DNA of 64,000 nucleotides, from assembly GCF_016775155.1 (NCBI RefSeq), contig NZ_JAEUGD010000061.1, positions 1 through 64,000 of the forward strand. The letters run 5' to 3'. Positions 1 to 64,000 of the stretch are shown here, piece by piece (position 1 is the first letter of the stretch; each line of letters begins with the position of its first letter). The notes under the pieces are model-generated. The model worked only from the letters and a program-made list of their open reading frames with translations. It was not told the origin of the DNA and made no database searches. This DNA is from Fulvivirga marina. GTDB taxonomy: Bacteria > Bacteroidota > Bacteroidia > Cytophagales > Cyclobacteriaceae. Position numbers and translations under genes: made by a program.

Positions 1-2
1 AA

Positions 3-38
3 AAAGGCTGGCGATAGAATTTTCGCCAGCCTTTCTTT
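3..38. terminator. Bidirectional intrinsic terminator
   Basis: A 12-bp perfect stem (positions 3-14 pairing with 23-34) encloses an 8-nt loop. It is followed by T-rich sequence on the + strand and by a run of five T on the - strand. It lies about 50 bp past the stop of the leader-peptide gene on the - strand and most likely ends that transcript. Confidence 0.85.
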
Positions 39-85
39 TGAGAGACTTTTGAGACAGCCTCTTTTTTGTTTCTAACCTGCGCTTC

Positions 86-337
86 TTATTGACACGGACT
101 GCAATGCAAAGGCTCATTGGTATCACATGGTCTATGCGTATACCAATTGTTAGGGTTACAAGAGTCATATGTACCTCCTCCTCCGCCACCGCCGCCATCG
201 TCAGGGCATCCTGCCCACCCAGCGGTACATCCATAGGTAAGATACCCTCCTTTAATGGTTTGAGCATTATCACTCAGTTCTTGAGTAACAAAGCTTTTAA
301 CTTTTAGCTCTCCAATTTTAAGTTTCTTTTTCTTCAT
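86..337 (-). CDS. Double-glycine leader peptide, putative RiPP/bacteriocin precursor
   Basis: An 83-residue precursor. Residues 1-31 form a lysine-rich leader (MKKKKLKIGELKVKSFVT, then acidic/polar residues) ending in the Gly-Gly at 30-31 that C39 peptidases cut after. The KVKSFVT segment resembles leaders of pinensin-type Bacteroidota lanthipeptides, from memory of that family. The predicted core is 52 residues, with six Cys, several Thr/Ser, and an uninterrupted run of eight Gly in its middle. The even Cys number would suit three disulfides, or thioether rings if a modifying enzyme exists elsewhere. The C39 exporter gene lies 161 bp upstream on the same strand, so export and leader removal by that protein is a strong inference. 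No LanB, LanC or LanM-type enzyme lies in the window. Confidence 0.8.
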   Translation of the reverse strand: MKKKKLKIGELKVKSFVTQELSDNAQTIKGGYLTYGCTAGWAGCPDDGGGGGGGGTYDSCNPNNWYTHRPCDTNEPLHCSPCQ

Positions 338-498
338 GGTAATGAATTTTAACTAATCTAATCATTTCAATTATTTTAAAATTAAAAAAGAAAAGTTCAA
401 TTACTTAGAAGAAAAATATCAAATTAAACCAACAACTTACATACGTAAGATGCATTAACAAGTCGTTCAAGATTTAAAAAGAGCAAGCTTAATAGGGT
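338..498 (-). other. AT-rich spacer between exporter and leader peptide
   Basis: 161 bp of very AT-rich DNA separates the exporter stop from the peptide start. The length leaves room for a separate promoter. I see no exact TAnnTTTG box on the - strand, only near matches, and a small CTTAC-n4-GTAAG inverted repeat near 442-455. No terminator is visible here, so read-through from the exporter is possible. Confidence 0.4.
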
Positions 499-2691
499 TT
501 AATTACCCAGCTCAAGCTGGTTTTTAACAAGGCGATAGTAATCCCCTCTCTTCGCAGTCAACTCTGCATGTGTACCTATTTCAGTAATATGACCTTTATC
601 GAGTACAATGATCTGATCTGCATTCTTTACTGTACTTAAACGGTGTGCCACTACAATTACAGTACGACCTACAAAAAAGCGGTCAAGGTTTTCCATGATA
701 ACTTTTTCGTTATTAGCATCTAGGGCATTAGTAGCCTCGTCAAAGTATATGTATTCAGGACTTTTGTACACCGCTCTGGCGATCAGTATTCTCTGTTTTT
801 GCCCCTGACTCAAGCCATGCCCATCATTACCGATCTTGGTGTTGTACCCCAATGGAAGTGACTCTATGAACTCCTGTATGTTGGCGACCTTTACAGCATA
901 GAGTAGCTTTTCTTTATTGATATAGTCATCCTTAATCGATATATTCTTTGCTATGGTATCAGAGAATATAAATCCATCTTGCAATACAGCCCCACATTTA
1001 TCTCTCCATAATCTGTTACTATAGTTATTCAAATTAATATCACCAAGCCTGATCTCGCCCTGCGAAGGCTCGTAAAACTTAAGCAAGAGCTTAACCAAAG
1101 TTGTTTTTCCGCTTCCACTAGCCCCTACAATAGCAGTAACTTTGCCTTCTGGAATTTCAAGACTAATATCCTTTAAGGCATACTCCGAATGAGGGCCTTC
1201 ATACTGGAAAGATACATTGTCCAATTTTAAGGATTTATCTTCAGGGAAGATAGTAATTTTCTCTTCGTTGATATCCTCTTCATCTTCCTGACCATGAATT
1301 TCTCCAAGCCTTTCCAAGCTTATCTTTGCATCCTGCGCCGTATGGATAAAGCCTACCAACTGATTAATGGGAGCGTTCAACTGGCCTATGATATACTGGA
1401 TGGCCAACATCATACCCAGTGTAATATCTCCATCAATAACAGCCTTTGCTGCCAAAAACGTTATTACAATATTTTTAAGCTCATTGATAAATGAAGAACC
1501 GGCCTCCTGGTATTGGTTCAGGGCCAGCCCACTAATACTTACTTTGAACAGTTTTGCCTGTATCCTCTCCCACTCCCAACGCTTTTGCTTTTCGCTATTA
1601 TGCAACTTAATTTCCTGCATACCAGTAATCAACTGGATTAGGTTACTTTGGTTGCTTGACATCTGATCAAAGCGTTTGTAATCCAGATCTCGCCTCTTCT
1701 TCATAAAGATCATGATCCAAGCCATGTAAATAGCACTACCTATAAAAAAGATCGTGAAGATCTTTAAATCATAAACGGCCAGCACAACCCCAAAAATAAT
1801 GAGGTTGATGAATGAGAAAAGAATATTTAAAGTTGAAGAGGTCAGAAATGATTCTATCCTGCTATGATCACCAATTCGCTGAAGCAAATCACCAATCATT
1901 TTGGTATCGAAGAACGAAACTGGAAGTCGCATCAGCTTGATCAGAAAATCAGAAAGAATAGAAATGTTTATCCTTGTACCCAAATGAAGCAGTATCCAGC
2001 CCCTTATAAACTCAACGGCTGTTCTACTAAAGAATAACATCAACTGAGCTATCAAAATGAGGGTAACAAAGTTCAGGTCCTGATTTTGTATCCCTATATC
2101 AACAATAGACTGCGTTAAAAAAGGAAAAATCAGCTGAAGTATACTTCCCACCAGCATACCTATAAAAAGCTGGGTAATGAACTTCCTGTAAGGTCTTAAG
2201 TACTTGAAAAGAAAATGAAACCCTGACTTATTTACTTTTTCATCTTCAGTAGTATAGAAGTCCGGCGCTGGCTCCATCAAAAGAACAACACCTATCTCCT
2301 GACCGTTATCCGTATCGCTTAGCCAGCCATCAAGGAACTCTTCCTTGGTCAATCTAACCAGTCCATGCGCTGGATCAGAGACGAGCACGTAATTCTTCTT
2401 AAACCCATAGACCACTATAAAGTGCTGTTGTCTCCAGTGGGCTATAAAAGGCGTGGGAGCTTCCTCCTTTAATTTATCAAAGGGAATCTTGGCCGCGAGG
2501 GTACGAAAACCAATAGACTCCGCAGCATCACTAATACCCAACAAAGAAACCCCCTCTCTGGTAATATAGCTCTTATCCCTGAGTGTTTGTAGGGAGTAAC
2601 TTTTGCCATAATATTTGGCAATTATCCTTAAACAGGTAGGACCGCAGTCCATGGCATCCAGTTGTCGATAATGTGGGAATTTCTTTAGCAT
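499..2691 (-). CDS. Peptidase-C39 domain ABC exporter (bacteriocin-type)
   Basis: A 730-residue inner-membrane ABC exporter that should cleave double-glycine leaders and export the peptide. Residues 1-140 are a C39 cysteine peptidase with catalytic Cys16 (in AMDCGPTC), His90 and Asp106, all intact. A six-helix transmembrane domain spans about 165-450. The nucleotide-binding domain has Walker A at 523-531 (GASGSGKTT), signature LSQGQ at 627-631, Walker B ending in FDEAT at 650-654 and a switch His near AHRLS. The length matches LanT/ComA/SunT-type transporters. It is the only transport gene next to the leader peptide at 86-337. No membrane-fusion partner is adjacent; the one at 4975-6225 belongs to a different operon. 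Confidence 0.93.
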   Translation of the reverse strand: MLKKFPHYRQLDAMDCGPTCLRIIAKYYGKSYSLQTLRDKSYITREGVSLLGISDAAESIGFRTLAAKIPFDKLKEEAPTPFIAHWRQQHFIVVYGFKKNYVLVSDPAHGLVRLTKEEFLDGWLSDTDNGQEIGVVLLMEPAPDFYTTEDEKVNKSGFHFLFKYLRPYRKFITQLFIGMLVGSILQLIFPFLTQSIVDIGIQNQDLNFVTLILIAQLMLFFSRTAVEFIRGWILLHLGTRINISILSDFLIKLMRLPVSFFDTKMIGDLLQRIGDHSRIESFLTSSTLNILFSFINLIIFGVVLAVYDLKIFTIFFIGSAIYMAWIMIFMKKRRDLDYKRFDQMSSNQSNLIQLITGMQEIKLHNSEKQKRWEWERIQAKLFKVSISGLALNQYQEAGSSFINELKNIVITFLAAKAVIDGDITLGMMLAIQYIIGQLNAPINQLVGFIHTAQDAKISLERLGEIHGQEDEEDINEEKITIFPEDKSLKLDNVSFQYEGPHSEYALKDISLEIPEGKVTAIVGASGSGKTTLVKLLLKFYEPSQGEIRLGDINLNNYSNRLWRDKCGAVLQDGFIFSDTIAKNISIKDDYINKEKLLYAVKVANIQEFIESLPLGYNTKIGNDGHGLSQGQKQRILIARAVYKSPEYIYFDEATNALDANNEKVIMENLDRFFVGRTVIVVAHRLSTVKNADQIIVLDKGHITEIGTHAELTAKRGDYYRLVKNQLELGN

Positions 2692-2988
2692 AGGTCGATT
2701 AAAAGAGTCGTGAACTTACTAAATTGGTTTTAGTATGCCAAGATTTTATAGGAGTTGAAAATGATAATACACTGTTTTCTGGTATAAGAACCTTGAAAAG
2801 AGAAGAATATCCCTACAAATGGGGATATCACTCCGTAATGCTTTCCCTGTTCACCATTAGCCCTTTAAAAAGGCTCATATGAAATTTCTATTACACAAGT
2901 AAGATTAAAGACACAATTTGTTATGCATTCATAACAAATTGTGCTTTCTTCGCCATTTACCTAAACATTTTTAACCTAACCTAAAATT
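2692..2988. other. Intergenic region between divergent exporter and lipoprotein genes
   Basis: 297 bp without a credible gene, holding both upstream regions of a divergent pair. The only strong structure is the palindrome at 2912-2943. A smaller interrupted repeat (AGCCC..GGCT) lies near 2859-2876. I see no exact TAnnTTTG box for either gene. Confidence 0.5.
2912..2943. promoter_or_regulatory. Perfect 14-bp inverted repeat upstream of lipoprotein gene
   Basis: Arms 2912-2925 (CACAATTTGTTATG) and 2930-2943 are exact reverse complements around a 4-nt CATT centre. The element sits 45 bp before the start codon at 2989. It could be a regulator-binding operator or an RNA hairpin in the 5' leader. 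It lacks a good T run, so a simple terminator is less likely. Confidence 0.55.
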
Positions 2989-4143
2989 ATGATGAAAAAA
3001 CTTTTATCAGTATTATCTATCGGGCTTTATCTGATAGTATTTACAGCATGTGATGAAAATGAAGTAAAACCCGAGTCTTCAAATCAAAGTCAAGATCCAT
3101 CATTGGACGCTGTGGCTCAAAATATTGCTGAGTTATTAAATGAAGATGAATCTTTCAACAGTTTTACAGCCGTGCTCGAGCAACAGGCTGTAGGTATTAA
3201 GCTGGCTGAAGTACTTACAATGATTGACGCTAATCAAAAAGATGGCTCTTCTCTTTCTAACTTAAAAGCTTCAGCTCAATACTATGACAATCAACTAAAA
3301 ACAAATGAAGCCCCTGAAGTGGTAGAGATACCCGAGGTATGGCTTTATAAGCCTGAAGGAGCAAGTGTAAACAAGAAGGATATCTTAGTGGCTTACCCTC
3401 CTACTGGCAAAGAAGAAGACTGGACAAAGGTAAAGGCTTATACGCTTGACAAAAAAGTAGTATACCTAGACCCTAACAAAGAGCCTAATGTACCTGTAGT
3501 AGTTGTAGATAACCATGGCTTTGAAGCATTCAAAGTGGAAGTTAGCTATATCAACAAGCAATTGAAGGAAGCTGGTTTCCAGAAAAAGATGTTATCATCG
3601 AAAGTTACATCCAAAACTGCTGCTGCCGGTTTAGAAACTACAAAACTGAACAAAATCAGACTTAACGATGATGAAGAGCCATGGATAAGCGGTTCTGCTG
3701 AAATTTATGCTGTTACCTCTGGTATAAGAAACAGCAGCAATGAGGCTGAGGTTGCTGTTATTCCTATGTACTACCTTGACAAAGAAGACAAAGACTATTA
3801 CCCTAATCAGATTATGCTTTTCTGGGATGACTACGCTTACCAGGCTGCAAACATTCAGCTTTTCGAAAAAGATGACAACCATAACTATCAGGACATGGTG
3901 TCTATGCTTGTGAAGGAATTAAGTTCACTAGCAGGAACTTTAAGCGGACACACTTGGATCACTGCATTAGGAGTAATTGGTGCAGCTATAGTAGATGCTA
4001 TACCTGCCAGCTTCTGGACTAATGATGATGATTATGTTGACTCTTTCTATACCATAGAAAAAAATAAGTACTACACTAACTATTACGGAGCAAGAGGAAA
4101 TGCAAAAGTTAATATGAGCCCTTATTTTATACCTGCCAACTAA
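2989..4143 (+). CDS. Surface lipoprotein of unknown function
   Basis: A 384-residue predicted lipoprotein: a hydrophobic signal peptide ends in the lipobox FTAC, with Cys21 as the lipidation site, followed by an acidic, Ser-rich linker. The mature part has no catalytic motif that I recognise. It contains a segment around residues 110-175 with WLYKP, VAYPP and PVVVVDNHG, and a C-terminal stretch with YPNQIMLFW and TNDDDYVDSFYT. The overall pattern recalls a family of secreted proteins annotated as DUF3103-like, but I hold this weakly. It is transcribed away from the bacteriocin exporter behind a strong palindrome. A terminator follows 24 bp after the stop, so it is probably monocistronic. Confidence 0.8.
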   Translation: MMKKLLSVLSIGLYLIVFTACDENEVKPESSNQSQDPSLDAVAQNIAELLNEDESFNSFTAVLEQQAVGIKLAEVLTMIDANQKDGSSLSNLKASAQYYDNQLKTNEAPEVVEIPEVWLYKPEGASVNKKDILVAYPPTGKEEDWTKVKAYTLDKKVVYLDPNKEPNVPVVVVDNHGFEAFKVEVSYINKQLKEAGFQKKMLSSKVTSKTAAAGLETTKLNKIRLNDDEEPWISGSAEIYAVTSGIRNSSNEAEVAVIPMYYLDKEDKDYYPNQIMLFWDDYAYQAANIQLFEKDDNHNYQDMVSMLVKELSSLAGTLSGHTWITALGVIGAAIVDAIPASFWTNDDDYVDSFYTIEKNKYYTNYYGARGNAKVNMSPYFIPAN

Positions 4144-4167
4144 GGCAATCAGGCTCATTTAATGAAT

Positions 4168-4205
4168 AAAAAATGCCACTGAACAATTTCAGTGGCATTT
4201 TTTTA
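4168..4205. terminator. Bidirectional terminator between convergent genes
   Basis: A 15-bp A/T-flanked stem (AATGCCACTGAA with its complement) and a short loop, with A and T tracts on either side. It serves the lipoprotein gene on the + strand and the ABC ATPase gene on the - strand. Confidence 0.9.
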
Positions 4206-4232
4206 TTTTGAGTTATGACCTTGGAGTTAACC

Positions 4233-4922
4233 TTATATATGGAATTGCTCCTTAATATTCTCCGTAACAACTTTACCATCAAACAGATTGATAACCCTGT
4301 GGGCATAGTTTGCATCATAAGGCGAGTGAGTTACCATGATGATTGTTGTTCCCTCCTCATTCAACTCGGCTAAAAGTTTCATTACTTCTTCACCGTTTGC
4401 TGAATCCAGGTTACCCGTAGGCTCATCCGCAAGTATAACTTTAGGTTTAGCAACAATAGCACGGGCAATAGCCACCCTTTGCTGCTGACCTCCTGAAAGC
4501 TGCTGAGGAAAATGGTTTCTTCTGTGCATGATATTCATTCTTTCCAGCACTTCCTCCACCCTTTGCTTTCTTTCTGCAGAAGGAACTTTCAAATATAATA
4601 ATGGAAGCTCTACGTTTTCAAACACTGTCAACTCATCTATCAGGTTAAAGCTTTGGAATACAAAACCAATAGACCCCTTACGAAGCTGTGCACGCTGACG
4701 CTCAGAGTAATGAGACACCTCATGCTCTCCGAAATAGTATTCCCCATCTGAAGGGTTATCCAAAAGTCCAAGAATATTCAACAATGTAGATTTTCCACAT
4801 CCGGAAGGTCCCATTATAGCGACAAACTCTCCTTCTTTAATTTCTATGTTTATACTATTCAGAGCAGTAGTTTCAACTTCATCCGTAGTATAAACCTTTT
4901 GTAAATTTTTAATTTTTATCAT
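4233..4922 (-). CDS. MacB/LolD-type ABC transporter ATP-binding protein
   Basis: A 229-residue cytoplasmic ATPase of the class that powers MacB/FtsX-type permeases. Walker A is GPSGCGKST (about 38-46), the Q-loop is VFQSFNL, the signature LSGGQQQR (about 142-149), Walker B ILADEPTGNLDS and the switch is MVTHSPYD. DEPTGNLDS is diagnostic of this class. The gene follows the membrane-fusion protein at 4975-6225 (52 bp gap) in one - strand operon. No FtsX/MacB permease is present on either side, so the partner must be encoded elsewhere. The operon is likely controlled by the divergent NtrC-type regulator. Confidence 0.93.
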   Translation of the reverse strand: MIKIKNLQKVYTTDEVETTALNSINIEIKEGEFVAIMGPSGCGKSTLLNILGLLDNPSDGEYYFGEHEVSHYSERQRAQLRKGSIGFVFQSFNLIDELTVFENVELPLLYLKVPSAERKQRVEEVLERMNIMHRRNHFPQQLSGGQQQRVAIARAIVAKPKVILADEPTGNLDSANGEEVMKLLAELNEEGTTIIMVTHSPYDANYAHRVINLFDGKVVTENIKEQFHI

Positions 4923-4974
4923 GGCATAAGTGTTTTAATGATTATCTATTAATCAGTTTTGACCTTTATTATTT

Positions 4975-6225
4975 CTATTGTAATACTAGTACTTCATTGT
5001 CTCCGAAATTATCGTAGCTGGATGTAATAACACGATCACCAGGCTCAAGTCCTTCCAACACCTCAAAGTGTTCGGTATTTTTCCTTCCAAGCCTTATGCT
5101 TCTTTTCTCTGCCTTAGTTCCGTCTTCACTCACTACAAATACCCAATTACCTCCGGTATCTTTATAAAAACCACCTACAGGCAGTAGCAACTCTTCTGAA
5201 GATTGCCCTAACTCAATTCTCAACCTAAGTGACTGACCTCTTCTAATACCCTCTGGAGCTTCTCCATCAAACTCCATATCTACTTCGAACCTACCATTGG
5301 TGATAGTTGGATAAATATAAGTTATTTTTAAACGGTAATCTTTACCTGCAAAGGTTGTTGTAGCACTAAGTCCAGTTGAAATTCTTGGCAAATATAGTTC
5401 GTCTATTGGCACCCTTACTTTATAGCTCCCCACTCTATCAACCTGCCCCAACCGCTGACCAGATGTAACTGCTTGCCCTTCAAAGAGTGGTTGTGTAGAA
5501 AGTTGCCCTTCTATTGGTGATTTAATGATTAAATTATCCAATATCTGCCCTACACCTTCAAGACTTTGGGTCATCCTTCTTTCTGAGGTATTAAGCTGCC
5601 CCAGTTGTCTGATTCTTGAAAGCGAGTCATTTCTATAGCTGGCATAGGTAATATCTCTTCTCTTTAAGTTGTACTCGTAATCAGCTGCTGTCTGTTCAAA
5701 ATCCTGCTTTGATATCAGCTTTTTATCAAACAGCATTTTTTGCCTTTTAAACTGCGGCTCAAGTTTCTCAATCTGATTATCAATTAAAGCCAGTGTTTGC
5801 TGCTGCTGAAGGTCGTTTTGTTCAAGTTGCAGCCGGGTTTGTCTTAGCCTGTTTATACTTTCATTCAAGCTTGCTTCCTGCGTCAACACACTTAACTCTC
5901 TGTTAAGGTTTGATAGCTCCACAATTACATCACCTTTTTTCAACATCGCACCACTTTCGGCATGAACCTTTTTAATTGTTCCTCCTTCAATAGCATCCAG
6001 ATAAAAGGTGACACTTGGCTCAACAGTACCTGTCTGGGGTATAAATTCAAGAAAAACACCTCTTTTTACTGTGGCTACGGTTAATTTTTCTTGTTCCACA
6101 TTCAAGCGGGATCTTCTGTCTGCAAAAAACAGTAAATATGCCATAAATCCCACAACGCCCACTGCGCCAAGTATCGTTGCTATGCGTTTAAATGTCCAGG
6201 TCTTCTTTTTAATTTTTCTATCCAT
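4975..6225 (-). CDS. HlyD-family membrane fusion protein / efflux adaptor
   Basis: A 416-residue periplasmic adaptor. One membrane-spanning segment lies at about 15-33. It is followed by the split lipoyl domain (residues about 70-110 and 235-265), an alpha-helical hairpin rich in Gln/Leu heptads (about 110-215), and beta-barrel and membrane-proximal domains to the C-terminus. It would bridge an inner-membrane ABC permease to an outer-membrane factor. It is first in the operon with the MacB-type ATPase, and its start lies about 45 bp from a sigma-54-like promoter at 6271-6287. It is well formed and full length. Confidence 0.9.
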   Translation of the reverse strand: MDRKIKKKTWTFKRIATILGAVGVVGFMAYLLFFADRRSRLNVEQEKLTVATVKRGVFLEFIPQTGTVEPSVTFYLDAIEGGTIKKVHAESGAMLKKGDVIVELSNLNRELSVLTQEASLNESINRLRQTRLQLEQNDLQQQQTLALIDNQIEKLEPQFKRQKMLFDKKLISKQDFEQTAADYEYNLKRRDITYASYRNDSLSRIRQLGQLNTSERRMTQSLEGVGQILDNLIIKSPIEGQLSTQPLFEGQAVTSGQRLGQVDRVGSYKVRVPIDELYLPRISTGLSATTTFAGKDYRLKITYIYPTITNGRFEVDMEFDGEAPEGIRRGQSLRLRIELGQSSEELLLPVGGFYKDTGGNWVFVVSEDGTKAEKRSIRLGRKNTEHFEVLEGLEPGDRVITSSYDNFGDNEVLVLQ

Positions 6226-6270
6226 TAGGAGTATCTGTTAACATCAGTTTCTACAATTCGATATAGCATT

Positions 6271-6287
6271 TGCCAACAAGTGTGCCA
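6271..6287 (-). promoter_or_regulatory. Sigma-54-like -24/-12 promoter for the adaptor/ATPase operon
   Basis: Read on the - strand, the site is TGGCACACTTGTTGGCA. The -24 element TGGCAC is perfect. The -12 element is TTGGCA where the consensus has TTGC, so the GG is followed at the usual 10-bp distance by GG, with GC one base further. The site lies about 45 bp before the start codon, opposite a gene for an NtrC-type sigma-54 activator. Confidence 0.45.
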
Positions 6288-6338
6288 ATTCAATCTCAAT
6301 AGAAGAAAAGGGCCTCAGCTCGTTTTCAGAGTCCGCTA

Positions 6339-6356
6339 ACGTTCATTCATGAACGT
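6339..6356. promoter_or_regulatory. Candidate enhancer site: 8-2-8 perfect inverted repeat
   Basis: ACGTTCAT and its exact complement flank a 2-bp centre. The site is about 55-70 bp upstream of the sigma-54-like element and about 180 bp before the regulator gene. A second, shorter repeat (ACCGTT at 6466-6471 with AACGGT at 6482-6487) lies nearer the regulator. The distance suits an NtrC-family activator-binding site. Confidence 0.4.
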
Positions 6357-6535
6357 GACCGTCCGCCACCGAACATTTTTAATCACACAGTTTAGGACAG
6401 TTGATTTTTTTTATTTAACATAAACCCTCCAAATAAATGGATCAGAACCAATTAAGTGAAATAACACCGTTCGGAGCCATAAACGGTATTAACTTTGTCT
6501 GATAATGAGACGGTTAAGCTCATAAATAAATACAT

Positions 6536-7930
6536 ATGGTAGAAAAGAACAGCAAAACAGGAAAAATCCTGATCGTAGATGACAACGAAGACCTATTAAA
6601 AGCCGCTAAAATCTTTCTTAAAAGACACTTCCTGCAAGTGGATCTGGAAAAGAACCCTGAAGTTATCCCCTCCCTCCTGCACAACGAAAACTATGATGTA
6701 ATACTACTCGACATGAACTTCACCAAAGATGTCAGCAGTGGAAAGGAAGGATACTACTGGCTTGAAAAAATACTTGAAATTGACCCTTCGGCAGTGGTAG
6801 TGCTAATAACCGCGTACGGTGATGTACAGATGGCTGTCAAAGCCATCAAAGCCGGAGCTACTGATTTCGTACTCAAGCCTTGGGAAAATGAAAAACTACT
6901 TGCTACGTTATTCTCTGCTATGAGGCTAAGGGAGTCGCGCCTTGAAATAGAAGACCTTAGAACAAGGCAAAAGCAAATCAACTTGCAGATCAACAATAAA
7001 TATCATGACATCATTGGTCAAAGTGCTGCTATCCATAAAGTATTTGAAACGATAGACCGTGTTGCAGTCACTGATGCCAATGTATTGATCCTGGGCGAAA
7101 ATGGAACCGGAAAAGAGTTAGTAGCCAGAGCTATCCATAAAAACTCAGGAAGAAAAGATCAGGTATTTGTCAACGTAGATCTGGGTTCAGTAAGCGAAAC
7201 ACTATTTGAAAGCGAACTATTCGGTCACAAAAAAGGAGCTTTTACAGATGCTAAGGAAGATAGGTCAGGGCGATTCGAAATAGCGAATGGAGGTACCCTC
7301 TTCCTTGATGAGATCGGCAACTTATCTATGCCTCTACAGGCAAAGCTATTAACCGTACTTCAGAGCAGAAAAGTAAGCCGTGTAGGTGCTAATAAAGAAA
7401 CTAATATTGATATCCGTCTAGTGTGCGCCACCAACATGCCTTTATACGACATGGTCAAAGAGAACAAATTCAGACAAGATCTGCTTTATAGGATAAACAC
7501 CATCGAAATTGAGCTTCCCCCACTTAGAGAACGGCTTGAAGATATCCCTTTACTTGCTAATCACTTCCTTGAACACTACAGCAAAAAGTACAATAAACAT
7601 GTAAGCAAAATCAGCGATGCCGCCGTCAGCAGAATGCAGAAACACAGCTGGCCCGGAAATATCAGGGAAATACAACACGCAATAGAACGTGCCGTAATTA
7701 TGAGCAACTCACAGGTGCTTCAGCCTGAAGATTTTAACCTCAATGCCCAAACTCAGTCTACCCCAGAGGGTGACAATGTAATGTTGGACCAGTTTAAGCT
7801 TGAAGATGTAGAAAAAATACTTATCCGCAAAGTACTTAAAAAGTACAATGGCAATATTACCCAAGCAGCATCTGAGCTTGGACTTACCCGCTCTTCATTG
7901 TATCGCAGATTAGAAAAATATGGGCTTTAA
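6536..7930 (+). CDS. NtrC-family sigma-54-dependent response regulator
   Basis: A 464-residue transcription activator with three domains. The receiver domain covers about 10-125 with phosphoacceptor Asp59. The AAA+ sigma-54 interaction domain covers about 158-390, with Walker A GENGTGKE at 187-194, the sigma-54 loop GAFTDA at 234-239 in place of GAFTGA, and Walker B LFLDEIG near 255-261. The C-terminal Fis-type helix-turn-helix (NITQAASELGLTRSSLYRR) is intact. The gene overlaps the downstream kinase gene by 11 bp, so the two form a pair. It is divergent from the adaptor/ATPase operon, the natural target. Confidence 0.95.
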   Translation: MVEKNSKTGKILIVDDNEDLLKAAKIFLKRHFLQVDLEKNPEVIPSLLHNENYDVILLDMNFTKDVSSGKEGYYWLEKILEIDPSAVVVLITAYGDVQMAVKAIKAGATDFVLKPWENEKLLATLFSAMRLRESRLEIEDLRTRQKQINLQINNKYHDIIGQSAAIHKVFETIDRVAVTDANVLILGENGTGKELVARAIHKNSGRKDQVFVNVDLGSVSETLFESELFGHKKGAFTDAKEDRSGRFEIANGGTLFLDEIGNLSMPLQAKLLTVLQSRKVSRVGANKETNIDIRLVCATNMPLYDMVKENKFRQDLLYRINTIEIELPPLRERLEDIPLLANHFLEHYSKKYNKHVSKISDAAVSRMQKHSWPGNIREIQHAIERAVIMSNSQVLQPEDFNLNAQTQSTPEGDNVMLDQFKLEDVEKILIRKVLKKYNGNITQAASELGLTRSSLYRRLEKYGL

Positions 7931-9269
7931 AGACTTCAGGCTTCGTGTAGCATTCCGAGTAATCCTTATTGGACTCACCATGGCCCTATTGGTCTACTCC
8001 GCTCAGTTTAAAACCATGTTGATAACAACCGGGCTACTGGTTATCGTGGTTCTTATTGAATTGTTCGAACTCTACAGCTTTATATCCAGAACCAACAGAA
8101 AGCTCACCCGGTTCCTTGAATCGGTTAAATACTCCGATTTTGTGTCAGGGTTTTCTGCTGATAACAAATTAGGACAGAGTTTCAAAGATCTAAACCTGGC
8201 ATTCAACGAAGTTTTGGAAGCCTTTAGAAAGGCTCGGGCCGAAAAAGAAGAACACCTTCAGTACCTCAATACTATCGTAGAACATGTAAGCACAGGTCTG
8301 CTGTCATTTGATGATGAAGGCAATGTAGGTTTAATGAATGCAACAGCCAAAAAATTTCTAAAAGTAGACCGGCTACGTAATATAGATGAACTCATAGAAA
8401 AGCAATCCAGACTCTATAAAGCCCTGTTTGACCTACCCCCTGGCAAAAGTACACTCTTTAGAATTGAAGGGGATATTCAATTGGCAATACATGCAACCGA
8501 GCTTATACTGCGGGCCAAGAAGCTAAAGCTAGTAGCTTTACAAAACATCCAACCTGAACTACAAAAGAAGGAATTAGAAGCCTGGCAAAACTTAACTAAG
8601 GTATTGCGGCACGAAATCATGAACTCTATCACACCTATTGCCTCTCTAACTTCAACGATGAAAGATATACTTATCGAAGACCTTGATGAGGTAGATGGGA
8701 AATATGAACTTAACGAGGAAGCCGTAGAAGACCTTCAGGATGGCCTTGGAACCATTGAAAACAGAAGCCAAGGACTGATAAGGTTTATCGATGCCTATAG
8801 GGATTACACATCAATACCTCTTCCAAAAATAAAACCTATCAAGATCGCTCACCTTCTTGAACATGTTTCCCAACTTATGAAGGTAGAGCTTAGAAGAGCA
8901 AAAATAGACTTCTCCTGTGAGGTCTCTCACCCTGAACTAGAGCTGAACATAGACGAGGAACTCATAGAACAAGTACTGATTAACTTACTAAAAAATGCTA
9001 TTGAAGCTATTGAAGAAACGGCAACTCCCAGGATAGAACTCAAAACTTATACCGACATGGAAGGTCATTCAAAAATCACGGTTACCGATAACGGACATGG
9101 TATAATTATGGAGGCTATAGATCAAATATTCATCCCCTTCTATTCTACAAAAAAAAGAGGATCTGGTATTGGCTTAAGCCTCTCGAGACAAATCATGCAG
9201 CTTCACAACGGAACACTCACGGTTGAGTCAGAACCCAACAAATTCACTTCATTTACCTTATCCTTTTAG
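7920..9269 (+). CDS. NtrY-like membrane sensor histidine kinase
   Basis: A 449-residue kinase. Two hydrophobic segments at about 10-28 and 33-52 anchor it, with almost no periplasmic loop, so it probably senses a membrane or cytoplasmic signal. A PAS-like region lies at about 110-215. The dimerisation/phosphoacceptor box is VLRHEIMNSITPI with His231. The ATPase domain has the N box (LINLLKNAIEAI), G1 (TDNGHGI) and G2 (GSGIGLSLS). Its start lies inside the regulator gene, indicating coupled translation. Confidence 0.93.
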   Translation: MGFKDFRLRVAFRVILIGLTMALLVYSAQFKTMLITTGLLVIVVLIELFELYSFISRTNRKLTRFLESVKYSDFVSGFSADNKLGQSFKDLNLAFNEVLEAFRKARAEKEEHLQYLNTIVEHVSTGLLSFDDEGNVGLMNATAKKFLKVDRLRNIDELIEKQSRLYKALFDLPPGKSTLFRIEGDIQLAIHATELILRAKKLKLVALQNIQPELQKKELEAWQNLTKVLRHEIMNSITPIASLTSTMKDILIEDLDEVDGKYELNEEAVEDLQDGLGTIENRSQGLIRFIDAYRDYTSIPLPKIKPIKIAHLLEHVSQLMKVELRRAKIDFSCEVSHPELELNIDEELIEQVLINLLKNAIEAIEETATPRIELKTYTDMEGHSKITVTDNGHGIIMEAIDQIFIPFYSTKKRGSGIGLSLSRQIMQLHNGTLTVESEPNKFTSFTLSF

Positions 9270-9277
9270 GGAGATTT

Positions 9278-9790
9278 TTAAAACCAGTTTCTTTTTCCAT
9301 TGAGGTAAGGCTTCCACTCTTCACAATGAAAACCGGAAAAGTCTCTAAGGAACATCACGTAGGTAGGTCTAAATGGTTTTACTTTTAACTTAATCCCTGC
9401 CTCATCAGGTGTATTATCTCCCTTTCTGGCATTGCACCTTTTGCAGGCCGTTACCAGGTTGTTCCAAGCTGATCTTCCTCCCTTTGACCTGGGTGTAACA
9501 TGATCCAATGTCAGATCTCGGTCAGCACCACAGTACTGACAGGAAAAACTATCCCGCTTAAATACATTTTGCCTGGTAAGTGCTACTCCCTTATAAGGAA
9601 CATTAACATACTTGGTTAGCCTAATAACCGAAGGCATAGGAAAGCTCTGAGATACAGAATTTATTCTGTACCCATTAGCAGCCTCGACCAATTCAGTCTT
9701 TCTGAGATAAGTCAGTAAAAAAGCGCGTTGAACCGTGCAGACTGATATGGGGCTGTTATCCTGATTCAGTACCAATACCTTGCGGTTCAT
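9278..9790 (-). CDS. HNH endonuclease
   Basis: A 170-residue protein with a zinc-binding HNH fold. Cys84/Cys87 (CQYC) and Cys116/Cys119 (CKRC) bind zinc. The catalytic core has Asp96-His97 (LDHV), the GG turn and Asn110-Asn111 before the second Cys pair. The N-terminal 80 residues match the short family widespread in Bacteroidota and Cyanobacteria, often annotated simply as HNH endonuclease, whose cellular role is unsettled. It converges on the histidine kinase gene with 8 bp between the stops. No methylase or toxin partner is adjacent. Confidence 0.9.
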   Translation of the reverse strand: MNRKVLVLNQDNSPISVCTVQRAFLLTYLRKTELVEAANGYRINSVSQSFPMPSVIRLTKYVNVPYKGVALTRQNVFKRDSFSCQYCGADRDLTLDHVTPRSKGGRSAWNNLVTACKRCNARKGDNTPDEAGIKLKVKPFRPTYVMFLRDFSGFHCEEWKPYLNGKRNWF

Positions 9791-9839
9791 CCTATTAAGA
9801 TAAACCCAATATGGTATTAAACCAAAACCGCCTGTAAAA

Positions 9840-10631
9840 TTATTCTTTAATCACTCGCCTGAGCAAGGAGAATTTATGTGTTACCAGTCCCGATTGTGCA
9901 TCTACAATACCCCGGGCATCCAAATCATCTATCCTTACGCGACCTGAGGCGTGGATAATCTGATTACCCCCTAACACAATACCCACATGTGTAATACTTT
10001 CATTCTTCCCTGAAAAAAATGCCAAATCCCCTGGCTTGCACTCATCAAGTGTAGGCACTGCAACTCCCTTACTTACCTGCTGGGAAGCATCTCTGGGTAA
10101 AGAATAGCCACAAATACGGAAAACATTCTGTACCAAGCCAGAACAGTCGATTCCAAATGGAGACCTTCCTCCCCATGCATAAGGAGCATTGAGATATTTT
10201 TTAGCAACCTGCTTAAGGTAATCAAACTCACGTTTCTGACTCAGGCTCTTACTTTCTCCATTAAAGGCCAACTGTTCCTCCATTTTAAAGAGTTCATTCG
10301 TAGATATCGGCAGTATACTACCGATTACTATACTGATATGATGTTTGTTATAAAGTATACTGGAAGTAAGATCTGTGCATATCTTATAATCAGATCCATT
10401 TATTTGGTTAAAATAGGCATCTGAAATAGGGTAATATTGCTTCACATCTATCCAGCCAACATACTTATCAAAGTACATTTCCACTCTTAACCACTTCCTA
10501 TCTTCAGAAACCTCAATAATTGTATAATGGTCTCCAAACAATAGTTGTGTAACCTGTTCCGATTTATCACTGGCCTGAGCCCTTACAGGAACCACACTTA
10601 GCCGGCAAATGCCTTTCTCACCTATTTCCAT
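9840..10631 (-). CDS. C40-family (NlpC/P60) peptidoglycan peptidase with SH3 domain
   Basis: A 263-residue cell-wall hydrolase expected to cut D-Glu-diamino-acid bonds in stem peptides. The N-terminal half (about 1-125) is a bacterial SH3-like targeting region. The catalytic domain has Cys163 (in GIDCSGLV), His215 (in THVGIV) and a third polar position at His227 (in IIHASG). I see no clear signal peptide, which is common in annotated Bacteroidota members; it may act on recycled peptides or use another export route. It is followed by the HNH gene and preceded by smpB with a 6-bp gap, so it shares an operon with smpB. Confidence 0.9.
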   Translation of the reverse strand: MEIGEKGICRLSVVPVRAQASDKSEQVTQLLFGDHYTIIEVSEDRKWLRVEMYFDKYVGWIDVKQYYPISDAYFNQINGSDYKICTDLTSSILYNKHHISIVIGSILPISTNELFKMEEQLAFNGESKSLSQKREFDYLKQVAKKYLNAPYAWGGRSPFGIDCSGLVQNVFRICGYSLPRDASQQVSKGVAVPTLDECKPGDLAFFSGKNESITHVGIVLGGNQIIHASGRVRIDDLDARGIVDAQSGLVTHKFSLLRRVIKE

Positions 10632-10637
10632 AGCAGA

Positions 10638-11105
10638 TTAGTACTTAATGCGTTCAAGCTCACGTTTAACATCTTTTTCTTTGATGCTATCCCTTTTATC
10701 ATGAAGTTTTTTACCCTTAGCAACCGCTATTTCGAGCTTAGCCAGCCCTCGGTCATTAATAAAGAGTCTGGAGGGAATGATTGTCAATCCTTTCTCATTG
10801 ATCTGACTCTCCAACTTTCCTAACTCTCTTTTATGTAACAGCAACTTTCTTTCACGTGTAGTTTCATGATTATAAAACGACCCCTGAGCATAAGGAGAAA
10901 TATGAATCCCTTTAACATAAAGCTCTCCCCGATTGAAATAACAGTAACCATCCATAAGGTTAACCTTACCTTCTCTAATTGATTTAATTTCAGTTCCTTT
11001 TAAAGCAATCCCTGCAACATAAGTGTCCAGAAACTCATATTCATGTCGAGCTTTTCGATTCTTAATATTAATATTATTTGAAAATCTTGACTTTTCTTTT
11101 GCCAT
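10638..11105 (-). CDS. smpB: SsrA-binding protein SmpB
   Basis: A 155-residue trans-translation factor that delivers tmRNA to stalled ribosomes. Family hallmarks are NIKNRKARHEYEF near the start, GIALKGTEIKSIREGKVNLMD, and the C-terminal tail KLHDKRDSIKEKDVKRE that folds in the mRNA channel. The length is normal. A TACCTTTG -7-type box at 11113-11120 ends 8 bp before the ATG, suggesting a very short or absent 5' leader. I did not find the tmRNA gene in this window. Confidence 0.97.
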   Translation of the reverse strand: MAKEKSRFSNNINIKNRKARHEYEFLDTYVAGIALKGTEIKSIREGKVNLMDGYCYFNRGELYVKGIHISPYAQGSFYNHETTRERKLLLHKRELGKLESQINEKGLTIIPSRLFINDRGLAKLEIAVAKGKKLHDKRDSIKEKDVKRELERIKY

Positions 11106-11112
11106 AGTGACT

Positions 11113-11120
11113 CAAAGGTA
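11113..11120 (-). promoter_or_regulatory. Bacteroidota -7 box (TACCTTTG) before smpB
   Basis: An exact TAnnTTTG match on the - strand, 8 bp before the smpB start codon. No TTG-like -33 element is visible at 19-20 bp. The position implies a nearly leaderless transcript. Confidence 0.4.
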
Positions 11121-11183
11121 GAGAATGTTTGTAACTTTAAAATTATTGAAGCCGTGATTTATCAGAATTTTTAATCACACTTT

Positions 11184-11582
11184 TCACGCATCTGCAGCCC
11201 TTTCAAATATTTCTTTGATCTTAGATTTAGGTAGCACTTTCTGCCCTGTAAAGCCTACAGCTACCAGTCTATTTTCTACACGGGCCCTATAAGAGCATAA
11301 CAACTCATTTTTCTCAATACTTTCAACAGTAGCTTCTATGCTTAAAGTTTCACCGACAAATGCAGGGCCTCTGTGATTTATTTCAAGTCTTGTTCCAATC
11401 CCCTCCTCTGTTTCCTCCTTCATCTCCAAAATAAAAAGCCGTGTAGACCATTCTATCTCTCTGGCTAAAGAAAAGGTAGAACAAACTTCATGTACCACTT
11501 CACCGCTAAAAGCAGCTACATCCTGCTTTGTAATTTGAACAGTATAAAGCTTTTTATCACCAGGCTTAAAGATAGGTTTCAT
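11184..11582 (-). CDS. Hotdog-fold acyl-CoA thioesterase-like protein
   Basis: A 132-residue single hotdog domain resembling the fluoroacetyl-CoA thioesterase (FlK)-type family. Marks include KPGDKKLYTVQ at the start, a polar helix-start segment VVHEVCSTFSLAREIEW, and EINHRGPAFVGETLSIEATV followed by YRARVENRLVAVGFTGQ. It probably hydrolyses a small acyl-CoA; the substrate cannot be read from the sequence. It lies 4 bp downstream of tsaD on the same strand, so the two are probably cotranscribed. Confidence 0.8.
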   Translation of the reverse strand: MKPIFKPGDKKLYTVQITKQDVAAFSGEVVHEVCSTFSLAREIEWSTRLFILEMKEETEEGIGTRLEINHRGPAFVGETLSIEATVESIEKNELLCSYRARVENRLVAVGFTGQKVLPKSKIKEIFERAADA

Positions 11583-11586
11583 TATA

Positions 11587-12591
11587 TCATATTTTCATTC
11601 GCGCCTCCGGACTCACATCCAATGGGCTAAAATGTCCAGTGAGATATTTATAATGTGCAGCCATTGCAATCATACCTGCATTATCAGTACAATATTGAAA
11701 ATCAGGAATATAAACATTCCACCTTTTTTCATTGGCAAGACTTGTAAGCTCAGCTCTTAACCCACTATTAGCAGAAACACCACCGGCAATAGCAATTTCC
11801 TTAATACCAGTTTCATTACTGGCTCTTTTTAATTTCTGCATAAGCATTTTCACCAAACTATACTGGAGGCTCGCACAAATATCATTAACGTTCTTTTTTA
11901 CAAAATCAGGATCTTTTGCCTTATTATCTCTTAAAAAATAAAGAAATGCTGTTTTAATACCACTAAAAGAAAAGTTAAGTCCCTGCATTTCCGTATCCGG
12001 GAACTCATAAGCTTTGGGATTGCCCTCCTTGGCATATTTATCTATTAATGGGCCTCCTGGATAAGGAAACTCCAAGAGTTTAGCACATTTATCAAACGCT
12101 TCTCCTACGGCATCATCCTGAGTCTCACCAATCACCTCCATTTCAAGAAAATCATTAACCAAAACTATTTGGGTATGCCCTCCACTTACTGTCAGACAGA
12201 GAAAAGGGAAACGCGGCTTAGGGTCATCAATAAAATGAGCCAGTATATGTGCCTGCATGTGATTAACCTCAATGAGCGGTATATTTAAACCCATAGCCAT
12301 TGACTTAGCAAATGAAGTTCCTACCAACAATGCTCCAAGTAACCCCGGCCCACGGGTAAAAGCTATTGCGTTAAGGTCACCCATATTAACCCCAGCATCA
12401 TCCATAGCAGTTTTCACCACAGGTACTATATTTTGTTGGTGCGCTCTGGAAGCCAGTTCGGGAACTACTCCTCCATATTTTTTGTGTACTGATTGCGTTG
12501 CAATTATATTATTGACTACTTTGCCATTTTTAATAATTGCAGCGGATGTCTCATCGCAAGATGATTCTATGGCAAGTATGGTAGGCTTCAT
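11587..12591 (-). CDS. tsaD: tRNA N6-adenosine threonylcarbamoyltransferase TsaD
   Basis: A 334-residue essential enzyme that transfers threonylcarbamoyl to A37 of ANN-decoding tRNAs together with TsaB and TsaE. It has the ASKHA fold start ILAIESSCDETSAAI, the metal ligands His111 and His115 in NHMQAH, the glycine-rich TVSGGHTQIV, and the C-terminal IAGGVSANSGLR and CTDNAGMIAMAA motifs. Length is normal. Its ATG is only 12 bp from the proposed start of tamB on the other strand, so each promoter must lie inside or at the edge of the neighbouring gene. Confidence 0.97.
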   Translation of the reverse strand: MKPTILAIESSCDETSAAIIKNGKVVNNIIATQSVHKKYGGVVPELASRAHQQNIVPVVKTAMDDAGVNMGDLNAIAFTRGPGLLGALLVGTSFAKSMAMGLNIPLIEVNHMQAHILAHFIDDPKPRFPFLCLTVSGGHTQIVLVNDFLEMEVIGETQDDAVGEAFDKCAKLLEFPYPGGPLIDKYAKEGNPKAYEFPDTEMQGLNFSFSGIKTAFLYFLRDNKAKDPDFVKKNVNDICASLQYSLVKMLMQKLKRASNETGIKEIAIAGGVSANSGLRAELTSLANEKRWNVYIPDFQYCTDNAGMIAMAAHYKYLTGHFSPLDVSPEARMKI

Positions 12592-12598
12592 TGTTTTT

Positions 12599-12606
12599 TA
12601 ATTTTG
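12599..12606 (+). promoter_or_regulatory. TAATTTTG box overlapping the proposed tamB start
   Basis: An exact TAnnTTTG match whose last three bases are the proposed TTG start codon of tamB. If it works as a -7 box, transcription would start near 12610 and the true start codon would be further in, for example the ATT at 12616. If TTG is right, the box is chance. The evidence conflicts. Confidence 0.3.
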
Positions 12607-15600
12607 GCGCAAGTTATTAAAAAACGTATTGTTAAGGCAATACTTTGGTTCATACTCTCTATTTTCTTTTTATTGGCCCTCATTGCGGGCGCAATACAGG
12701 TGCCGTATGTCCAAACTAAAATAGTCAACTACTTATCCAAACACTATTCTGGTATAACCGGTTATGATATCTCCATAGAACATGTAGCCATCAACTGGTT
12801 TGACCTTGTAGAAGTTGAGGGTCTTAGGGTAATTGATCCGGAGGGCAATAGATTGATCTATACCGGAGAGATTGAAATCGACTTTAATATTAATGCTGTT
12901 CTCAATAAACAAGATCATAACGTCGATAACATCGTTATTAATGATGCTCGAGTATACCTCACAAAAATTACGGTTAATGACACCATCAAAACACTTAATA
13001 TCAATGAACTTATAAGACGTCTTAAAGCAAGGATTAGAAAGCAAACCAAAAAGCGAAAGTACCTCTCACTGGATCACTTAACACTTAAAAACGCTATTTT
13101 CACATACTATGATCAGGATCGCGATTCCATTAAAGGAGGTTTTGACTATTATCACTTCACATTAGACAGTATTAATGGCGAATTTGTAAATCTGAATTCT
13201 GTTGCAGATACGTTGAACCTTGAGGTATCATCACTATCCACAACAGATAGGATTACAGGCCTGAACGTCAACCAACTCACCACATCTTTTAGTGTCAGTC
13301 AAAGTGCAATGAAATTTGAAGGTCTAAACCTTGAAGTAGGGAATAGCATAATCAAAGACACCGTAATATTCAGATATAACAGCACCTTAGATCTCAATGA
13401 TTTTAACACCAAGGTCAATGTAGAAGCCAATTTTGATCAAACCGTACTACACAGCCATGATCTCTCACTTTTTGCTCCACCTTTAAAAAGGTTTAACGAA
13501 TATTATCTCTTAACTGGGGACTTTAAAGGCAAAGTTAGCTCATTTACTCTTGACAATGCTAATCTTAAATTTGGAAAAGGCACCGCACTAAAAGGTAGAA
13601 TCAGAATGTCAGGGTTACCTGATTTTCAAGAGACCTTCATCAACTTCGACCTCACAAACTCTTATGTACGGGTCGAAGATCTCAAATACTATTTGAAAGA
13701 AAAAAGCTACAAACACCTTGCTCCATTTGATCGCATTAGCTTCAATGCCAAGTTTTTAGGATTCCCAAATGACTTTGTGGCCAAGGGAAACTTCTATACT
13801 AATTATGGTTTAATAAACTCGGACATCAACCTGAAGCTCGAAGAGGATGTAAACCAGTCAACTTACAGTGGAGCTTTGAATATGGATAATTTTAACTTGG
13901 GAGGATATACCGGAAACAAAGTATTTGGAAATGTATCCGTAAGCGGGGAAATCAAAGGCTCAGGCTTTACGCTTGAGGATGCCAATTTCACATTAAAAGG
14001 ACAGGTAGATGACATAGAGATCAACGATTATAAGTATTCAGATATCAGTACCGATGCTGAATTTGCCAAGGAATTTTTTAAAGGATACCTCAGCATTAAT
14101 GACCCAAACCTAAAGCTAACCACTACCGGATCAATAGACCTTAGAGAGGACATTAATTTGTTTAATATAAAAGCTGACCTGGATACCCTTTTCCTAAAGC
14201 CACTTAACCTTTCAAAAGATCATGTTTTCATAAAAAGCGAAATTGATATCAATGCCAGGGGTCTCGAAATTGATAGCATTATAGGCATTGCCAATCTAAA
14301 AAACTCCTTTATTGAATATAAGGATAAGGAACTGGCCATCGACACACTAAGTATTACCTCTCGTAAAAAGGTAAATGAGAGACAGTTGCTACTTGAAACC
14401 AACCTACTAAACTTCGAGGCAAAAGGTGTATTTGATTACACTGTTGTCTATGAAGACCTTAAAAGACTTTTATATGAGTACAAACTCAATTTAAAGAATG
14501 ATAAGAATGCGCTTGCTCAATATTATGACAATAAGAGTAACCACAATTATAAAGATTACACCCTGGATTACACGCTTCATGTAAAAGATCCAAACCCAAT
14601 ATTTGACTTGGTAGCACCCGAACTATATGTATCACCGTCCAGTACTATATCCGGTAATTTCACGGGAGGATATACATCAATCATATCCCTTGATACAAAG
14701 GTTGATACACTAACCTATAAAAATGACAAGTTCTATCATGATGAGCTGCAGCTCAATATTTCCAAAATCGCCGACAGTACTAGTGTACTTGCTATGGTAT
14801 ATGTAGCTTCCGAACGGCAATTAATATCTGACATCGAAACTAAAAGTTTAATTTTTGAAGGTATCTGGAACAACCGGCATATCGACTTTGAGTTTGATAT
14901 TGATCAGGTTAAATATGCTAACTATGCCAGGTTATTCGGGGCAATTGACTTTCTACCTGATGAAACTCAAATTAGGATACAACCTTCCGACTTACAAATA
15001 TTGGATAAGGAGTGGCTCATAGAAAATGAAAACCTAATCAGCATCAAAGGAAGTGAGATTGCCATTGAGCACCTCAGGGTTTTCAATGATGAACAGAGTG
15101 TAGCTTTAAATGGCATGATCTCGGAATCTGAAGATGATAAACTCACCCTTAATGTAGACAGCCTGAAACTGGAAAATATTAACACCATTATTTCTAAAGA
15201 CCTATCCGGAACCGTGCACGGATATGCTGATATTAGCAATTACTACAGAGACCTGCATGTACAAAGTGAAGTATTTATAAATGAGTTTAAAATTGATAAT
15301 TTTCTTGTTGGTGATATCAACGGAACCAATATTTGGAATGATGCAAGAAAGCAGTTTGACATGAATCTCTTCATCAACAGAAAAAAGACAAAGATACTCA
15401 CACTTAAAGGCTATTATGCACCTGCTAAAAATGAAGACAATCAATTAAAACTGAAAGCATTTCTTGACAAAACAGAGCTCAACATACTTGAACCATTCAT
15501 CGACAGTTACTTCACACAGCTTAAGGGTACAGCTTCCGGCGAATTACTAATAACCGGAACACCTGTAAATCCTTTAATTGAAGGGAAGGGAACCATTGAT

Positions 15601-17205
15601 AATGGCTTTATCCATATTAATTACCTAGGCACAGACTATAAGTTAAGCGGAGACTTCTATTTTGAAGATAACAAGATAGGGACAAAGCAAATGAACATAA
15701 CTGATAGCCAAAACAGCACAGGAATTCTAACAGGATTTGTATCTCACCAGAGTTTTAAGGAATTTTTTATCAATATTGATGGAAACCTATCAAACTTTAT
15801 GGTTTTAAATACTACAAGTAAAGACAATGACCTTTTTTATGGCACCGGTATAGCCTCAGGAACAATAAATCTTATTGGTCCAATCAACAATATGAATATC
15901 ATCGCGCAAGCCAAAACGGAAAAAGGAACACGCATTTTTATCCCAATTGGTGACTCCGAGAGTATAGAACGCGAAGATTACATCAATTTTGTCAACTTCA
16001 AAGATTCGACCAACACCACGATCAATGAGGTAGGAAAAATTGACCTTAGAGGTTTAAAGCTTGATTTTGATCTGGACATAACTCCGGATGCCTATTGTGA
16101 AATAATTTTTGACATTAAAGCGGGGGATATTATTAGAGGAAGGGGCAATGGAGATATAAAACTTCAGATCGATACCAAAGGTGAATTTAACATGTTTGGA
16201 GACTTCAATATCCAGGAAGGAGGTTATAACTTTACACTTTACAGTATAATCAATAAGGAGTTTGAAATTCTACCCAACAGCAAAATCTCCTGGTATGGAG
16301 ACCCTTACCAAGGTATTTTGGATATCAACGCAACTTATAACCAATTAGCATCTTTCCTTCCTCTTCTGGTGCAGCAGGAGGCTGACCAAGTATATGAAGA
16401 TGTAGTAGAAATTAAAAGGAAATACCCTGTTAAAGTATTTCTTGATATTGATGGGCCGCTCTTATCCCCTTCTGTCAATTTTGATATAACTACAAGTAAC
16501 CTCCCTCGCAACATAAAGGTTGCGGACCGTCCGGATGTAGACTTGGAATTCGAATTTTTAAAATTCAAGAACAGCATAGATGAACAAGAGCTTAAACGTC
16601 AGGTATTCAGCCTGATCGTTTTAAGACGTTTTTCTCCATTACAGTCATTTAACACAGGTGGTTCCATAACTAGCAGTGTTAGTGAACTCCTATCCAACCA
16701 ACTGAGCTATTGGGTGACTCAGGTTGATGAAAACCTTGAAATAGACTTTGATGTCGACTTCGATCAATTGGATGAAGAGGCTTATAACACCTTTCAGCTA
16801 CGTTTGTCATACACCTTCCTAGACGGTAGGCTGAGAGTAACCCGAGATGGAGGCTTCACCAACCAGGAAAACAGAACTGATATTTCCAGTGTGGCCGGAG
16901 ACTGGACACTTGAATACCTGCTAACACCTGATGGCAAGTTCAGAGCTAAAATGTATAACCGCACTAACTACAACCCTATCAACCCTACAGAAGAAAATTT
17001 AAATACCATAACCACTGGTTTTAGCATCATTCATACCCAAAGCTTTGATGAACTAAAAGAACTATTTCAGAGAAAAAAAGAAAAAAGAGCTACCGAAGAG
17101 GACGAACAGGAAGATGATGATAAGGATGATAGGAATGAAAAAGACAGAAACCCAAACACCAAAAACAACAGTGAGGCAATAAAGGATGATGATGAGATTG
17201 AATAA
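12604..17205 (+). CDS. tamB: TamB-family translocation/assembly protein
   Basis: A 1533-residue AsmA/TamB-like protein spanning inner membrane to periplasm. One signal-anchor lies at about 13-32. A long run of beta-strand repeats follows, and the conserved TamB C-terminal domain occupies about 1150-1480 (GDFNIQEGGYNFTL, YPVKVFLDIDGPLLSP, LLSNQLSYWV). The family is linked to outer-membrane protein insertion and lipid transport. The last 35 residues are an extreme Asp/Glu/Lys tail. No ATG exists near the 5' end: the start used here is TTG, and a TTG or ATT start is needed to keep the signal anchor. The 3' end overlaps the next gene by 20 bp. Confidence 0.9.
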   Translation: MAQVIKKRIVKAILWFILSIFFLLALIAGAIQVPYVQTKIVNYLSKHYSGITGYDISIEHVAINWFDLVEVEGLRVIDPEGNRLIYTGEIEIDFNINAVLNKQDHNVDNIVINDARVYLTKITVNDTIKTLNINELIRRLKARIRKQTKKRKYLSLDHLTLKNAIFTYYDQDRDSIKGGFDYYHFTLDSINGEFVNLNSVADTLNLEVSSLSTTDRITGLNVNQLTTSFSVSQSAMKFEGLNLEVGNSIIKDTVIFRYNSTLDLNDFNTKVNVEANFDQTVLHSHDLSLFAPPLKRFNEYYLLTGDFKGKVSSFTLDNANLKFGKGTALKGRIRMSGLPDFQETFINFDLTNSYVRVEDLKYYLKEKSYKHLAPFDRISFNAKFLGFPNDFVAKGNFYTNYGLINSDINLKLEEDVNQSTYSGALNMDNFNLGGYTGNKVFGNVSVSGEIKGSGFTLEDANFTLKGQVDDIEINDYKYSDISTDAEFAKEFFKGYLSINDPNLKLTTTGSIDLREDINLFNIKADLDTLFLKPLNLSKDHVFIKSEIDINARGLEIDSIIGIANLKNSFIEYKDKELAIDTLSITSRKKVNERQLLLETNLLNFEAKGVFDYTVVYEDLKRLLYEYKLNLKNDKNALAQYYDNKSNHNYKDYTLDYTLHVKDPNPIFDLVAPELYVSPSSTISGNFTGGYTSIISLDTKVDTLTYKNDKFYHDELQLNISKIADSTSVLAMVYVASERQLISDIETKSLIFEGIWNNRHIDFEFDIDQVKYANYARLFGAIDFLPDETQIRIQPSDLQILDKEWLIENENLISIKGSEIAIEHLRVFNDEQSVALNGMISESEDDKLTLNVDSLKLENINTIISKDLSGTVHGYADISNYYRDLHVQSEVFINEFKIDNFLVGDINGTNIWNDARKQFDMNLFINRKKTKILTLKGYYAPAKNEDNQLKLKAFLDKTELNILEPFIDSYFTQLKGTASGELLITGTPVNPLIEGKGTIDNGFIHINYLGTDYKLSGDFYFEDNKIGTKQMNITDSQNSTGILTGFVSHQSFKEFFINIDGNLSNFMVLNTTSKDNDLFYGTGIASGTINLIGPINNMNIIAQAKTEKGTRIFIPIGDSESIEREDYINFVNFKDSTNTTINEVGKIDLRGLKLDFDLDITPDAYCEIIFDIKAGDIIRGRGNGDIKLQIDTKGEFNMFGDFNIQEGGYNFTLYSIINKEFEILPNSKISWYGDPYQGILDINATYNQLASFLPLLVQQEADQVYEDVVEIKRKYPVKVFLDIDGPLLSPSVNFDITTSNLPRNIKVADRPDVDLEFEFLKFKNSIDEQELKRQVFSLIVLRRFSPLQSFNTGGSITSSVSELLSNQLSYWVTQVDENLEIDFDVDFDQLDEEAYNTFQLRLSYTFLDGRLRVTRDGGFTNQENRTDISSVAGDWTLEYLLTPDGKFRAKMYNRTNYNPINPTEENLNTITTGFSIIHTQSFDELKELFQRKKEKRATEEDEQEDDDKDDRNEKDRNPNTKNNSEAIKDDDEIE

Positions 17206-18079
17206 ATTTATTATCCTTATATTTCTCTTCCTTCAGCCGGTTTTGTTAAGCTCATTGCAAGCCCAAACAGATAGTACGCTACATAAAAAGAGATTAAAGC
17301 CACTGGTTATAACTTCAGCAGCGGTATATGCAGGCTCCTTGGTTGCACTCAATCATCTATGGTATGCAAATTTTGAAAGAGAGTCCTTTCATTTTTTTAA
17401 CGACTCTCGAGAATGGAAGCAGATTGATAAAGCAGGCCATGCTTATGCCGCCTTTCACATCAATTCGGCCAGCTATAAAGCACTCAGGTGGGCTGGCCTC
17501 TCAGAAGACAAATCTCTAACGTATGGGGCTCTTTCCAGCATAATAACTCTCTCTTCCATTGAGATTTTCGATGGCTTTTCAAGCGCATATGGAGCTTCTT
17601 ATACGGACCTAGCCGCCAATACACTTGGCACCGCACTCTTCTACAGCCAAATGAAACTATGGCATGAAATACGCATTCAGCCGAAGTTTTCATTCTATCG
17701 TACAAACTTCCCTGATTCCAGGCCCGAAACACTAGGAAAAAACTTTTCTGAAGAACTTCTCAAAGATTACAATGGCCAGACATATTGGCTATCAATCAAC
17801 TTTTCAAAGTTTAAAACTCTTGAAAAATTCCCAAAATGGCTCAATCTTGCAATAGGATACGGTGCCCATAATATGCTTTACGCTACGGATGCAAGTAATA
17901 CCAGCCATGGACTTTCTCCCAAAAGACAGTACTACCTGAGCATTGATATGGATTTCAGCGAATACAAATCACGATCCGGCGTACTCAACACCATAGTATA
18001 TCTTCTTGACATGATCCACCTACCAGCTCCTACCATGGAGCTTTCTAATGGTAAATTTAAATTCCATTATGTTTACTAG
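17186..18079 (+). CDS. DUF2279-family exported protein
   Basis: A 297-residue protein with a cleavable signal peptide (about 1-27, ending SLQAQ). The mature part shows the pattern of the DUF2279 family: hydrophobic strands around NHLWYANFE, then DKAGHAYAAFHINSAS, a helical hydrophobic pair, and DLAANTLGT. Family function is unknown; the KxGHAY/DLAAN motifs suggest a small membrane-embedded core. Three ATG codons in a row occur at the start, and all keep the signal peptide. It overlaps tamB by 20 bp, so it may work in the same envelope process. Confidence 0.82.
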   Translation: MMMRLNKFIILIFLFLQPVLLSSLQAQTDSTLHKKRLKPLVITSAAVYAGSLVALNHLWYANFERESFHFFNDSREWKQIDKAGHAYAAFHINSASYKALRWAGLSEDKSLTYGALSSIITLSSIEIFDGFSSAYGASYTDLAANTLGTALFYSQMKLWHEIRIQPKFSFYRTNFPDSRPETLGKNFSEELLKDYNGQTYWLSINFSKFKTLEKFPKWLNLAIGYGAHNMLYATDASNTSHGLSPKRQYYLSIDMDFSEYKSRSGVLNTIVYLLDMIHLPAPTMELSNGKFKFHYVY

Positions 18080-18128
18080 TACCCGATATTTTTTATAAAT
18101 TGATTATAGAAACTAAAACTTAATCGTT

Positions 18129-18527
18129 ATGGATCTTAATGCTTTTATGCAAAATTATTCCGATGAAATCGGGGGACAGTATTCGGAGTATGATAGCAAA
18201 ACATCTATCATAATTGTACCATTAGCTGATGAGCGTTTTCAAACAGTACTTGGAAAACTAAAACAAAGCCAAAGATATGATCGATTGGGAATTGAGTTTG
18301 TATCCAAAGTATGCGAGTTCGAAGCAGACATGGATCTCAAAGCTCTTCTCGAGGAAAATGCCAGCCTCAACCATGCTAAATTCTCTATATCGGAAAATTT
18401 TATCAATGTAGAAGCATCAAGTTTTGTAGACACAGCAACAGAAGAAGTCCTCAAAGAAATTATCCAGGAAGTGGCCAACGTCGCCGATGAATACGAATTC
18501 AAACTAACAGGAGAAGATGTTCATTAA
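18129..18527 (+). CDS. Conserved hypothetical protein, 132 residues
   Basis: A soluble acidic protein without signal peptide or membrane segment. It appears alpha/beta with a C-terminal acidic helix (EVLKEIIQEVANVADEYEF). I do not recognise a family with certainty; the size and pattern are reminiscent of small YbjN-like or chaperone-like domains, but no motif proves it. It lies 49 bp after the DUF2279 gene and ends at a strong terminator, so it may be the last gene of the tamB operon. Confidence 0.7.
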   Translation: MDLNAFMQNYSDEIGGQYSEYDSKTSIIIVPLADERFQTVLGKLKQSQRYDRLGIEFVSKVCEFEADMDLKALLEENASLNHAKFSISENFINVEASSFVDTATEEVLKEIIQEVANVADEYEFKLTGEDVH

Positions 18528-18554
18528 CTAACAATTCTCTAAAAGCATAAACAC

Positions 18555-18586
18555 AAAGCCCATTTGAATCTAAATGGGCTTTTTTA
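18555..18586 (+). terminator. Intrinsic terminator of the tamB operon
   Basis: An 11-bp stem (AAAGCCCATTT and complement), a 6-nt loop and six T follow 28 bp after the stop at 18527. Confidence 0.9.
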
Positions 18587-18640
18587 TTGTTTACCTATAA
18601 CTAATGAATTAGCTTCGCCCAAATTGCCTAAAAGTAAAAA

Positions 18641-19050
18641 ATGCAAGCTGGCTTATCGTTCTTCGGAATACCGAAGGAAGGAAAGTCCGGGCAACACAGA
18701 GCATCGTACTTCCTAACGGGAAGGCTTCTCGGTTCTACCGAGGGGACAGACAGTGCCACAGAAAACAAACTACCTCTGATTACTATCAGCGGAAAAGGTG
18801 AAAAGGTGAGGTAAGAGCTCACCGCCCCGAAGGTAACTAAGGGGGCACGGTAAACCTTACGAGTTGAAAGATCAAATAAGTCACGCTAGCCTGCCTAGGC
18901 GGCTGTCAGGCTGCTCGTCTGACTTTCTTCGGAAATAAGCGTGATGGGTAGATCGCTTTTGATCTCAACGGTGACGTTGAGGCTAGATAAATGATAAGCC
19001 ATCCCGACTTGTCGGGAGGACAGAACCCGGCTTACAGGCTTGCATTTTTT
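18641..19050 (+). ncRNA. rnpB: RNase P RNA
   Basis: A type A RNase P RNA of about 400 nt. Recognisable pieces in order are the P1 5' strand GCAAGCTGGCTTATCG, the conserved GGAAAGTCCGGGC, ACAGACAGTGCCACAGAAAA, GGTGAAAAGGTGAGGTAAGAGCTCACC and GGTAAACC. The closing strand CCCGGCTTACAGGCTTGC runs into a T7 tract that also ends transcription. The 5' and 3' ends pair, which sets the boundaries within a few bases. Confidence 0.95.
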
Positions 19051-19086
19051 TCTTATTTTAGAGCATTAATCATCTACTTTCATCCG

Positions 19087-19109
19087 AGCGGTACATTACT
19101 TGTACTGCT
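19087..19109. promoter_or_regulatory. Imperfect inverted repeat before regulator gene
   Basis: Arms AGCGGTACA (19087-19095) and TGTACTGCT (19101-19109) pair with one G-T mismatch around TTACT, ending 27 bp before the start at 19136. This is a candidate operator, perhaps autoregulatory. Confidence 0.35.
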
Positions 19110-19135
19110 AAGGAAGTATAACCAAACATTAATAC

Positions 19136-20302
19136 ATGCCAAAGATCTTAATCATTGATGACGAACAGAGCATCAGACATACTCTAAAGGAAATATTGGA
19201 GTATGAGAAATATGAGGTTGGCGAGGCTAAAAATGGTGAAGAAGGCCTTAAGATGCTGACCAAAGAAAAATTTGATGCTGCCCTTTGCGACATTAAAATG
19301 CCTAAAATGGATGGCATTGAAGTGCTTGAAAAAGCTATGGAGCAAGGCATTGATACCCAATTTATCATGATCAGCGCTCACGGAACAATAGAAACAGCCG
19401 TAGAAGCAACAAAAAAAGGAGCCTATGACTTCATTCAGAAGCCCCCAGATTTGAATCGACTGCTCGTAACTTTAAGAAACGCTCTGGATAAATCAAACCT
19501 GGTTAATGAAACTAAAGTTCTCAAGAAAAAGATTTCCAAAAGCTTCGACATCGTTGGAGAATCTGAGGCCATTACACAGGTTAAAGAAACCATTGAGAAA
19601 GTTGCCCCTACAGAAGCTCGCGTTCTGATAACAGGAGAAAATGGAACCGGAAAGGAACTGGTTGCAAGATGGCTCCATGAAAAAAGCAACCGTTCCAAAG
19701 GTCCCATGGTTGAAGTTAACTGTGCCGCCATACCTTCAGAACTTATTGAAAGTGAGCTTTTTGGACATGAAAAGGGCTCATTCACCTCTGCTATAAAACA
19801 GCGAATTGGAAAATTCGAACAAGCCAATGGCGGAACACTTTTCCTTGATGAAATTGGAGACATGAGTCTTTCCGCTCAAGCTAAAGTATTACGTGCCCTT
19901 CAGGAGAATAAGATAACACGTGTTGGTGGAGACAAAGAAATTAAGGTCAATGTTAGAGTAGTAGCTGCAACAAATAAAGACCTAAAAGCAGCCATCGAAA
20001 AAAACCAGTTCAGAGAAGATCTCTATCATAGATTAAGCGTGATTTTAATAAAAGTACCCGCTCTTAGAGACCGAAAAGAAGATATACACTTGCTGGTTGA
20101 AAAGTTCTTGGTAGATATAGCTGCAGAGTACGGATCAAAGCCTAAGGCCATCAGTGATAAAGCTATAGAGCTATTGCAGAAACACGATTGGACCGGAAAC
20201 ATTCGCGAATTAAGAAATGTAGTTGAGCGCCTGATAATTATGTCAGGAACAGAAATTACTGCCGAAGATGTTATCCGAAATGCAGATATTAAACAGGACT
20301 AA
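19136..20302 (+). CDS. NtrC/NtrX-type response regulator lacking DNA-binding domain
   Basis: A 388-residue protein with a receiver domain (about 1-120, phosphoacceptor Asp52) and an AAA+ domain (about 138-375) with Walker A GENGTGKE and Walker B LFLDEIGD. Two features stand out. The sigma-54 contact loop reads GSFTSA at 214-219 instead of GAFTGA, and the protein stops about 15 residues after the AAA+ lid, so no Fis-type helix-turn-helix exists. Close relatives with the same architecture occur in Bacteroidota, so it is probably not a truncation. It may act as a phosphorylation-gated ATPase or activate from solution without a specific DNA site. No kinase gene is adjacent. Confidence 0.93.
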   Translation: MPKILIIDDEQSIRHTLKEILEYEKYEVGEAKNGEEGLKMLTKEKFDAALCDIKMPKMDGIEVLEKAMEQGIDTQFIMISAHGTIETAVEATKKGAYDFIQKPPDLNRLLVTLRNALDKSNLVNETKVLKKKISKSFDIVGESEAITQVKETIEKVAPTEARVLITGENGTGKELVARWLHEKSNRSKGPMVEVNCAAIPSELIESELFGHEKGSFTSAIKQRIGKFEQANGGTLFLDEIGDMSLSAQAKVLRALQENKITRVGGDKEIKVNVRVVAATNKDLKAAIEKNQFREDLYHRLSVILIKVPALRDRKEDIHLLVEKFLVDIAAEYGSKPKAISDKAIELLQKHDWTGNIRELRNVVERLIIMSGTEITAEDVIRNADIKQD

Positions 20303-20327
20303 AACAGGTAGGAAAAGAAAGGGTATT

Positions 20328-20459
20328 TTATATTCTTTCTTTTTCGCTTTTTACCTCCTCTTTTTTCACTTCTTTTTTAGCATAGGTAGGGCACGTGTAT
20401 TGGCTACAAGCAGACAATCCAAAAACAACGAGGAGTATTACAGCTAATCTTAGTTTCAT
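20328..20459 (-). CDS. 43-residue lipoprotein
   Basis: A tiny gene: a signal peptide MKLRLAVILLVVFGLSAC with an ideal lipobox LSAC (Cys18), then SQYTCPTY and a Lys/Glu-rich tail. The mature lipoprotein has only 26 residues with a CxxxxC pair (Cys18 being lipidated). Support comes from the promoter: TACTTTTG at 20492-20499 with TTTG 20 bp upstream. From memory, similar short lipoproteins with a YTCPTY-like motif occur across Cytophagales, but their function is unknown. It is transcribed opposite to the regulator at 19136-20302. Confidence 0.75.
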   Translation of the reverse strand: MKLRLAVILLVVFGLSACSQYTCPTYAKKEVKKEEVKSEKERI

Positions 20460-20491
20460 TTTCCAGTTTTTAAAAATTAACGAAATATAAC

Positions 20492-20523
20492 CAAAAGTAT
20501 TAAACTAAAACATATTTATCAAA
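20492..20523 (-). promoter_or_regulatory. Bacteroidota promoter of the small lipoprotein
   Basis: On the - strand, TTTG (20520-20523), a 20-bp spacer and TACTTTTG (20492-20499) match the -33/-7 consensus. The -7 box is 32 bp before the ATG at 20459. Confidence 0.65.
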
Positions 20524-20549
20524 TGATTGCTGAATTATAAAGGCACTTT

Positions 20550-21536
20550 TTAATATACCATCAAATTACAACCTCTTATATCAGAGTTATCAAACCGCCC
20601 AATTACTTCAAATTCACCAGTTTGAGATACTTTACCCATATCTTGGGTTTCTATAAAAGCACAGGTATCAATATTGGCAAGGTCTATAACATTAATCCCT
20701 CCGGATGTTCTTTTTACATTTAAATCAAACGGATCATTAACATCCCTCAGAATAATTTTCATCCAAGGAGGACACTTAAAGATTCCATTATGCGTAGAGT
20801 AAGCTTGAGATAATAATTCAGTCATCCCATATTCGGAATGAACCTGTTCTATATTAAATCCCTTTTTCAGCACATCATGCAAATCATCTCTGATCATCTC
20901 TGCTCGTCTGCCCTTCATACCCCCTGTTTCCATAACTATTACGCCAGACAAATCTGGCTGGTATTTTTCTGCAAGATCTAGTAAAGCAAATGATACCCCC
21001 AAGAGCACTACTTTCTTTCCGTCTTTGATTTTACCAATATTCTTCACAAGTCTCTCATAGTCATTCAAATAGAATCCACTAAACCGTGAACCACTCTGTT
21101 TGATAAAATAATCAGCCATATAAACCAAAGAGGAACTAGTACGTTCGAGATAGGAAGGAAGCAACGCTAAAAAGTGATACTGATCGGGTGCCCCATAAAA
21201 CCTGCTAAAGATTTCGAGACAGTTCAACAAATAGAAATCAAGGTCTTTCACAAAGTGTTTGCTGCTAGTGGCGCCTGTAGTACCACTACTTTCAAATACT
21301 GCTTGCGCTTCCCAATCCCCACATTTCACCTCTTGAGTTTTAAAAAAAGAGATAGGCAGAAAAGGAATTTGCTCAACCTCAATTACTTCACTTACCTGAA
21401 TACCGATATTTTCAATAAACCTTTTATATATTGAGTTCCTGTTCGCCTGATATTGAAACAGATTTAACGCCAACTCATCAAAATTTGATTTCTTTGCATG
21501 AAAGATATTCTGATAAAAACTTTTAGAAGATTTCAA
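20550..21536 (-). CDS. LuxE/PaaK-like acyl-protein synthetase (adenylating)
   Basis: A 328-residue member of the ANL-related LuxE-type group that activates or transfers acyl groups. The phosphate-binding loop is FESSGTTGATSSKH (about 104-117). Further motifs are EYGMTELLSQAYS (about 251) and a C-terminal TGEFEVIGRFDNSDIRGCN. Bacteroidota encode this stand-alone without lux reductase or luciferase, and its substrate is unknown. It starts 44 bp from a divergent lipoprotein gene. Confidence 0.82.
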   Translation of the reverse strand: MKSSKSFYQNIFHAKKSNFDELALNLFQYQANRNSIYKRFIENIGIQVSEVIEVEQIPFLPISFFKTQEVKCGDWEAQAVFESSGTTGATSSKHFVKDLDFYLLNCLEIFSRFYGAPDQYHFLALLPSYLERTSSSLVYMADYFIKQSGSRFSGFYLNDYERLVKNIGKIKDGKKVVLLGVSFALLDLAEKYQPDLSGVIVMETGGMKGRRAEMIRDDLHDVLKKGFNIEQVHSEYGMTELLSQAYSTHNGIFKCPPWMKIILRDVNDPFDLNVKRTSGGINVIDLANIDTCAFIETQDMGKVSQTGEFEVIGRFDNSDIRGCNLMVY

Positions 21537-21580
21537 TCGTTAGTTATTTTATGTATTTCAATGGTATCAAATTTCCAAGG

Positions 21581-22378
21581 ATGAAGATAAATACTTTATT
21601 GCTTTTTACAGCTGGATTGTTGTTAACATCCTGCTTCAAAGATCCAAACTTCCCCGATAACCCTGTACTAAAATCCATGAATTTGTCCTACAAGGAAATT
21701 GGTGGACTTCAAGAGGACGACTCACTGATTATATCATTAGACTTTCAGGACGGTGACGGAGACTTAGGGTTTGATGCCTCAGATGAAAGCCATATATCCT
21801 CCCCTTTTAACGAATTCGCATTTTTCTCTTATAATACAAATACCCAAAGGAAAACTGTTTTTGCTCTGGATACTTTAACTTCGGCATCAGATTCAGACCT
21901 TGCCCTAGTAGAAAACATGATAACTGTTTCTGACAGAGCTATTCCTGAACTTGACACTCTCCCTCCGTATGACTTCCCATACACATGTAATAACTGGCAA
22001 GAGGTAAACATCACTGCCGGAAACACTGTATTAAAAGAAGACACAGTCTATTATCAAAAAAACCCACGATACAATAATATTTATGTAAACTTTTTTCTTG
22101 AAAATTCCGGAGGAGAGTTTGAAGAGTTTTTCTGGGAGTACCTTCAAAAGCCCCAGTGCAACATTGCATACCATGGCCGATTCCCCATAATCAATGAAGT
22201 AGGAAGAGAAACAGCATCAGAAGGGATAATAACTTACAGAATACCAAATAAAGGATGGGAATCAACTTTTGGAAACAAGCGATTCAAGGTAAGAGTAACC
22301 ATCCTTGACAGGGCCGGAAACTATAGCAATGCCATAACTTCCGAGCCAGTCACGTTGGATGATATCAAAATAAATTAA
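21581..22378 (+). CDS. Lipoprotein of unknown function
   Basis: A predicted lipoprotein with signal MKINTLLLFTAGLLLTSC (lipobox LTSC). I chose the ATG at 21581 over one 30 bp earlier because it gives a standard signal peptide. The mature protein (about 248 residues) begins with FKDPNFPDNPV and carries FQDGDGDLGFD, a calcium-loop-like acidic turn common in secreted Bacteroidota proteins, and a C-terminal Ig-like strand pattern (FKVRVTILDRAGNYSN). Its 3' end overlaps the convergent E1 gene by 4 bp. Confidence 0.8.
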   Translation: MKINTLLLFTAGLLLTSCFKDPNFPDNPVLKSMNLSYKEIGGLQEDDSLIISLDFQDGDGDLGFDASDESHISSPFNEFAFFSYNTNTQRKTVFALDTLTSASDSDLALVENMITVSDRAIPELDTLPPYDFPYTCNNWQEVNITAGNTVLKEDTVYYQKNPRYNNIYVNFFLENSGGEFEEFFWEYLQKPQCNIAYHGRFPIINEVGRETASEGIITYRIPNKGWESTFGNKRFKVRVTILDRAGNYSNAITSEPVTLDDIKIN

Positions 22379-24780
22379 TATATATCAGGGTATTTCCCGG
22401 GATTGGCTTCTGCCATTAGCGCATATATTTTATCAAATACCTCTTCAGTATTTGGCTTGGAGAAGTAATCCCCATCAGAAGCATATGCAGGCCTATGCTC
22501 CTTACCTGTAATTGTAATAGGCTTTGAGTCTAGGTATCTGTAGCCTTCTTGTTCTTCCAACACTTTCTGCAGCATAAAAGCACTTGCTCCACCAGGCACA
22601 TCCTCATCCGCAAAAACAACTCGATTAGTCTTCTTGATGGATTCAACAATACTATGCCCTGTATCAAAAGGTAGCAGGGTTTGAACATCTATAACCTCAC
22701 AAGATATACCTTCTTCCTGCAATTGTTCCGCTGCATCCATTATCACCCTACACATTGAACCATAAGTAACAATAGTAACGTCCTCACCCTCCCTCAGCAC
22801 TTCAGGCTTACCAAGTGGAACCGTAAACTCTCCAATATTGACAGGTACACGTTCCTTCAATCTATAACCGTTGAGACATTCAATAATTAAAGCTGCATCA
22901 TCAGACTGCAACAGCGTATTATAAAAGCCTGCGGCTTGTGTCATATTTCGAGGAACCAGCACATAAATACCACGGATACTGTTAAGAATCATACCCATTG
23001 GCGAACCGGAATGCCATACCCCCTCAAGACGATGACCTCTGGTTCTAATAATTAACGGAGCCTTTTGCCCACCTTTTGTTCTATATTGAAGAGTTGCCAG
23101 ATCATCAGAAAGTATCTGAATAGCATACAATAGGTAATCCAAGTACTGGATCTCTGCAATAGGTCTAAGTCCACGAAGCGCAGCCCCGATACCCTGACCA
23201 ATTATGGTACACTCACGAATGCCTGTATCTGTCACTCTTAGTTCTCCATATTTATCCTGAAGACCAGCAAAAGCCTGATTAACATCTCCTATTTTCCCAA
23301 CATCTTCACCAAATGCAAATACTCGGGGATCTCTAGCCAGCGCAGCATCAAAACATGCTTGTAGCACCTCTCTACCATCAACCAGCTTAATATCCTCATC
23401 ATACTCAGGCTCTACCACGTCTACAAGTAGAGCACTTTGGGATGACTCACTATATAAATGAGAGCTAAACCTCTCAAAGTTTTCTTTTTCAATTCTCCTC
23501 ACCCAATCTTGCAGCTGTTTTCGTGCTGGAATATCTTCACTTTTTAATACTCGTAAAGCTTTCTTAACAGCTTTTACACTATCCATCCGAATAGGGTTCA
23601 AAGTACCCTCTAAATTAGATTTAATGCTTTTCAGAGCACCTGAATGGCTGCTTTGCTCCTGAGCTTGTTCCAATAAATCAATAGCAGTACGCTCGTCTTC
23701 TTTAATTGAGGCCATAAAAGCCTTCCAAGCAGCATTTTTAGCTTCTTTTGCTGTTTTTCTTGCCTGATCTTCTATATTATCCAACTCCTCAGCTTCAACA
23801 TAGCCATTCTCAAGAATCCACTCTCTAAGCTTCACGATGCAATCATGCTCCTGTTCCCACAGCAATCGTTCTTTGGATTTGTAACGCTCATGCGAACCTG
23901 AAGTCGAATGCCCCTGAGGTTGAGTCATCTCCTGAACATGTACCAATGTAGGAACATGCTCCTCTCTTGAAACTTTAGCTGCTTTCTGGTATGTCTTAAC
24001 AAGATCCTCATAATCCCAGCCACAAACGGTAAATATCTCAAACCCATTCTCTTCGTTATCTCTCTGGAAACCTGCTAAAACTTTTGAAATATTACCTTTA
24101 GTTGTATGATACTCCTTAGGCACAGATATTCCATATTCATCATCCCATATCGAAATTAGCATGGGTATCTGAAGCACTCCTGCGGCGTTTACTGCCTCAA
24201 AAAACATTCCCTCAGAAGTAGATGCATTACCAATAGTCCCAAAAGCCACCTCATTACCATTAATAGATAATTCTTCAAACCCCTTCAGTTCCTTGGTTTG
24301 CCTAAACAGCTTTGACGCATAAGCCAACCCTACCAAACGTGGCATTTGGGCCGCCGTTGGAGATATATCAGAACTACTATTTCTATTTTCCACAACCGAA
24401 TTGTACTCACCTTCTTCATTCAGCATCCTAGTCGCGAAGTGACCATTCATTAATCGGCCCCCGGAAGCAGGGTCTGCTTCAATATCCGTGTGTGCATAAA
24501 GCTGCGCGAAGTATTCCTGAATAGTAAGCTCACCTATGGCGAACATAAAAGTTTGATCTCTGTAGTACCCGGATCTAAAGTCTCCCTTTTTAAAGGCTTT
24601 GGCCATCGCTATTTGGGCTACTTCTTTTCCGTCTCCAAAAATCCCAAACTTGGCCTTACCCATAAAAACTTCCTTTCTTCCCAATAAGCTTGCCTCCCGG
24701 CTTTCACAGGCCAATTTATAATCCTGCAATATCTCACTGACTTTACTAGAAGGTTTTTTAACGGTTTTTATAGTGCTCAA
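22375..24780 (-). CDS. 2-oxo acid dehydrogenase E1, fused alpha and beta subunits
   Basis: An 801-residue thiamine-diphosphate enzyme that decarboxylates branched-chain 2-oxo acids (or a related 2-oxo acid) and passes the acyl group to an E2 lipoyl protein. Residues about 1-370 are the alpha half and about 470-801 the beta half (VFAFGEDVG, GIRECTIIGQGIGAALRGLRP, YLDYLLYAIQ, EDVPGGASAFML). The usual TPP motif GDG is GNA here (GTIGNASTSEG), with the second part WDDEYGIS; Bacteroidota fusions share this variant as I recall. The start codon is TTG: no in-frame ATG exists before residue 40. A strong promoter lies at 24833-24863. E2 and E3 are not nearby. Confidence 0.9.
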   Translation of the reverse strand: MSTIKTVKKPSSKVSEILQDYKLACESREASLLGRKEVFMGKAKFGIFGDGKEVAQIAMAKAFKKGDFRSGYYRDQTFMFAIGELTIQEYFAQLYAHTDIEADPASGGRLMNGHFATRMLNEEGEYNSVVENRNSSSDISPTAAQMPRLVGLAYASKLFRQTKELKGFEELSINGNEVAFGTIGNASTSEGMFFEAVNAAGVLQIPMLISIWDDEYGISVPKEYHTTKGNISKVLAGFQRDNEENGFEIFTVCGWDYEDLVKTYQKAAKVSREEHVPTLVHVQEMTQPQGHSTSGSHERYKSKERLLWEQEHDCIVKLREWILENGYVEAEELDNIEDQARKTAKEAKNAAWKAFMASIKEDERTAIDLLEQAQEQSSHSGALKSIKSNLEGTLNPIRMDSVKAVKKALRVLKSEDIPARKQLQDWVRRIEKENFERFSSHLYSESSQSALLVDVVEPEYDEDIKLVDGREVLQACFDAALARDPRVFAFGEDVGKIGDVNQAFAGLQDKYGELRVTDTGIRECTIIGQGIGAALRGLRPIAEIQYLDYLLYAIQILSDDLATLQYRTKGGQKAPLIIRTRGHRLEGVWHSGSPMGMILNSIRGIYVLVPRNMTQAAGFYNTLLQSDDAALIIECLNGYRLKERVPVNIGEFTVPLGKPEVLREGEDVTIVTYGSMCRVIMDAAEQLQEEGISCEVIDVQTLLPFDTGHSIVESIKKTNRVVFADEDVPGGASAFMLQKVLEEQEGYRYLDSKPITITGKEHRPAYASDGDYFSKPNTEEVFDKIYALMAEANPGKYPDIY

Positions 24781-24832
24781 ATCCTTTTGATTTAATTGAT
24801 TTTACAACTGATCACTTTTATGTGAACAGTAA

Positions 24833-24863
24833 CAAAAATAACGAAAAAGCTAAAGCTTTCAAA
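24833..24863 (-). promoter_or_regulatory. Bacteroidota promoter of the fused E1 gene
   Basis: On the - strand, TTTG (24860-24863), 19 bp, then TATTTTTG (24833-24840): an exact -33/-7 consensus with ideal spacing. Predicted transcription start is about 45 bp before the TTG start codon. Confidence 0.7.
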
Positions 24864-25059
24864 TTGAGAGCTGGAGACCAACATCTTCACTTTACATATT
24901 TTAACATTTAAGGCATCCTAAATTTTGCGTATAACTAAAAAATAAAGACGAAAATTTTGCAAAAATATAAATTCATGAAATTTTATTTTCAAGAAAAAAT
25001 TACTATGAGTTGCAGCCGTAAAATTAATTACAAACATCTGCATTATATTTTTTGGTTGC

Positions 25060-25067
25060 TATATTTG
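25060..25067 (+). promoter_or_regulatory. Bacteroidota -7 box of ald
   Basis: TATATTTG, exact consensus, 24 bp before the ATG at 25092. No clear -33 TTG is present. Confidence 0.55.
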
Positions 25068-25091
25068 TATCCCTTATAAACAATTGAAGTC

Positions 25092-26207
25092 ATGATAATA
25101 GGTGTACCTAAAGAAATTAAAAACAACGAAAACCGTGTTGCACTTACCCCCGCAGGGGCTCAGGAATTAATAAAAAGAGGTCATACGGTCTATGTTCAAT
25201 CTACTGCTGGCGATGGTAGTGGTTTTCAGGACAGCGAATACGAATCAGCAGGCGCAAACATACTCCCTACCATAGAAGAGATATATGACATCGCCGAAAT
25301 GATTATGAAGGTAAAAGAGCCGATCGAACCTGAATATAAACTCATAAAAGAAGACCAGTTGGTATTTACCTATTTTCATTTTGCTTCATATGAGCCTCTT
25401 ACAAAAGCAATGATCGATAGTAAGGCCGTATGTCTTGCTTACGAGACAGTTGAAAAAGAAGACAGAAGCTTACCCTTGCTTGTTCCCATGTCTGAGGTAG
25501 CAGGACGCATGTCGGTACAAGAAGGAGCCAAATACCTTGAAAAACCCTTAAAAGGAAGGGGTATCCTTTTAGGTGGCGTCCCTGGGGTAAGACCTGCCAA
25601 AGTGTTGATTCTCGGTGGTGGTGTTGTTGGTACCAATGCCGCTAAAATGGCAGCTGGCATGGGTGCTGATGTAACCATTATGGATGTAAGCTTGCCAAGA
25701 CTTAGATATCTGGATGATGTAATGCCTGCCAACGTTAATACTTTTATGTCCAATGAATATAACATTCGAGAGTTGATTGCAACACATGACCTGATCATTG
25801 GGGCAGTACTTATACCAGGAGCAAAGGCACCCAACTTAATTACCCGCGACATGCTAAAAGATATGAGACCCGGTACAGTACTGGTGGATGTAGCAGTTGA
25901 TCAGGGTGGTTGTATAGAGACCTGTAAACCCACTACACACCAAGACCCTACATACATCATAGATGATGTAGTTCACTACTGCGTAGCCAACATGCCAGGA
26001 GCTGTTCCTTATACATCTACATTAGCATTGACAAATGCAACACTGCCATATGCTATTCAACTGGCTAACAAAGGATGGAAGAAAGCTTGTCAGGAAAATG
26101 AAGAGCTGAAGTTAGGTCTTAACATCATCAACGGAGAGATTGTCTATAAAGCCGTTGCTGAAACTTTTGACTTACCAAACACTGAGGTTTCTAAATTTCT
26201 AAACTAA
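25092..26207 (+). CDS. ald: Alanine dehydrogenase
   Basis: A 371-residue NAD-dependent enzyme that interconverts L-alanine with pyruvate and ammonia. It starts with the family signature GVPKEIKNNENRVALTP. Substrate-binding Lys75 and catalytic His96 are at the expected positions. The nucleotide-binding motif GGGVVG lies at 175-180. The C-terminal segment VANMPGAVPYTSTLALTNATLPY is typical. Length matches the hexameric enzymes. It has its own promoter and terminator, so it is monocistronic. Confidence 0.97.
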   Translation: MIIGVPKEIKNNENRVALTPAGAQELIKRGHTVYVQSTAGDGSGFQDSEYESAGANILPTIEEIYDIAEMIMKVKEPIEPEYKLIKEDQLVFTYFHFASYEPLTKAMIDSKAVCLAYETVEKEDRSLPLLVPMSEVAGRMSVQEGAKYLEKPLKGRGILLGGVPGVRPAKVLILGGGVVGTNAAKMAAGMGADVTIMDVSLPRLRYLDDVMPANVNTFMSNEYNIRELIATHDLIIGAVLIPGAKAPNLITRDMLKDMRPGTVLVDVAVDQGGCIETCKPTTHQDPTYIIDDVVHYCVANMPGAVPYTSTLALTNATLPYAIQLANKGWKKACQENEELKLGLNIINGEIVYKAVAETFDLPNTEVSKFLN

Positions 26208-26229
26208 GACTCATTTGAATATTTCTATT

Positions 26230-26259
26230 AAGGGACTCTCAAAAGAAAGTCCCTTTTTT
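26230..26259 (+). terminator. Intrinsic terminator of ald
   Basis: Stem AAGGGACT pairs with AGTCCCTT around a 10-nt loop, followed by a T6 run, 22 bp after the ald stop. Confidence 0.88.
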
Positions 26260-26262
26260 ATT

Positions 26263-26706
26263 TTAATCAAAATTCGGAAACGAATTAATAAAACTCATCT
26301 TACCAGTTTTCCGATCGAACTCACAACAGTAGTGTATAAGCCCATTTGAAACCACCGCATACGGAGCACCTAATTGCTTATTGTATACCGAAACCTGATC
26401 TATAGTCGCTTGAGTAATTTTGACATCATATGATTTACATTCAACAATCAAAAAAGGGGTTGCAGACCTACTATATACCAAAATATCAGATCTTTTTTGA
26501 AGCCGATTATATTTAAGACCTGACTCAACCTTAATGAGCGATTTTGGGTATTCCTGCTCATTAATCAGAAAATGAATCATATGTTGCCTTACCCACTCCT
26601 CGGGAGTTAATTGTATAAATTTCTTTCTTACAACATCAAAAATCTCAATTTTCCCCTCTTTTTTTCTAATATTGCACTCAATTCTAGGGAGATTCAGTTC
26701 AATCAT
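26263..26706 (-). CDS. Stand-alone HsdR N-terminal-like (PD-(D/E)XK) protein
   Basis: A 147-residue protein equal to the N-terminal nuclease region of type I restriction HsdR subunits. The catalytic core reads RSDILVY, then PFLIVECKSY, then a downstream Gln-rich helix (ATIDQVSVYNKQLG), giving the D-ExK nuclease signature. No helicase domain and no HsdM/HsdS genes are present, so it is not a working type I system here. Bacteroidota carry this short form as a conserved orphan; its job is unknown. I use the ATG at 26706; a TTG codon lies 6 bp earlier. A -7 box (26710-26717) abuts the start. Confidence 0.85.
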   Translation of the reverse strand: MIELNLPRIECNIRKKEGKIEIFDVVRKKFIQLTPEEWVRQHMIHFLINEQEYPKSLIKVESGLKYNRLQKRSDILVYSRSATPFLIVECKSYDVKITQATIDQVSVYNKQLGAPYAVVSNGLIHYCCEFDRKTGKMSFINSFPNFD

Positions 26707-26709
26707 TTT

Positions 26710-26717
26710 CAAATTTA
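26710..26717 (-). promoter_or_regulatory. -7 box (TAAATTTG) abutting the HsdR-N start
   Basis: An exact TAnnTTTG match whose last base is 4 bp before the ATG. It would give a leaderless transcript if functional. Confidence 0.35.
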
Positions 26718-26929
26718 AAGAATAAGCAAACAGTTATATTGATTAATCATACGATTTATTGAAAATCATATCTCTGATAACAAAATCAATAACACCTGTA
26801 AAGCCTATTCAAAACTTTTGGTATCTTATACTGTTAGCAACCCGATTTATCCCTCTTACTGAAATCAATCGAATGCTGAGGTATTTGATACTCACCAGTA
26901 TACGTAACATTATAATAACTTAATAATAT

Positions 26930-27700
26930 ATGAAAACAAAAAAGGAAATTGTAGACAACTGGTTACCCAGGTACACGGGGGTACCCTTAGAGCAATTTGG
27001 TGAGTATATTCTACTAACCAACTTCATCAACTACGTCCACATGTTTGCTGAGAAATTTGAGGTAGAAGTCAATGGACTTGATAAACCTATGCAAACGGCT
27101 ACGGCTAATAACATCACTATTATCAACTTTGGAATGGGTAGTGCTATGGCAGCTACAGTAATGGATTTAATTTCTGCCATCGAACCAAAAGCTGCATTGT
27201 TTCTTGGAAAATGTGGTGGTTTAAAGAAGAAAACAAAATTGGGGGATTTAATCCTCCCGATAGCTGCAATCAGGGGTGAAGGTACAAGCAACGAATATTT
27301 ACCTTTGGAAATTCCTGCCCTACCTTCATTTAGCCTGCAAAGAGCCGTTTCTTCCATGATTAAAAAGCGTGAGTTAGATTACTGGACAGGTACCGTTTAC
27401 ACAACCAACAGGCGAGTATGGGAGCATGACAAGACATTTAAAAAATACTTGCGTCAAATCCGAACTATGGCTATTGATATGGAAACGGCAACAATATTTA
27501 CCGTTGGCTTTAAAAATGAGATTCCCAGAGGAGCTCTTTTATTGGTATCTGATAACCCCATGATACCAGAGGGCGTCAAAACCTCTGAAAGTGATAAAAA
27601 TGTCACAAGTTCATATGTTAATAACCATCTAGAAATAGGTATTGACGCCCTAATGGAATTGATTAATTCAGGAGATTCTGTCAAACACCTTAGATACTAA
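26930..27700 (+). CDS. amn: AMP nucleosidase (short form)
   Basis: A 256-residue phosphorylase-superfamily enzyme predicted to split AMP into adenine and ribose 5-phosphate. It lacks the N-terminal regulatory domain of the roughly 480-residue enterobacterial enzyme, as is usual in Bacteroidota. Motifs are NFGMGSAMAATV, FLGKCGGLKKKTKLGDLILP (the core GG loop), the sugar-binding TMAIDMETATIFTVG, and LLLVSDNPM with the purine-site Asp. It is followed after 9 bp by an SLC13-type permease, so the two are probably cotranscribed. Confidence 0.88.
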   Translation: MKTKKEIVDNWLPRYTGVPLEQFGEYILLTNFINYVHMFAEKFEVEVNGLDKPMQTATANNITIINFGMGSAMAATVMDLISAIEPKAALFLGKCGGLKKKTKLGDLILPIAAIRGEGTSNEYLPLEIPALPSFSLQRAVSSMIKKRELDYWTGTVYTTNRRVWEHDKTFKKYLRQIRTMAIDMETATIFTVGFKNEIPRGALLLVSDNPMIPEGVKTSESDKNVTSSYVNNHLEIGIDALMELINSGDSVKHLRY

Positions 27701-27709
27701 ACATCTAAT

Positions 27710-29500
27710 ATGAACTTCATTGCGATTGGTTTACAGCCATATTTCGTATTAACTGTCATTCTACTATTGTTTATTTCAATATACCTTGAATGGATGAAGC
27801 CTGCTGTAAGCTTTTTGTTTGCCGTATTGCTTTTGGTTATGTTCGGGATAATATCACCCGCGGAAGTACTCGAAGGCTTTTCAAACCAATCCATTGCAAG
27901 TGTAATACTCCTTATACTCATCACGGCAGGCATCAGAAGTAATTTTAATGTTGAATTACTTCTTGACAGAGCCTTTGGAAAAGCCAAAACTTACCGGCAA
28001 TTCTTAATATCCATGATGGGCAAAGTAGCTGTTTTATCTACTTTTGTTAACAATACCCCTGTTGTGGTACTAATGACTCCATACGTATTCAATTGGGGCA
28101 AAAAAAACAATATCTCTCCGTCTAAACTATTAATACCACTCTCCTATTCTACGATCATTGGAGGAATGGTTACACTTATAGGTACTTCCACTACACTGGT
28201 ATTAAACGGGTTCATGTACGAAAGCAACATACCAGGAATAGACCCTTTAGAACTGCTCTTCACAGGAAGTATAGTTGCCGTTTTTTGTATAATTTTTCTG
28301 ATGCTTTTCAGCAACAAACTATTGCCCGATAGAAAAGATATAATAGCTAAGTTTCAAGCAAATAAAAGACAATATCTTATTGAAAAAAGACTCAGCGAAA
28401 ATAGTTCGTTAATTGGAAAATCGATAGTTGAAGGCGGTTTAAGAAATTTAAGTGGGGTTTACCTCGTAGAGATCATCCGTGATGACAAGATAATTTCCCC
28501 AGTCACTCCAAAAGAAGTCATTCAAGCGAAAGACATTCTCATTTTTGCTGGCAATACAGATAATATTGTAGATCTCACCTTGACTGATATTGGTATTGAA
28601 TTACCAGAAAAGCTAACACCGTCGACAAATGGAAAGCTCAGAGTGGTTGAAAGTGTGGTAAGTACTAATAGCAGCCTGATAGGAAAAACAATAAAGAAAT
28701 CAAACTTTCGTGAAAGGTACGATGCTGCGGTTATCGCTGTACATAGAAATGGAGAAAAATTAAGTGGAAAAATAGGTAAAATTAATATTAAAGCAGGAGA
28801 TGTTCTTCTACTTTATGTGGGTGACGATTTCAATGACAGGGTTGATCTCTATAAGGACTTGTATGTTATTACAGGGGAAACAAAAGAAATAAACAAAAAG
28901 ACCAACAGCCACTATAAGTTAGCTATATTGGGAGTTGTTGTTTTAGGGCTGATTATCACTCAACTATTTAACCTATTTCTTTCTCTAATGACCATTTTTT
29001 CAGTAATGGTCGCCATGAAACTGATCACGATTAAAAATGTTAAACGCGACCTTGACATACACCTAGTAGCTATTCTCGTATTATCTCTATCTATTGGCGA
29101 GGCCATGATAAATACAGGCACTGGTGAAATGGTTGCTCATCAGGCCCTGCGTCTCTTTCAGCCATATGGAAATATAGCCATTCTGGCCGGACTCATGATC
29201 ATTACTACATTACTCACCTCATTTATCACCAATGTAGGAGCGGTTGCCATTGCCTTTCCCCTAACACTAGCCATGACTTCTGAGATGGGCGTTGATGGGG
29301 CTCCATTTTACTTAGGAGTTGCATTTGCAGCCTCTGCCGCCTTTTTAACTCCAATTGGATATCAGACTAATCTCATTATTTATGGACCAGGAGGTTATAA
29401 TTTTAAAGATTTTTTAAAAATAGGGCTGCCTGTCACTATAATTTACTTGCTTTTAGCGACCTCCGCTATTATCTTCCTCCACAAAGGCATATTTATCTAA
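27710..29500 (+). CDS. SLC13-type permease with two TrkA-C domains
   Basis: A 596-residue inner-membrane transporter of the divalent anion:Na+ symporter group. Membrane helices fill about 5-200 and 400-595. The central cytoplasmic part carries two RCK-C (TrkA-C) ligand-binding domains at about 215-290 and 300-380, each with the pattern SSLIGKxI and KAGDVLLLY. The conserved SNT-like motifs are FVNNTPVVVLMTP and FITNVGAVAIAFPL. The substrate (sulfate, dicarboxylate or other) cannot be told. Its last 48 bp overlap the convergent MFS gene. Confidence 0.88.
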   Translation: MNFIAIGLQPYFVLTVILLLFISIYLEWMKPAVSFLFAVLLLVMFGIISPAEVLEGFSNQSIASVILLILITAGIRSNFNVELLLDRAFGKAKTYRQFLISMMGKVAVLSTFVNNTPVVVLMTPYVFNWGKKNNISPSKLLIPLSYSTIIGGMVTLIGTSTTLVLNGFMYESNIPGIDPLELLFTGSIVAVFCIIFLMLFSNKLLPDRKDIIAKFQANKRQYLIEKRLSENSSLIGKSIVEGGLRNLSGVYLVEIIRDDKIISPVTPKEVIQAKDILIFAGNTDNIVDLTLTDIGIELPEKLTPSTNGKLRVVESVVSTNSSLIGKTIKKSNFRERYDAAVIAVHRNGEKLSGKIGKINIKAGDVLLLYVGDDFNDRVDLYKDLYVITGETKEINKKTNSHYKLAILGVVVLGLIITQLFNLFLSLMTIFSVMVAMKLITIKNVKRDLDIHLVAILVLSLSIGEAMINTGTGEMVAHQALRLFQPYGNIAILAGLMIITTLLTSFITNVGAVAIAFPLTLAMTSEMGVDGAPFYLGVAFAASAAFLTPIGYQTNLIIYGPGGYNFKDFLKIGLPVTIIYLLLATSAIIFLHKGIFI

Positions 29501-30814
29501 GGTCTCCATCTCCTCAGTTTTAATAACCCTATGCATCGGAACCCTTATCAAGAGCAAAAAGCCCATACCTACCATAAAGAAGAGCATGAGCGCTAATGTG
29601 CTATTACGCATGTCTCCTGTTATTTGCTCTATAAGTCCATAAGCAAACGTTCCGAATACGATAGACACATTAAAGGTGACATCATAAAAGCTAAAATAGG
29701 ATGCATGATCTATACTTCCTTTAGGGATCAACTTTGCATATGTAGCCCTGGACAATGACTGAATACCACCCATTACAAGCCCTACAACAAACGCCAGAAT
29801 ATAAAACTCATACTCATTATATACAAAATAGGCTCCCAGACAGATCAATATCCATACAAAAACCATGATTAGCAACGAAACCTTGTTCCCCTTTATTTTA
29901 CTAACATAGGCAAAGAAGTACGCACCAAATATGGCTACAATATTGATGAGCAAAACAGTCATAATTAGTTTACTATCTTCAAGTTTAAGCTCCTTGGAAC
30001 CAAAAGTAGCCGCCAAATACATCACTGTCTGCACCCCCATATTATAAAAGAAAAAAGCGACAAGAAAAAGCTTCATGACTGACAACCTTTTGAGGCTATG
30101 CCATACCTTTTCCAATTCATGGTATCCCTCTGTTAATATATTTCCTTTTGGTTGCTGATTGTAAACATTATCAGGTACTCTTGAAAAGGTAATTTGAGAG
30201 AACACTATCCACCATACCCCTACTAAAAGAAATGAAAACCGCACTGCAGTTTGCCCTTCGACAAACCCAAACGCATCATGGTACTCGATCATCACCAAAT
30301 TAAGCACCAATAGCAGGACACTACCTATATAACCTAGGGCATATCCTTTGGCACTGGTTTTATCCACACGATCTTCTGTAACTATTTCCGGTAAGAATGC
30401 ATCATAAAAAACCAGGCTACCAGAGTAACCTACACTGGCTAATACAGAACAAATAATGGCCAACTCTACATCCTCAGAGCCATTAAAAAAATAGAGCCCT
30501 ATGCATGACAGTGCCCCAAGATACATAAAGCACTTCATGAAAAGTTTCTTTCTACCACTGTAATCTGCTATTCCAGACAACAGCGGTAGTATAACTGCAA
30601 CAAAAAGGAATGAAAAAGAGAGTGAATAAGAATAAAGTACAGAGTTTGTAATGGATAGCCCAAAAAAATCAACTTTATCATAGCCTCCCTCAGCAGTGGT
30701 TATACTATTGTAATACACTGGAAAAATGGCTGAGGTTATCACCAATGAGTAGACCGAATTAGCCCAGTCATACATACACCATCCATTGACAGTTTTAGGG
30801 TTGTTAAGCTCCAT
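29453..30814 (-). CDS. UMF1-type MFS transporter
   Basis: A 453-residue major-facilitator protein of the Atg22/UMF1 group. It opens with NPKTVNGWCMYDWANSVYSLVITSAIFPVY, an unusually diagnostic family start of which the core is WCMYDWANS. About 11-12 membrane helices follow, with the loop GRKKLFMK between helices 2 and 3 and GGIQSLSRATYAKLIP in the second half. The yeast relative exports vacuolar amino acids; the bacterial substrate is unknown. It is read toward the SLC13 gene, and the two overlap by 48 bp tail to tail with no terminator between them. Confidence 0.87.
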   Translation of the reverse strand: MELNNPKTVNGWCMYDWANSVYSLVITSAIFPVYYNSITTAEGGYDKVDFFGLSITNSVLYSYSLSFSFLFVAVILPLLSGIADYSGRKKLFMKCFMYLGALSCIGLYFFNGSEDVELAIICSVLASVGYSGSLVFYDAFLPEIVTEDRVDKTSAKGYALGYIGSVLLLVLNLVMIEYHDAFGFVEGQTAVRFSFLLVGVWWIVFSQITFSRVPDNVYNQQPKGNILTEGYHELEKVWHSLKRLSVMKLFLVAFFFYNMGVQTVMYLAATFGSKELKLEDSKLIMTVLLINIVAIFGAYFFAYVSKIKGNKVSLLIMVFVWILICLGAYFVYNEYEFYILAFVVGLVMGGIQSLSRATYAKLIPKGSIDHASYFSFYDVTFNVSIVFGTFAYGLIEQITGDMRNSTLALMLFFMVGMGFLLLIRVPMHRVIKTEEMETLDKYAFVEEDNSGGR

Positions 30815-30831
30815 ACTAAGGTATTCAAATA

Positions 30832-30866
30832 AAAAGGGCTTGCTGTTACACAGTAAGCCCTTTTAT
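30832..30866 (-). terminator. Terminator of the exbB-exbD operon
   Basis: A 14-bp stem with one G-T pair (30832-30845 with 30851-30864), a 5-nt loop, and A/T tracts on both sides. It lies 28 bp after the last exbD stop and just before the MFS start codon. Confidence 0.87.
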
Positions 30867-30894
30867 ATATTATTACATTATTTAACTGAAATAG

Positions 30895-31356
30895 TTACTC
30901 TTCCATTTCTTGTAGCGTGGTATAGAGAAGCTTTCTGGCATTTGCCTTTCTAAGCTGAAACTCTACATCTGACACCAAACCTCTTTTTGCCTCTTTATCA
31001 ACTTTCATCGCAATAGTGATTTGGTCCCTTTCAACTTCATCCAGTTTATCCTTTTCCTGATTTACCCACAACACCACATCTTTAGGCTCTATGAAAACGT
31101 CATTCGCCTGAATTCGTGGCTCCGACCCCCACTGAGAAGTCTTCTTTGGCTCTCCAATGTAAAGGTAGCTTACTAATGACTTTCTTTGCAGTTTTCTAAG
31201 CTGAGTTGCATCAGGAATCCTTTGCTTTACGTTTATAGTCACCTCCCTCAATACTGTTGTCACCATAAAGAAGAACAACAGCATAAAGATAATATCGGGC
31301 AAAGCAGAAGTAGGGATTTCCTGTTTTGTATTTGCTTTTTTCTTAAATTTTGACAT
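30895..31356 (-). CDS. exbD: ExbD/TolR-family energy-transducing protein (second copy)
   Basis: A 153-residue inner-membrane protein with one N-terminal helix (about 20-40). The helix has the conserved proton-path Asp in LPDIIFMLLFFFMV. A periplasmic domain follows. It pairs with the ExbB channel at 32304-33134 to harness the proton gradient for TonB-type outer-membrane transport or gliding-type motility. Its start directly follows the first exbD stop (no gap). The two ExbD proteins share only the helix motif, so they are not recent duplicates and may form a mixed dimer. Confidence 0.92.
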   Translation of the reverse strand: MSKFKKKANTKQEIPTSALPDIIFMLLFFFMVTTVLREVTINVKQRIPDATQLRKLQRKSLVSYLYIGEPKKTSQWGSEPRIQANDVFIEPKDVVLWVNQEKDKLDEVERDQITIAMKVDKEAKRGLVSDVEFQLRKANARKLLYTTLQEMEE

Positions 31357-31944
31357 TTAACCTCCAATTTTAGATGGTTCTGCAATAGAGATGTTCATTG
31401 GGAACTCAACTTTTCCATCCTTCAATCCTCTTCCCTTATCATACAACCTCTTATTTTCAGGATCTGAGAGATCGTTGGCAATATCTCTCCATTGCTTATT
31501 TGTTACTCCGACTCTCTCGGCATACATATCATAGTATGCACCCTGAACCTGATCCAACACCTCTATAAACATTTCCTGACTTGTTCCCCTATCCGTTTTA
31601 AAAGATACAATAGCATCTTTAGGCGTATCAGAAAGCTCTGGGTTACGACCATTGTTCAAAACGAATTCTTTGATCATAGATTTTATAGCCGCAACATCTG
31701 TTAGAGGTTCTCCCTCAACCAACAGCTTATCGGCAGAGTTTACCTGAATCTTGAATATGTTTCGTTCAGGTATCTTAATATCCATTTGCTCCATAGTATC
31801 CGGGTCTGGAGGAAGCAAAAGGCTAAGACCTCTATCGTTAGCAATTGTAGTTGTTACCAGGAAGAAGATCAACAGCAAGAAGGCAATATCCGCCATCGAG
31901 CTGGAGTTAATCTCCGGGTTATCTCTTTGTTTATTTCTAGCCAT
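31357..31944 (-). CDS. exbD: ExbD/TolR-family energy-transducing protein (first copy)
   Basis: A 195-residue protein with one N-terminal helix (about 16-36, SMADIAFLLLIFFLVTT, with the key Asp). A longer periplasmic part follows, carrying an insertion of about 45 residues relative to the neighbouring copy, in the region of SFKTDRGTSQEMFIEVL. The C-terminus has MNISIAEPSKIGG. The start overlaps the stop of the preceding membrane-protein gene by 1 bp. Order exbB, small membrane protein, exbD, exbD is the usual Bacteroidota arrangement. Confidence 0.92.
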   Translation of the reverse strand: MARNKQRDNPEINSSSMADIAFLLLIFFLVTTTIANDRGLSLLLPPDPDTMEQMDIKIPERNIFKIQVNSADKLLVEGEPLTDVAAIKSMIKEFVLNNGRNPELSDTPKDAIVSFKTDRGTSQEMFIEVLDQVQGAYYDMYAERVGVTNKQWRDIANDLSDPENKRLYDKGRGLKDGKVEFPMNISIAEPSKIGG

Positions 31945-32270
31945 TATTTAATAGCTTTATTGATTTCTGAAAATACGATCCCGATTACTGCTATAATAAA
32001 AAGAACATACATCAGCATTAAGGATCCTCCTACGAACTTTGAGCTTGTTTCGTTAACACCAAACTCAATGTATGCATTAGTTACTGCACTATCTGCAATA
32101 GACCAGGTAATCACAAAAAGGACTATCAAGGCAACTACCCCTATCGCACTCCTTACCAATGTCTTAGGGTGGCTAAGCGAGTTGATCAGAGGAAGAACAA
32201 CGGCAGCCAAAGCTGCGATCCCCACCATAATCATCGCTACCCACAACGCTATATTAATAAATGATTCCAT
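31944..32270 (-). CDS. Small membrane protein of the ExbB/ExbD operon
   Basis: A 108-residue protein with three hydrophobic helices (about 5-30, 41-62, 82-102) and a conserved-looking loop LINSLSHPKTLVRS between the first two. No family name is known to me beyond its recurrent place between exbB and exbD in Bacteroidota. Tight spacing (33 bp after exbB; 1-bp overlap with exbD) suggests that it is a stoichiometric partner of the ExbB/ExbD complex. Confidence 0.8.
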   Translation of the reverse strand: MESFINIALWVAMIMVGIAALAAVVLPLINSLSHPKTLVRSAIGVVALIVLFVITWSIADSAVTNAYIEFGVNETSSKFVGGSLMLMYVLFIIAVIGIVFSEINKAIK

Positions 32271-32303
32271 ATATAATTTACGTTAAGTTTACTAAAAATT
32301 TGA

Positions 32304-33134
32304 TTAAGCTTTGCCAGTAAGCTTGTGCTTAACAAGAAGGTCAACCAATGTGATTGATGCATCTTCCATCTGGTTTACAAGCGAATCAATTTTAGAAACT
32401 AAGTAGTTATAGAATACTTGAAGAATAATACCTACAAATAGACCTGCAACAGTTGTCAAAAGGGCTACTTTAATACCATTAGCAACAATCTGAGGAGAGA
32501 TATCACCAGCTGCCTGAATAGCGTCGAATGCACCAATCATACCAATTACAGTACCGGTAAAACCAAGCATTGGAGCAAGAGCAATAAATAGAGATATCCA
32601 TACAAGACCTTTTTCCAATCTACCCATCTCAACAGATCCGTAAGCGATGATTGACTTCTCAACCATTTCTATTCCTTCAGACATTCTCATCAAACCTTGA
32701 GTAAAGATTGAAGCAACAGGCCCTCTGGTATTTCTGGTAACTTCTTTAGCAGCTTCTACACCACCAGAAGCCAATGCATCTTCAACGTTAGCTAAAAGCT
32801 TATCTGTGTTAGTAGTAGCAAGGTTTAAAGTTATAATTCTTTCGATGGCAATAGCCAAACCTAAAATTAAACAAATAAGTACTGGCGTCATCCATTCAAC
32901 ACCACCTTCGATAAATTTATCTTTAACAATTTGGTGGAAAGACTGCTCTACCTCAACCTCCTGAACAGGCTCTTCTTCTACTACAGGATCTGGTTCTTCA
33001 ACTACAGGGTCAGCTGTTGCAGCTGTAGTATCATTCTCCATAGCCGTTGAATCTACAGACTCATCCTGAGCCATAGATTGAGAACCAAGGGAAAGAACCC
33101 CTACCAGCGCCAATAATGTAAATAGTTTTTTCAT
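32304..33134 (-). CDS. exbB: ExbB/TolQ/MotA proton-channel protein with signal peptide and acidic N-terminus
   Basis: A 276-residue channel subunit. It has three membrane helices (about 80-100, 180-205, 220-245) and the family motifs EMGRLEKGLVWISLFIALAPMLGFTGTVIGM (core APMLGFTGTVIGM) and ALLTTVAGLFVGI. Unlike enteric ExbB it starts with a cleavable signal peptide (about 1-22, ending SMAQ). This is followed by about 45 residues very rich in Glu, Asp, Pro and Val that would face the periplasm. This extension is common in Bacteroidota. It is first gene of the operon with the small membrane protein and two ExbDs. Confidence 0.92.
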   Translation of the reverse strand: MKKLFTLLALVGVLSLGSQSMAQDESVDSTAMENDTTAATADPVVEEPDPVVEEEPVQEVEVEQSFHQIVKDKFIEGGVEWMTPVLICLILGLAIAIERIITLNLATTNTDKLLANVEDALASGGVEAAKEVTRNTRGPVASIFTQGLMRMSEGIEMVEKSIIAYGSVEMGRLEKGLVWISLFIALAPMLGFTGTVIGMIGAFDAIQAAGDISPQIVANGIKVALLTTVAGLFVGIILQVFYNYLVSKIDSLVNQMEDASITLVDLLVKHKLTGKA

Positions 33135-33606
33135 AATTCAAGTTTTAAGTATTTCTCAGAGTTTTGTTTGAGAGTGTTAAACGATTATAATTTATAGTTA
33201 AAATTAATTAAAAGTTTCAAATTCAATGGATAAGGTCGCAATATTTGAATCTTATCCGATTTATAAAAATCTTAAAAGACTTATCCGGGCAGCATATTTA
33301 GTATAATTTTTCTGAACATTAAACATTCTCGCCCGTTAAAATTCAATGTGAGGGGTTTTATTATCGATTGGATCTGAGCAGGTTGAAAAATTTGTATAAC
33401 ACAATAAACCCAACCGCCCGGCTTTATATCAACATTTTAGCATAAAGAAAAGGGAATATAACTAATATTCTAATTTTCTTTCCATACTACCCTCACTGTT
33501 AGTCTTTTACTCCTTTCGAACCTAATTTTTTTCAACTCCGTCCTCCAGGTTCATTTTAAAGATGAAGGGTGTTTAGCACACCAGTTTCTTTCATCCATAT
33601 GTCAAG
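33135..33606. other. Long intergenic region upstream of exbB
   Basis: 472 bp with no credible gene. It contains three copies of the 7-mer CTTATCC or its complement near exbB: GGATAAG at 33228-33234, and CTTATCCG at 33251-33258 and 33280-33287. The first two form a 7-16-7 inverted repeat. The rest is AT-rich and featureless to my reading. No exact -7 box was found for exbB. Confidence 0.45.
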
Positions 33607-33694
33607 CGGAGAGGAAGGGATTCGAACCCCCGGTACCCTTTTGGGGCACACTCACTTTCCAGGCGAGCACCTTCGACCACTCGGTCACCTCTCC
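33607..33694 (-). tRNA. tRNA-Ser (GGA)
   Basis: An 88-nt class II tRNA. The acceptor stem is GGAGAGG/CCTCTCC, the D-arm is TGACCGAGTGGTCGAAGG, the anticodon loop is CTGGAAA with anticodon GGA, and there is a long variable arm (TGTGCCCCAAAAGGGTACC). The T-arm is GGGGGTTCGAATCCC. The discriminator is G and the CCA end is not encoded. A TATGTTTG box at 33753-33760 is the likely promoter. Confidence 0.96.
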
Positions 33695-33752
33695 ATGCGA
33701 AAAGCCTTTGCTTCACGGCAAGCACAAATAAATCAATAAAAAACACTTTATG

Positions 33753-33760
33753 CAAACATA
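33753..33760 (-). promoter_or_regulatory. -7 box of tRNA-Ser
   Basis: TATGTTTG on the - strand, exact TAnnTTTG, about 60 bp before the mature tRNA 5' end and just past the asparaginase stop. Confidence 0.4.
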
Positions 33761-33778
33761 AAATAAATTTAAATAACT

Positions 33779-34849
33779 TTAATTCAGCGTTAACTCGCCA
33801 CAAATTGGTTGTATTAAGCGTTTTTTAATCTCCACTACATCATCTTCCTCACCCAATACCATCATAAGCTTAGTAATCGCAGCCTCTAGTGTAAGATCGG
33901 CTCCCTCAATAACACCCAACTCATTTAATTGCTGACTGGTATCGTATCTACCTTGTATCACCCTACCTCCGGGGCATTGTGACACATTTAATATAATTAT
34001 ACCTTTACTAACAGCCTCTTTAACAAGGCCGATAAACCATTCTGATGTCGGGGCATTACCTGACCCAAAAGTTTCCAATACTACCCCCCTAAGCCCTTCA
34101 ATATGGAGAATAGCCTCAACCGCCTCTTGGGTTATGCCGGGATATAGCTTAAGTATAACGACCCGACGGTCAAATTTACTGTGTAAAACAAGTGGTTTAT
34201 TATCTTCAATTTGATAAATGGCGGATGTGTTGTAATTAATAACAACACCCGATTCTGCCATAACAGGGTAATTTTCTGACTCAAATGCATCAAAATGAAG
34301 GCTTTGAACTTTTTTTGACCTATTGCCTCTCAGTAGCACATAGTCAAAGTAAATACAAACTTCTGGTACAAGCGGTTGAGTCCCCGATTTACTGGACGCA
34401 ATTTCAAGCGCAGTGATCAGGTTTTCACGTGCATCTGACCTCAATGAAGATATTGGTAACTGAGCACCCGTAAATATTACCGGCTTTCCTAGGTTTTCGA
34501 GCATAAAGCTTAATGCCGATGCAGTGAACGCCATCGTATCCGTGCCATGTAATACAACAAAACCATGAAAATCATTATAGTTTTCAAAAATGATTTGTCC
34601 GATTTTCACCCAATCATCAGGGCCGATGTTTGATGAATCTATCGGCTCCTCAAATGATATAACAGTTAGGTTAAGTTCTAATCGCCTAAGAGAAGGTACA
34701 TGATTTAAAATTGAACTAAAATCAAAAGGAACCAATGCACCCTTTTCATCGTGCACCATCCCTAAGGTACCCCCAGTATAAATAATCAGTATGGAGGTTT
34801 CTGGTTGAGAATAAGCTGAAGTAATGATATTTATTTTAGAGTAATTCAT
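33779..34849 (-). CDS. ansA: Type I L-asparaginase
   Basis: A 356-residue asparaginase that hydrolyses L-asparagine to aspartate and ammonia. The first catalytic Thr lies in LIIYTGGTLGM (Thr25), and the second Thr-Asp pair in VVLHGTDTMAFTAS (Thr103, Asp104). Two-domain length is typical. No signal peptide is present, so it is the cytoplasmic type I enzyme. Its ATG overlaps the stop of tatD (ATGA), so the two are translationally coupled. Confidence 0.94.
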   Translation of the reverse strand: MNYSKINIITSAYSQPETSILIIYTGGTLGMVHDEKGALVPFDFSSILNHVPSLRRLELNLTVISFEEPIDSSNIGPDDWVKIGQIIFENYNDFHGFVVLHGTDTMAFTASALSFMLENLGKPVIFTGAQLPISSLRSDARENLITALEIASSKSGTQPLVPEVCIYFDYVLLRGNRSKKVQSLHFDAFESENYPVMAESGVVINYNTSAIYQIEDNKPLVLHSKFDRRVVILKLYPGITQEAVEAILHIEGLRGVVLETFGSGNAPTSEWFIGLVKEAVSKGIIILNVSQCPGGRVIQGRYDTSQQLNELGVIEGADLTLEAAITKLMMVLGEEDDVVEIKKRLIQPICGELTLN

Positions 34850-35619
34850 TTTTGACCAAATAGTATTAGAGCATTGGCTGTTGTTTTTGCAGCTATTTCA
34901 TCTAATGGCATTTCTTTCAGAGTAGCCACTCGCTTAGCTATAACAGGAATGTAAGCTGGCTCATTTCTCTTACCCCGGTGCGGCACCGGCGCAAGATAAG
35001 GGCTATCAGTTTCAAGTAGAATATGATCAAGGCCTATATGAGGTATTACAGCATCTAACCCTCCATTTTTAAATGTGGCCACTCCTCCAAAACCCAGATA
35101 AAACCCTAGATCAATTATTTTCCTCGCCTGTTCGAGATCACCTGAAAAGCAATGAAAAACTCCTGTCAACTCATCATTTTTAACTGCCTCCAGCAATTCA
35201 ATAGTCTCATCAATAGACTCCCTACAATGAATTACTAGTGGCAACTTATACTCCTTAGCCCATTCTACCTGTATTTTAAAAGCTTCTTTTTGCTCTTCCC
35301 AATAGGTCTTATCCCAATACAGGTCAGTACCTATTTCACCTATGGCTACAAAATCTCTTTTTCCGAGCCATTCCTCTACTAGGTACAACTCTTTTTCAAA
35401 GCCCTTTTGTACTGAACATGGGTGCAGCCCCATCATTGAAAAACAGTTATTCGGGTACTTACTTTCCACTTCCATCATATCATCAATTGATGTATGATCT
35501 ATATTTGGCATGTAAATCCTGTTAACTCCATGCTCAAATGATCTCTCAAGGACATCACTCAAATCCTCTTTGAATTTATTGAGATAAATATGGGCGTGGC
35601 TGTCTACAAATTCGTTCAT
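34846..35619 (-). CDS. tatD: TatD-family metal-dependent hydrolase
   Basis: A 257-residue TIM-barrel DNase/phosphodiesterase. The metal ligands are visible: FVDSHAHIYL, GEIGTD, VIHCRES, VFHCFSGD and ETDSPYLAP. The family acts as a 3'-5' exonuclease, and some members process D-aminoacyl or RNA substrates. It is the first gene of a two-gene operon with ansA. Confidence 0.94.
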   Translation of the reverse strand: MNEFVDSHAHIYLNKFKEDLSDVLERSFEHGVNRIYMPNIDHTSIDDMMEVESKYPNNCFSMMGLHPCSVQKGFEKELYLVEEWLGKRDFVAIGEIGTDLYWDKTYWEEQKEAFKIQVEWAKEYKLPLVIHCRESIDETIELLEAVKNDELTGVFHCFSGDLEQARKIIDLGFYLGFGGVATFKNGGLDAVIPHIGLDHILLETDSPYLAPVPHRGKRNEPAYIPVIAKRVATLKEMPLDEIAAKTTANALILFGQK

Positions 35620-35669
35620 TCTACTTTATATAATTCATCCAACAAAAAAAGTCACAAGTCCGGCCAAAG

Positions 35670-36758
35670 TTAATATTTCCTACCTTTCCACCTGACTTTA
35701 GTTGGAATTAAAAAGTAAATTGAACTCAATAGGGATAAACCAAAAGCATAAAGGTCATAAAAGATCGTGGCAGTCCAATTAATTGATAATTTAAGTCGGT
35801 TATGAACGCTTGCAACAAAAAAGGTTTGAATAACTATTTTCAGTAATAAGATTACACCCCCAAAGTATAGATGAATGAATAATAAAGGTAGAATTGAAAA
35901 GTGGAAAAGAGCTTGAAAAGTTAACATACTAACTACCGGAACAGGAAGCTGCACTGCTCCAAACATCCACCTCTTTCGTTGATTGAGTAAATTTTTGACT
36001 CCTCTTATACTTTTTGTTCTAGCAAGCACATCTGGCTTCATCAACTGAACAAGGACAAAACCTTTATTTTTAACCTGCTTAAATAACTCAAAATCCTCAG
36101 TTATAGAAAAAGGAATATTTTCATACCCTCCCACACTCTCATAAGCTTCTTTTGTAACACACATATTGTTTCCTATAGCTGTTACCGGTTTCCCCAGATC
36201 AGTTATTACCTTGACCATACCAATAGCAAATAGCCAGTCTACATTTTGCAAACTATGGTCTTCAACGGCCGTTACACCATTGACAATACCGACACCAGGT
36301 TTCAAACCACACAACATGCCGACGATCCAATCTTTGTTTACTGCTATATCAGCATCTGTAATAAAATAAATATTGCCCCTAGCTTGCCTGGCCAGATGAG
36401 CCAGAACATTGGCCTTGCCTCGGGCATTGCCCAGGTTACCTGTAATTTCAACTACATGAATATGAGAGTAATTGTCAGCAAATTTCCGAGCTTCCCTCAA
36501 AGTATGATCTTCAGACGAATCATCTCCTATCCATATTTCAAGTTTATCCGCAGGGTAATTTAAATTCAGCAGAGCATTGATGCATCGCTTTATATTATGT
36601 TCTTCATTACGTGCTGCCACCAGCACCGACACTTTAGGGTAACTGGCAGCAGAGTAATTAAGCTCTTGGCGGCTCGTATACCAGAATAATATCAACAACA
36701 GATCTATTATTACAGTGATGACACATATAATTATTAAAATCACCGCTAGTCCATACAT
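35670..36758 (-). CDS. Membrane GT2-family glycosyltransferase
   Basis: A 362-residue processive-type glycosyltransferase. One helix lies at about 5-27. A GT-A domain follows with VSVLVAARNEEHNI, WIGDDSSEDHT and the DxD equivalent ITDADIAV. The acceptor-side ITEDFELFKQ and QRKRWMFG form the ED/Q..RW signature of cellulose/hyaluronan synthase-like enzymes. Three to four C-terminal helices end the protein. It overlaps the deacetylase gene by 13 bp; a synthase plus deacetylase suggests an N-acetylated, partly deacetylated polymer or a glycolipid. Confidence 0.9.
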   Translation of the reverse strand: MYGLAVILIIICVITVIIDLLLILFWYTSRQELNYSAASYPKVSVLVAARNEEHNIKRCINALLNLNYPADKLEIWIGDDSSEDHTLREARKFADNYSHIHVVEITGNLGNARGKANVLAHLARQARGNIYFITDADIAVNKDWIVGMLCGLKPGVGIVNGVTAVEDHSLQNVDWLFAIGMVKVITDLGKPVTAIGNNMCVTKEAYESVGGYENIPFSITEDFELFKQVKNKGFVLVQLMKPDVLARTKSIRGVKNLLNQRKRWMFGAVQLPVPVVSMLTFQALFHFSILPLLFIHLYFGGVILLLKIVIQTFFVASVHNRLKLSINWTATIFYDLYAFGLSLLSSIYFLIPTKVRWKGRKY

Positions 36759-37381
36759 AATGTTTTAAACTGGTACCCCAACTCATGAAAGTGTCTTACA
36801 AAAGCGGGTAATGCATACTTTACATTGGCCTCTGCTTTTAAGTTATCATGAAAGAGTACAATGGCACCATTTTTCGTTACCCTTACCGTTTGTTCTAAAC
36901 AGTCTGTCGGATTTATTTTGGGGCTGTAATCCCCTGAAAGCACATCCCACATTACGATTTGATAATCCTTTATTAACGAAGCAATTTGCTTTCTAGAAAT
37001 TTTACCATAGGGTGGACGTAATATTTTTTTCTGCTGCCCAAGGTTTTCTAACTCATTCTGGCATAGTTTCACATTTTCCAGATACTTTTCATGACTGGTC
37101 TTCCAGCCATTTAGATGATTAAAAGTATGGTTTGCAAGGGTATGTCCCCTGTTAATTACATTTTCTGCTATTTTTTTGTTTTTCTTAAGGTTTTCCCCCA
37201 CACAAAAAAAAGTTGCTTTAGCTTCAAATTGATCAAGGGTATCCAAAATAAAGTTAGTGAGTCCTGGTATGGGGCCATCATCAAAGGTAAGGTAAATAGT
37301 ATCTTGACTTCCTTTAGGCATATTCCAGGTTAGCTGAGGATAGAACCATCGAACTATAGCTGGAGTTTTATGAAAAAACAT
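36746..37381 (-). CDS. Polysaccharide deacetylase (NodB domain)
   Basis: A 211-residue carbohydrate esterase family 4 enzyme. Motif 1 is LTFDDGPIPG (catalytic and metal Asp), motif 2 is HTLANHTFNHLNG (metal His pair), motif 3 is RPPYGK and motif 5 is IVLFHDN. It removes N-acetyl groups from a GlcNAc-type polymer. I see no cleavable signal peptide, so it may act on the cytoplasmic or membrane face. It is coupled to the downstream glycosyltransferase. Confidence 0.92.
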   Translation of the reverse strand: MFFHKTPAIVRWFYPQLTWNMPKGSQDTIYLTFDDGPIPGLTNFILDTLDQFEAKATFFCVGENLKKNKKIAENVINRGHTLANHTFNHLNGWKTSHEKYLENVKLCQNELENLGQQKKILRPPYGKISRKQIASLIKDYQIVMWDVLSGDYSPKINPTDCLEQTVRVTKNGAIVLFHDNLKAEANVKYALPAFVRHFHELGYQFKTLCMD

Positions 37382-37382
37382 A

Positions 37383-38603
37383 TTAAGGCTCTATTTTACA
37401 CGATAACATCGTGATATCATCTTTATAACCATTTCTACCCTTAAAACCATCAAGATCAATAATAATATCCTGATGTATTCTTTTAAGGTCTTTATTTCTG
37501 TTTTTACTAAAATAATCAAGCAACTTCTGCATACCAAACTCATCCCCACTTTCATTTTCTGTTTCAGTAACACCATCCGTATAGCAGAAAAGCAGAAAAT
37601 CATCCAAATCAGTTATAAACCCTTCATTGATAAAAGGTAAAGGGTGTAAAGCACCCAAAACAGTAGAACCCTCTTCCAACAATTGAATCTCCCCTTTTCT
37701 GTTTACAAGCAATGGGGGGTTATGCCCTGAATTTACATATACCAGGGTTTTCAACTGGTGATCATAGATACCAAGGAAGCAAGTGATAAATTTCTCACCT
37801 TTAGCATTTTCAAGCACATGATAGTTAAGCTCCTCAATAATCTCCTTGATATTTGGAGTTTGTCTCACCAAAGTCCTTAATGAAGCCTGAAAATTAGACA
37901 TCATCAAAGCTGCAGGAATACCTTTACCAGAAACATCTGCAATACAGATAAGAAACTGATTTTTATTGATAGGGATATAGTCGTAATAATCACCCCCCAC
38001 CCTGTCGTGAGGCAGGTAGCTAGCTTCAATTTTCAGCCTTAGCCCATAGGGCAGACTTTCGGGAAACAGGAACTGCTGAACATCGCTGGCAATCTCAAGT
38101 TCCTTCCTAAGAGCCTCCTGCTCAAGCTGCTTTCGAGCCAGTTTTTTATTCTCTATAGCAACAATGATTATATTGCTCAAAGCCTGTATGAACCGCATGC
38201 CACTTTTCCTAACATCTTCATCCTCCTCATCCAGATCACCAACAAAAACCAAGGCCAATATTGAAGTCTTATGAGATATAGGCACAACACAATCGAACTC
38301 ATCAAAGACATCTCCCCGTTCTTTTATTATGGGCGTTATTGAGGTATTTCTGGCAAATTCCACATCCAAATCTGTTGCAAAACAGTCCATTTCTGTACCA
38401 TAATTCACCTTGCACTCCCACTTTTCATCCAAAACATAAAGTGCAAGCCGCTTGATATTCAGGTTGGCTCTTAACGTGAAATCATATATTTTATATAGAG
38501 AAGATTCAGGAAGATTATTGTTAATAGCCTGAGTAATCTCCAAAAGAGCATTCAGCTCCAGTTCCTTTAAATTATACTTGTTTTGTAACGACAATGTCTC
38601 CAT
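37383..38603 (-). CDS. GAF-SpoIIE (PP2C-type) serine phosphatase
   Basis: A 406-residue signalling phosphatase. The N-terminal about 15-165 is GAF-like, followed by a short helical linker (RKQLEQEALRKELEIASDVQ). The SpoIIE/PPM domain fills about 175-405, with metal-binding motifs DRVGGDYYDY, ADVSGKGIPAALMM, SGHNPP, and FCYTDGVTE. Relatives such as RsbU control anti-sigma antagonists. No STAS or anti-sigma gene is adjacent; it is placed between glycosyltransferase genes, with a 1-bp gap before the deacetylase gene, so it may regulate glycan production post-translationally. Confidence 0.9.
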   Translation of the reverse strand: METLSLQNKYNLKELELNALLEITQAINNNLPESSLYKIYDFTLRANLNIKRLALYVLDEKWECKVNYGTEMDCFATDLDVEFARNTSITPIIKERGDVFDEFDCVVPISHKTSILALVFVGDLDEEDEDVRKSGMRFIQALSNIIIVAIENKKLARKQLEQEALRKELEIASDVQQFLFPESLPYGLRLKIEASYLPHDRVGGDYYDYIPINKNQFLICIADVSGKGIPAALMMSNFQASLRTLVRQTPNIKEIIEELNYHVLENAKGEKFITCFLGIYDHQLKTLVYVNSGHNPPLLVNRKGEIQLLEEGSTVLGALHPLPFINEGFITDLDDFLLFCYTDGVTETENESGDEFGMQKLLDYFSKNRNKDLKRIHQDIIIDLDGFKGRNGYKDDITMLSCKIEP

Positions 38604-38657
38604 AAGAAATCAACCTGCACACCTGATACAATATAATAAATATTTGAAAAAGTTAGG

Positions 38658-39767
38658 CTAATGTTTCCTCCCTTTCCACCTGTACTCGCCAAAGTTAGCA
38701 GCTATTCCGAATATTACTACATAAATTGGATAGGTAAATTGCAAGAAAGCAAAAAGAAAAAGGTTAAGCCTTTTATCAAGAAAATTTAAAACTTTATATA
38801 GAAAATAAGCCTCCAATATCATTTTAAAGAACACTACCCCTAACAAGAACCTATAACTTTTCAAATCAAGTATCAATAGCATCAGGGCAAGTATAAACGA
38901 CATATTAAACACTAAAACAAATGCTGCCAGCAAAGTAGTTTTCTTGCTAGAGTAAAACTTCCACTTGCTGGCCCACCGCTTACGCTGTTGAAAAAAATTG
39001 CTCCAATGCGCGTGTGCCAGTGTTCGAACAACTGCATCCTTAGACCTATTAAAATAAACTTTACCTCTGAATACCTCCCAAAACTTATGCATCAAAAACT
39101 CATCATCGCCACTTGGTATTTGCTCATTGCCTTTATACCCTCCCACCTTAAAAAAAGATGCTTTAAGAAAAGAAAGGTTAGCTCCATTGCACATGTTAGG
39201 AATTCCCAATGCTAAACTGGCTGCACCTGTACCAATCAAACTGGCAAATTCAATGGTTTGTAATCTTTCAAAAAAAGTAGTACCCCTTTCAAAAGTGACT
39301 GGCCCTGTAACCATATGGGCATCGGTACTTTCATAATAACTAGCAATACTCATTAGCCAATCCTCTCCCATGCTACAATCTGCATCAGTCGTGACAATCA
39401 CAGAACCTTTCGATGACTGTATACCTCTTAACAATGCCTGCTTTTTACCAAACTCCGCTTCTAAATGTAAAAGGGACCACGACTGTACTTTTGGCACAAA
39501 CTCGTTAATAATTTCAACTGACAAATCATCTGAGTGATCATTAACAAGAATAACCTCATAGGAGTCGCCAGGAAAGTTTTGACTTTGCAGGCTATTTAGC
39601 AATCTCCTCAGGTTAGTTTGTTCATTTCTAAAGGGTACAATTACAGAGTAATGATGATTCAACTTATCAACATAGGTGGGAATACTTTTATTATGTACCC
39701 AACCAACATTCAGCACTACAAGCAATAGACAATAGACGGAAACAATAATAATTAAAACTACACTCAT
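38658..39767 (-). CDS. Membrane GT2-family glycosyltransferase
   Basis: A 369-residue relative of the glycosyltransferase at 35670-36758. It has an N-terminal helix, YSVIVPFRNEQTNL, VILVNDHSDD, TTDADCSMG, SGDDEFLM and QQRKRWASKW, then three C-terminal helices. The two share the QRKRW motif and the C-terminal FRWKGRK-like end (EYRWKGRKH versus KVRWKGRKY), so they are paralogues within the cluster. Its start overlaps the flippase-like gene's stop by 4 bp (ATGA). Confidence 0.9.
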   Translation of the reverse strand: MSVVLIIIVSVYCLLLVVLNVGWVHNKSIPTYVDKLNHHYSVIVPFRNEQTNLRRLLNSLQSQNFPGDSYEVILVNDHSDDLSVEIINEFVPKVQSWSLLHLEAEFGKKQALLRGIQSSKGSVIVTTDADCSMGEDWLMSIASYYESTDAHMVTGPVTFERGTTFFERLQTIEFASLIGTGAASLALGIPNMCNGANLSFLKASFFKVGGYKGNEQIPSGDDEFLMHKFWEVFRGKVYFNRSKDAVVRTLAHAHWSNFFQQRKRWASKWKFYSSKKTTLLAAFVLVFNMSFILALMLLILDLKSYRFLLGVVFFKMILEAYFLYKVLNFLDKRLNLFLFAFLQFTYPIYVVIFGIAANFGEYRWKGRKH

Positions 39768-40726
39768 TTTGCCTTTAACCTCATTTTTAAGGTAAGTGGA
39801 GCTCCAATAATAGTTGGCACCAATATATTAATCAGCCATAAAGTTAAACTGGCACTTACAACAGCCATAAGGTCAACCTGATATTTCTCATAAAAATAAA
39901 TAGCTGAGAACTCCCTTACACCAAGATCGCTAAGAAAGTTAAAAGTGGGTAAAATTGACTTAGACAGAAATATCCAGGTTACTCCGGCAATATTTAGATC
40001 AAGACCAATCCCCGGCAAGAACAGAGCTAATATCACTCCAAACTGAAGTGCAAAAACAAAATAACGAAAGATTGACAACAATAAGACCTTAACAACCTCT
40101 ACAAACGAATACATATTGATAATACCAAAATAATAAATAAGCTTGTTTTTAAATTTCTCAGGCATCACGCCCTCTATTAACCGATAGCCATTATGATAAA
40201 TCAAAAGTATTGTCCCACCTGCTACTAACGCTAAAAAAACATAAACCCACATTGCAGTGGCAGAAATGTAATATAAACCTAAGGTGCCAAATAGTGCAGT
40301 TGGAACCATCTGGCAAAACCGTCCTAACATGATAGCTCCAATATACCGTCCCCTATTAGGATTACCAGCCTGCATCACCCGACCAAAATAATCCCCCAAG
40401 CCATGTGGCGTCATAAAACTAAGGCTTAAACCGGTAAGCACTCCTTTGATAGCACTGAGGAATGACATTTTAGCCAAGGGTTTCACAAGCACCATCCACT
40501 TTACCGCTTCTATTCCCCAATTCACAAACATTAGTCCCATTACAACTACCAACCATTCAACGTTATTATGAAGTATGGTTTGAATATACCTCCTGGTGGT
40601 TTCTGCCGAATCTCTACTACCCTGAAGCTTTAAGTAAATAAATGAAATTAACAGTATCAGAATAACCGCTTTAAGAATCGGCCATAATGCTCGTTTATAG
40701 AAAGAAGTTTTTATTAGATCAGGCAT
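39764..40726 (-). CDS. LPG-synthase-type flippase-domain membrane protein
   Basis: A 320-residue polytopic protein of the YbhN/UPF0104 (lysylphosphatidylglycerol synthase TM) family, with about eight helices and the motif SFMTPHGLGDYFGR near the start of the conserved region. I start it at the ATG at 40726 (MPDLIKTSFYKRA); the open frame runs 27 codons further but that part overlaps ruvC on the other strand. Members flip or transport lipid-linked material. It is first of the operon with glycosyltransferase 38658-39767. Confidence 0.82.
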   Translation of the reverse strand: MPDLIKTSFYKRALWPILKAVILILLISFIYLKLQGSRDSAETTRRYIQTILHNNVEWLVVVMGLMFVNWGIEAVKWMVLVKPLAKMSFLSAIKGVLTGLSLSFMTPHGLGDYFGRVMQAGNPNRGRYIGAIMLGRFCQMVPTALFGTLGLYYISATAMWVYVFLALVAGGTILLIYHNGYRLIEGVMPEKFKNKLIYYFGIINMYSFVEVVKVLLLSIFRYFVFALQFGVILALFLPGIGLDLNIAGVTWIFLSKSILPTFNFLSDLGVREFSAIYFYEKYQVDLMAVVSASLTLWLINILVPTIIGAPLTLKMRLKAK

Positions 40727-40743
40727 ATTTATAAATTGCACGA

Positions 40744-41313
40744 GTGGGCAAAATAGACAAAAAACCTCAAACTGAGAGGATAATTTTAGGGTTAGATCCG
40801 GGAACAAGTGTAATGGGTTATGGACTTATTTCGGTAAAAGGTCAGAAAATAAGTTTAATCCAGTTTGGAGTTATCCACCTCAGCAAATATTCAGGACATG
40901 AGTTAAAACTCAAAAAGATTTTTGATCGTGTTTCAAGTCTTATAGAGGAGTACCACCCTGACGAAGTAGCATTAGAGGCTCCGTTTTATGGCAAAAATGT
41001 TCAGTCCATGCTAAAGTTGGGACGTGCTCAAGGTGTAGCTATGGCCGCAGCACTATCTAGAGGTATACCCATTGCCGAGTATGCTCCAAAAAAGGTAAAA
41101 CAATCTGTAACCAGTAATGGAAATGCCTCAAAAGAACAGGTTGCCAACATGCTCATGTCTCTCCTAAAGTTTAAAGAAGCCCCGAAACTGCTCGATGCTA
41201 CCGATGCTTTAGCGGTGGCCGTTTGTCATCATTTCCAGAAAGGTGTTACGCAAACAAAATCTTCTAAAAGCTGGGATGCTTTTATAACTGAAAATCCGGG
41301 AAGGGTGAAGTGA
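40744..41313 (+). CDS. ruvC: Holliday junction resolvase RuvC
   Basis: A 189-residue endonuclease that cuts Holliday junctions with RuvAB. It has the acidic quartet: Asp in ILGLDPGTSVMGYG, Glu in VALEAPFYGKN, and the pair in DATDALAVAVCHH. The start is GTG; no ATG exists upstream in frame without entering the divergent gene, which begins only 17 bp away. It is not next to ruvA or ruvB. The last 20 residues are a Lys/Ser tail. Confidence 0.95.
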   Translation: MGKIDKKPQTERIILGLDPGTSVMGYGLISVKGQKISLIQFGVIHLSKYSGHELKLKKIFDRVSSLIEEYHPDEVALEAPFYGKNVQSMLKLGRAQGVAMAAALSRGIPIAEYAPKKVKQSVTSNGNASKEQVANMLMSLLKFKEAPKLLDATDALAVAVCHHFQKGVTQTKSSKSWDAFITENPGRVK

Positions 41314-41315
41314 CA

Positions 41316-41609
41316 CTACTTGGCTAATATACTATCAATTTCCTCCTTTACTACAGTAGGAGGAAATTCTCCATCTTTTATTTTTGATATCACCAATTTA
41401 ACAACATCAACTGCGTGTCTTCGCTTGACAAAGCCCAAAGTCCCTTTAACACCTGGTCTAAATTCTTGTATAATTAAGGGCTTTTTTTCTTTGAAAATCG
41501 TGTACCCATAGGTGCCATCTGAATTCGTAAGGATTTCATAATAAAAACCCTCTAAATTAGAGGCATCTTGATTTTTTTCTTGCTTTTGCTTACATGCAAT
41601 CAAAAACAA
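41316..41609 (-). pseudogene. DUF4907-type lipoprotein lacking a start codon
   Basis: An open frame of about 97 residues with DUF4907-like features (YYEILTNSDGTYGYTIFK, PLIIQEFRPGVKG, DVVKLVISKIKDG). The lipobox LIAC sits at the very front. Upstream in frame are only about eight hydrophobic codons before a TAG at 41631-41633 and no ATG; the only start choice is TTG at 41607-41609, three codons before the Cys, too short for a signal peptide. So the 5' end is probably damaged. It immediately follows the broken kelch gene, its usual neighbour. A frameshift in the signal region is the likely cause. Confidence 0.6.
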
Positions 41610-41635
41610 AATACAAAACGCAAATAGATACTATA

Positions 41636-42514
41636 TTACTCCGGAATAAATTCAGAAAAGTCATTAAGTCCTAACCCCTGTGAGGTTTCCAATCCACACC
41701 CGACAAAAGCAGACCCATTAATTGTGAAAACACCTGTTTGTGTACGACCAACACCTGGAAACTGAGCAGCTCCCTTCCACGTGTCAGTTTCATTATCATA
41801 CCTCCAAAGGTCGTTATAGTAAGATTTAGATCTGCTTGTTGAGCCAAGCCCAATATACCCATCTCCCCTCAAACCAAAAGCTATCAGCCTGCTCCTTCCA
41901 TCCGCCGGAAAATCAGACTTCCAGGTCCAATTATCACTCTCAACATCATATTCCCACAAATCACCCAATGGAGTTGTTCCAAAGCCACATCCAATATATG
42001 CCTTTCCGCCAACAACAAATGCAACCGTAGCATTCCTCACTCCTCCATCAAAATCAGACTGTTAGATCCAACTGTTAGATGTTGGATTATATTTCCACAT
42101 ATCCGAGTAGCCCATACTGGTTACTGTATTGGACTGAACCCCTAGCCCCACGTAAGCCTCATCGTTTAGAACAAAGGCACTAGCAGATCTCCTTCCTACG
42201 CCAGGAAAATCCGCTTTTTGTGCCCATGTATCTGTTTCAGGATTATACTTCCATAAATCCACCAAATATTTTCCACCAGTTTGTACAGAACCAGAAATTC
42301 CAGTTGATATATATCCTCTGCCCCCAATAGAAAAAGCCACATGCCCTGATCGAACTTTAGTCATTCCTGTTTTAGCTCTCCACCCAACATAAATATTGTC
42401 GCCATAAACAGTATCAACAACATCAACATAAAGAGTATCAACTGTAGGGGTGGGATCTCCCACATCATCTAAATTACACGAGAAGAAAGAATAGGAAGAG
42501 ACTATATTTTCAAA
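41636..42514 (-). pseudogene. Kelch-repeat lipoprotein with internal stop
   Basis: A kelch beta-propeller gene read as two pieces in the same frame, 42463-42062 and 42040-41636, parted by one TAA at 42062-42064. Repeats such as DLWKYNPETDTWAQKADFPG, DMWKYNPTSNSW and DLWEYDVESDNWTWKSDFP line up. At the stop, W-I-stop-Q-S-D-F matches W-A-Q-K-A-D-F, so the TAA replaces a Gln codon, a single C-to-T change from CAA. The 5' end is also damaged: an FFSC lipobox-like site is preceded by about 12 codons with no ATG and then a stop at 42515-42517. Downstream sits the damaged DUF4907 gene. Confidence 0.8.
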
Positions 42515-42618
42515 TTATATCAATTTTACACTTTTTTAAAAAATGCAAGGTTAATCCAACTACTTCTTAAATCCAAAAAAAGATATTATCAACATGATAT
42601 AGTTCACTGATCTATATT

Positions 42619-42626
42619 TAACTTTG
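42619..42626 (+). promoter_or_regulatory. -7 box (TAACTTTG) before the glycan operon
   Basis: An exact TAnnTTTG match 26 bp before the TTG start at 42652, in the AT-rich gap after the kelch pseudogene. No clear -33 element. Confidence 0.4.
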
Positions 42627-42651
42627 AATTTCACCAAGTAGATATTCTGAT

Positions 42652-43575
42652 TTGTATCGTTTAATTAGAACACTTGCAAAATATTCATATCCAATTTTAA
42701 AATTATTGGAAGCCTGCTATCCTGATAAAAAAGCAACGGAATGTCATCCAATTTTTATTATTGGTGCTCCACGAACAGGAAGTACATTATTGTATCAATT
42801 ACTAACCAATAACACAGAGGTTATCTACATAAGCAACTTCGTTAACCTTTTTCACAGAAACCTTTTTGCTGGTTTTGTACTGAATGGCTTATTACTAAAA
42901 GGTCACCGAAGGATTCATAACTCCTTCTCATCCGATTTCGGAAATACATTAAAGAGTGGCTGGAATGCACCAAGTGAATCAGGAAATTTTTGGTATAACT
43001 GGCTCAGCAAAACCAATGATTATGAGGAGAATAATAACATCAGTCAAAAAAAAATAAACCGGCTGCAAAAATTATTCAACAGAGTAATGGCTTTGTATGA
43101 AAGGCCCATTGTGTTTAAAAACTTAAACAATAGCCAAAGATTGCCTCTGATATCAAAAATTGATCCTCAAAGCAAAATCATCTGGATCAAACGTGACCAT
43201 GTATATAATGCACAATCAATTATTTTGGCTAGACAGAAATACAATGTTTCTCCTAACGAAATTTGGTCCGTTCACCCCAAAGGACTAAGTCCGGATGATT
43301 GCAGTAATGAGTTTGAATTAGTTGCTAATCAAATTAAGCTGATTGAAGAAAAAATCAGAGAAGATTTAAAACTGTTCCCTGAAGAAAATACATTGACTAT
43401 TAATTATGAGAATTTAGAAGATATGCTTCCTGATATTCTTCAATTCTGTGGCATTAAATTGGATTCTTTAAACATGTTAAGGCCTCACATCAAAACGAAG
43501 AACAGTCAAAGGCTATCTTCAGAAGATTGGAATAGGCTGCAAATAGAAATACAATCATTATCTTTGCCGCAATGA
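42652..43575 (+). CDS. Sulfotransferase-family protein
   Basis: A 307-residue PAPS-dependent sulfotransferase-like protein. The 5'-phosphosulfate loop is IIGAPRTGSTLLYQLL (about 37-50). The 3'-phosphate region is less clear, perhaps IIWIKRDHVYNAQS (about 178). Sulfation of an exported glycan would fit the operon. The start is TTG; no ATG precedes it in frame and the next Met is near residue 140. It overlaps the methyltransferase start by 4 bp (ATGA). Confidence 0.8.
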   Translation: MYRLIRTLAKYSYPILKLLEACYPDKKATECHPIFIIGAPRTGSTLLYQLLTNNTEVIYISNFVNLFHRNLFAGFVLNGLLLKGHRRIHNSFSSDFGNTLKSGWNAPSESGNFWYNWLSKTNDYEENNNISQKKINRLQKLFNRVMALYERPIVFKNLNNSQRLPLISKIDPQSKIIWIKRDHVYNAQSIILARQKYNVSPNEIWSVHPKGLSPDDCSNEFELVANQIKLIEEKIREDLKLFPEENTLTINYENLEDMLPDILQFCGIKLDSLNMLRPHIKTKNSQRLSSEDWNRLQIEIQSLSLPQ

Positions 43576-44345
43576 GTAATTATGCGCAAAGAACATATGA
43601 AGAAATCATCGACATCAAGGATGATAAAAAGGTTAAAGTAATAAAACAGCTCATTCCCAAGGATGTAAAAACAATTGTTGATATTGGGTGCGGAAATGGT
43701 CTTATAACAAACCAGTTAGCGGCTACATATGACATTCTGGGTGTGGATATAAACCCAACGAAGTTAAAGCATGTCAAAACTAAAACGTTAGAATCTTCCT
43801 GTAACAAAATCGAATTACCAGACAAATCATTTGACTTAGTATTCTCAAGTGAATTACTTGAACACCTACCAGAACAGCTCTTACGTGAGACACTCTCAGA
43901 ATTTGAACGACTCTCAAAAAAATACATTCTTATCACGGTCCCCAATAAAGAAAGCTTAATCAAGCTGATGGTTAAGTGTGACTCTTGCAAAAAATTATAC
44001 CATAAAAACGGTCATTTACATAGCTTTGACTTCAAAACGCTGGATGTCATGTTCACTGATTTCAGGATCTTAGAAAAGATGGAATTTGGACCTTTGATTA
44101 GAGCTTATAATAATATTCTGGGCAAAACAAAGCACGCTCTAACCCCTGCATCAAGCTGGATTCCTAAATTTTGGAGTAAAAAACAGGGAATAAGCTATAC
44201 ATACTGTCTTCATTGCGGAAAAAAGAATGAGACAAAACACCGCTTCCATCCTATAGCTTTTGGGCTTGATATGATTAATTTAGCACTTTCAAAAAAGAAT
44301 AAAAGCCAATTGATTGCACTGTTTGAAAGAAAAAGTGGTGAGTAA
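43572..44345 (+). CDS. Class I SAM methyltransferase with Cys-rich insert
   Basis: A 257-residue methyltransferase. Motif I is IVDIGCGNG (about 35-43), motif II ILGVDINP, and ELPDKSFDLVFSSELLEHLPE is typical of family 11. Two CxxC pairs (CDSCKKLYHKNGHLH near 137 and CLHCGKK near 220) form a probable zinc site. This layout recurs in methyltransferases of surface glycan loci. It is cotranscribed between the sulfotransferase and GNAT genes. Confidence 0.85.
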   Translation: MSNYAQRTYEEIIDIKDDKKVKVIKQLIPKDVKTIVDIGCGNGLITNQLAATYDILGVDINPTKLKHVKTKTLESSCNKIELPDKSFDLVFSSELLEHLPEQLLRETLSEFERLSKKYILITVPNKESLIKLMVKCDSCKKLYHKNGHLHSFDFKTLDVMFTDFRILEKMEFGPLIRAYNNILGKTKHALTPASSWIPKFWSKKQGISYTYCLHCGKKNETKHRFHPIAFGLDMINLALSKKNKSQLIALFERKSGE

Positions 44346-45288
44346 GGATTCCAAATTAAAGTATAAAGAATTTTGTAAAAACCTTGATGATCTTCCAATC
44401 TTTTCACAAGATTGGTGGTTAGACGCGGTGTGTCAACCTCAACATTGGGATGTCAGTGTTTATGAAAAAGGGGGTAAAACCGTAGGAGTCTGGCCATACT
44501 TCAAGACTTCAAAAGTGGGGCAAGAGATGTTAATAATGCCCCCATTAACCAAATTCTTAGGGGTCTACATAGATTACCCCAAAAACATGAATCACTCATC
44601 TCGAGGGTCTTACGAAAAGGAAGTAGTATCAGGCCTACTTAAAGGTCTTCCCTACAAACACTTGGATCAGAACTTTCATTACTCCTTTACCAACTGGCTT
44701 CCCTTATTTTGGTCAGGTTTTTCTCAACAAACTCACTATTCATACTGCCTAGATGGAAATGATAGCACTAACATTTTTAAGCAATTCAAATCTCAAACTA
44801 AAAGGGACATCAGAAAAGCAGAAAAAGAACTGACTATTTCTGAATCAGAGGACCCCAAAGTTTTATACCAACTTGTAGAACAAACCTATCAATCTAAAGG
44901 CAAGAACGCTCCCTACTCATTCGAAGCACTTCAAACTCTTGACCAAAAATGTAAGGAAAAGGAAAGCAGAAAAATATTATTGGCAAAAGACGGCAACAAT
45001 AATGTTCATTCTGCCATTTATTTGGTATGGGACAAAACCTCTTACTATTACCTAATCTCAGGAACTAACACCTCTTTCAAAGGAAGTAATGCTAATTCGC
45101 TATTAATTTGGCATGCCATTCAGGAAGCTATATCTGTTGGAAAAACTTTTGATTTCGAAGGCAGTATGGTACAGTCAATTGAACGCTACTTTAGGTCATT
45201 TGGAGCAAATCAAAAGCCATACTTTAACCTAAAACATTCGAAGCCCAAATGGCTTAAACTTTACTTTTTCCTCAAAAACTTAAAATAA
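44338..45288 (+). CDS. GNAT/CelD-type acetyltransferase
   Basis: A 316-residue protein with the bacteriocin-like double GNAT layout of the CelD/FemAB-related acyltransferases found in polysaccharide loci: KQFKSQTKRDIRKAEKE, a central ILLAKD...HSAIYLVWD segment and the closing NSLLIWHAIQEAISVGKTFDFEGS. No ATG exists; GTG at 44338 (or 44335) overlaps the methyltransferase end by 8-11 bp and gives MSKDSKLKYKEF. The open frame reaches 44314 via TTG, which seems less likely. It probably acetylates or aminoacylates a sugar. Confidence 0.75.
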   Translation: MSKDSKLKYKEFCKNLDDLPIFSQDWWLDAVCQPQHWDVSVYEKGGKTVGVWPYFKTSKVGQEMLIMPPLTKFLGVYIDYPKNMNHSSRGSYEKEVVSGLLKGLPYKHLDQNFHYSFTNWLPLFWSGFSQQTHYSYCLDGNDSTNIFKQFKSQTKRDIRKAEKELTISESEDPKVLYQLVEQTYQSKGKNAPYSFEALQTLDQKCKEKESRKILLAKDGNNNVHSAIYLVWDKTSYYYLISGTNTSFKGSNANSLLIWHAIQEAISVGKTFDFEGSMVQSIERYFRSFGANQKPYFNLKHSKPKWLKLYFFLKNLK

Positions 45289-45291
45289 CCA

Positions 45292-46758
45292 TTGGGCATA
45301 GTAAGGCGTCATAGCATCAGGTTTTCCATTATTTATTATTTAGGAATAATTTTAGGGTATATCAATACCATTTTATTATTTCCAAACTTTCTTGAGGCTG
45401 ACCAGTTCGGGTTAACACGGATGCTGCTATCAGTAACAATCGTCATTTCCCAATTTGCCCAGTTAGGTACGCAAAATATGATTATTAGATACCATCCCTT
45501 CTTTGGTAAGAAAATATTAGGGGTAGGTATTATCATCTGTTCATTAGGCCTGTTTGTCACCCTATCTTTAATTGTAGTTTTCCAGCAGTCTATATTGGAA
45601 ATATACAATGAAAAATCCCCTCTATTTTTGGAGTTTTTTCATTTGCTGATTCCTTTCAGCATTACAATGGTGTTTTTTAACTTGTTTGATACATACCTTA
45701 GAACATTATATAAAAACATTTTTTCAACATTCCTCTCTTCTGTACTCGTTAGAGTTGTATGGTCAGCACTGATCTTACTCTATTATTATGAGTATTTATC
45801 ATTTGAACAGTTTATATTATTCTACGCCTATGCCTACTCAATAATAACCATCCTATCCCTTATTTATATCAAACTAATCGGACAACTCACCCTAACTATT
45901 CACTTTAATAAAGATGAATATGGTCATTTTAAGGAAATTCGAAGTTTCAGTGCTTTCACAATACTTAGTGGTCTTTCCGTTTTTTTAATCAACAAAGTAG
46001 ATATTTTAATGCTTGGCAGTATTGAAGGTCTTGAAACTGTAGGCATTTACGCCATAGCTTCGTACATGGCAGCTGTCATTGTAGTTCCTGGAAGTGCCAT
46101 TGCAAGAACTGCCCAGAGCATTGTTGCCAATGCTTTTAAACAAGAAAACTACCTCATTATTGATAATGTATATAAAAAATCGGCATTACACCAGCTAATT
46201 TTGTCTGCAGCTGCATACATACTCATTACTCTCAATTATTTAAACCTTATGTATTTTTTACCGGAGGAATATCATAGTAGTTTTACAATATTTTTCTACT
46301 TAGGTTTTTCAAAAATAGTTGATACTGGTTTGGGCATTAATGGTATTATTTTAATCAACTCTAAATACTATAAAACTGACACAATCTTTTCTGTAGTTCT
46401 TCTGATACTTACAGTAATTACAAATTTGATATTCATACCGCTACTAGGAGGCGAAGGAGCAGCCATCGCTACCATGTTATCACTTATCATATATAATCTG
46501 CTAAAATATTCTTTCCTCAAGATAAAGATGAGCCTGGATCCTTTTACTCCCAAAACCATAGTAGCAATTACAATTTGCTTACTAAGTTTTATAATACCTT
46601 ATTTCATCCCTGTATTTAATAATATTTTTGTGGATTCACTTATTCGCTCCTCCTTAATGGTAAGTATTTTCGTTCCTCTGATATATTTCACAAAAATATC
46701 AACGGATATAAACGAACTAATAGACCAGGGAATTAGATTGTTAAAGCCAAATAAATAG
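45292..46758 (+). CDS. Wzx-type polysaccharide flippase
   Basis: A 488-residue inner-membrane protein with about 14 helices, of the MOP/oligosaccharide flippase superfamily. The first helix begins RFSIIYYLGIILGYINTIL, and the centre carries FTILSGLSVFLINKVDILMLG. It would flip an undecaprenol-linked repeat to the periplasm. The start is TTG, 3 bp after the GNAT stop; no in-frame ATG precedes it. Next gene follows 2 bp later. Confidence 0.87.
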   Translation: MGIVRRHSIRFSIIYYLGIILGYINTILLFPNFLEADQFGLTRMLLSVTIVISQFAQLGTQNMIIRYHPFFGKKILGVGIIICSLGLFVTLSLIVVFQQSILEIYNEKSPLFLEFFHLLIPFSITMVFFNLFDTYLRTLYKNIFSTFLSSVLVRVVWSALILLYYYEYLSFEQFILFYAYAYSIITILSLIYIKLIGQLTLTIHFNKDEYGHFKEIRSFSAFTILSGLSVFLINKVDILMLGSIEGLETVGIYAIASYMAAVIVVPGSAIARTAQSIVANAFKQENYLIIDNVYKKSALHQLILSAAAYILITLNYLNLMYFLPEEYHSSFTIFFYLGFSKIVDTGLGINGIILINSKYYKTDTIFSVVLLILTVITNLIFIPLLGGEGAAIATMLSLIIYNLLKYSFLKIKMSLDPFTPKTIVAITICLLSFIIPYFIPVFNNIFVDSLIRSSLMVSIFVPLIYFTKISTDINELIDQGIRLLKPNK

Positions 46759-46760
46759 CC

Positions 46761-48113
46761 ATGTTGACAGTTTATACTCCCGAAGTGTTCAATGCTGAAA
46801 AATTGTATATCTTCGATATACTGTTTTCGGAGTATTTAGGGGTTGACTTCGACATCAAAGCAAATATTAGTACCCATGACTATATTATCGAAATCAACAA
46901 TTCGAAAATATACATTGAAGATCATTTCTTCAGTAAATGCACCGAACCTGATGGCTATTTAACTCCAGAGCTTATTCCTTCAAAAGTTGAGCACTACTCT
47001 AACGAACATTTCGATGTTAAAAATCTCCCCGTAATATATGGCATCCCAAACGTTGAAACAAATGAAAATAAAATAAAATGCCAGATAGACTTCTTTGCCA
47101 GCTGCTTTTACATGTTAACGCGCTGGGAAGAATATGTTATAAGTCATCGAGATCAGCATAACAGATTTGAAGCGCAGAACTCATTAGCTTACAAAAACGA
47201 CTTTCTTGACAGACCTATTGTAAATGAGTACGTAGTTTTTTTTAAAAAACTACTCCTTCACCTTGCTCCCAAACTTACCTTTAAGAAGTGGAAATTTACA
47301 TGCATCCCTACTCACGATATTGATCACATCCAGAAATGGGGTAATATAACCAGCATACGTAAAAAGTTAGCCCATGATTTTATTACACAAAAGAGGCCTC
47401 TGGTAGGACTAAAAAATGCACTAAATGCCCTATTGGTCAAGTCTAATATAAAAAAGGATCCATACCAAACCTTCTCTTACATAACAGAGCTATCCCAGCA
47501 ACATAACCTTACATCACACTTCTATTTTTTATGTGGTGGAACCAGCGTTTTCGACAATAATTACAACATTGAAGAAGCAAAACCTATTATTCAATATTTA
47601 CTATCCCAGCATCAGGTAGTTGGTTTCCATCCCAGCTATAGTAGCTACAAAAATAATGACCAATGGCATACAGAAAAGTGTCATCTGCAAGAGGTCGCTG
47701 GGCTAAAAGTAATAGAAGGCCGTCAGCACTATTTAAGGTTTGAAGCCCCCACTACATGGCGAACATGGGAAATGGAAGGCATGGAAACTGATTCAACCGT
47801 TGGCTATTCTGATATTCCTGGATTCAGATGTGGAACCTGTTACCCTTTCTCAGTATTTGATTTTATCGAAAGAAAAAAGCTTAACCTAAGAGAAAACCCC
47901 TTAATACTGATGGAAACAACTTTGATATCATATATGAAGTTGTCACCTGAAAAAGCTAATGAAATTGCAAAGAAATTATATTTCACTGTAAAAAAGTATA
48001 ACGGTAACTTTACGTTTTTATGGCACAATAGCGCTATACATACTGTAGAAGATAAACCATATCTTCACATATATGAAAATATAATAAAAGGATTCCCCAA
48101 GAATGGAGAGTAA
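46761..48113 (+). CDS. Polysaccharide deacetylase-like protein with DUF7033-type N-terminus
   Basis: A 450-residue protein. The N-terminal about 1-185 is a Bacteroidota-specific domain seen before deacetylase domains (RWEEY and KNDFLDRPIVNEY are recurrent). The catalytic part starts with CIPTHDIDHIQKW, whose Asp and His match the CE4 metal site, and continues with FYFLCGG, HQVVGFHPSYSS and EGRQHYLRFEAPTTW. It ends with an FLWHNS motif. It overlaps the following glycosyltransferase by 11 bp. The usual CE4 motif DDGP is replaced by THDID, so the reaction may differ. Confidence 0.82.
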   Translation: MLTVYTPEVFNAEKLYIFDILFSEYLGVDFDIKANISTHDYIIEINNSKIYIEDHFFSKCTEPDGYLTPELIPSKVEHYSNEHFDVKNLPVIYGIPNVETNENKIKCQIDFFASCFYMLTRWEEYVISHRDQHNRFEAQNSLAYKNDFLDRPIVNEYVVFFKKLLLHLAPKLTFKKWKFTCIPTHDIDHIQKWGNITSIRKKLAHDFITQKRPLVGLKNALNALLVKSNIKKDPYQTFSYITELSQQHNLTSHFYFLCGGTSVFDNNYNIEEAKPIIQYLLSQHQVVGFHPSYSSYKNNDQWHTEKCHLQEVAGLKVIEGRQHYLRFEAPTTWRTWEMEGMETDSTVGYSDIPGFRCGTCYPFSVFDFIERKKLNLRENPLILMETTLISYMKLSPEKANEIAKKLYFTVKKYNGNFTFLWHNSAIHTVEDKPYLHIYENIIKGFPKNGE

Positions 48114-49257
48114 GAAAAGAGTACTAATACTGGCTTTTAGCCGGTTAAAATATGATGCAAGAGTAACACGTCAGATTCAGTTTCTTAAAGATGATTATGA
48201 TGTAGATGTATTTTGTTTTTCTAAAACGGATATAGCAGGGGTCAACTTCTACGAAGTAAGACAAACTCCACTTACACTTTTACGAAAGATCTTTGCTGCA
48301 TTTTTCCTTATCACAAGGCAATACAAACCTGCCTATTGGATTTTACACAATTACAAAGATCATATTCCCCAGTTGAAATCGAATAATTATGACTTGATAG
48401 TAGCTAACGATGTAGAAACCTTACACCTTGCTTTCTCCGTGGCTGGCAAGACTAAAGTGTTATTTGATGCTCATGAATATGCACCCAAGCATTTTGAAGA
48501 TAAGCTTTGGTTCAGGTTATTCTTTCAAGGGTTTAACACTTATTTTTGTCGGTTTTATATCCCCAAAGCAGCAGCCATGACTACGGTTTGTGATGGATTA
48601 GCTAAAGAATACGAAAGAAATTTCAAGGTAAAACCAACTATTATCACAAATGCGCCCAAATACCATGACACACAAATAAGAAAAACAGACCCAAATGAAA
48701 TAAAAATAATTCATATGGGTGTAGCAAATTTTTCAAGAAAACTCGAAAACATGATTGAAGTTGTCGATCTCCTTGGACACCCTTATTCACTCGATTTGAT
48801 GCTATTGGTTCCCGGGTATGCTTCAGCTCAGACAAAAGCCTATACAGATACCTTAAAGCAGAAAGTAAAAGAAAACCCCAGAGTCAACATCATTGATCCG
48901 GTAGACAGCAAAGACGTTGTGGATAAAATTAAGACCTACGACATAGGAATGTTTTTACTTGAGCCTGTAAACTTTAACTATACCTTTGCTCTTCCAAACA
49001 AACTATTTGAATTTATTCAAGCCCGCTTAGCTGTTGCGATCGGCCCTTCGGTGGAAATGGCCAAAGTGGTCAAGAAATATCAATGTGGAATAGTTTCAGC
49101 TGACTTTACCCCAAAAGCACTGGCTAATGAACTGAAACAGCTAACCACCCAAGATATTGATACCATGAAAGCAAACTGCTCCAATGCAGCAATGGACTTA
49201 TCTGCGGAAAAAAATGCTGAAGTTTTAAAGAGTATATGTAAAGGAATAATCAATTGA
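48103..49257 (+). CDS. GT4-like glycosyltransferase
   Basis: A 384-residue GT-B enzyme. It starts KKRVLILAFSRLKYDARVTRQI, followed by LIVANDVETLHLA and LFDAHEYAP (N-domain). The nucleotide-sugar side has IIHMGVANFSRKL, YDIGMFLLEP, and FALPNKLFEFIQARLAVAIGPS, the E..E motif region. It is the last gene of the 42652-49257 operon. Its last codons are part of the palindrome at 49236-49271. Confidence 0.88.
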   Translation: MESKKRVLILAFSRLKYDARVTRQIQFLKDDYDVDVFCFSKTDIAGVNFYEVRQTPLTLLRKIFAAFFLITRQYKPAYWILHNYKDHIPQLKSNNYDLIVANDVETLHLAFSVAGKTKVLFDAHEYAPKHFEDKLWFRLFFQGFNTYFCRFYIPKAAAMTTVCDGLAKEYERNFKVKPTIITNAPKYHDTQIRKTDPNEIKIIHMGVANFSRKLENMIEVVDLLGHPYSLDLMLLVPGYASAQTKAYTDTLKQKVKENPRVNIIDPVDSKDVVDKIKTYDIGMFLLEPVNFNYTFALPNKLFEFIQARLAVAIGPSVEMAKVVKKYQCGIVSADFTPKALANELKQLTTQDIDTMKANCSNAAMDLSAEKNAEVLKSICKGIIN

Positions 49258-49271
49258 TTATTCCTTTACAT
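49236..49271. repeat. Perfect 36-bp palindrome between convergent operons
   Basis: Positions 49236-49253 (ATGTAAAGGAATAATCAA) are the exact reverse complement of 49254-49271 with no central spacer. It includes the last codons and TGA stop of the glycosyltransferase and ends 3 bp before the stop of the opposing oxidoreductase gene. It probably terminates both operons, though T runs are weak. Confidence 0.85.
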
Positions 49272-49274
49272 TAC

Positions 49275-50216
49275 TTATTTTAATCTATTTAAAAATGGGT
49301 GTCCCATATCTCTCGGTGACTGCACTTGGGCACCTCTTAACTCGTGCACAACCTCAATACTAGGGCGAGCCTCTTCCAATCCAAAACCATTCCCTTTTAA
49401 CACTTCCTCGTAGCTCTTTATATGCAGATCTGTAAAACCTCCACTAAACTCTATTTCCTCTCCATCTACTGTTATGGAGCGGTAAGTCCTCTTACCTTCT
49501 GCCTTTATCTGCTCTGAAAGGTGATCATAGTTAATGCTCAAAAACCATCTAACATTGGCATTTTCAAGCTCAAGGTACCCTGACATAGCATCTTTGCCGG
49601 AATAATGCAGAATATTGCTCTTAACTCCTCCAAAGATCCAGCTTAGCATATCAAAAAAATGGATACCTATATTAGTTGCCACACCACCTGATTTGCTAAT
49701 ATCACCCTTCCAGCTATAGTGATACCAATTACCTCGGGAAGTAATATAAGAAAGGTCTATATCATACTTTTTGCCAGGATTTGCCTCAACCTTTTTCTTT
49801 AATTCTATTATGTCCTTATGCAATCTCAATTGCAGGATATTGTAAACTTTACGCCCAGTCTCTTTTTCTATATGCTTAAGAGCATCCAGGTTCCATGGGT
49901 TGAGTACCAGTGGCTTTTCACAGATAGCATCAGCACCTCTTCTTAATGCCGACCTGATATGTGCATCATGTAAATAGTTTGGTGTACATATTGAGAAGTA
50001 ATCAATATCCTGACCTTTATACTTTAACTTTTCCAAATGCCTGTCGAATCTTTCAAACTCTGTGAAAAAATCAGCATTTGGAAAATAGCTATCCATGATC
50101 CCTACACTGTCAAATTTATCATAGGCCGCTATCAGATTGTTTCCTGTCGCTTTAATCGCTTCCAGATGTCTGGGCGCTATATAACCCGCTACTCCTAATA
50201 GTGCAAAATTCTTCAT
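49275..50216 (-). CDS. WlbA/WbpB-type sugar oxidoreductase
   Basis: A 313-residue Gfo/Idh/MocA protein. The Rossmann start is FALLGVAGYIAPRHLEAIKATG, typical of WbpB/WlbA, with EKPLVLNPWNLDAL holding the catalytic Lys of EKP. GGVATNIGIHFFDMLSWIFG is also a hallmark. It would oxidise C3 of UDP-N-acetylglucosaminuronate, preparing for amination. Next genes in the operon are the acetyltransferase and aminotransferase that follow in the same pathway. Confidence 0.88.
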   Translation of the reverse strand: MKNFALLGVAGYIAPRHLEAIKATGNNLIAAYDKFDSVGIMDSYFPNADFFTEFERFDRHLEKLKYKGQDIDYFSICTPNYLHDAHIRSALRRGADAICEKPLVLNPWNLDALKHIEKETGRKVYNILQLRLHKDIIELKKKVEANPGKKYDIDLSYITSRGNWYHYSWKGDISKSGGVATNIGIHFFDMLSWIFGGVKSNILHYSGKDAMSGYLELENANVRWFLSINYDHLSEQIKAEGKRTYRSITVDGEEIEFSGGFTDLHIKSYEEVLKGNGFGLEEARPSIEVVHELRGAQVQSPRDMGHPFLNRLK

Positions 50217-50798
50217 TTATGAAATTTTAGTTACTTGGTTATTATCCAATTTATACCGTTCTCCACTTTCCGGGCAAGTAGCCTGACCATTACTATCAAA
50301 ATTCAACTTATGCCCATACTCGCTAATCCAGCCCTTTTGTCTTGACGGATTACCTACCACTAAAGCATATGGAGGCACTTCTTTAGTAACTACGGCTCCG
50401 GCACCAATAAAGGCATATCGTCCGATTTTATTCCCGCAAACTATGGTAGCATTGGCTCCTATTGAGGCTCCTTTCTCAACAGTTGTCTTCAAATAATCAC
50501 CTCTCCTGTTTATAGCGCTCCTGGGATTAATTACATTAGTAAAAACCATTGATGGGCCAAGAAATACGTCATCCTCACAAGTTACACCTGTATAGATGGA
50601 TACATTATTCTGAACCTTAACGTTGTTACCCAAAACTACATCAGGGGAAACTACAACATTCTGCCCTATATTACATCCTTTACCAATAACACAATTCGGC
50701 ATGATGTGCGAGAAATGCCAAATTTTTGTCCCTTCCCCAATATCACAGCCTTCATCAATAACTGCAGTCTCGTGAGCAAAAAAATCTTTATCTTTCAT
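50217..50798 (-). CDS. WlbB/WbpD-type N-acetyltransferase
   Basis: A 193-residue left-handed beta-helix acyltransferase (IGEGTKIWHFSHIMPNCVIG, IGQNVVVSPDVVLG, KVQNNVSIY, with the extra loop VKTTVEKGASIGANATIVCG). The motif IWHFSHI is diagnostic of WbpD/WlbB, which acetylate the 3-amino group of UDP-2-acetamido-3-amino-uronate. It abuts the oxidoreductase gene with no gap. Confidence 0.9.
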   Translation of the reverse strand: MKDKDFFAHETAVIDEGCDIGEGTKIWHFSHIMPNCVIGKGCNIGQNVVVSPDVVLGNNVKVQNNVSIYTGVTCEDDVFLGPSMVFTNVINPRSAINRRGDYLKTTVEKGASIGANATIVCGNKIGRYAFIGAGAVVTKEVPPYALVVGNPSRQKGWISEYGHKLNFDSNGQATCPESGERYKLDNNQVTKIS

Positions 50799-50838
50799 TT
50801 ATATTTTCTTTGTTAAATGACAACTTCAAAAGTCTTTT

Positions 50839-51966
50839 TTAAAAGCTTTTTATTTTATCAATAATAATATCCTGTATCTCATGGTCCATTTCTGTATGAA
50901 TTGGCAATGATATCACCGTTTTCGATAAGGCTTCAGCTACAGAAAATGATTCAGACGACAGATGTTTGTACGCTTTTTGATGATGTAAAGGTACCGGGTA
51001 GTATATCATGGAAGGAATACCATGATCAGCAAGGTATTTTTTAAACTCATCTCTATCAATTCCTTCCGTTGTTAAGGTATACTGATGATAAACATGAGTT
51101 GAGTTAGAAGCCACATAAGGTGTATTTAAGAATTCTACCTCTGACAGCTTTTCATTGTAATAACTTGCTGCCTGCTGTCTTTTCAGGGTATAATCATTCA
51201 GATACTTAAGTTTCACATTAAGTATAGCAGCCTGCATAGTATCTAGTCTTGAATTAACTCCAATCACATCATGATGATACTTTTTTTGCTGTCCATGATT
51301 AGCAATCATTCGACTTTTTTCGGTTAATGAAGCATCATTGATCATTAATGCCCCTCCATCACCAAAACATCCCAGATTTTTTGAAGGAAAAAAAGAGGTA
51401 GTTCCAATGTCCCCCATCGTTCCGGCTTGCTTAACCGTACCATCTGAAAATGTATATAATGCACCAAGAGCCTGTGCGGTATCTTCTATAACTTTTAACT
51501 CATATTTTTTTGAGATCTTCAATAACGCTTCCATATCGGCACACTGTCCATAAAGATGTACAGGTACTATGGCTACGGTTTTATCCGTTATTTTTGATTC
51601 AATTTGGGTTGTATCAATATTAAAGGTATGCGGATCTACATCCACAAACACAGGCTTCAGCCCTAAGAGCACTATTACCTCCGCAGTAGCAACATACGTA
51701 TGCACAGGAAGAATCACTTCATCACCTGCCTTAAAATCCAGCGCCATCATGGCAATCTGCAACGCATCCGTACCATTACCACAAGATACGACATGTTCAA
51801 CTGAACAAAACTCGGCTAACTTCGTTTCAAAATTTTTAACTGCTGGTCCCTTTATGAATGCAGAGCTATCCATTACTTCCTGAATAGCCTCATTTACTTC
51901 ATCCTTAATCTTAAAATACTGACCATACAAATCAACCATTTGTATGTTTTTTTCCTTTGAATTCAT
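50839..51966 (-). CDS. DegT/DnrJ/EryC1 aminotransferase, WbpE/WlbC-like
   Basis: A 375-residue PLP enzyme that should aminate the 3-keto-uronate. The PLP lysine is Lys196 in SFFPSKNLGCFGDGG; VSCGNGTDALQIAMMAL and the Gln/Asp in EDTAQALGA are conserved. The nearby WbpB- and WbpD-like genes make this the pathway partner. It shares about half its residues by eye with the next gene, which is a different aminotransferase. Confidence 0.9.
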   Translation of the reverse strand: MNSKEKNIQMVDLYGQYFKIKDEVNEAIQEVMDSSAFIKGPAVKNFETKLAEFCSVEHVVSCGNGTDALQIAMMALDFKAGDEVILPVHTYVATAEVIVLLGLKPVFVDVDPHTFNIDTTQIESKITDKTVAIVPVHLYGQCADMEALLKISKKYELKVIEDTAQALGALYTFSDGTVKQAGTMGDIGTTSFFPSKNLGCFGDGGALMINDASLTEKSRMIANHGQQKKYHHDVIGVNSRLDTMQAAILNVKLKYLNDYTLKRQQAASYYNEKLSEVEFLNTPYVASNSTHVYHQYTLTTEGIDRDEFKKYLADHGIPSMIYYPVPLHHQKAYKHLSSESFSVAEALSKTVISLPIHTEMDHEIQDIIIDKIKSF

Positions 51967-52002
51967 ACCACAAATTAACTATAAATAACTCTCAAAAGCA
52001 TG

Positions 52003-53121
52003 TTAGTTTATACCCTTTTGGAAACTAATGAGGTTTTGTATTACCAACTTTATTTCTGCATCAGTTAGCTCAGGAAATACAGGTAAAGACAAAACCGAAT
52101 CAGCCACCTTTGAAGCTACCGGAAACTGCTCATTCCTAATATTCATAAACCGATAAGCTTCACATTGATGAATAGCCTTAGGATAATGAATGGCAACGCC
52201 AATATCACGTTTTTGCAAAAAATCAAATAGTTCATGTCGCTGCTGATACTGAATAGCATATATATGATAAACGTGTTTTGCTCCTGCAAATTCTCCAGGT
52301 AAACCATACCCCAGTTCTGCAAAATGTTGATTGTATTCAGTAGCAATCTGTCTTCTTCGTTCATTCCACTGTTCCAAATATTTCAACTTCACATCCAACA
52401 CTGCTGCCTGCAAAACATCCATTCTACTATTACGCCCGACAATGATATGCTCGTTTTTTGCTTCTTGTCCGTGATTTGCCAATAAGCGGATTTTATCAGC
52501 AAGCTGAGCGTTATTTGTTATTAAAGCACCCCCATCTCCAAATGCTCCTAAATTTTTTGTTGGATAAAAACTAAATGTACCAACATCACCAAAACTGCCA
52601 ACAGACTTACCATCCAGCTTAGCACCGTGTGCCTGCGCGCAGTCTTCAATCACTTTAATATCATACTTCCTGGCTATTGCCAGTATTTCATTCATTCGAC
52701 AAGGTAGCCCATAAAGATGCGTGGCTATTATAGCTTTGGTTCGTTTAGATATAGCCTGCTCCAGTTTATCCGGATCTAACGTAAAGTCACTTTCAAGTAT
52801 ATCTACAAATTTTATATTGGCACCAACAATAGAAACAACCTCTGCATTGCCAAAGAAGGTAAAAGCAGGAATAATGACCTCGTCTCCGGGTCCTATGCCC
52901 AAAGCCCTTAATGCCAATTCAAGCGCATCTGTACCATTACCGCAAGAGACACAATACTCTACCTGCGTACTTCTTGCAAAATTCCGTTCAAAACTTATGA
53001 CTACCTCCCCCCCTATCAACACACCCTTCTCAAATGCTTCCGCCCAAGCTCGGTCAACTTCCTTTTTAACTAGTTGATATTGTCGTTTTATATCAAAAAA
53101 GGGGACGGATAATCTACTCAT
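52003..53121 (-). CDS. Second DegT/DnrJ/EryC1 aminotransferase
   Basis: A 372-residue PLP enzyme with the PLP lysine at Lys189 in SFYPTKNLGAFGDGG. It keeps VSCGNGTDALELALRALG and EDCAQAHGA. I start it at ATG 53121 (MSRLSVPFFDIKRQY); an ATG 15 bp upstream is also possible. Its layout fits either the WbpE or the FdtB/QdtB 3-aminotransferase groups. Since a related gene sits next door, it may make a different amino sugar or be a diverged duplicate. It starts 46 bp before the stop of the glycosyltransferase gene. Confidence 0.88.
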   Translation of the reverse strand: MSRLSVPFFDIKRQYQLVKKEVDRAWAEAFEKGVLIGGEVVISFERNFARSTQVEYCVSCGNGTDALELALRALGIGPGDEVIIPAFTFFGNAEVVSIVGANIKFVDILESDFTLDPDKLEQAISKRTKAIIATHLYGLPCRMNEILAIARKYDIKVIEDCAQAHGAKLDGKSVGSFGDVGTFSFYPTKNLGAFGDGGALITNNAQLADKIRLLANHGQEAKNEHIIVGRNSRMDVLQAAVLDVKLKYLEQWNERRRQIATEYNQHFAELGYGLPGEFAGAKHVYHIYAIQYQQRHELFDFLQKRDIGVAIHYPKAIHQCEAYRFMNIRNEQFPVASKVADSVLSLPVFPELTDAEIKLVIQNLISFQKGIN

Positions 53122-53167
53122 AATTCTCCAGATCAATCTTGCATTTAGGAATCACTAAAGCCATACA

Positions 53168-54445
53168 TCAGGCCCCCATATTATTTAATATCTTCGCCAG
53201 CCCCTCTGTAAGCTTGCTTCGCGAATAACAAGCAATCTCCTCGCTTGTATTTATTTCCAAAGCATTCTGTTGGTGTAAAACATAATAGTTTCTAATGTAT
53301 GATTTTATAGCCTCAACATCATCAAATTCAGCAATATTACCCGCATTACAGTTTCTTAATGCTTCACTCAGATCTCCATCTGTAGGGCCTATAGCCAATA
53401 TGGGCCTACCTGAAGCCAGGTATTCAAAAAATTTACCCGGTAACGTACCCTGATCATTTTGTGAATTAAGTGTAATAAGAAGAAGAACAGCGGTTTGCTG
53501 ATATAGTTTCAGTACCTGTTCGTGTGGGATATACGAAACAAATGAAATAACATTTTTTAGCAAGGGATCTTCCTGTACCTCATGCTTTAGCGCTTGATTA
53601 ATACTGCCAATGAATTCAACCTGCAGTTTAAGGCCTTCCGATGTTAACTGTTTTACTGCGGTCAAAAAAGACTGAGGCCTTACTTCATCAATAAGTCCAA
53701 TATGGCGAATAATGAATTCTTCAGGTTTTCTTCTTTCTATATTTTGAAAATCAGCATCATCAAAGCCGTTGGTAATTACTTTTACCTCTCTGTTTCCTAA
53801 TTCGGATATTTCCTTAGCGCAATACTTGCTAACAGTGGTTACAACATCAGCATATTTTAGCACTTTGCTTTCCAGTTTTCTATGACGCTTTCTAACCCAA
53901 CTGGTTAAATAAAAATTATCAAACAAGCTCCACGTACTCCAGGGATCCCTAAAATCAGCCAGCCATTTAACTCCCGTCCTGTGCTTTAATTGTAAGCCAA
54001 TCAGATGCATACTATGAGGTGGTCCTGTTGTAACAATTACATCTATATTATTGGTTGAAACAAAATCCTGCAATACCTTAACCGCTGGTTTTACCCAAAA
54101 AACACGAGGATCGGGTATGAATAAATTTCCCCTTAACCAAAGTACCATTTTTGTTAAAAGTCCTTTATCCTTTTTCTTGACCAGATCACTCTGTTTGCTA
54201 TTTTTATTTTTTATCTTATTAACAAAAACGTATGGTTCCCAAATGGGTAATTTAACCACCTCTATATCCTTGGATACATCAGCTACCAAACTGGCATCCT
54301 CCACTTCAAAGGAAGGGTTTTCAGGGGTAAAAATGACAGGTTCCCACCCATGCTGAGGTAAATATTTCGCAAACTTCAACCACCGTTGCACTCCGCTTCC
54401 TCCACTGGGTGGCCAATAATATGTGATAATTAGAACTTTCTTCAT
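53168..54445 (-). CDS. GT4-family glycosyltransferase
   Basis: A 425-residue GT-B enzyme. The N-terminus ITYYWPPSGGSGVQRWLKFAKYL is typical of this group. The donor site shows IRHIGLIDE, FVSYIPHEQVLKLYQ, and LPGKFFEYLASGRPILAIGPTDG with the E..E pair. It probably adds a residue to the amino-uronate glycan, being first gene of the 49275-54445 operon. A TATATTTG box ends 6 bp before its ATG. Confidence 0.88.
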   Translation of the reverse strand: MKKVLIITYYWPPSGGSGVQRWLKFAKYLPQHGWEPVIFTPENPSFEVEDASLVADVSKDIEVVKLPIWEPYVFVNKIKNKNSKQSDLVKKKDKGLLTKMVLWLRGNLFIPDPRVFWVKPAVKVLQDFVSTNNIDVIVTTGPPHSMHLIGLQLKHRTGVKWLADFRDPWSTWSLFDNFYLTSWVRKRHRKLESKVLKYADVVTTVSKYCAKEISELGNREVKVITNGFDDADFQNIERRKPEEFIIRHIGLIDEVRPQSFLTAVKQLTSEGLKLQVEFIGSINQALKHEVQEDPLLKNVISFVSYIPHEQVLKLYQQTAVLLLITLNSQNDQGTLPGKFFEYLASGRPILAIGPTDGDLSEALRNCNAGNIAEFDDVEAIKSYIRNYYVLHQQNALEINTSEEIACYSRSKLTEGLAKILNNMGA

Positions 54446-54850
54446 TGCTGCAAATATAACAGGTCATAGCACATGAACCTTTAATATTCACAAAACCTGC
54501 TTATTAATGCCCGAGGTGACATCAGCTTTTTATTGAAATGACCGCCAAAGAAAAGAACAAGGAGAGCAACAATATCAAGGCTTATTATGGAAATCATATA
54601 TTTTATTTTTATACCATCGCAACCTTTGGCAAAAATCAGTTGTCTTAATAATAATAGGGTTCCTGATGCGTTTGTTCAATAACGAACAGTCATAAAGTTC
54701 ATAATCGGTCAGTGAATATCTTTAAAATGTGATTTTTCCCAAAACTTTGGGATGGTCTTGATTTTGCTAATTCATTGAGGGGGTAAAGAACTTGCCGTCA
54801 TTTAAAATTCTCTTTGTAAATCATGGAGATTACCATAAATAAAGCCGACC
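54446..54850. other. Intergenic region upstream of the DUF4097 operon
   Basis: 405 bp with no convincing gene. It holds the -7 box for the glycosyltransferase and an unsupported 38-codon frame on the - strand at 54481-54597. A short TCTCTTTG near 54810, one mismatch from the -7 consensus, could serve the peptide gene at 54851. Confidence 0.4.
54451..54458 (-). promoter_or_regulatory. -7 box (TATATTTG) abutting the glycosyltransferase start
   Basis: An exact -7 consensus whose last base is 6 bp before the ATG at 54445, implying a leaderless transcript for the amino-sugar operon. Confidence 0.5.
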
Positions 54851-55030
54851 ATGAAATGGCTAAATAAAAAAACGTTGACCGTTATAATAGGTTTGATAGT
54901 AGCAATCATTATCTTGATGAGTTCAAACCTGAGGGCTGTACCAAACCTAAAAGAAGCGGAACAGCAATCATTTTTTCGACCTTTGCATTTTCAACAAATA
55001 TCTCTTAGCAGGATTATTAATTTTTTATGA
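54851..55030 (+). CDS. 59-residue single-pass membrane peptide
   Basis: A short gene: a basic start (MKWLNKKTLT), one hydrophobic segment (VIIGLIVAIIILM), then 36 polar residues with FFRPLHF. The hydrophobic stretch is too uniform and lacks a clear cleavage site, so it may be a signal anchor. Its TGA overlaps the next gene's ATG (ATGA at 55027-55030), which supports real, coupled translation. I recognise no family. It has below-threshold length for most gene callers. Confidence 0.55.
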   Translation: MKWLNKKTLTVIIGLIVAIIILMSSNLRAVPNLKEAEQQSFFRPLHFQQISLSRIINFL

Positions 55031-55905
55031 ATCGCAAATACCTAAACATGTACAAATTTCTATTAACACTTATTTGCTTATTCCCATTTTTTATCAACGC
55101 TCAAGATGATGTATATAACCTTGACAAAACCTATGAAATTGCCTCCAATGGGCTGATAAGGTTGACCAGCAGCGATGCTAAAGTATACATTACCAGTACC
55201 AACCGCACTAATGCCCGTGTAAAAGTTTACAGAAACTTGAAAGGCTCCTTAAGCTTGGGGCTGAGCAGTTTCGCTATGGATATAAAAACAGGCAATGGCA
55301 GTCTGATCATTACCGAAAAATATAGCGGAAGCAGAATAAACCTCATGGGATCATCGGGCGAGGAGTATAAAATTGAAATAGAAGCACCAAAAAATGTAAG
55401 GTTAGATATTCACGGAGATGGAGATAAGTACAAAATCTCCAATATAGATGGATCAATTGAGATGTACCTAGATGATGCAGATGCCGATCTAAAAAACTGT
55501 AATGGCAAAGATTTCAGATTCACTTTTTATGATAGTGATATCCGTCTGGACAAAGGAGCCGGCAGTCTGTTTGTAAAGGCCAATGACGGTGACTTGCAAA
55601 TATCTGAAGGGAAATTTGATAAAGTTAATGCGACAATTGAGGATGGTGATCTGGTAATGACCAATGCACTTGCAAATAGTGGTGAGTATTTTTATGACAT
55701 AGATGATGGCAATCTAATTCTGAATTTCACGGAAGGAGGTGCAAACATTGACATTACTCATGAAGACACCCAGATCAATGCCTCTGAAGACTTTACTCCC
55801 ATCCAAAAGAATGAAAACCGCACCAGACTTGCTTTTAAGACCAGCAATGCCAGTGTAAAAATAAGGGCCGAAGATTCCATGGTAAGCATGACATCTACCA
55901 AATGA
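55027..55905 (+). CDS. DUF4097-type exported beta-repeat protein
   Basis: A 292-residue secreted protein. The signal peptide (ending INAQ) is followed by a right-handed beta-helix-like repeat pattern typical of DUF4097/adhesin-like domains: KISNIDGSIEMYLDDADADLKNCNG, FTFYDSDIRLDKGAG and DGDLVMTNALAN. These proteins often form outer-surface or periplasmic solenoids. A second Met nine residues in (MYKFLLTL) would also give a good signal peptide. The ATGA overlap with the peptide gene favours the first ATG. Confidence 0.8.
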   Translation: MNRKYLNMYKFLLTLICLFPFFINAQDDVYNLDKTYEIASNGLIRLTSSDAKVYITSTNRTNARVKVYRNLKGSLSLGLSSFAMDIKTGNGSLIITEKYSGSRINLMGSSGEEYKIEIEAPKNVRLDIHGDGDKYKISNIDGSIEMYLDDADADLKNCNGKDFRFTFYDSDIRLDKGAGSLFVKANDGDLQISEGKFDKVNATIEDGDLVMTNALANSGEYFYDIDDGNLILNFTEGGANIDITHEDTQINASEDFTPIQKNENRTRLAFKTSNASVKIRAEDSMVSMTSTK

Positions 55906-55934
55906 TGTTTTAGAAGTTCAACGTTCGTTCAAAT

Positions 55935-55966
55935 AGCAGGCACAAGCACTATTACATGCCTGCTGT
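55935..55966. terminator. Bidirectional terminator
   Basis: An 8-bp stem (AGCAGGCA with TGCCTGCT), 14-nt loop and T4 on the + strand, between the DUF4097 gene and the convergent membrane-protein gene. Confidence 0.7.
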
Positions 55967-56028
55967 TTTACTGTATTCAGAATGACTAATAGGTCTCAAC
56001 TAAAATCACTGCAAACAGAGACTTGATA

Positions 56029-56553
56029 TTAACTTTCTTCCCGTCCAGCTGATTCAGCCTCTTCAAAACTACCTTTGTGCAAAATAACTTCTCTTTCCCC
56101 TTCGGTGAGGCGCAAATCCCCTATATACTTTTGAGGGGTAGGACGGTTTAGTGACATAAAAAATAAAAGAAGCACATAAAATAAAACAAAAACAGCAGAA
56201 GTAGTTAAGTAAAGACCAACCACAAAGATCACCGAACCTAGCTCAATAAGCCCATATAACTTCAGGCTTGCAATATAATAGGCCTCTAACTTGTAGCGCA
56301 GAGCCCCTTTCAAGTTAACAGTCTTCAATTCTTTTTTAAACATAAAATACCCACCAACAACTGCAGCTACTCCAAGCACTGGCAATAAATAAGTAAGGAT
56401 AAAAACTATTGCATTATTATCAAGCGCTGGCTGCAGTTCCCGGTGCCTCAACTCTAAAAACAAATACACAAAGGCCGCAAGCGGCAAAGCAAGCATCGCA
56501 TGGAAAACGAAACCTAGCTTATTGTGAAAACTTTCAGGACTTTTAAATGACAT
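56029..56553 (-). CDS. Conserved membrane protein, 174 residues
   Basis: A protein with four hydrophobic segments (about 14-33, 46-66, 98-118, 118-137) and a charged C-terminus (EGEREVILHKGSFEEAESAGREES). I do not recognise a family. It is divergent from the TetR regulator gene by 70 bp, so the two could share control. Function unknown. Confidence 0.75.
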   Translation of the reverse strand: MSFKSPESFHNKLGFVFHAMLALPLAAFVYLFLELRHRELQPALDNNAIVFILTYLLPVLGVAAVVGGYFMFKKELKTVNLKGALRYKLEAYYIASLKLYGLIELGSVIFVVGLYLTTSAVFVLFYVLLLFFMSLNRPTPQKYIGDLRLTEGEREVILHKGSFEEAESAGREES

Positions 56554-56610
56554 TTAGATAAATTTTGCGGTCAAAACTAATAAATTACTTCCTTCAAAAA
56601 CAATATTCAC

Positions 56611-56618
56611 TATTTTTG
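56611..56618 (+). promoter_or_regulatory. -7 box (TATTTTTG) abutting the TetR start
   Basis: An exact -7 consensus ending 6 bp before the ATG at 56624, implying a leaderless mRNA. It lies in a 70-bp divergent gap, so TetR could repress both genes. Confidence 0.5.
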
Positions 56619-56623
56619 TGAAG

Positions 56624-57208
56624 ATGGTGGGAGCAGAAAATTTAAGTAGAAAAGAACAAGTAATCAGAACAGCCTCAGAGCTTTTCAAACAAAAGGGATA
56701 TTCCGCCACCTCCATGCGTGATCTTGCACAAGCGCTAGGAATTGAGGCAGCCAGTCTTTATTCACATATCAAATCTAAAGAAGAGATTCTTCAGGCGTTG
56801 TGCTTCGAAATGGCAAAAAGGTTTCAGCGATCACTCAGGGAAGTTGAAGGCGCAGATATCTCCTACAGTGAAAGGCTACGCAGAGGAATAACCGGACACA
56901 TCCATGTGATGGCGAAAGAGCTGACAGCCTCAGCCGTGTTTATGAATGAACACCGACACCTAAGCCAGCCTTACTTGCGTGATTTTCTTTTAATGAGAAT
57001 CAATTATATCAATAGGTTTAAAAAAATAATTGAAGGAGGCATAAAAGCAGGAGAGTTCAAAGCTGTTGATACCAAACTGGCTGTTATGACCCTTTTCTCA
57101 TCGCTGAACTGGATGCCCCACTGGTATGACCCTTCAGGAATCATCGACCCTAGTGAGCTAGGAAACCAGTTAGCAGGTATGCTTATTGAAGGTTTAAAAA
57201 CCAAATAA
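56624..57208 (+). CDS. TetR/AcrR-family regulator of the paa genes
   Basis: A 194-residue repressor. The N-terminal helix-turn-helix is clear: RTASELFKQKGYSATSMRDLAQALGIEAASLYSHIKSKEEIL, key part GYSATSMRDLAQALG. The C-terminal part binds a ligand, here likely phenylacetyl-CoA or a breakdown intermediate by analogy to PaaR-type TetR proteins. I use ATG 56624; a GTG lies 6 bp earlier. It precedes paaA by 46 bp on the same strand. Confidence 0.9.
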   Translation: MVGAENLSRKEQVIRTASELFKQKGYSATSMRDLAQALGIEAASLYSHIKSKEEILQALCFEMAKRFQRSLREVEGADISYSERLRRGITGHIHVMAKELTASAVFMNEHRHLSQPYLRDFLLMRINYINRFKKIIEGGIKAGEFKAVDTKLAVMTLFSSLNWMPHWYDPSGIIDPSELGNQLAGMLIEGLKTK

Positions 57209-57254
57209 TTGATTATTTTGTTGTAAACTTGAAAAGAATTAAACCCCTAATATT

Positions 57255-58241
57255 ATGTACGGAGGCGGAAACACATTTGAATCAGCCAAATTTGAAGGTT
57301 TAGAGAATGAAGACCCTCAAAAGCTTGCTGAATTTGAAGCCCGAATAGAAAGAGGTGAAAAGATCGAACCCAACGACTGGATGCCTCAAATGTATAAAAA
57401 ACAACTCATCCGAATGATCGAACAGCATGCACATAGTGAGATCATCGGAGCTTTACCCGAAGGTACCTGGATAACAAGGGCTCCCGGCTTTAAAAGAAAG
57501 CTTGCTCTTATGGCAAAAGTTCAGGACGAAGTGGGCCATGCACAATTACTATATAGTGCTGCTGAAACTTTAGGCAAGTCTCGAGAGCAAATGATTGATG
57601 ACCTGATTGAAGGAAAATCAAAATACTCTAATATATTCAATTACCCTGCCTTTACATGGGCAGACTCATGTTTCATATCATGGTTGGTTGATGCAGGTGC
57701 CATTGTTAACCAATTAGCAAATGCCAGAGGCAGCTATGGCCCATATTGCAGAGCACTGGATAGAATCTGCGCCGAAGAATCATTTCACCTCAAGTACGGT
57801 CACCACTGCGTAATACATATGGCTACCGGCACTCCTAAGCAGAGACAAATGATGCAGGAAGCGATTGACAGATGGTGGGGACCTATGATGCACTTCTTCG
57901 GACCTCCTGATAAAGTATCTGTACATACAGAAGTACTCATGAAATGGAAAGTAAAAATGGCATCCAATGATGAGTGTAGAAACCAGTTTCTTGACATGTA
58001 TGTGCCTAAAATATGGGAATTGGGATTCACCATTCCTGATCCTAATCTAAAAAAGAACCCTGAAACGAAGAAATGGGAATACACTGAACCGGATTGGGAT
58101 GAATTTAAACGAGTAATCAATGGTGATGGCCCCTGCAACGCAGAACGCCTGGCGGTAAGAAGAGTGGCTGAAGAAAGAGGCAAATGGGTACGTCAGGCAT
58201 TACTGACCCCAAAAACAAAATATGTCACTCCGTTGGCATAA
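57255..58241 (+). CDS. paaA: 1,2-phenylacetyl-CoA epoxidase subunit PaaA
   Basis: A 328-residue catalytic diiron monooxygenase subunit that epoxidises the ring of phenylacetyl-CoA. Iron-binding ExxH pairs are visible in [11 protein letters not shown] and [12 protein letters not shown], with a carboxylate in [14 protein letters not shown]. Length is normal. It is preceded by TetR and followed by a terminator-like hairpin, then paaB after 198 bp, an unusually long gap for this operon. Confidence 0.96.
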
Positions 58242-58249
58242 CAAAAAAC

Positions 58250-58275
58250 AAGGCTGCTATTAAGCAGCCTTTCTT
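58250..58275 (+). terminator. Hairpin after paaA (terminator or attenuator)
   Basis: Stem AAGGCTGCT pairs with AGCAGCCTT around ATTA, followed by T-rich TCTTATT. It lies 8 bp after the paaA stop, inside the paa operon. Confidence 0.75.
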
Positions 58276-58379
58276 ATTACTAAAGGCTTGTAATCCTGCT
58301 ACTTATCAAGCAGGCATGTTATCCTACATTTGGAATAACTATCATATCCCTTTAGGGTAAAACGAATTACCGTAAACGA

Positions 58380-58410
58380 TTGCATAACATTATTTAAAAT
58401 GACATCTTTG
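58380..58410 (+). promoter_or_regulatory. Possible internal promoter before paaB
   Basis: TTG (58380-58382), 20 bp, then CATCTTTG (58403-58410), one mismatch from TAnnTTTG. It would start transcription about 25 bp before paaB, beyond the first hairpin. Confidence 0.35.
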
Positions 58411-58424
58411 AAGCGTCATTTTTT
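58396..58424 (+). terminator. Second hairpin in the paaA-paaB gap
   Basis: AAAATGAC pairs with GTCATTTT around an 11-nt loop and is followed by further T residues, 15 bp before the paaB ATG. It overlaps the possible internal promoter. It could attenuate read-through from paaA. Confidence 0.5.
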
Positions 58425-58439
58425 GCTTGAAGAAAATAA

Positions 58440-59051
58440 ATGGAATCACTAGACCCCAGAGTAAACAGACTCGACTTAAAAGGATTTCAGGGTAACCTTA
58501 CGAGAAAAGCACCCTTGGATCAATTCGGAACTTTCGAAGTTTTTATTCAAATGAAAGAGGGCAAGCCTTATCAACATGAGGGTATTGTTCACGCACCAAA
58601 TGAAGAGATGGCTTTCATTTTCGCAAAAGAACAATTTAGCAGAAGGTCTACCTGTTCAGGGCTATTCGTTGTAGAAACGAGAAATGTATTTGTAACTGAT
58701 TTTACAGAAGGCGAAGACACTATTTACAACTATATTTCTGATGAATTCCCAAAAGAAGGTGATAAAGAAGAATATGAGTTCTTCCACCTGATGAAAAGAG
58801 GAAAACAACACCAGCATGTAGGCTCCGTTGAGGCCAGAACCCCTCAGGAAGCATTGGCACTTGCTAAGCCTGCTTTCATTAATGAAAAGCCTGTATTCAA
58901 CGCCTGGGTTGTCAAAACCAGTGACATTTTATTCACATCTGAGGAAGATAAACATATCTGGGATACCTTACCTGAAAAGAAATTCAGGGATGCTTCTGAT
59001 TACAAAGCTTCAGATAAAATTAAAGCCTTTAAAGAGCGTAACGCTGGTTAA
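58440..59051 (+). CDS. paaB: Phenylacetyl-CoA epoxidase subunit PaaB, tandem-domain form
   Basis: A 203-residue protein with two PaaB domains in tandem: residues about 28-95 (FEVFIQMKEGKPYQHEGIV ... LFVVETRNVFVTD) and about 118-190 (YEFFHLMKRGKQHQHVGSV ... AWVVKTSDILFTS). The classical PaaB is about 95 residues. PaaB bridges PaaA-PaaC pairs. Fusion of two copies would fix the stoichiometry to one chain where two subunits would bind. As I recall, this longer form occurs in other Bacteroidota. Confidence 0.92.
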   Translation: MESLDPRVNRLDLKGFQGNLTRKAPLDQFGTFEVFIQMKEGKPYQHEGIVHAPNEEMAFIFAKEQFSRRSTCSGLFVVETRNVFVTDFTEGEDTIYNYISDEFPKEGDKEEYEFFHLMKRGKQHQHVGSVEARTPQEALALAKPAFINEKPVFNAWVVKTSDILFTSEEDKHIWDTLPEKKFRDASDYKASDKIKAFKERNAG

Positions 59052-59062
59052 TTTTTAAGATC

Positions 59063-59818
59063 ATGAACGAGACTGCACTAAAAGAACTTTTATATAAAAT
59101 GGCTGACGATCAACTTATCATTGGCCACAGGAACTCTGAATGGACCGGAATGGGACCATTGCTGGAAGAAGATATTGCATTTTCATCGATGGCTCAGGAT
59201 AAAGTAGGACAAAGCCATGCATTATACCAGATGTTACATAGCCTAGGAGAGAGCGAGCCAGATACTGTTGCTTTCACCAGAAATGCAGAACAGTTCCATA
59301 ACTGTACACTGACAGAACTTCCAAATGGAGAATATGACTTTAGCCTGATCAGGCATTTCCTTTTTGATACCGCCGAGGCAATACGCTTTGAACTGCTAAC
59401 TGAGTCAAGCTACGCTCCTTTGGCACAACTGGCAAAAAAAATACAAGGCGAGATCAGATACCATACCATGCATGCTAATGCATGGATAAAGCAATTAGGT
59501 TCAGCAACTGAGGAAAGTGTTAACAGACTTCAAACTTCGCTTGAGAAAGCGCTACCTTATGCCCTGGGCATTTTTGAACCATCTCCTTATGAACAGGAGC
59601 TAATAGCTGAAGGCATATTTGCAGGAGAAGAGGTTTTGAAAGAAAAATGGATCAGCCGAATTACAGAGATATTATCTCAAACCAGTCTTCAATTACCTGA
59701 TTTAAGCACTTTAAAGCCTGAATTTGGAGGGAGAACAGGGCAGCATACAGAGCATTTGCAACCTCTTGTTGAAGAAATGTCAGAAGTATTTAGAATAGAT
59801 CCGGGTGCAGAGTGGTAA
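59063..59818 (+). CDS. paaC: Phenylacetyl-CoA epoxidase subunit PaaC
   Basis: A 251-residue structural partner of PaaA, with a ferritin-like fold. Motifs are DQLIIGHRNSEWTGMGPLLEEDIAFSSMAQDKVGQSHALYQ (core SSMAQDKVGQSHALY), FLFDTAEAIRFE and EIRYHTMHANAWIKQLG. Starts 11 bp after paaB, so it is translated from the same mRNA. Confidence 0.95.
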   Translation: MNETALKELLYKMADDQLIIGHRNSEWTGMGPLLEEDIAFSSMAQDKVGQSHALYQMLHSLGESEPDTVAFTRNAEQFHNCTLTELPNGEYDFSLIRHFLFDTAEAIRFELLTESSYAPLAQLAKKIQGEIRYHTMHANAWIKQLGSATEESVNRLQTSLEKALPYALGIFEPSPYEQELIAEGIFAGEEVLKEKWISRITEILSQTSLQLPDLSTLKPEFGGRTGQHTEHLQPLVEEMSEVFRIDPGAEW

Positions 59819-59857
59819 CTTTGAACTTCAATAGCACGCTTACTGTTAAGGTTTTGA

Positions 59858-60340
59858 ATGCAAATTACTGAAGAACAAATATTAGAATGGCTTGATGCTG
59901 TAAAAGATCCTGAAATACCAGTACTATCGCTGGTTGACTTGGGAGTGATCACCGATATTGACATCGACGATCATCGTGTACGAGTCACAATGACACCCAC
60001 ATTTGTAGGGTGCCCGGCCATTGATTACATGAAGCAGGATATTACTGATGTCCTTAACAGCTATGGTATTGATCATGTAGATGTTGAGGTCTCTTTTGAA
60101 AAGTCATGGAACTCTAATATGATTACAGATAAAGGCCGAAAAGCACTCAAAGACTTCGGTCTTGCCCCTCCCCCAAAACATAATCTCATCGTAGATATTG
60201 ATATACTTGAGAACATTGAATGTCCAAATTGTGGAAGTACTAACACAGTGCTAAATACTCCCTTTGGGCCTACAGCATGCCGTTCTATCCATCATTGCAA
60301 TGACTGTAAAGAGACTTTCGAGCAATTTAAGCCCGTTTAG
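59858..60340 (+). CDS. paaD: Phenylacetyl-CoA epoxidase accessory protein PaaD
   Basis: A 160-residue MIP18/SufT-like (DUF59) protein with a C-terminal zinc ribbon. The DUF59 part has VKDPEIPVLSLVDLGVI and MTPTFVGCPAID; the ribbon has CPNCGS and CNDCKETFEQF. It helps assemble the Fe-S or metal centre of the epoxidase complex. It is the last gene of the run: no paaE reductase or downstream paaFGHJK genes follow within the window. Confidence 0.94.
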   Translation: MQITEEQILEWLDAVKDPEIPVLSLVDLGVITDIDIDDHRVRVTMTPTFVGCPAIDYMKQDITDVLNSYGIDHVDVEVSFEKSWNSNMITDKGRKALKDFGLAPPPKHNLIVDIDILENIECPNCGSTNTVLNTPFGPTACRSIHHCNDCKETFEQFKPV

Positions 60341-60426
60341 CATCTAATTCTAAAACTTAACCTCCTTATACAGCAAAGCCCCTGAACAAAAGTCCAGAGG
60401 CCTCTACCTAAACAAAATATACAAAA

Positions 60427-61677
60427 TCAATTAAAGCTCACTTCCTTTATGTCTTCCCACTTCACATAGATTGGATCATTACCTCCTTTAAAAACCAACA
60501 CCCCAGTATTGTGGTCAGATACATCCTGCCGTTCTCCTAAAAGTATCTTTTCACCATTCTTAAGTTCCACATTGCTGTAGTCGTAGTTCTTCGGCATTAT
60601 TTTTTTAATATTACCGAAGGGTATGAAGTATTCTAAGTGGTTATCCTTGCCCTGAAGCATCTCATAACTATACTCTTCATCCAGGTCGTAAACTATTTTT
60701 CCTTTTATGGTTTCTCCACCCGTTGTAACCACAAGGCCCTCTAACTGCCTTTGGCCTTTAAAATCAATATATTTTTTCAGAGGGAATGATGGTTTGCTCA
60801 GAAATTCCACCTTCTTAAACTCCTTCCATGGTATATCCACGCGCCCCAATTTCTCGGTAGTTACTACGATCCCACGGTTTTCAGAATTCACATCATTGGT
60901 ACCTCTTAAATCCATATCACGACCTGACTTTAGCTCTATCCGACTGCTATTATAGCCTTCTCTTTCTATGGATGAAATATTACCAAATTCTATTGATAAC
61001 TCACCATCCTCTGTATCACCATCAAGCTTATCTGTAGAAAGACGCTCATCATGATCCCATTGAATATAACCGGTAAATGTACCTTCATATGTCTCGACCA
61101 CCCCAAACAATGGCTCCCCAAATGCCGATGCTGACTTCCCATTACCTTCTCCAAACTCTATAATTTCGATTCTTCCCCAACTAATGGAGATCTCACCAAG
61201 TTCCGCATCAATAATCTTTACATCAGTGCCGACATCATTGTACCCCTCTCCTTTTATTTCCTTCTTCGTTCCGTTTTGGAACGTCACTTCTACCTTGTTT
61301 CGGTTAAAGGGCTTGATTGTTTTTATCTCTCCAAACTGACAAACCAACTGATGGGTGTGATCATATTCATCCATACGATAACTGATACTACTGGCTATCC
61401 AGTTAACAAAACCTTCCCCAAAACTTTGATGCCGCTCTTCCAACTCTCGACGCTGATCTCTGGTAAGGTATTGTAGGTTGTCATTTTCTTCTTTTGAACT
61501 ATTAAAAATATCTGTCCAAAAGACTTCTTCTTTTCCCCACCGCAAGGGACCTTCAAATGTTTTACCGTCTATGGTTACAATCTTCCCATAGATATATCCC
61601 CCATTTTGAGCATGAACCGGTGAAGTAGCAAAGTTTGTAAGAAAAATGAGAGTGAATAAATAAAAAAACTGTTTCAT
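60427..61677 (-). CDS. Secreted protein with three beta-rich repeats
   Basis: A 416-residue protein with a cleavable signal peptide (about 1-23, ending VHAQ). The mature part has three copies of a module of about 100-150 residues: a G-x-I-x-T-x-x-G-x-x-x-x-G start, a WD-like or YDLDEEY acidic segment, FGNI-type strands, a VELKxGxxxxL strand and a closing I/V-W-x-x-I-x-x-V-x-F strand. The last module runs about 313-416. I recognise no named family. A paralogue is at the right edge of the window, and a LytTR two-component pair lies between them. Three 9-bp repeats precede its start. Confidence 0.78.
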   Translation of the reverse strand: MKQFFYLFTLIFLTNFATSPVHAQNGGYIYGKIVTIDGKTFEGPLRWGKEEVFWTDIFNSSKEENDNLQYLTRDQRRELEERHQSFGEGFVNWIASSISYRMDEYDHTHQLVCQFGEIKTIKPFNRNKVEVTFQNGTKKEIKGEGYNDVGTDVKIIDAELGEISISWGRIEIIEFGEGNGKSASAFGEPLFGVVETYEGTFTGYIQWDHDERLSTDKLDGDTEDGELSIEFGNISSIEREGYNSSRIELKSGRDMDLRGTNDVNSENRGIVVTTEKLGRVDIPWKEFKKVEFLSKPSFPLKKYIDFKGQRQLEGLVVTTGGETIKGKIVYDLDEEYSYEMLQGKDNHLEYFIPFGNIKKIMPKNYDYSNVELKNGEKILLGERQDVSDHNTGVLVFKGGNDPIYVKWEDIKEVSFN

Positions 61678-61690
61678 AGTAATTTTGAGT

Positions 61691-61733
61691 TTTGACCTTG
61701 AAAGTAATTTGACCTTTTATTGTTTTTGACCTT
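61691..61733 (-). promoter_or_regulatory. Three AAGGTCAAA repeats at exact 17-bp period
   Basis: TTTGACCTT starts at 61691, 61708 and 61725 on the + strand, so AAGGTCAAA occurs three times on the - strand with 17-bp spacing. The nearest is 14 bp before the start codon at 61677. The spacing is about 1.6 helical turns, unlike the usual 20-22 bp period of LytTR sites. Three near-perfect copies suggest a real operator or RNA-polymerase-facing element for the secreted-protein gene. Confidence 0.6.
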
Positions 61734-61878
61734 ATACTTCAAATGTCGTTACTCGCATACATTATAAAAAGGAGATAAGGATGAGGCGGTATATTACATC
61801 CCTCAATCGGGATATGTCAGGACCAATCCGACGCCATGATTTCCACACAAACACTAATAAGCATTTATTTAAGACTTC

Positions 61879-62634
61879 TTACTGGTCCAGCCAGAGTTTA
61901 AATTCCGGAGTCTTTTCAGAACTAATAATTACTTCATCATCAGCCTCCGGCGTAAGGTTGATCTTTATTCTACCCTTAAAATATGGGTATATCTCACTAA
62001 TAGAATCAAATTTTACCACATACTTCCTATTGGCTCTGAAGAAAATCTTTGGATCCAACTGTTGGTCAATGGACTCCAGTGGGTGGTCATAGGGGTATTT
62101 CCTATCATCATTAGTAACAATGTAAGTTAACTTATTCTGACTATAGAAGTACGCAATTTTTTCAACTGGTACCGCTAATATTTTATTGCCGCTCCGGATC
62201 ATAAATCTCATTTTATATTCCTTCTCACGGCTCTCAATCATCTTCCGTAACTGTTCGTACGGTATTGCCTGAGTCGGTCCTGATAACTTTTTAAACTTAT
62301 CAATGCTGGCTTGCAGTCGCTCTTTATTAACCGGCTTCAGCAAATAATCAATGCTATTGGTTTCAAATGCCTTTACAGCATACTGATCATAGGCAGTTGT
62401 AAAAATTACCGGTTTATCTACCTGTACCTGTCTGAATATTTCAAAACTCAGTCCGTCTAACAACCGGATGTCGCTTATAATCAAATCCGGATGTTCATTT
62501 TGTTCAAGCCAATCCACAGCATCCTCTACAGACTTCAAAACACCGACAACATTCAGTTGATCATCTACCTCCTGAAGCAGGTTTTGCAATTTATCTGCTG
62601 CTAAAGTTTCATCTTCAAAAATAAGAACTGTCAT
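61879..62634 (-). CDS. LytTR-family response regulator
   Basis: A 251-residue regulator. The receiver domain covers about 1-120 with phosphoacceptor Asp55 in LIISDIRLLDG. The LytTR DNA-binding domain covers about 145-250 (IAYFYSQNKLTYIVTNDDRKYPYDHPLESI, core region YFYSQNKLTYIV, then FFRANRKYVVKFDSISEIYPYFKGRIKI). It is the partner of the sensor kinase gene 23 bp upstream. It lies between two paralogous secreted-protein genes and is the natural regulator candidate. Confidence 0.94.
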   Translation of the reverse strand: MTVLIFEDETLAADKLQNLLQEVDDQLNVVGVLKSVEDAVDWLEQNEHPDLIISDIRLLDGLSFEIFRQVQVDKPVIFTTAYDQYAVKAFETNSIDYLLKPVNKERLQASIDKFKKLSGPTQAIPYEQLRKMIESREKEYKMRFMIRSGNKILAVPVEKIAYFYSQNKLTYIVTNDDRKYPYDHPLESIDQQLDPKIFFRANRKYVVKFDSISEIYPYFKGRIKINLTPEADDEVIISSEKTPEFKLWLDQ

Positions 62635-62657
62635 TTCAATCTATATTTTCAGCTATG

Positions 62658-63680
62658 CTATACATTTTCCACCTCCAGTAACGGTACCCTTACCTCAAAG
62701 CTGTTGTCTCCACTTAGCACCTTCACTTCCTGATTTGTAAAGTAAGCATACCGCCTACGAATATTATCCAAACCACTGCGGGAGCTATCCTTTAGCTCTT
62801 CAGACCTCGGATATAGCGAATTCCTCACAATAAAATAATTATCATCGCTACTCTTAAGCAAGATATGCAAAGGTCTCTTTTCACTTATTATATTATGCTT
62901 AATGGCATTTTCCACCAGCATTTGCAATGTCATAGGTGGTATCATTTTCATCTTGTCCTTACTTTCGATATCCTCAGTAAAAACAATCATATCCTCAAAC
63001 CTCGTTTTAAGCAGAGCAATATACGATTTGATAAAACTCAATTCCTCATCCAACAATATCAGGTCTTCATCTTTGGATCGCAATATAGTCCTATATACAT
63101 CTGCAAAATTATCGAGAAAGTTTTTAGAGAGGTCTTTATCCTTGTCTATTAAAGAAGAAAGAATATTGAGATTATTGAAAAGAAAATGTGGATCGAGGTG
63201 ATTCTTAAGAGACTCCAGCTGTGTCCTGATATTTTCTTTTTTGAACTTTTCAGCATTCAGTGCTGATTTCTTCCAATGCTGAAGAAAATGCAGGCTAAAA
63301 TAAATTGAAAATACTGGAATAAACATGATCAACCCATAGACATTCATCACTATAAATTGCTCTCCGGTTGGAGGATTAGAGGTAAACATGGCCTTAAAAG
63401 TGAGGTATGCCAGGTTGATAATGATCAGAGAATATATAATACCCAGAAGAAGGTGGGTAAAGAATCGGCGATTTCCATAACTCAGCCATGGAAAATGTTT
63501 ATCCAACTGAATGGTGATAAGCTTGTTTCCAAACCATAGCAGGACCAAAACTACCACAACCCAGGTCCCGGTAAAGTATAATGCAGAATCAATATCCATC
63601 TGCCATAAATAATAAATCAGTATGGCAAATAAAACCATACTGATCCCCCAGATACATATATTTTTTTGCTTTAACACCAA
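62658..63680 (-). CDS. LytS-type sensor histidine kinase
   Basis: A 340-residue kinase with four hydrophobic helices (about 10-27, 36-50, 75-95, 108-130) and no large extracytoplasmic domain. The His_kinase box is HLDPHFLFNNLNIL with His165. The ATPase region has MTLQMLVENAIKHN and RSGLDNIRRRYA. It lies 23 bp upstream of the LytTR regulator and forms a pair with it. Lack of a sensor domain suggests sensing within the membrane. Confidence 0.93.
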   Translation of the reverse strand: MVLKQKNICIWGISMVLFAILIYYLWQMDIDSALYFTGTWVVVVLVLLWFGNKLITIQLDKHFPWLSYGNRRFFTHLLLGIIYSLIIINLAYLTFKAMFTSNPPTGEQFIVMNVYGLIMFIPVFSIYFSLHFLQHWKKSALNAEKFKKENIRTQLESLKNHLDPHFLFNNLNILSSLIDKDKDLSKNFLDNFADVYRTILRSKDEDLILLDEELSFIKSYIALLKTRFEDMIVFTEDIESKDKMKMIPPMTLQMLVENAIKHNIISEKRPLHILLKSSDDNYFIVRNSLYPRSEELKDSSRSGLDNIRRRYAYFTNQEVKVLSGDNSFEVRVPLLEVENV

Positions 63681-63704
63681 GATCGGACAAGCTGCATAAA
63701 AGTC

Positions 63705-64000
63705 TTAATCAAAAACTATTTCCATGATATTCTTCCAATCGATAAACTCTTGCTCTGTGCCTCCTTTTTTCAGGATCAGAATACCATCATTTTCATCAGA
63801 TACATCTCGCATACCTCCAAGCAGCAGTGTTGTGCCATTTTTCAGTTCAACCAGCGAATAGTCGTAGTTTTTAGGTGTTACTTTCCTGATATTTCTGAAA
63901 GGTATATGATATTGAATCTCATCGTCCATCCCCTCCAGAATTTCCACATCCCATGATTCATCAATATCATAAATTATGATACCAGATACACTTTTCCCTT
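63705..64000 (-). CDS. Secreted beta-repeat protein, paralogue, 5' end beyond window
   Basis: Partial: the frame is open to the window edge, so only the last about 97 residues are seen. They match the last module of the 60427-61677 protein: YDIDESWDVEILEGMDDEI, IPFRNIRKVTPKNYDYSLVELKNG, DVSDENDGILIL and WKNIMEIVFD. The two are clearly paralogues that differ in detail. The stop is 24 bp before the sensor-kinase start, on the same strand, so this gene, the kinase and the regulator could form one operon. Confidence 0.85.
   Translation of the reverse strand, partial: GKSVSGIIIYDIDESWDVEILEGMDDEIQYHIPFRNIRKVTPKNYDYSLVELKNGTTLLLGGMRDVSDENDGILILKKGGTEQEFIDWKNIMEIVFD

Follow-up and report, generated by a model that had tools for sequence, protein, structure and literature searches.

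A putative pinensin-type lanthipeptide precursor with an oligoglycine run in Fulvivirga marina and a possible library of scattered class I precursors

The locus

The window, i.e. the whole stretch of 64,000 nt analysed here, starts at base 1 of contig C58 (NZ_JAEUGD010000061.1) of Fulvivirga marina (genome G000). Its first genes, on the minus strand, are a short precursor gene and, upstream of it, an exporter gene (Table 1). After Gly31, the open reading frame encodes 52 residues with six Cys and one run of eight Gly, exactly the double-glycine leader and core described in a first-pass annotation of the sequence, and the C39 exporter that the annotation placed beside the gene is present as well. 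The Ser, Thr and Cys residues of the core follow in the order T3 C6 T7 C13 (Gly8) T25 S28 C29 T36 C40 T42 C48 S49 C51. The suspected resemblance of the leader to the pinensin type is borne out by family NF038180 (leader_pinensin), which scores 42.3 bits (cut-off 24) over residues 4–31 and is the sole NCBIfam match of the peptide; a Pfam search at E <= 0.1 finds no family for it. The peptide combines the leader and the Ser/Thr/Cys core of a class I lanthipeptide precursor, and carries the NF038180 leader of pinensin-type systems. Cleavage after Gly31 is predicted from the Gly-Gly site and the C39 exporter.

The exporter contains Peptidase_C39, ABC membrane and ABC ATPase domains. It adjoins the peptide gene in four genomes of the same genus (G001, G004, G007 and G014) also. 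On its other side is a gene for a DUF3103 protein with a lipoprotein-like N terminus, as judged by eye, that is found beside the exporter in G014 and G001 (85–86% identity) and in G002 (62%); the 18-kb loci of G004 and G007 yielded no copy. It is possibly an immunity protein or an unrelated lipoprotein. The two RNA genes of the window are ordinary.

Table 1. Features of the window (positions on the forward strand)
Feature	Coordinates	Strand	Basis
IS element end with hairpin	1..64	.	near-identical copies at other contig ends
Precursor peptide gene (LanA-like), 83 aa, ATG start	86..337	-	sequence; NF038180 match; orthologues; purifying selection
Core peptide, 52 residues	89..244	-	sequence; 6/6 Cys with private N-side Ser/Thr
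Gly8 run, core residues 17–24, proposed flexible hinge	173..196	-	sequence; orthologue length variation
Leader peptide, residues 1–31, Gly-Gly (Gly30-Gly31) at end, pinensin leader type	245..337	-	NF038180
Peptidase C39-domain ABC exporter, 730 aa, proposed leader protease and exporter	499..2691	-	PF03412 1.5e-34, PF00664, PF00005
DUF3103 protein	2989..4143	+	PF11301 1.4e-74
RNase P RNA (class A)	18640..19050	+	
tRNA-Ser(gga)	33606..33694	-	

Conservation of the peptide

Orthologues with leader and core occur in 5 of 97 other genomes, at identities of 91, 85, 80, 75 and 63%. Four belong to the same genus (G014, G001, G004 and G007) and one, G027, to the same family. A profile search of genome contigs with the core alignment, in which records of the source or of very near genomes may be omitted, returns only Fulvivirga sediminis 2943 and F. 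kasyanovii JCM 16186, both relatives of the same genus. A leaderless, Cys-depleted remnant of the core is seen in G033, of another genus (L062, about 11420–11590). Across the six sequences (own and five orthologues), 42 positions are invariant, including all six Cys and core residues Thr3, Thr7, Ser28, Thr36 and Thr42. The dN/dS ratio (NG86) is 0.027 between the own gene and that of G014 and 0.072 between G004 and G007; synonymous changes are saturated between the own gene and those of G001 and G004, for which no ratio is given. Low dN/dS together with orthologues indicates that the gene is real and more than a chance reading frame.

The glycine run is 8 (own), 8, 8, 7 and 6 residues long in the five copies of the genus, and is interrupted in G027 (GGGTGGDGGG). 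Its codons are mixed, so a simple slippage repeat is not favoured. Variation of length within the genus, interruption in G027 and mixed codons fit a spacer whose exact length would be of little importance. The Gly-rich composition, singled out as odd in the first-pass annotation, is not unique in the family: runs of at least four Gly are found in 8 of 154 unique leader-bearing cores, the own core and its G014 orthologue counted.

Contig end and modification enzymes

The same annotation had put the end of the window 85 bp past the gene. The distance is right, and the end is the physical end of contig C58, not an arbitrary edge. It consists of the end of an IS element, and many contigs of this assembly terminate in the same way. 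On contig C49 there is a related copy, probably IS1182-like, that has both its ends and encodes a DUF772/DDE transposase. Contig C63 terminates in the other end of an IS of this type, followed, going inward, by a leader peptide gene and genes for a TPR-histidine kinase, a LuxR-type regulator, HlyD, LanB, an elimination-domain protein and LanC. The element appears to be bordered by inverted flanks: those of the C49 copy, which serves as a positive control, match each other over 13 nt. Those of C58 pair best with C63, over 8 nt (next best, 6 nt), a modest support since both flanks are A/T-rich.

Gene order in relatives points the same way. In G014, a single contig carries the peptide, two further leader-like ORFs, kinase, regulator, HlyD, LanB, elimination protein and LanC (the latter as two overlapping pieces in tblastn). 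In G001, the part from peptide to regulator, with at least two further leader-like ORFs, is on one contig and HlyD, LanB, elimination protein and LanC are on another (C253). In G004 and G007, exporter, peptide, HlyD, LanB (PF04738), elimination protein (PF14028) and LanC run along one strand; Pfam domains of the enzyme cluster were scanned for the G000 and G004 copies. From synteny with G014 and G001 and the IS flanks, rather than from reads, the synthetase very probably lies immediately left of the window, and the IS end probably breaks the assembly and separates the gene from its LanB/LanC cluster on C63. The first-pass annotation was right to suspect modification genes to the left. Homologues of a cognate LanB, with glutamylation and elimination parts, lie beside the orthologue in G004, G007 and G014 and, in the own genome, probably across the contig break.

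The LanB of C63 (994 aa) matches PF04738 only, has no elimination domain of its own and matches the solved LanB structure 6ec7 (E 1e-17). The elimination-domain protein (344 aa) matches PF14028. PF04738 and PF14028 are thus in separate genes, which is the split LanB of pinensin-type systems. LanC (648 aa) matches PF05147 (1.9e-60). Among NCBIfam models it scores best with TIGR03897, of class II LanM, at 259 bits (under the cut-off of 304). Alignment to LicM2 (the best solved match), human LanC-like proteins and NisC identifies the segments WCHGAPG and CHG, which fit the C-gap-CH zinc triad of LanC outlined in PMC10352776. The zinc motif (Cys ... Cys-His) expected of a class I lanthipeptide system is in place.

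Two further precursor-like genes stand beside the cluster of the own genome. One (C63:1136747-1136821; L063 17748-17822), the third leader-like gene there, contains one TAG stop and scores 19.5 bits with NF038180, below cut-off. The other, a second precursor (L063 17954-18112), has a single Cys in its core, against two in the G014 and G001 copies. These neighbouring precursors may be decaying while the gene at the end of C58 is intact.

A family of scattered leaders

Pinensin leaders are found in 16 of 98 genomes (own included), so that leader homologues with a GG cut site, whose absence from related genomes the first-pass annotation would have counted against the peptide, do exist. All 16 have LanB, which is present in 25 of the 98. 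As the 98 relatives share ancestry, 16 of 16 does not stand for 16 independent events (8 genera). Among the nine genomes with LanB and no leader, seven have a high-scoring PF04738 match (best 361–542 bits) and two, G053 and G055, weak partial matches. The best single PF04738 piece in most leader genomes scores about 41–128 bits, and G002 and G013 hold one of each kind. LanC is over cut-off in 15 of the 16 leader genomes, the exception being G050 (1300 contigs). Six members of the genus are leaderless; five have no LanC and one has a match under cut-off. Of 296 genomes drawn evenly from the phylum, three have leaders: the own genome, G128 (one match, 25.1 bits) and G375 (four, 25–31 bits). The latter two have no LanB (PF04738) match, which means that the enzyme escaped detection or that the leader model detects a related family in these genomes.

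Leaders are often numerous and dispersed. The own genome has 14 matches over cut-off on 10 contigs and one LanB over cut-off, that of C63. There are 31 matches in G002, 19 in each of G014 and G033, and 6 in G049; G004 and G007 have none besides the orthologue (E <= 0.001). G027 has at least 87, of which 81 are over cut-off (a lower bound, with 150 of 219 candidates scored), and one LanB gene. Of 84 matches fetched from this genome, 83 are on the main contig, at 58 sites more than 5 kb apart, and the site nearest to the LanB cluster is 15 kb away. The G027 orthologue of the peptide is itself unlinked to LanB and exporter. Within five genomes, mean leader identity is 55–66% around the SFxT motif versus 7–8% for the first 14 core residues. 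On the G027 counts and these identities, the precursors are dispersed, their leaders conserved and their cores variable, with one synthetase gene.

The exporter is far more conserved than LanB. From the own genome to relatives, exporter identity versus LanB identity is 97.5 versus 76% (G014), 93 versus 66% (G002), 79 versus 48% (G027) and 80 versus 48% (G049), a pattern that would fit a single exporter having to recognise every leader. Five LanC-like matches, of which two are strong, are present in G027, and G002 has a second LanB, so that the case for a single enzyme line is best for LanB in G000, G014 and G027. Additional LanC-like genes are near scattered leader peptides in G027 (C1:4165987-4167063) and in G001 (C186:9663-10481), with no LanB match within 1.5 Mb and on that contig, respectively. 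They might be dedicated cyclases for the nearby peptides.

Pairing of Ser/Thr with Cys

Lanthionine formation would leave a trace in the cores. As a measure of pairing, each Cys was given its own private Ser/Thr located 2–12 residues to the N-side, and the null was obtained by shuffling the non-Cys residues within each core. All six Cys are matched in the own, G014, G001, G004 and G007 cores and five of six in G027, where core residue 49 is Glu and leaves Cys51 unmatched. For the own core alone the order of Ser/Thr and Cys is weak evidence (P 0.047 by shuffling). Over 150 unique leader-bearing cores from six genomes, 619 of 635 Cys are matched versus 484 +/- 8 after shuffling, and none of 500 shuffles reaches 619. 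In G027 alone, the numbers are 289 of 300 versus 225 +/- 6, with 68 of 79 cores fully matched versus 26.8 +/- 3.4, and pairing in this genome is far above the null under four other distance settings too.

The excess is specific in direction and residue. Partners on the C-side of the same 150 cores number 407 versus 405 in the null. Pooled counts for Asp/Glu, Ala/Gly and Asn/Gln/His/Pro partners are below the null, single genomes being slightly above it by z 0.5 at most. In the G033 subset the C-side count also exceeds its null (49 versus 43.3; 7 of 500 shuffles). Control windows of 40 residues from long ORFs give 126 of 234 versus 132, and for other small ORFs with Cys the count is 2941 of 4387 versus 2850 (z 3.7), which is 3% above the null as compared with 28% in the leader set.

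Leader matches sampled were 28 of 31 in G002, 15 of 19 in G014, 12 of 19 in G033, 84 of 87 in G027, 14 of 14 in G000 and 6 of 6 in G049. Five peptides (two from G002, one from G000 and two from G027) in which no motif or cut site was recognised were dropped, and the 150 also exclude duplicates, Cys-free cores and those shorter than 8 aa. Core starts were assigned automatically, by taking the first GG, AG or GA downstream of the SFxT-like motif; in a few cases, such as one core of G002 and two of G033, the cut comes too soon. Several cores of G000, G014 and G002 are mutually orthologous and not independent. The N-side pairing is the trace expected from selection for lanthionine formation and suggests that the scattered peptides may be LANTHIPEPTIDE substrates; it does not assign a given peptide to a given enzyme.

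Proposed product and alternative readings

The gene, its leader family, its neighbourhood in relatives, the enzyme domains and motifs, and conservation are observed directly, and they make it highly likely that the peptide is the precursor of a class I lanthipeptide of the pinensin type, whose six candidate thioether rings would lie on both sides of a glycine hinge. We infer chemistry, ring pattern, cleavage, activity and regulation of the product as follows. The leader would recruit the split LanB, whose 994-aa glutamylation part and 344-aa elimination part would dehydrate as many as seven core Ser/Thr with the help of glutamyl-tRNA. Class I peptides, Bacteroidota examples among them, were completely dehydrated when a producer's tRNA-Glu/GluRS pair was supplied (PMC9993889). 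The LanM-like LanC would then close as many as six (methyl)lanthionine rings. Cleavage after Gly31 would fall to the C39 domain of the adjoining ABC exporter, and the product would be exported with the HlyD-type adaptor as two ring-bearing halves on a flexible oligoglycine hinge. One possible reading of the rings, the real pattern not being predictable, is T3-C6, T7-C13, T25-C29, T36-C40, T42-C48 and S49-C51. The secreted peptide would most likely have an antagonistic or signalling role, under regulation by the two-component system.

The choice left by the first-pass annotation, an enzyme encoded elsewhere or an unmodified, disulfide-linked peptide, falls to the former, as LanB, elimination protein and LanC are on C63 in the own genome and beside the orthologue in G004 and G007. 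The latter would be a class II-type bacteriocin resembling bacteroidetocins, cleaved and exported by the C39 protein, while the LanB cluster would act on the neighbouring precursors alone. Such a reading, which accords with the exporter directly upstream, the even number of Cys and the location of the only LanB over cut-off on another contig of the own genome, is unlikely. An unmodified bacteriocin has no modification enzymes by its precursor, whereas LanB and LanC adjoin this gene in relatives; in G004 and G007 the peptide is the sole leader match of the genome at E <= 0.001 and sits inside the exporter–HlyD–LanB–LanC run. LanB accompanies the leader in every leader genome of the relatives set, and the family-wide pairing is specific as described. 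LanB linkage and pairing statistics rank the disulfide-only bacteriocin second.

It is still less probable that the cores undergo another chemistry, e.g. thiopeptide-like, with the PF14028 protein not performing elimination. PF14028/TIGR03891 proteins are common to thiopeptide systems, and Walker et al. 2020 consider a role of this kind for additional elimination-domain proteins that accompany full-length LanBs (PMC7268733). The LanB here, however, lacks its own elimination domain, which makes the PF14028 protein the expected second half, and a LanC with zinc motifs is present.

Relation to known systems

The peptide belongs with high probability to a type already known, the pinensin type, with an unusual hinged core. 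Pinensin from Chitinophaga pinensis shares the leader family NF038180, the split LanB and a LanC closest to class II LanM; Walker et al. 2020 likewise describe the pinensin family LanC as LanM-affine and its LanB as split (PMC7268733). Compared by length and composition only, the cores differ: pinensin A has 22 amino acids, according to PMC10112250, and the core here has 52 residues with six Cys and Gly8. Leader style, GG site, C39 protease and split LanB are also those of Bacteroidetes class I lanthipeptides, which have LxLxKx5L leaders, often GG-ended, C39 proteases and split LanB (PMC7268733). As stated there, that survey ranged within seven genes of a LanC-domain protein, so that scattered precursors as counted here would escape it. 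The PedA15 lanthipeptides of Pedobacter lusitanus NL19, likened to the present peptide by description only, are class I and from Bacteroidota, as here. According to PMC12328550, the PedA15.2 leader is removable by the GG protease LahT150, and a structural paper on PedA15 is cited with an 'unusual ring pattern' in its title. Bacteroidetocins combine a GG leader with a C39 exporter in Bacteroidetes (PMC6671954; PMC10352776) and are related to class IIa bacteriocins, whereas LanB and LanC accompany the gene described here.

The closest parallel in organization is with prochlorosins (ProcM) and SyncM, where one synthetase serves many precursors with conserved leaders and variable cores; numbers of precursors per synthetase are 29 for prochlorosins and 79 for SyncM according to PMC12328550. 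Both are class II LanM systems, whereas the system here, in Bacteroidota, is of class I with split LanB and LanC. The prochlorosin family is defined by class II LanM and a Nif11-type leader, and the peptide lies outside it by having LanB/LanC and a pinensin leader. Co-occurrence and residue pairing suggest that one synthetase may modify the scattered precursors. It is reasonably probable that Fulvivirga and relatives possess a class I counterpart of prochlorosins, in which a single split LanB/LanC/C39 line would act in trans on hypervariable precursors scattered over the genome, the oligoglycine-hinged six-ring peptide being a conserved, usually cluster-linked member. No report of a class I system with one enzyme and many dispersed precursors was found in the literature searched, whose coverage is incomplete, with most subscription papers outside it; literature on pinensin and on Fulvivirga and Pedobacter lanthipeptides, of likewise incomplete coverage, contained no report of such a class I library.

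Implications

An odd, orphan-looking peptide becomes assignable to the lanthipeptides, with a putative six-ring, hinged topology. The scattered family points to class I enzymes that would be naturally tolerant of their substrates, the comparable one-enzyme systems in the literature searched being class II. Scattered class I precursors would be missed by genome mining confined to gene clusters, and the Ser/Thr-before-Cys statistic may offer a means of recognising such libraries from sequence only.
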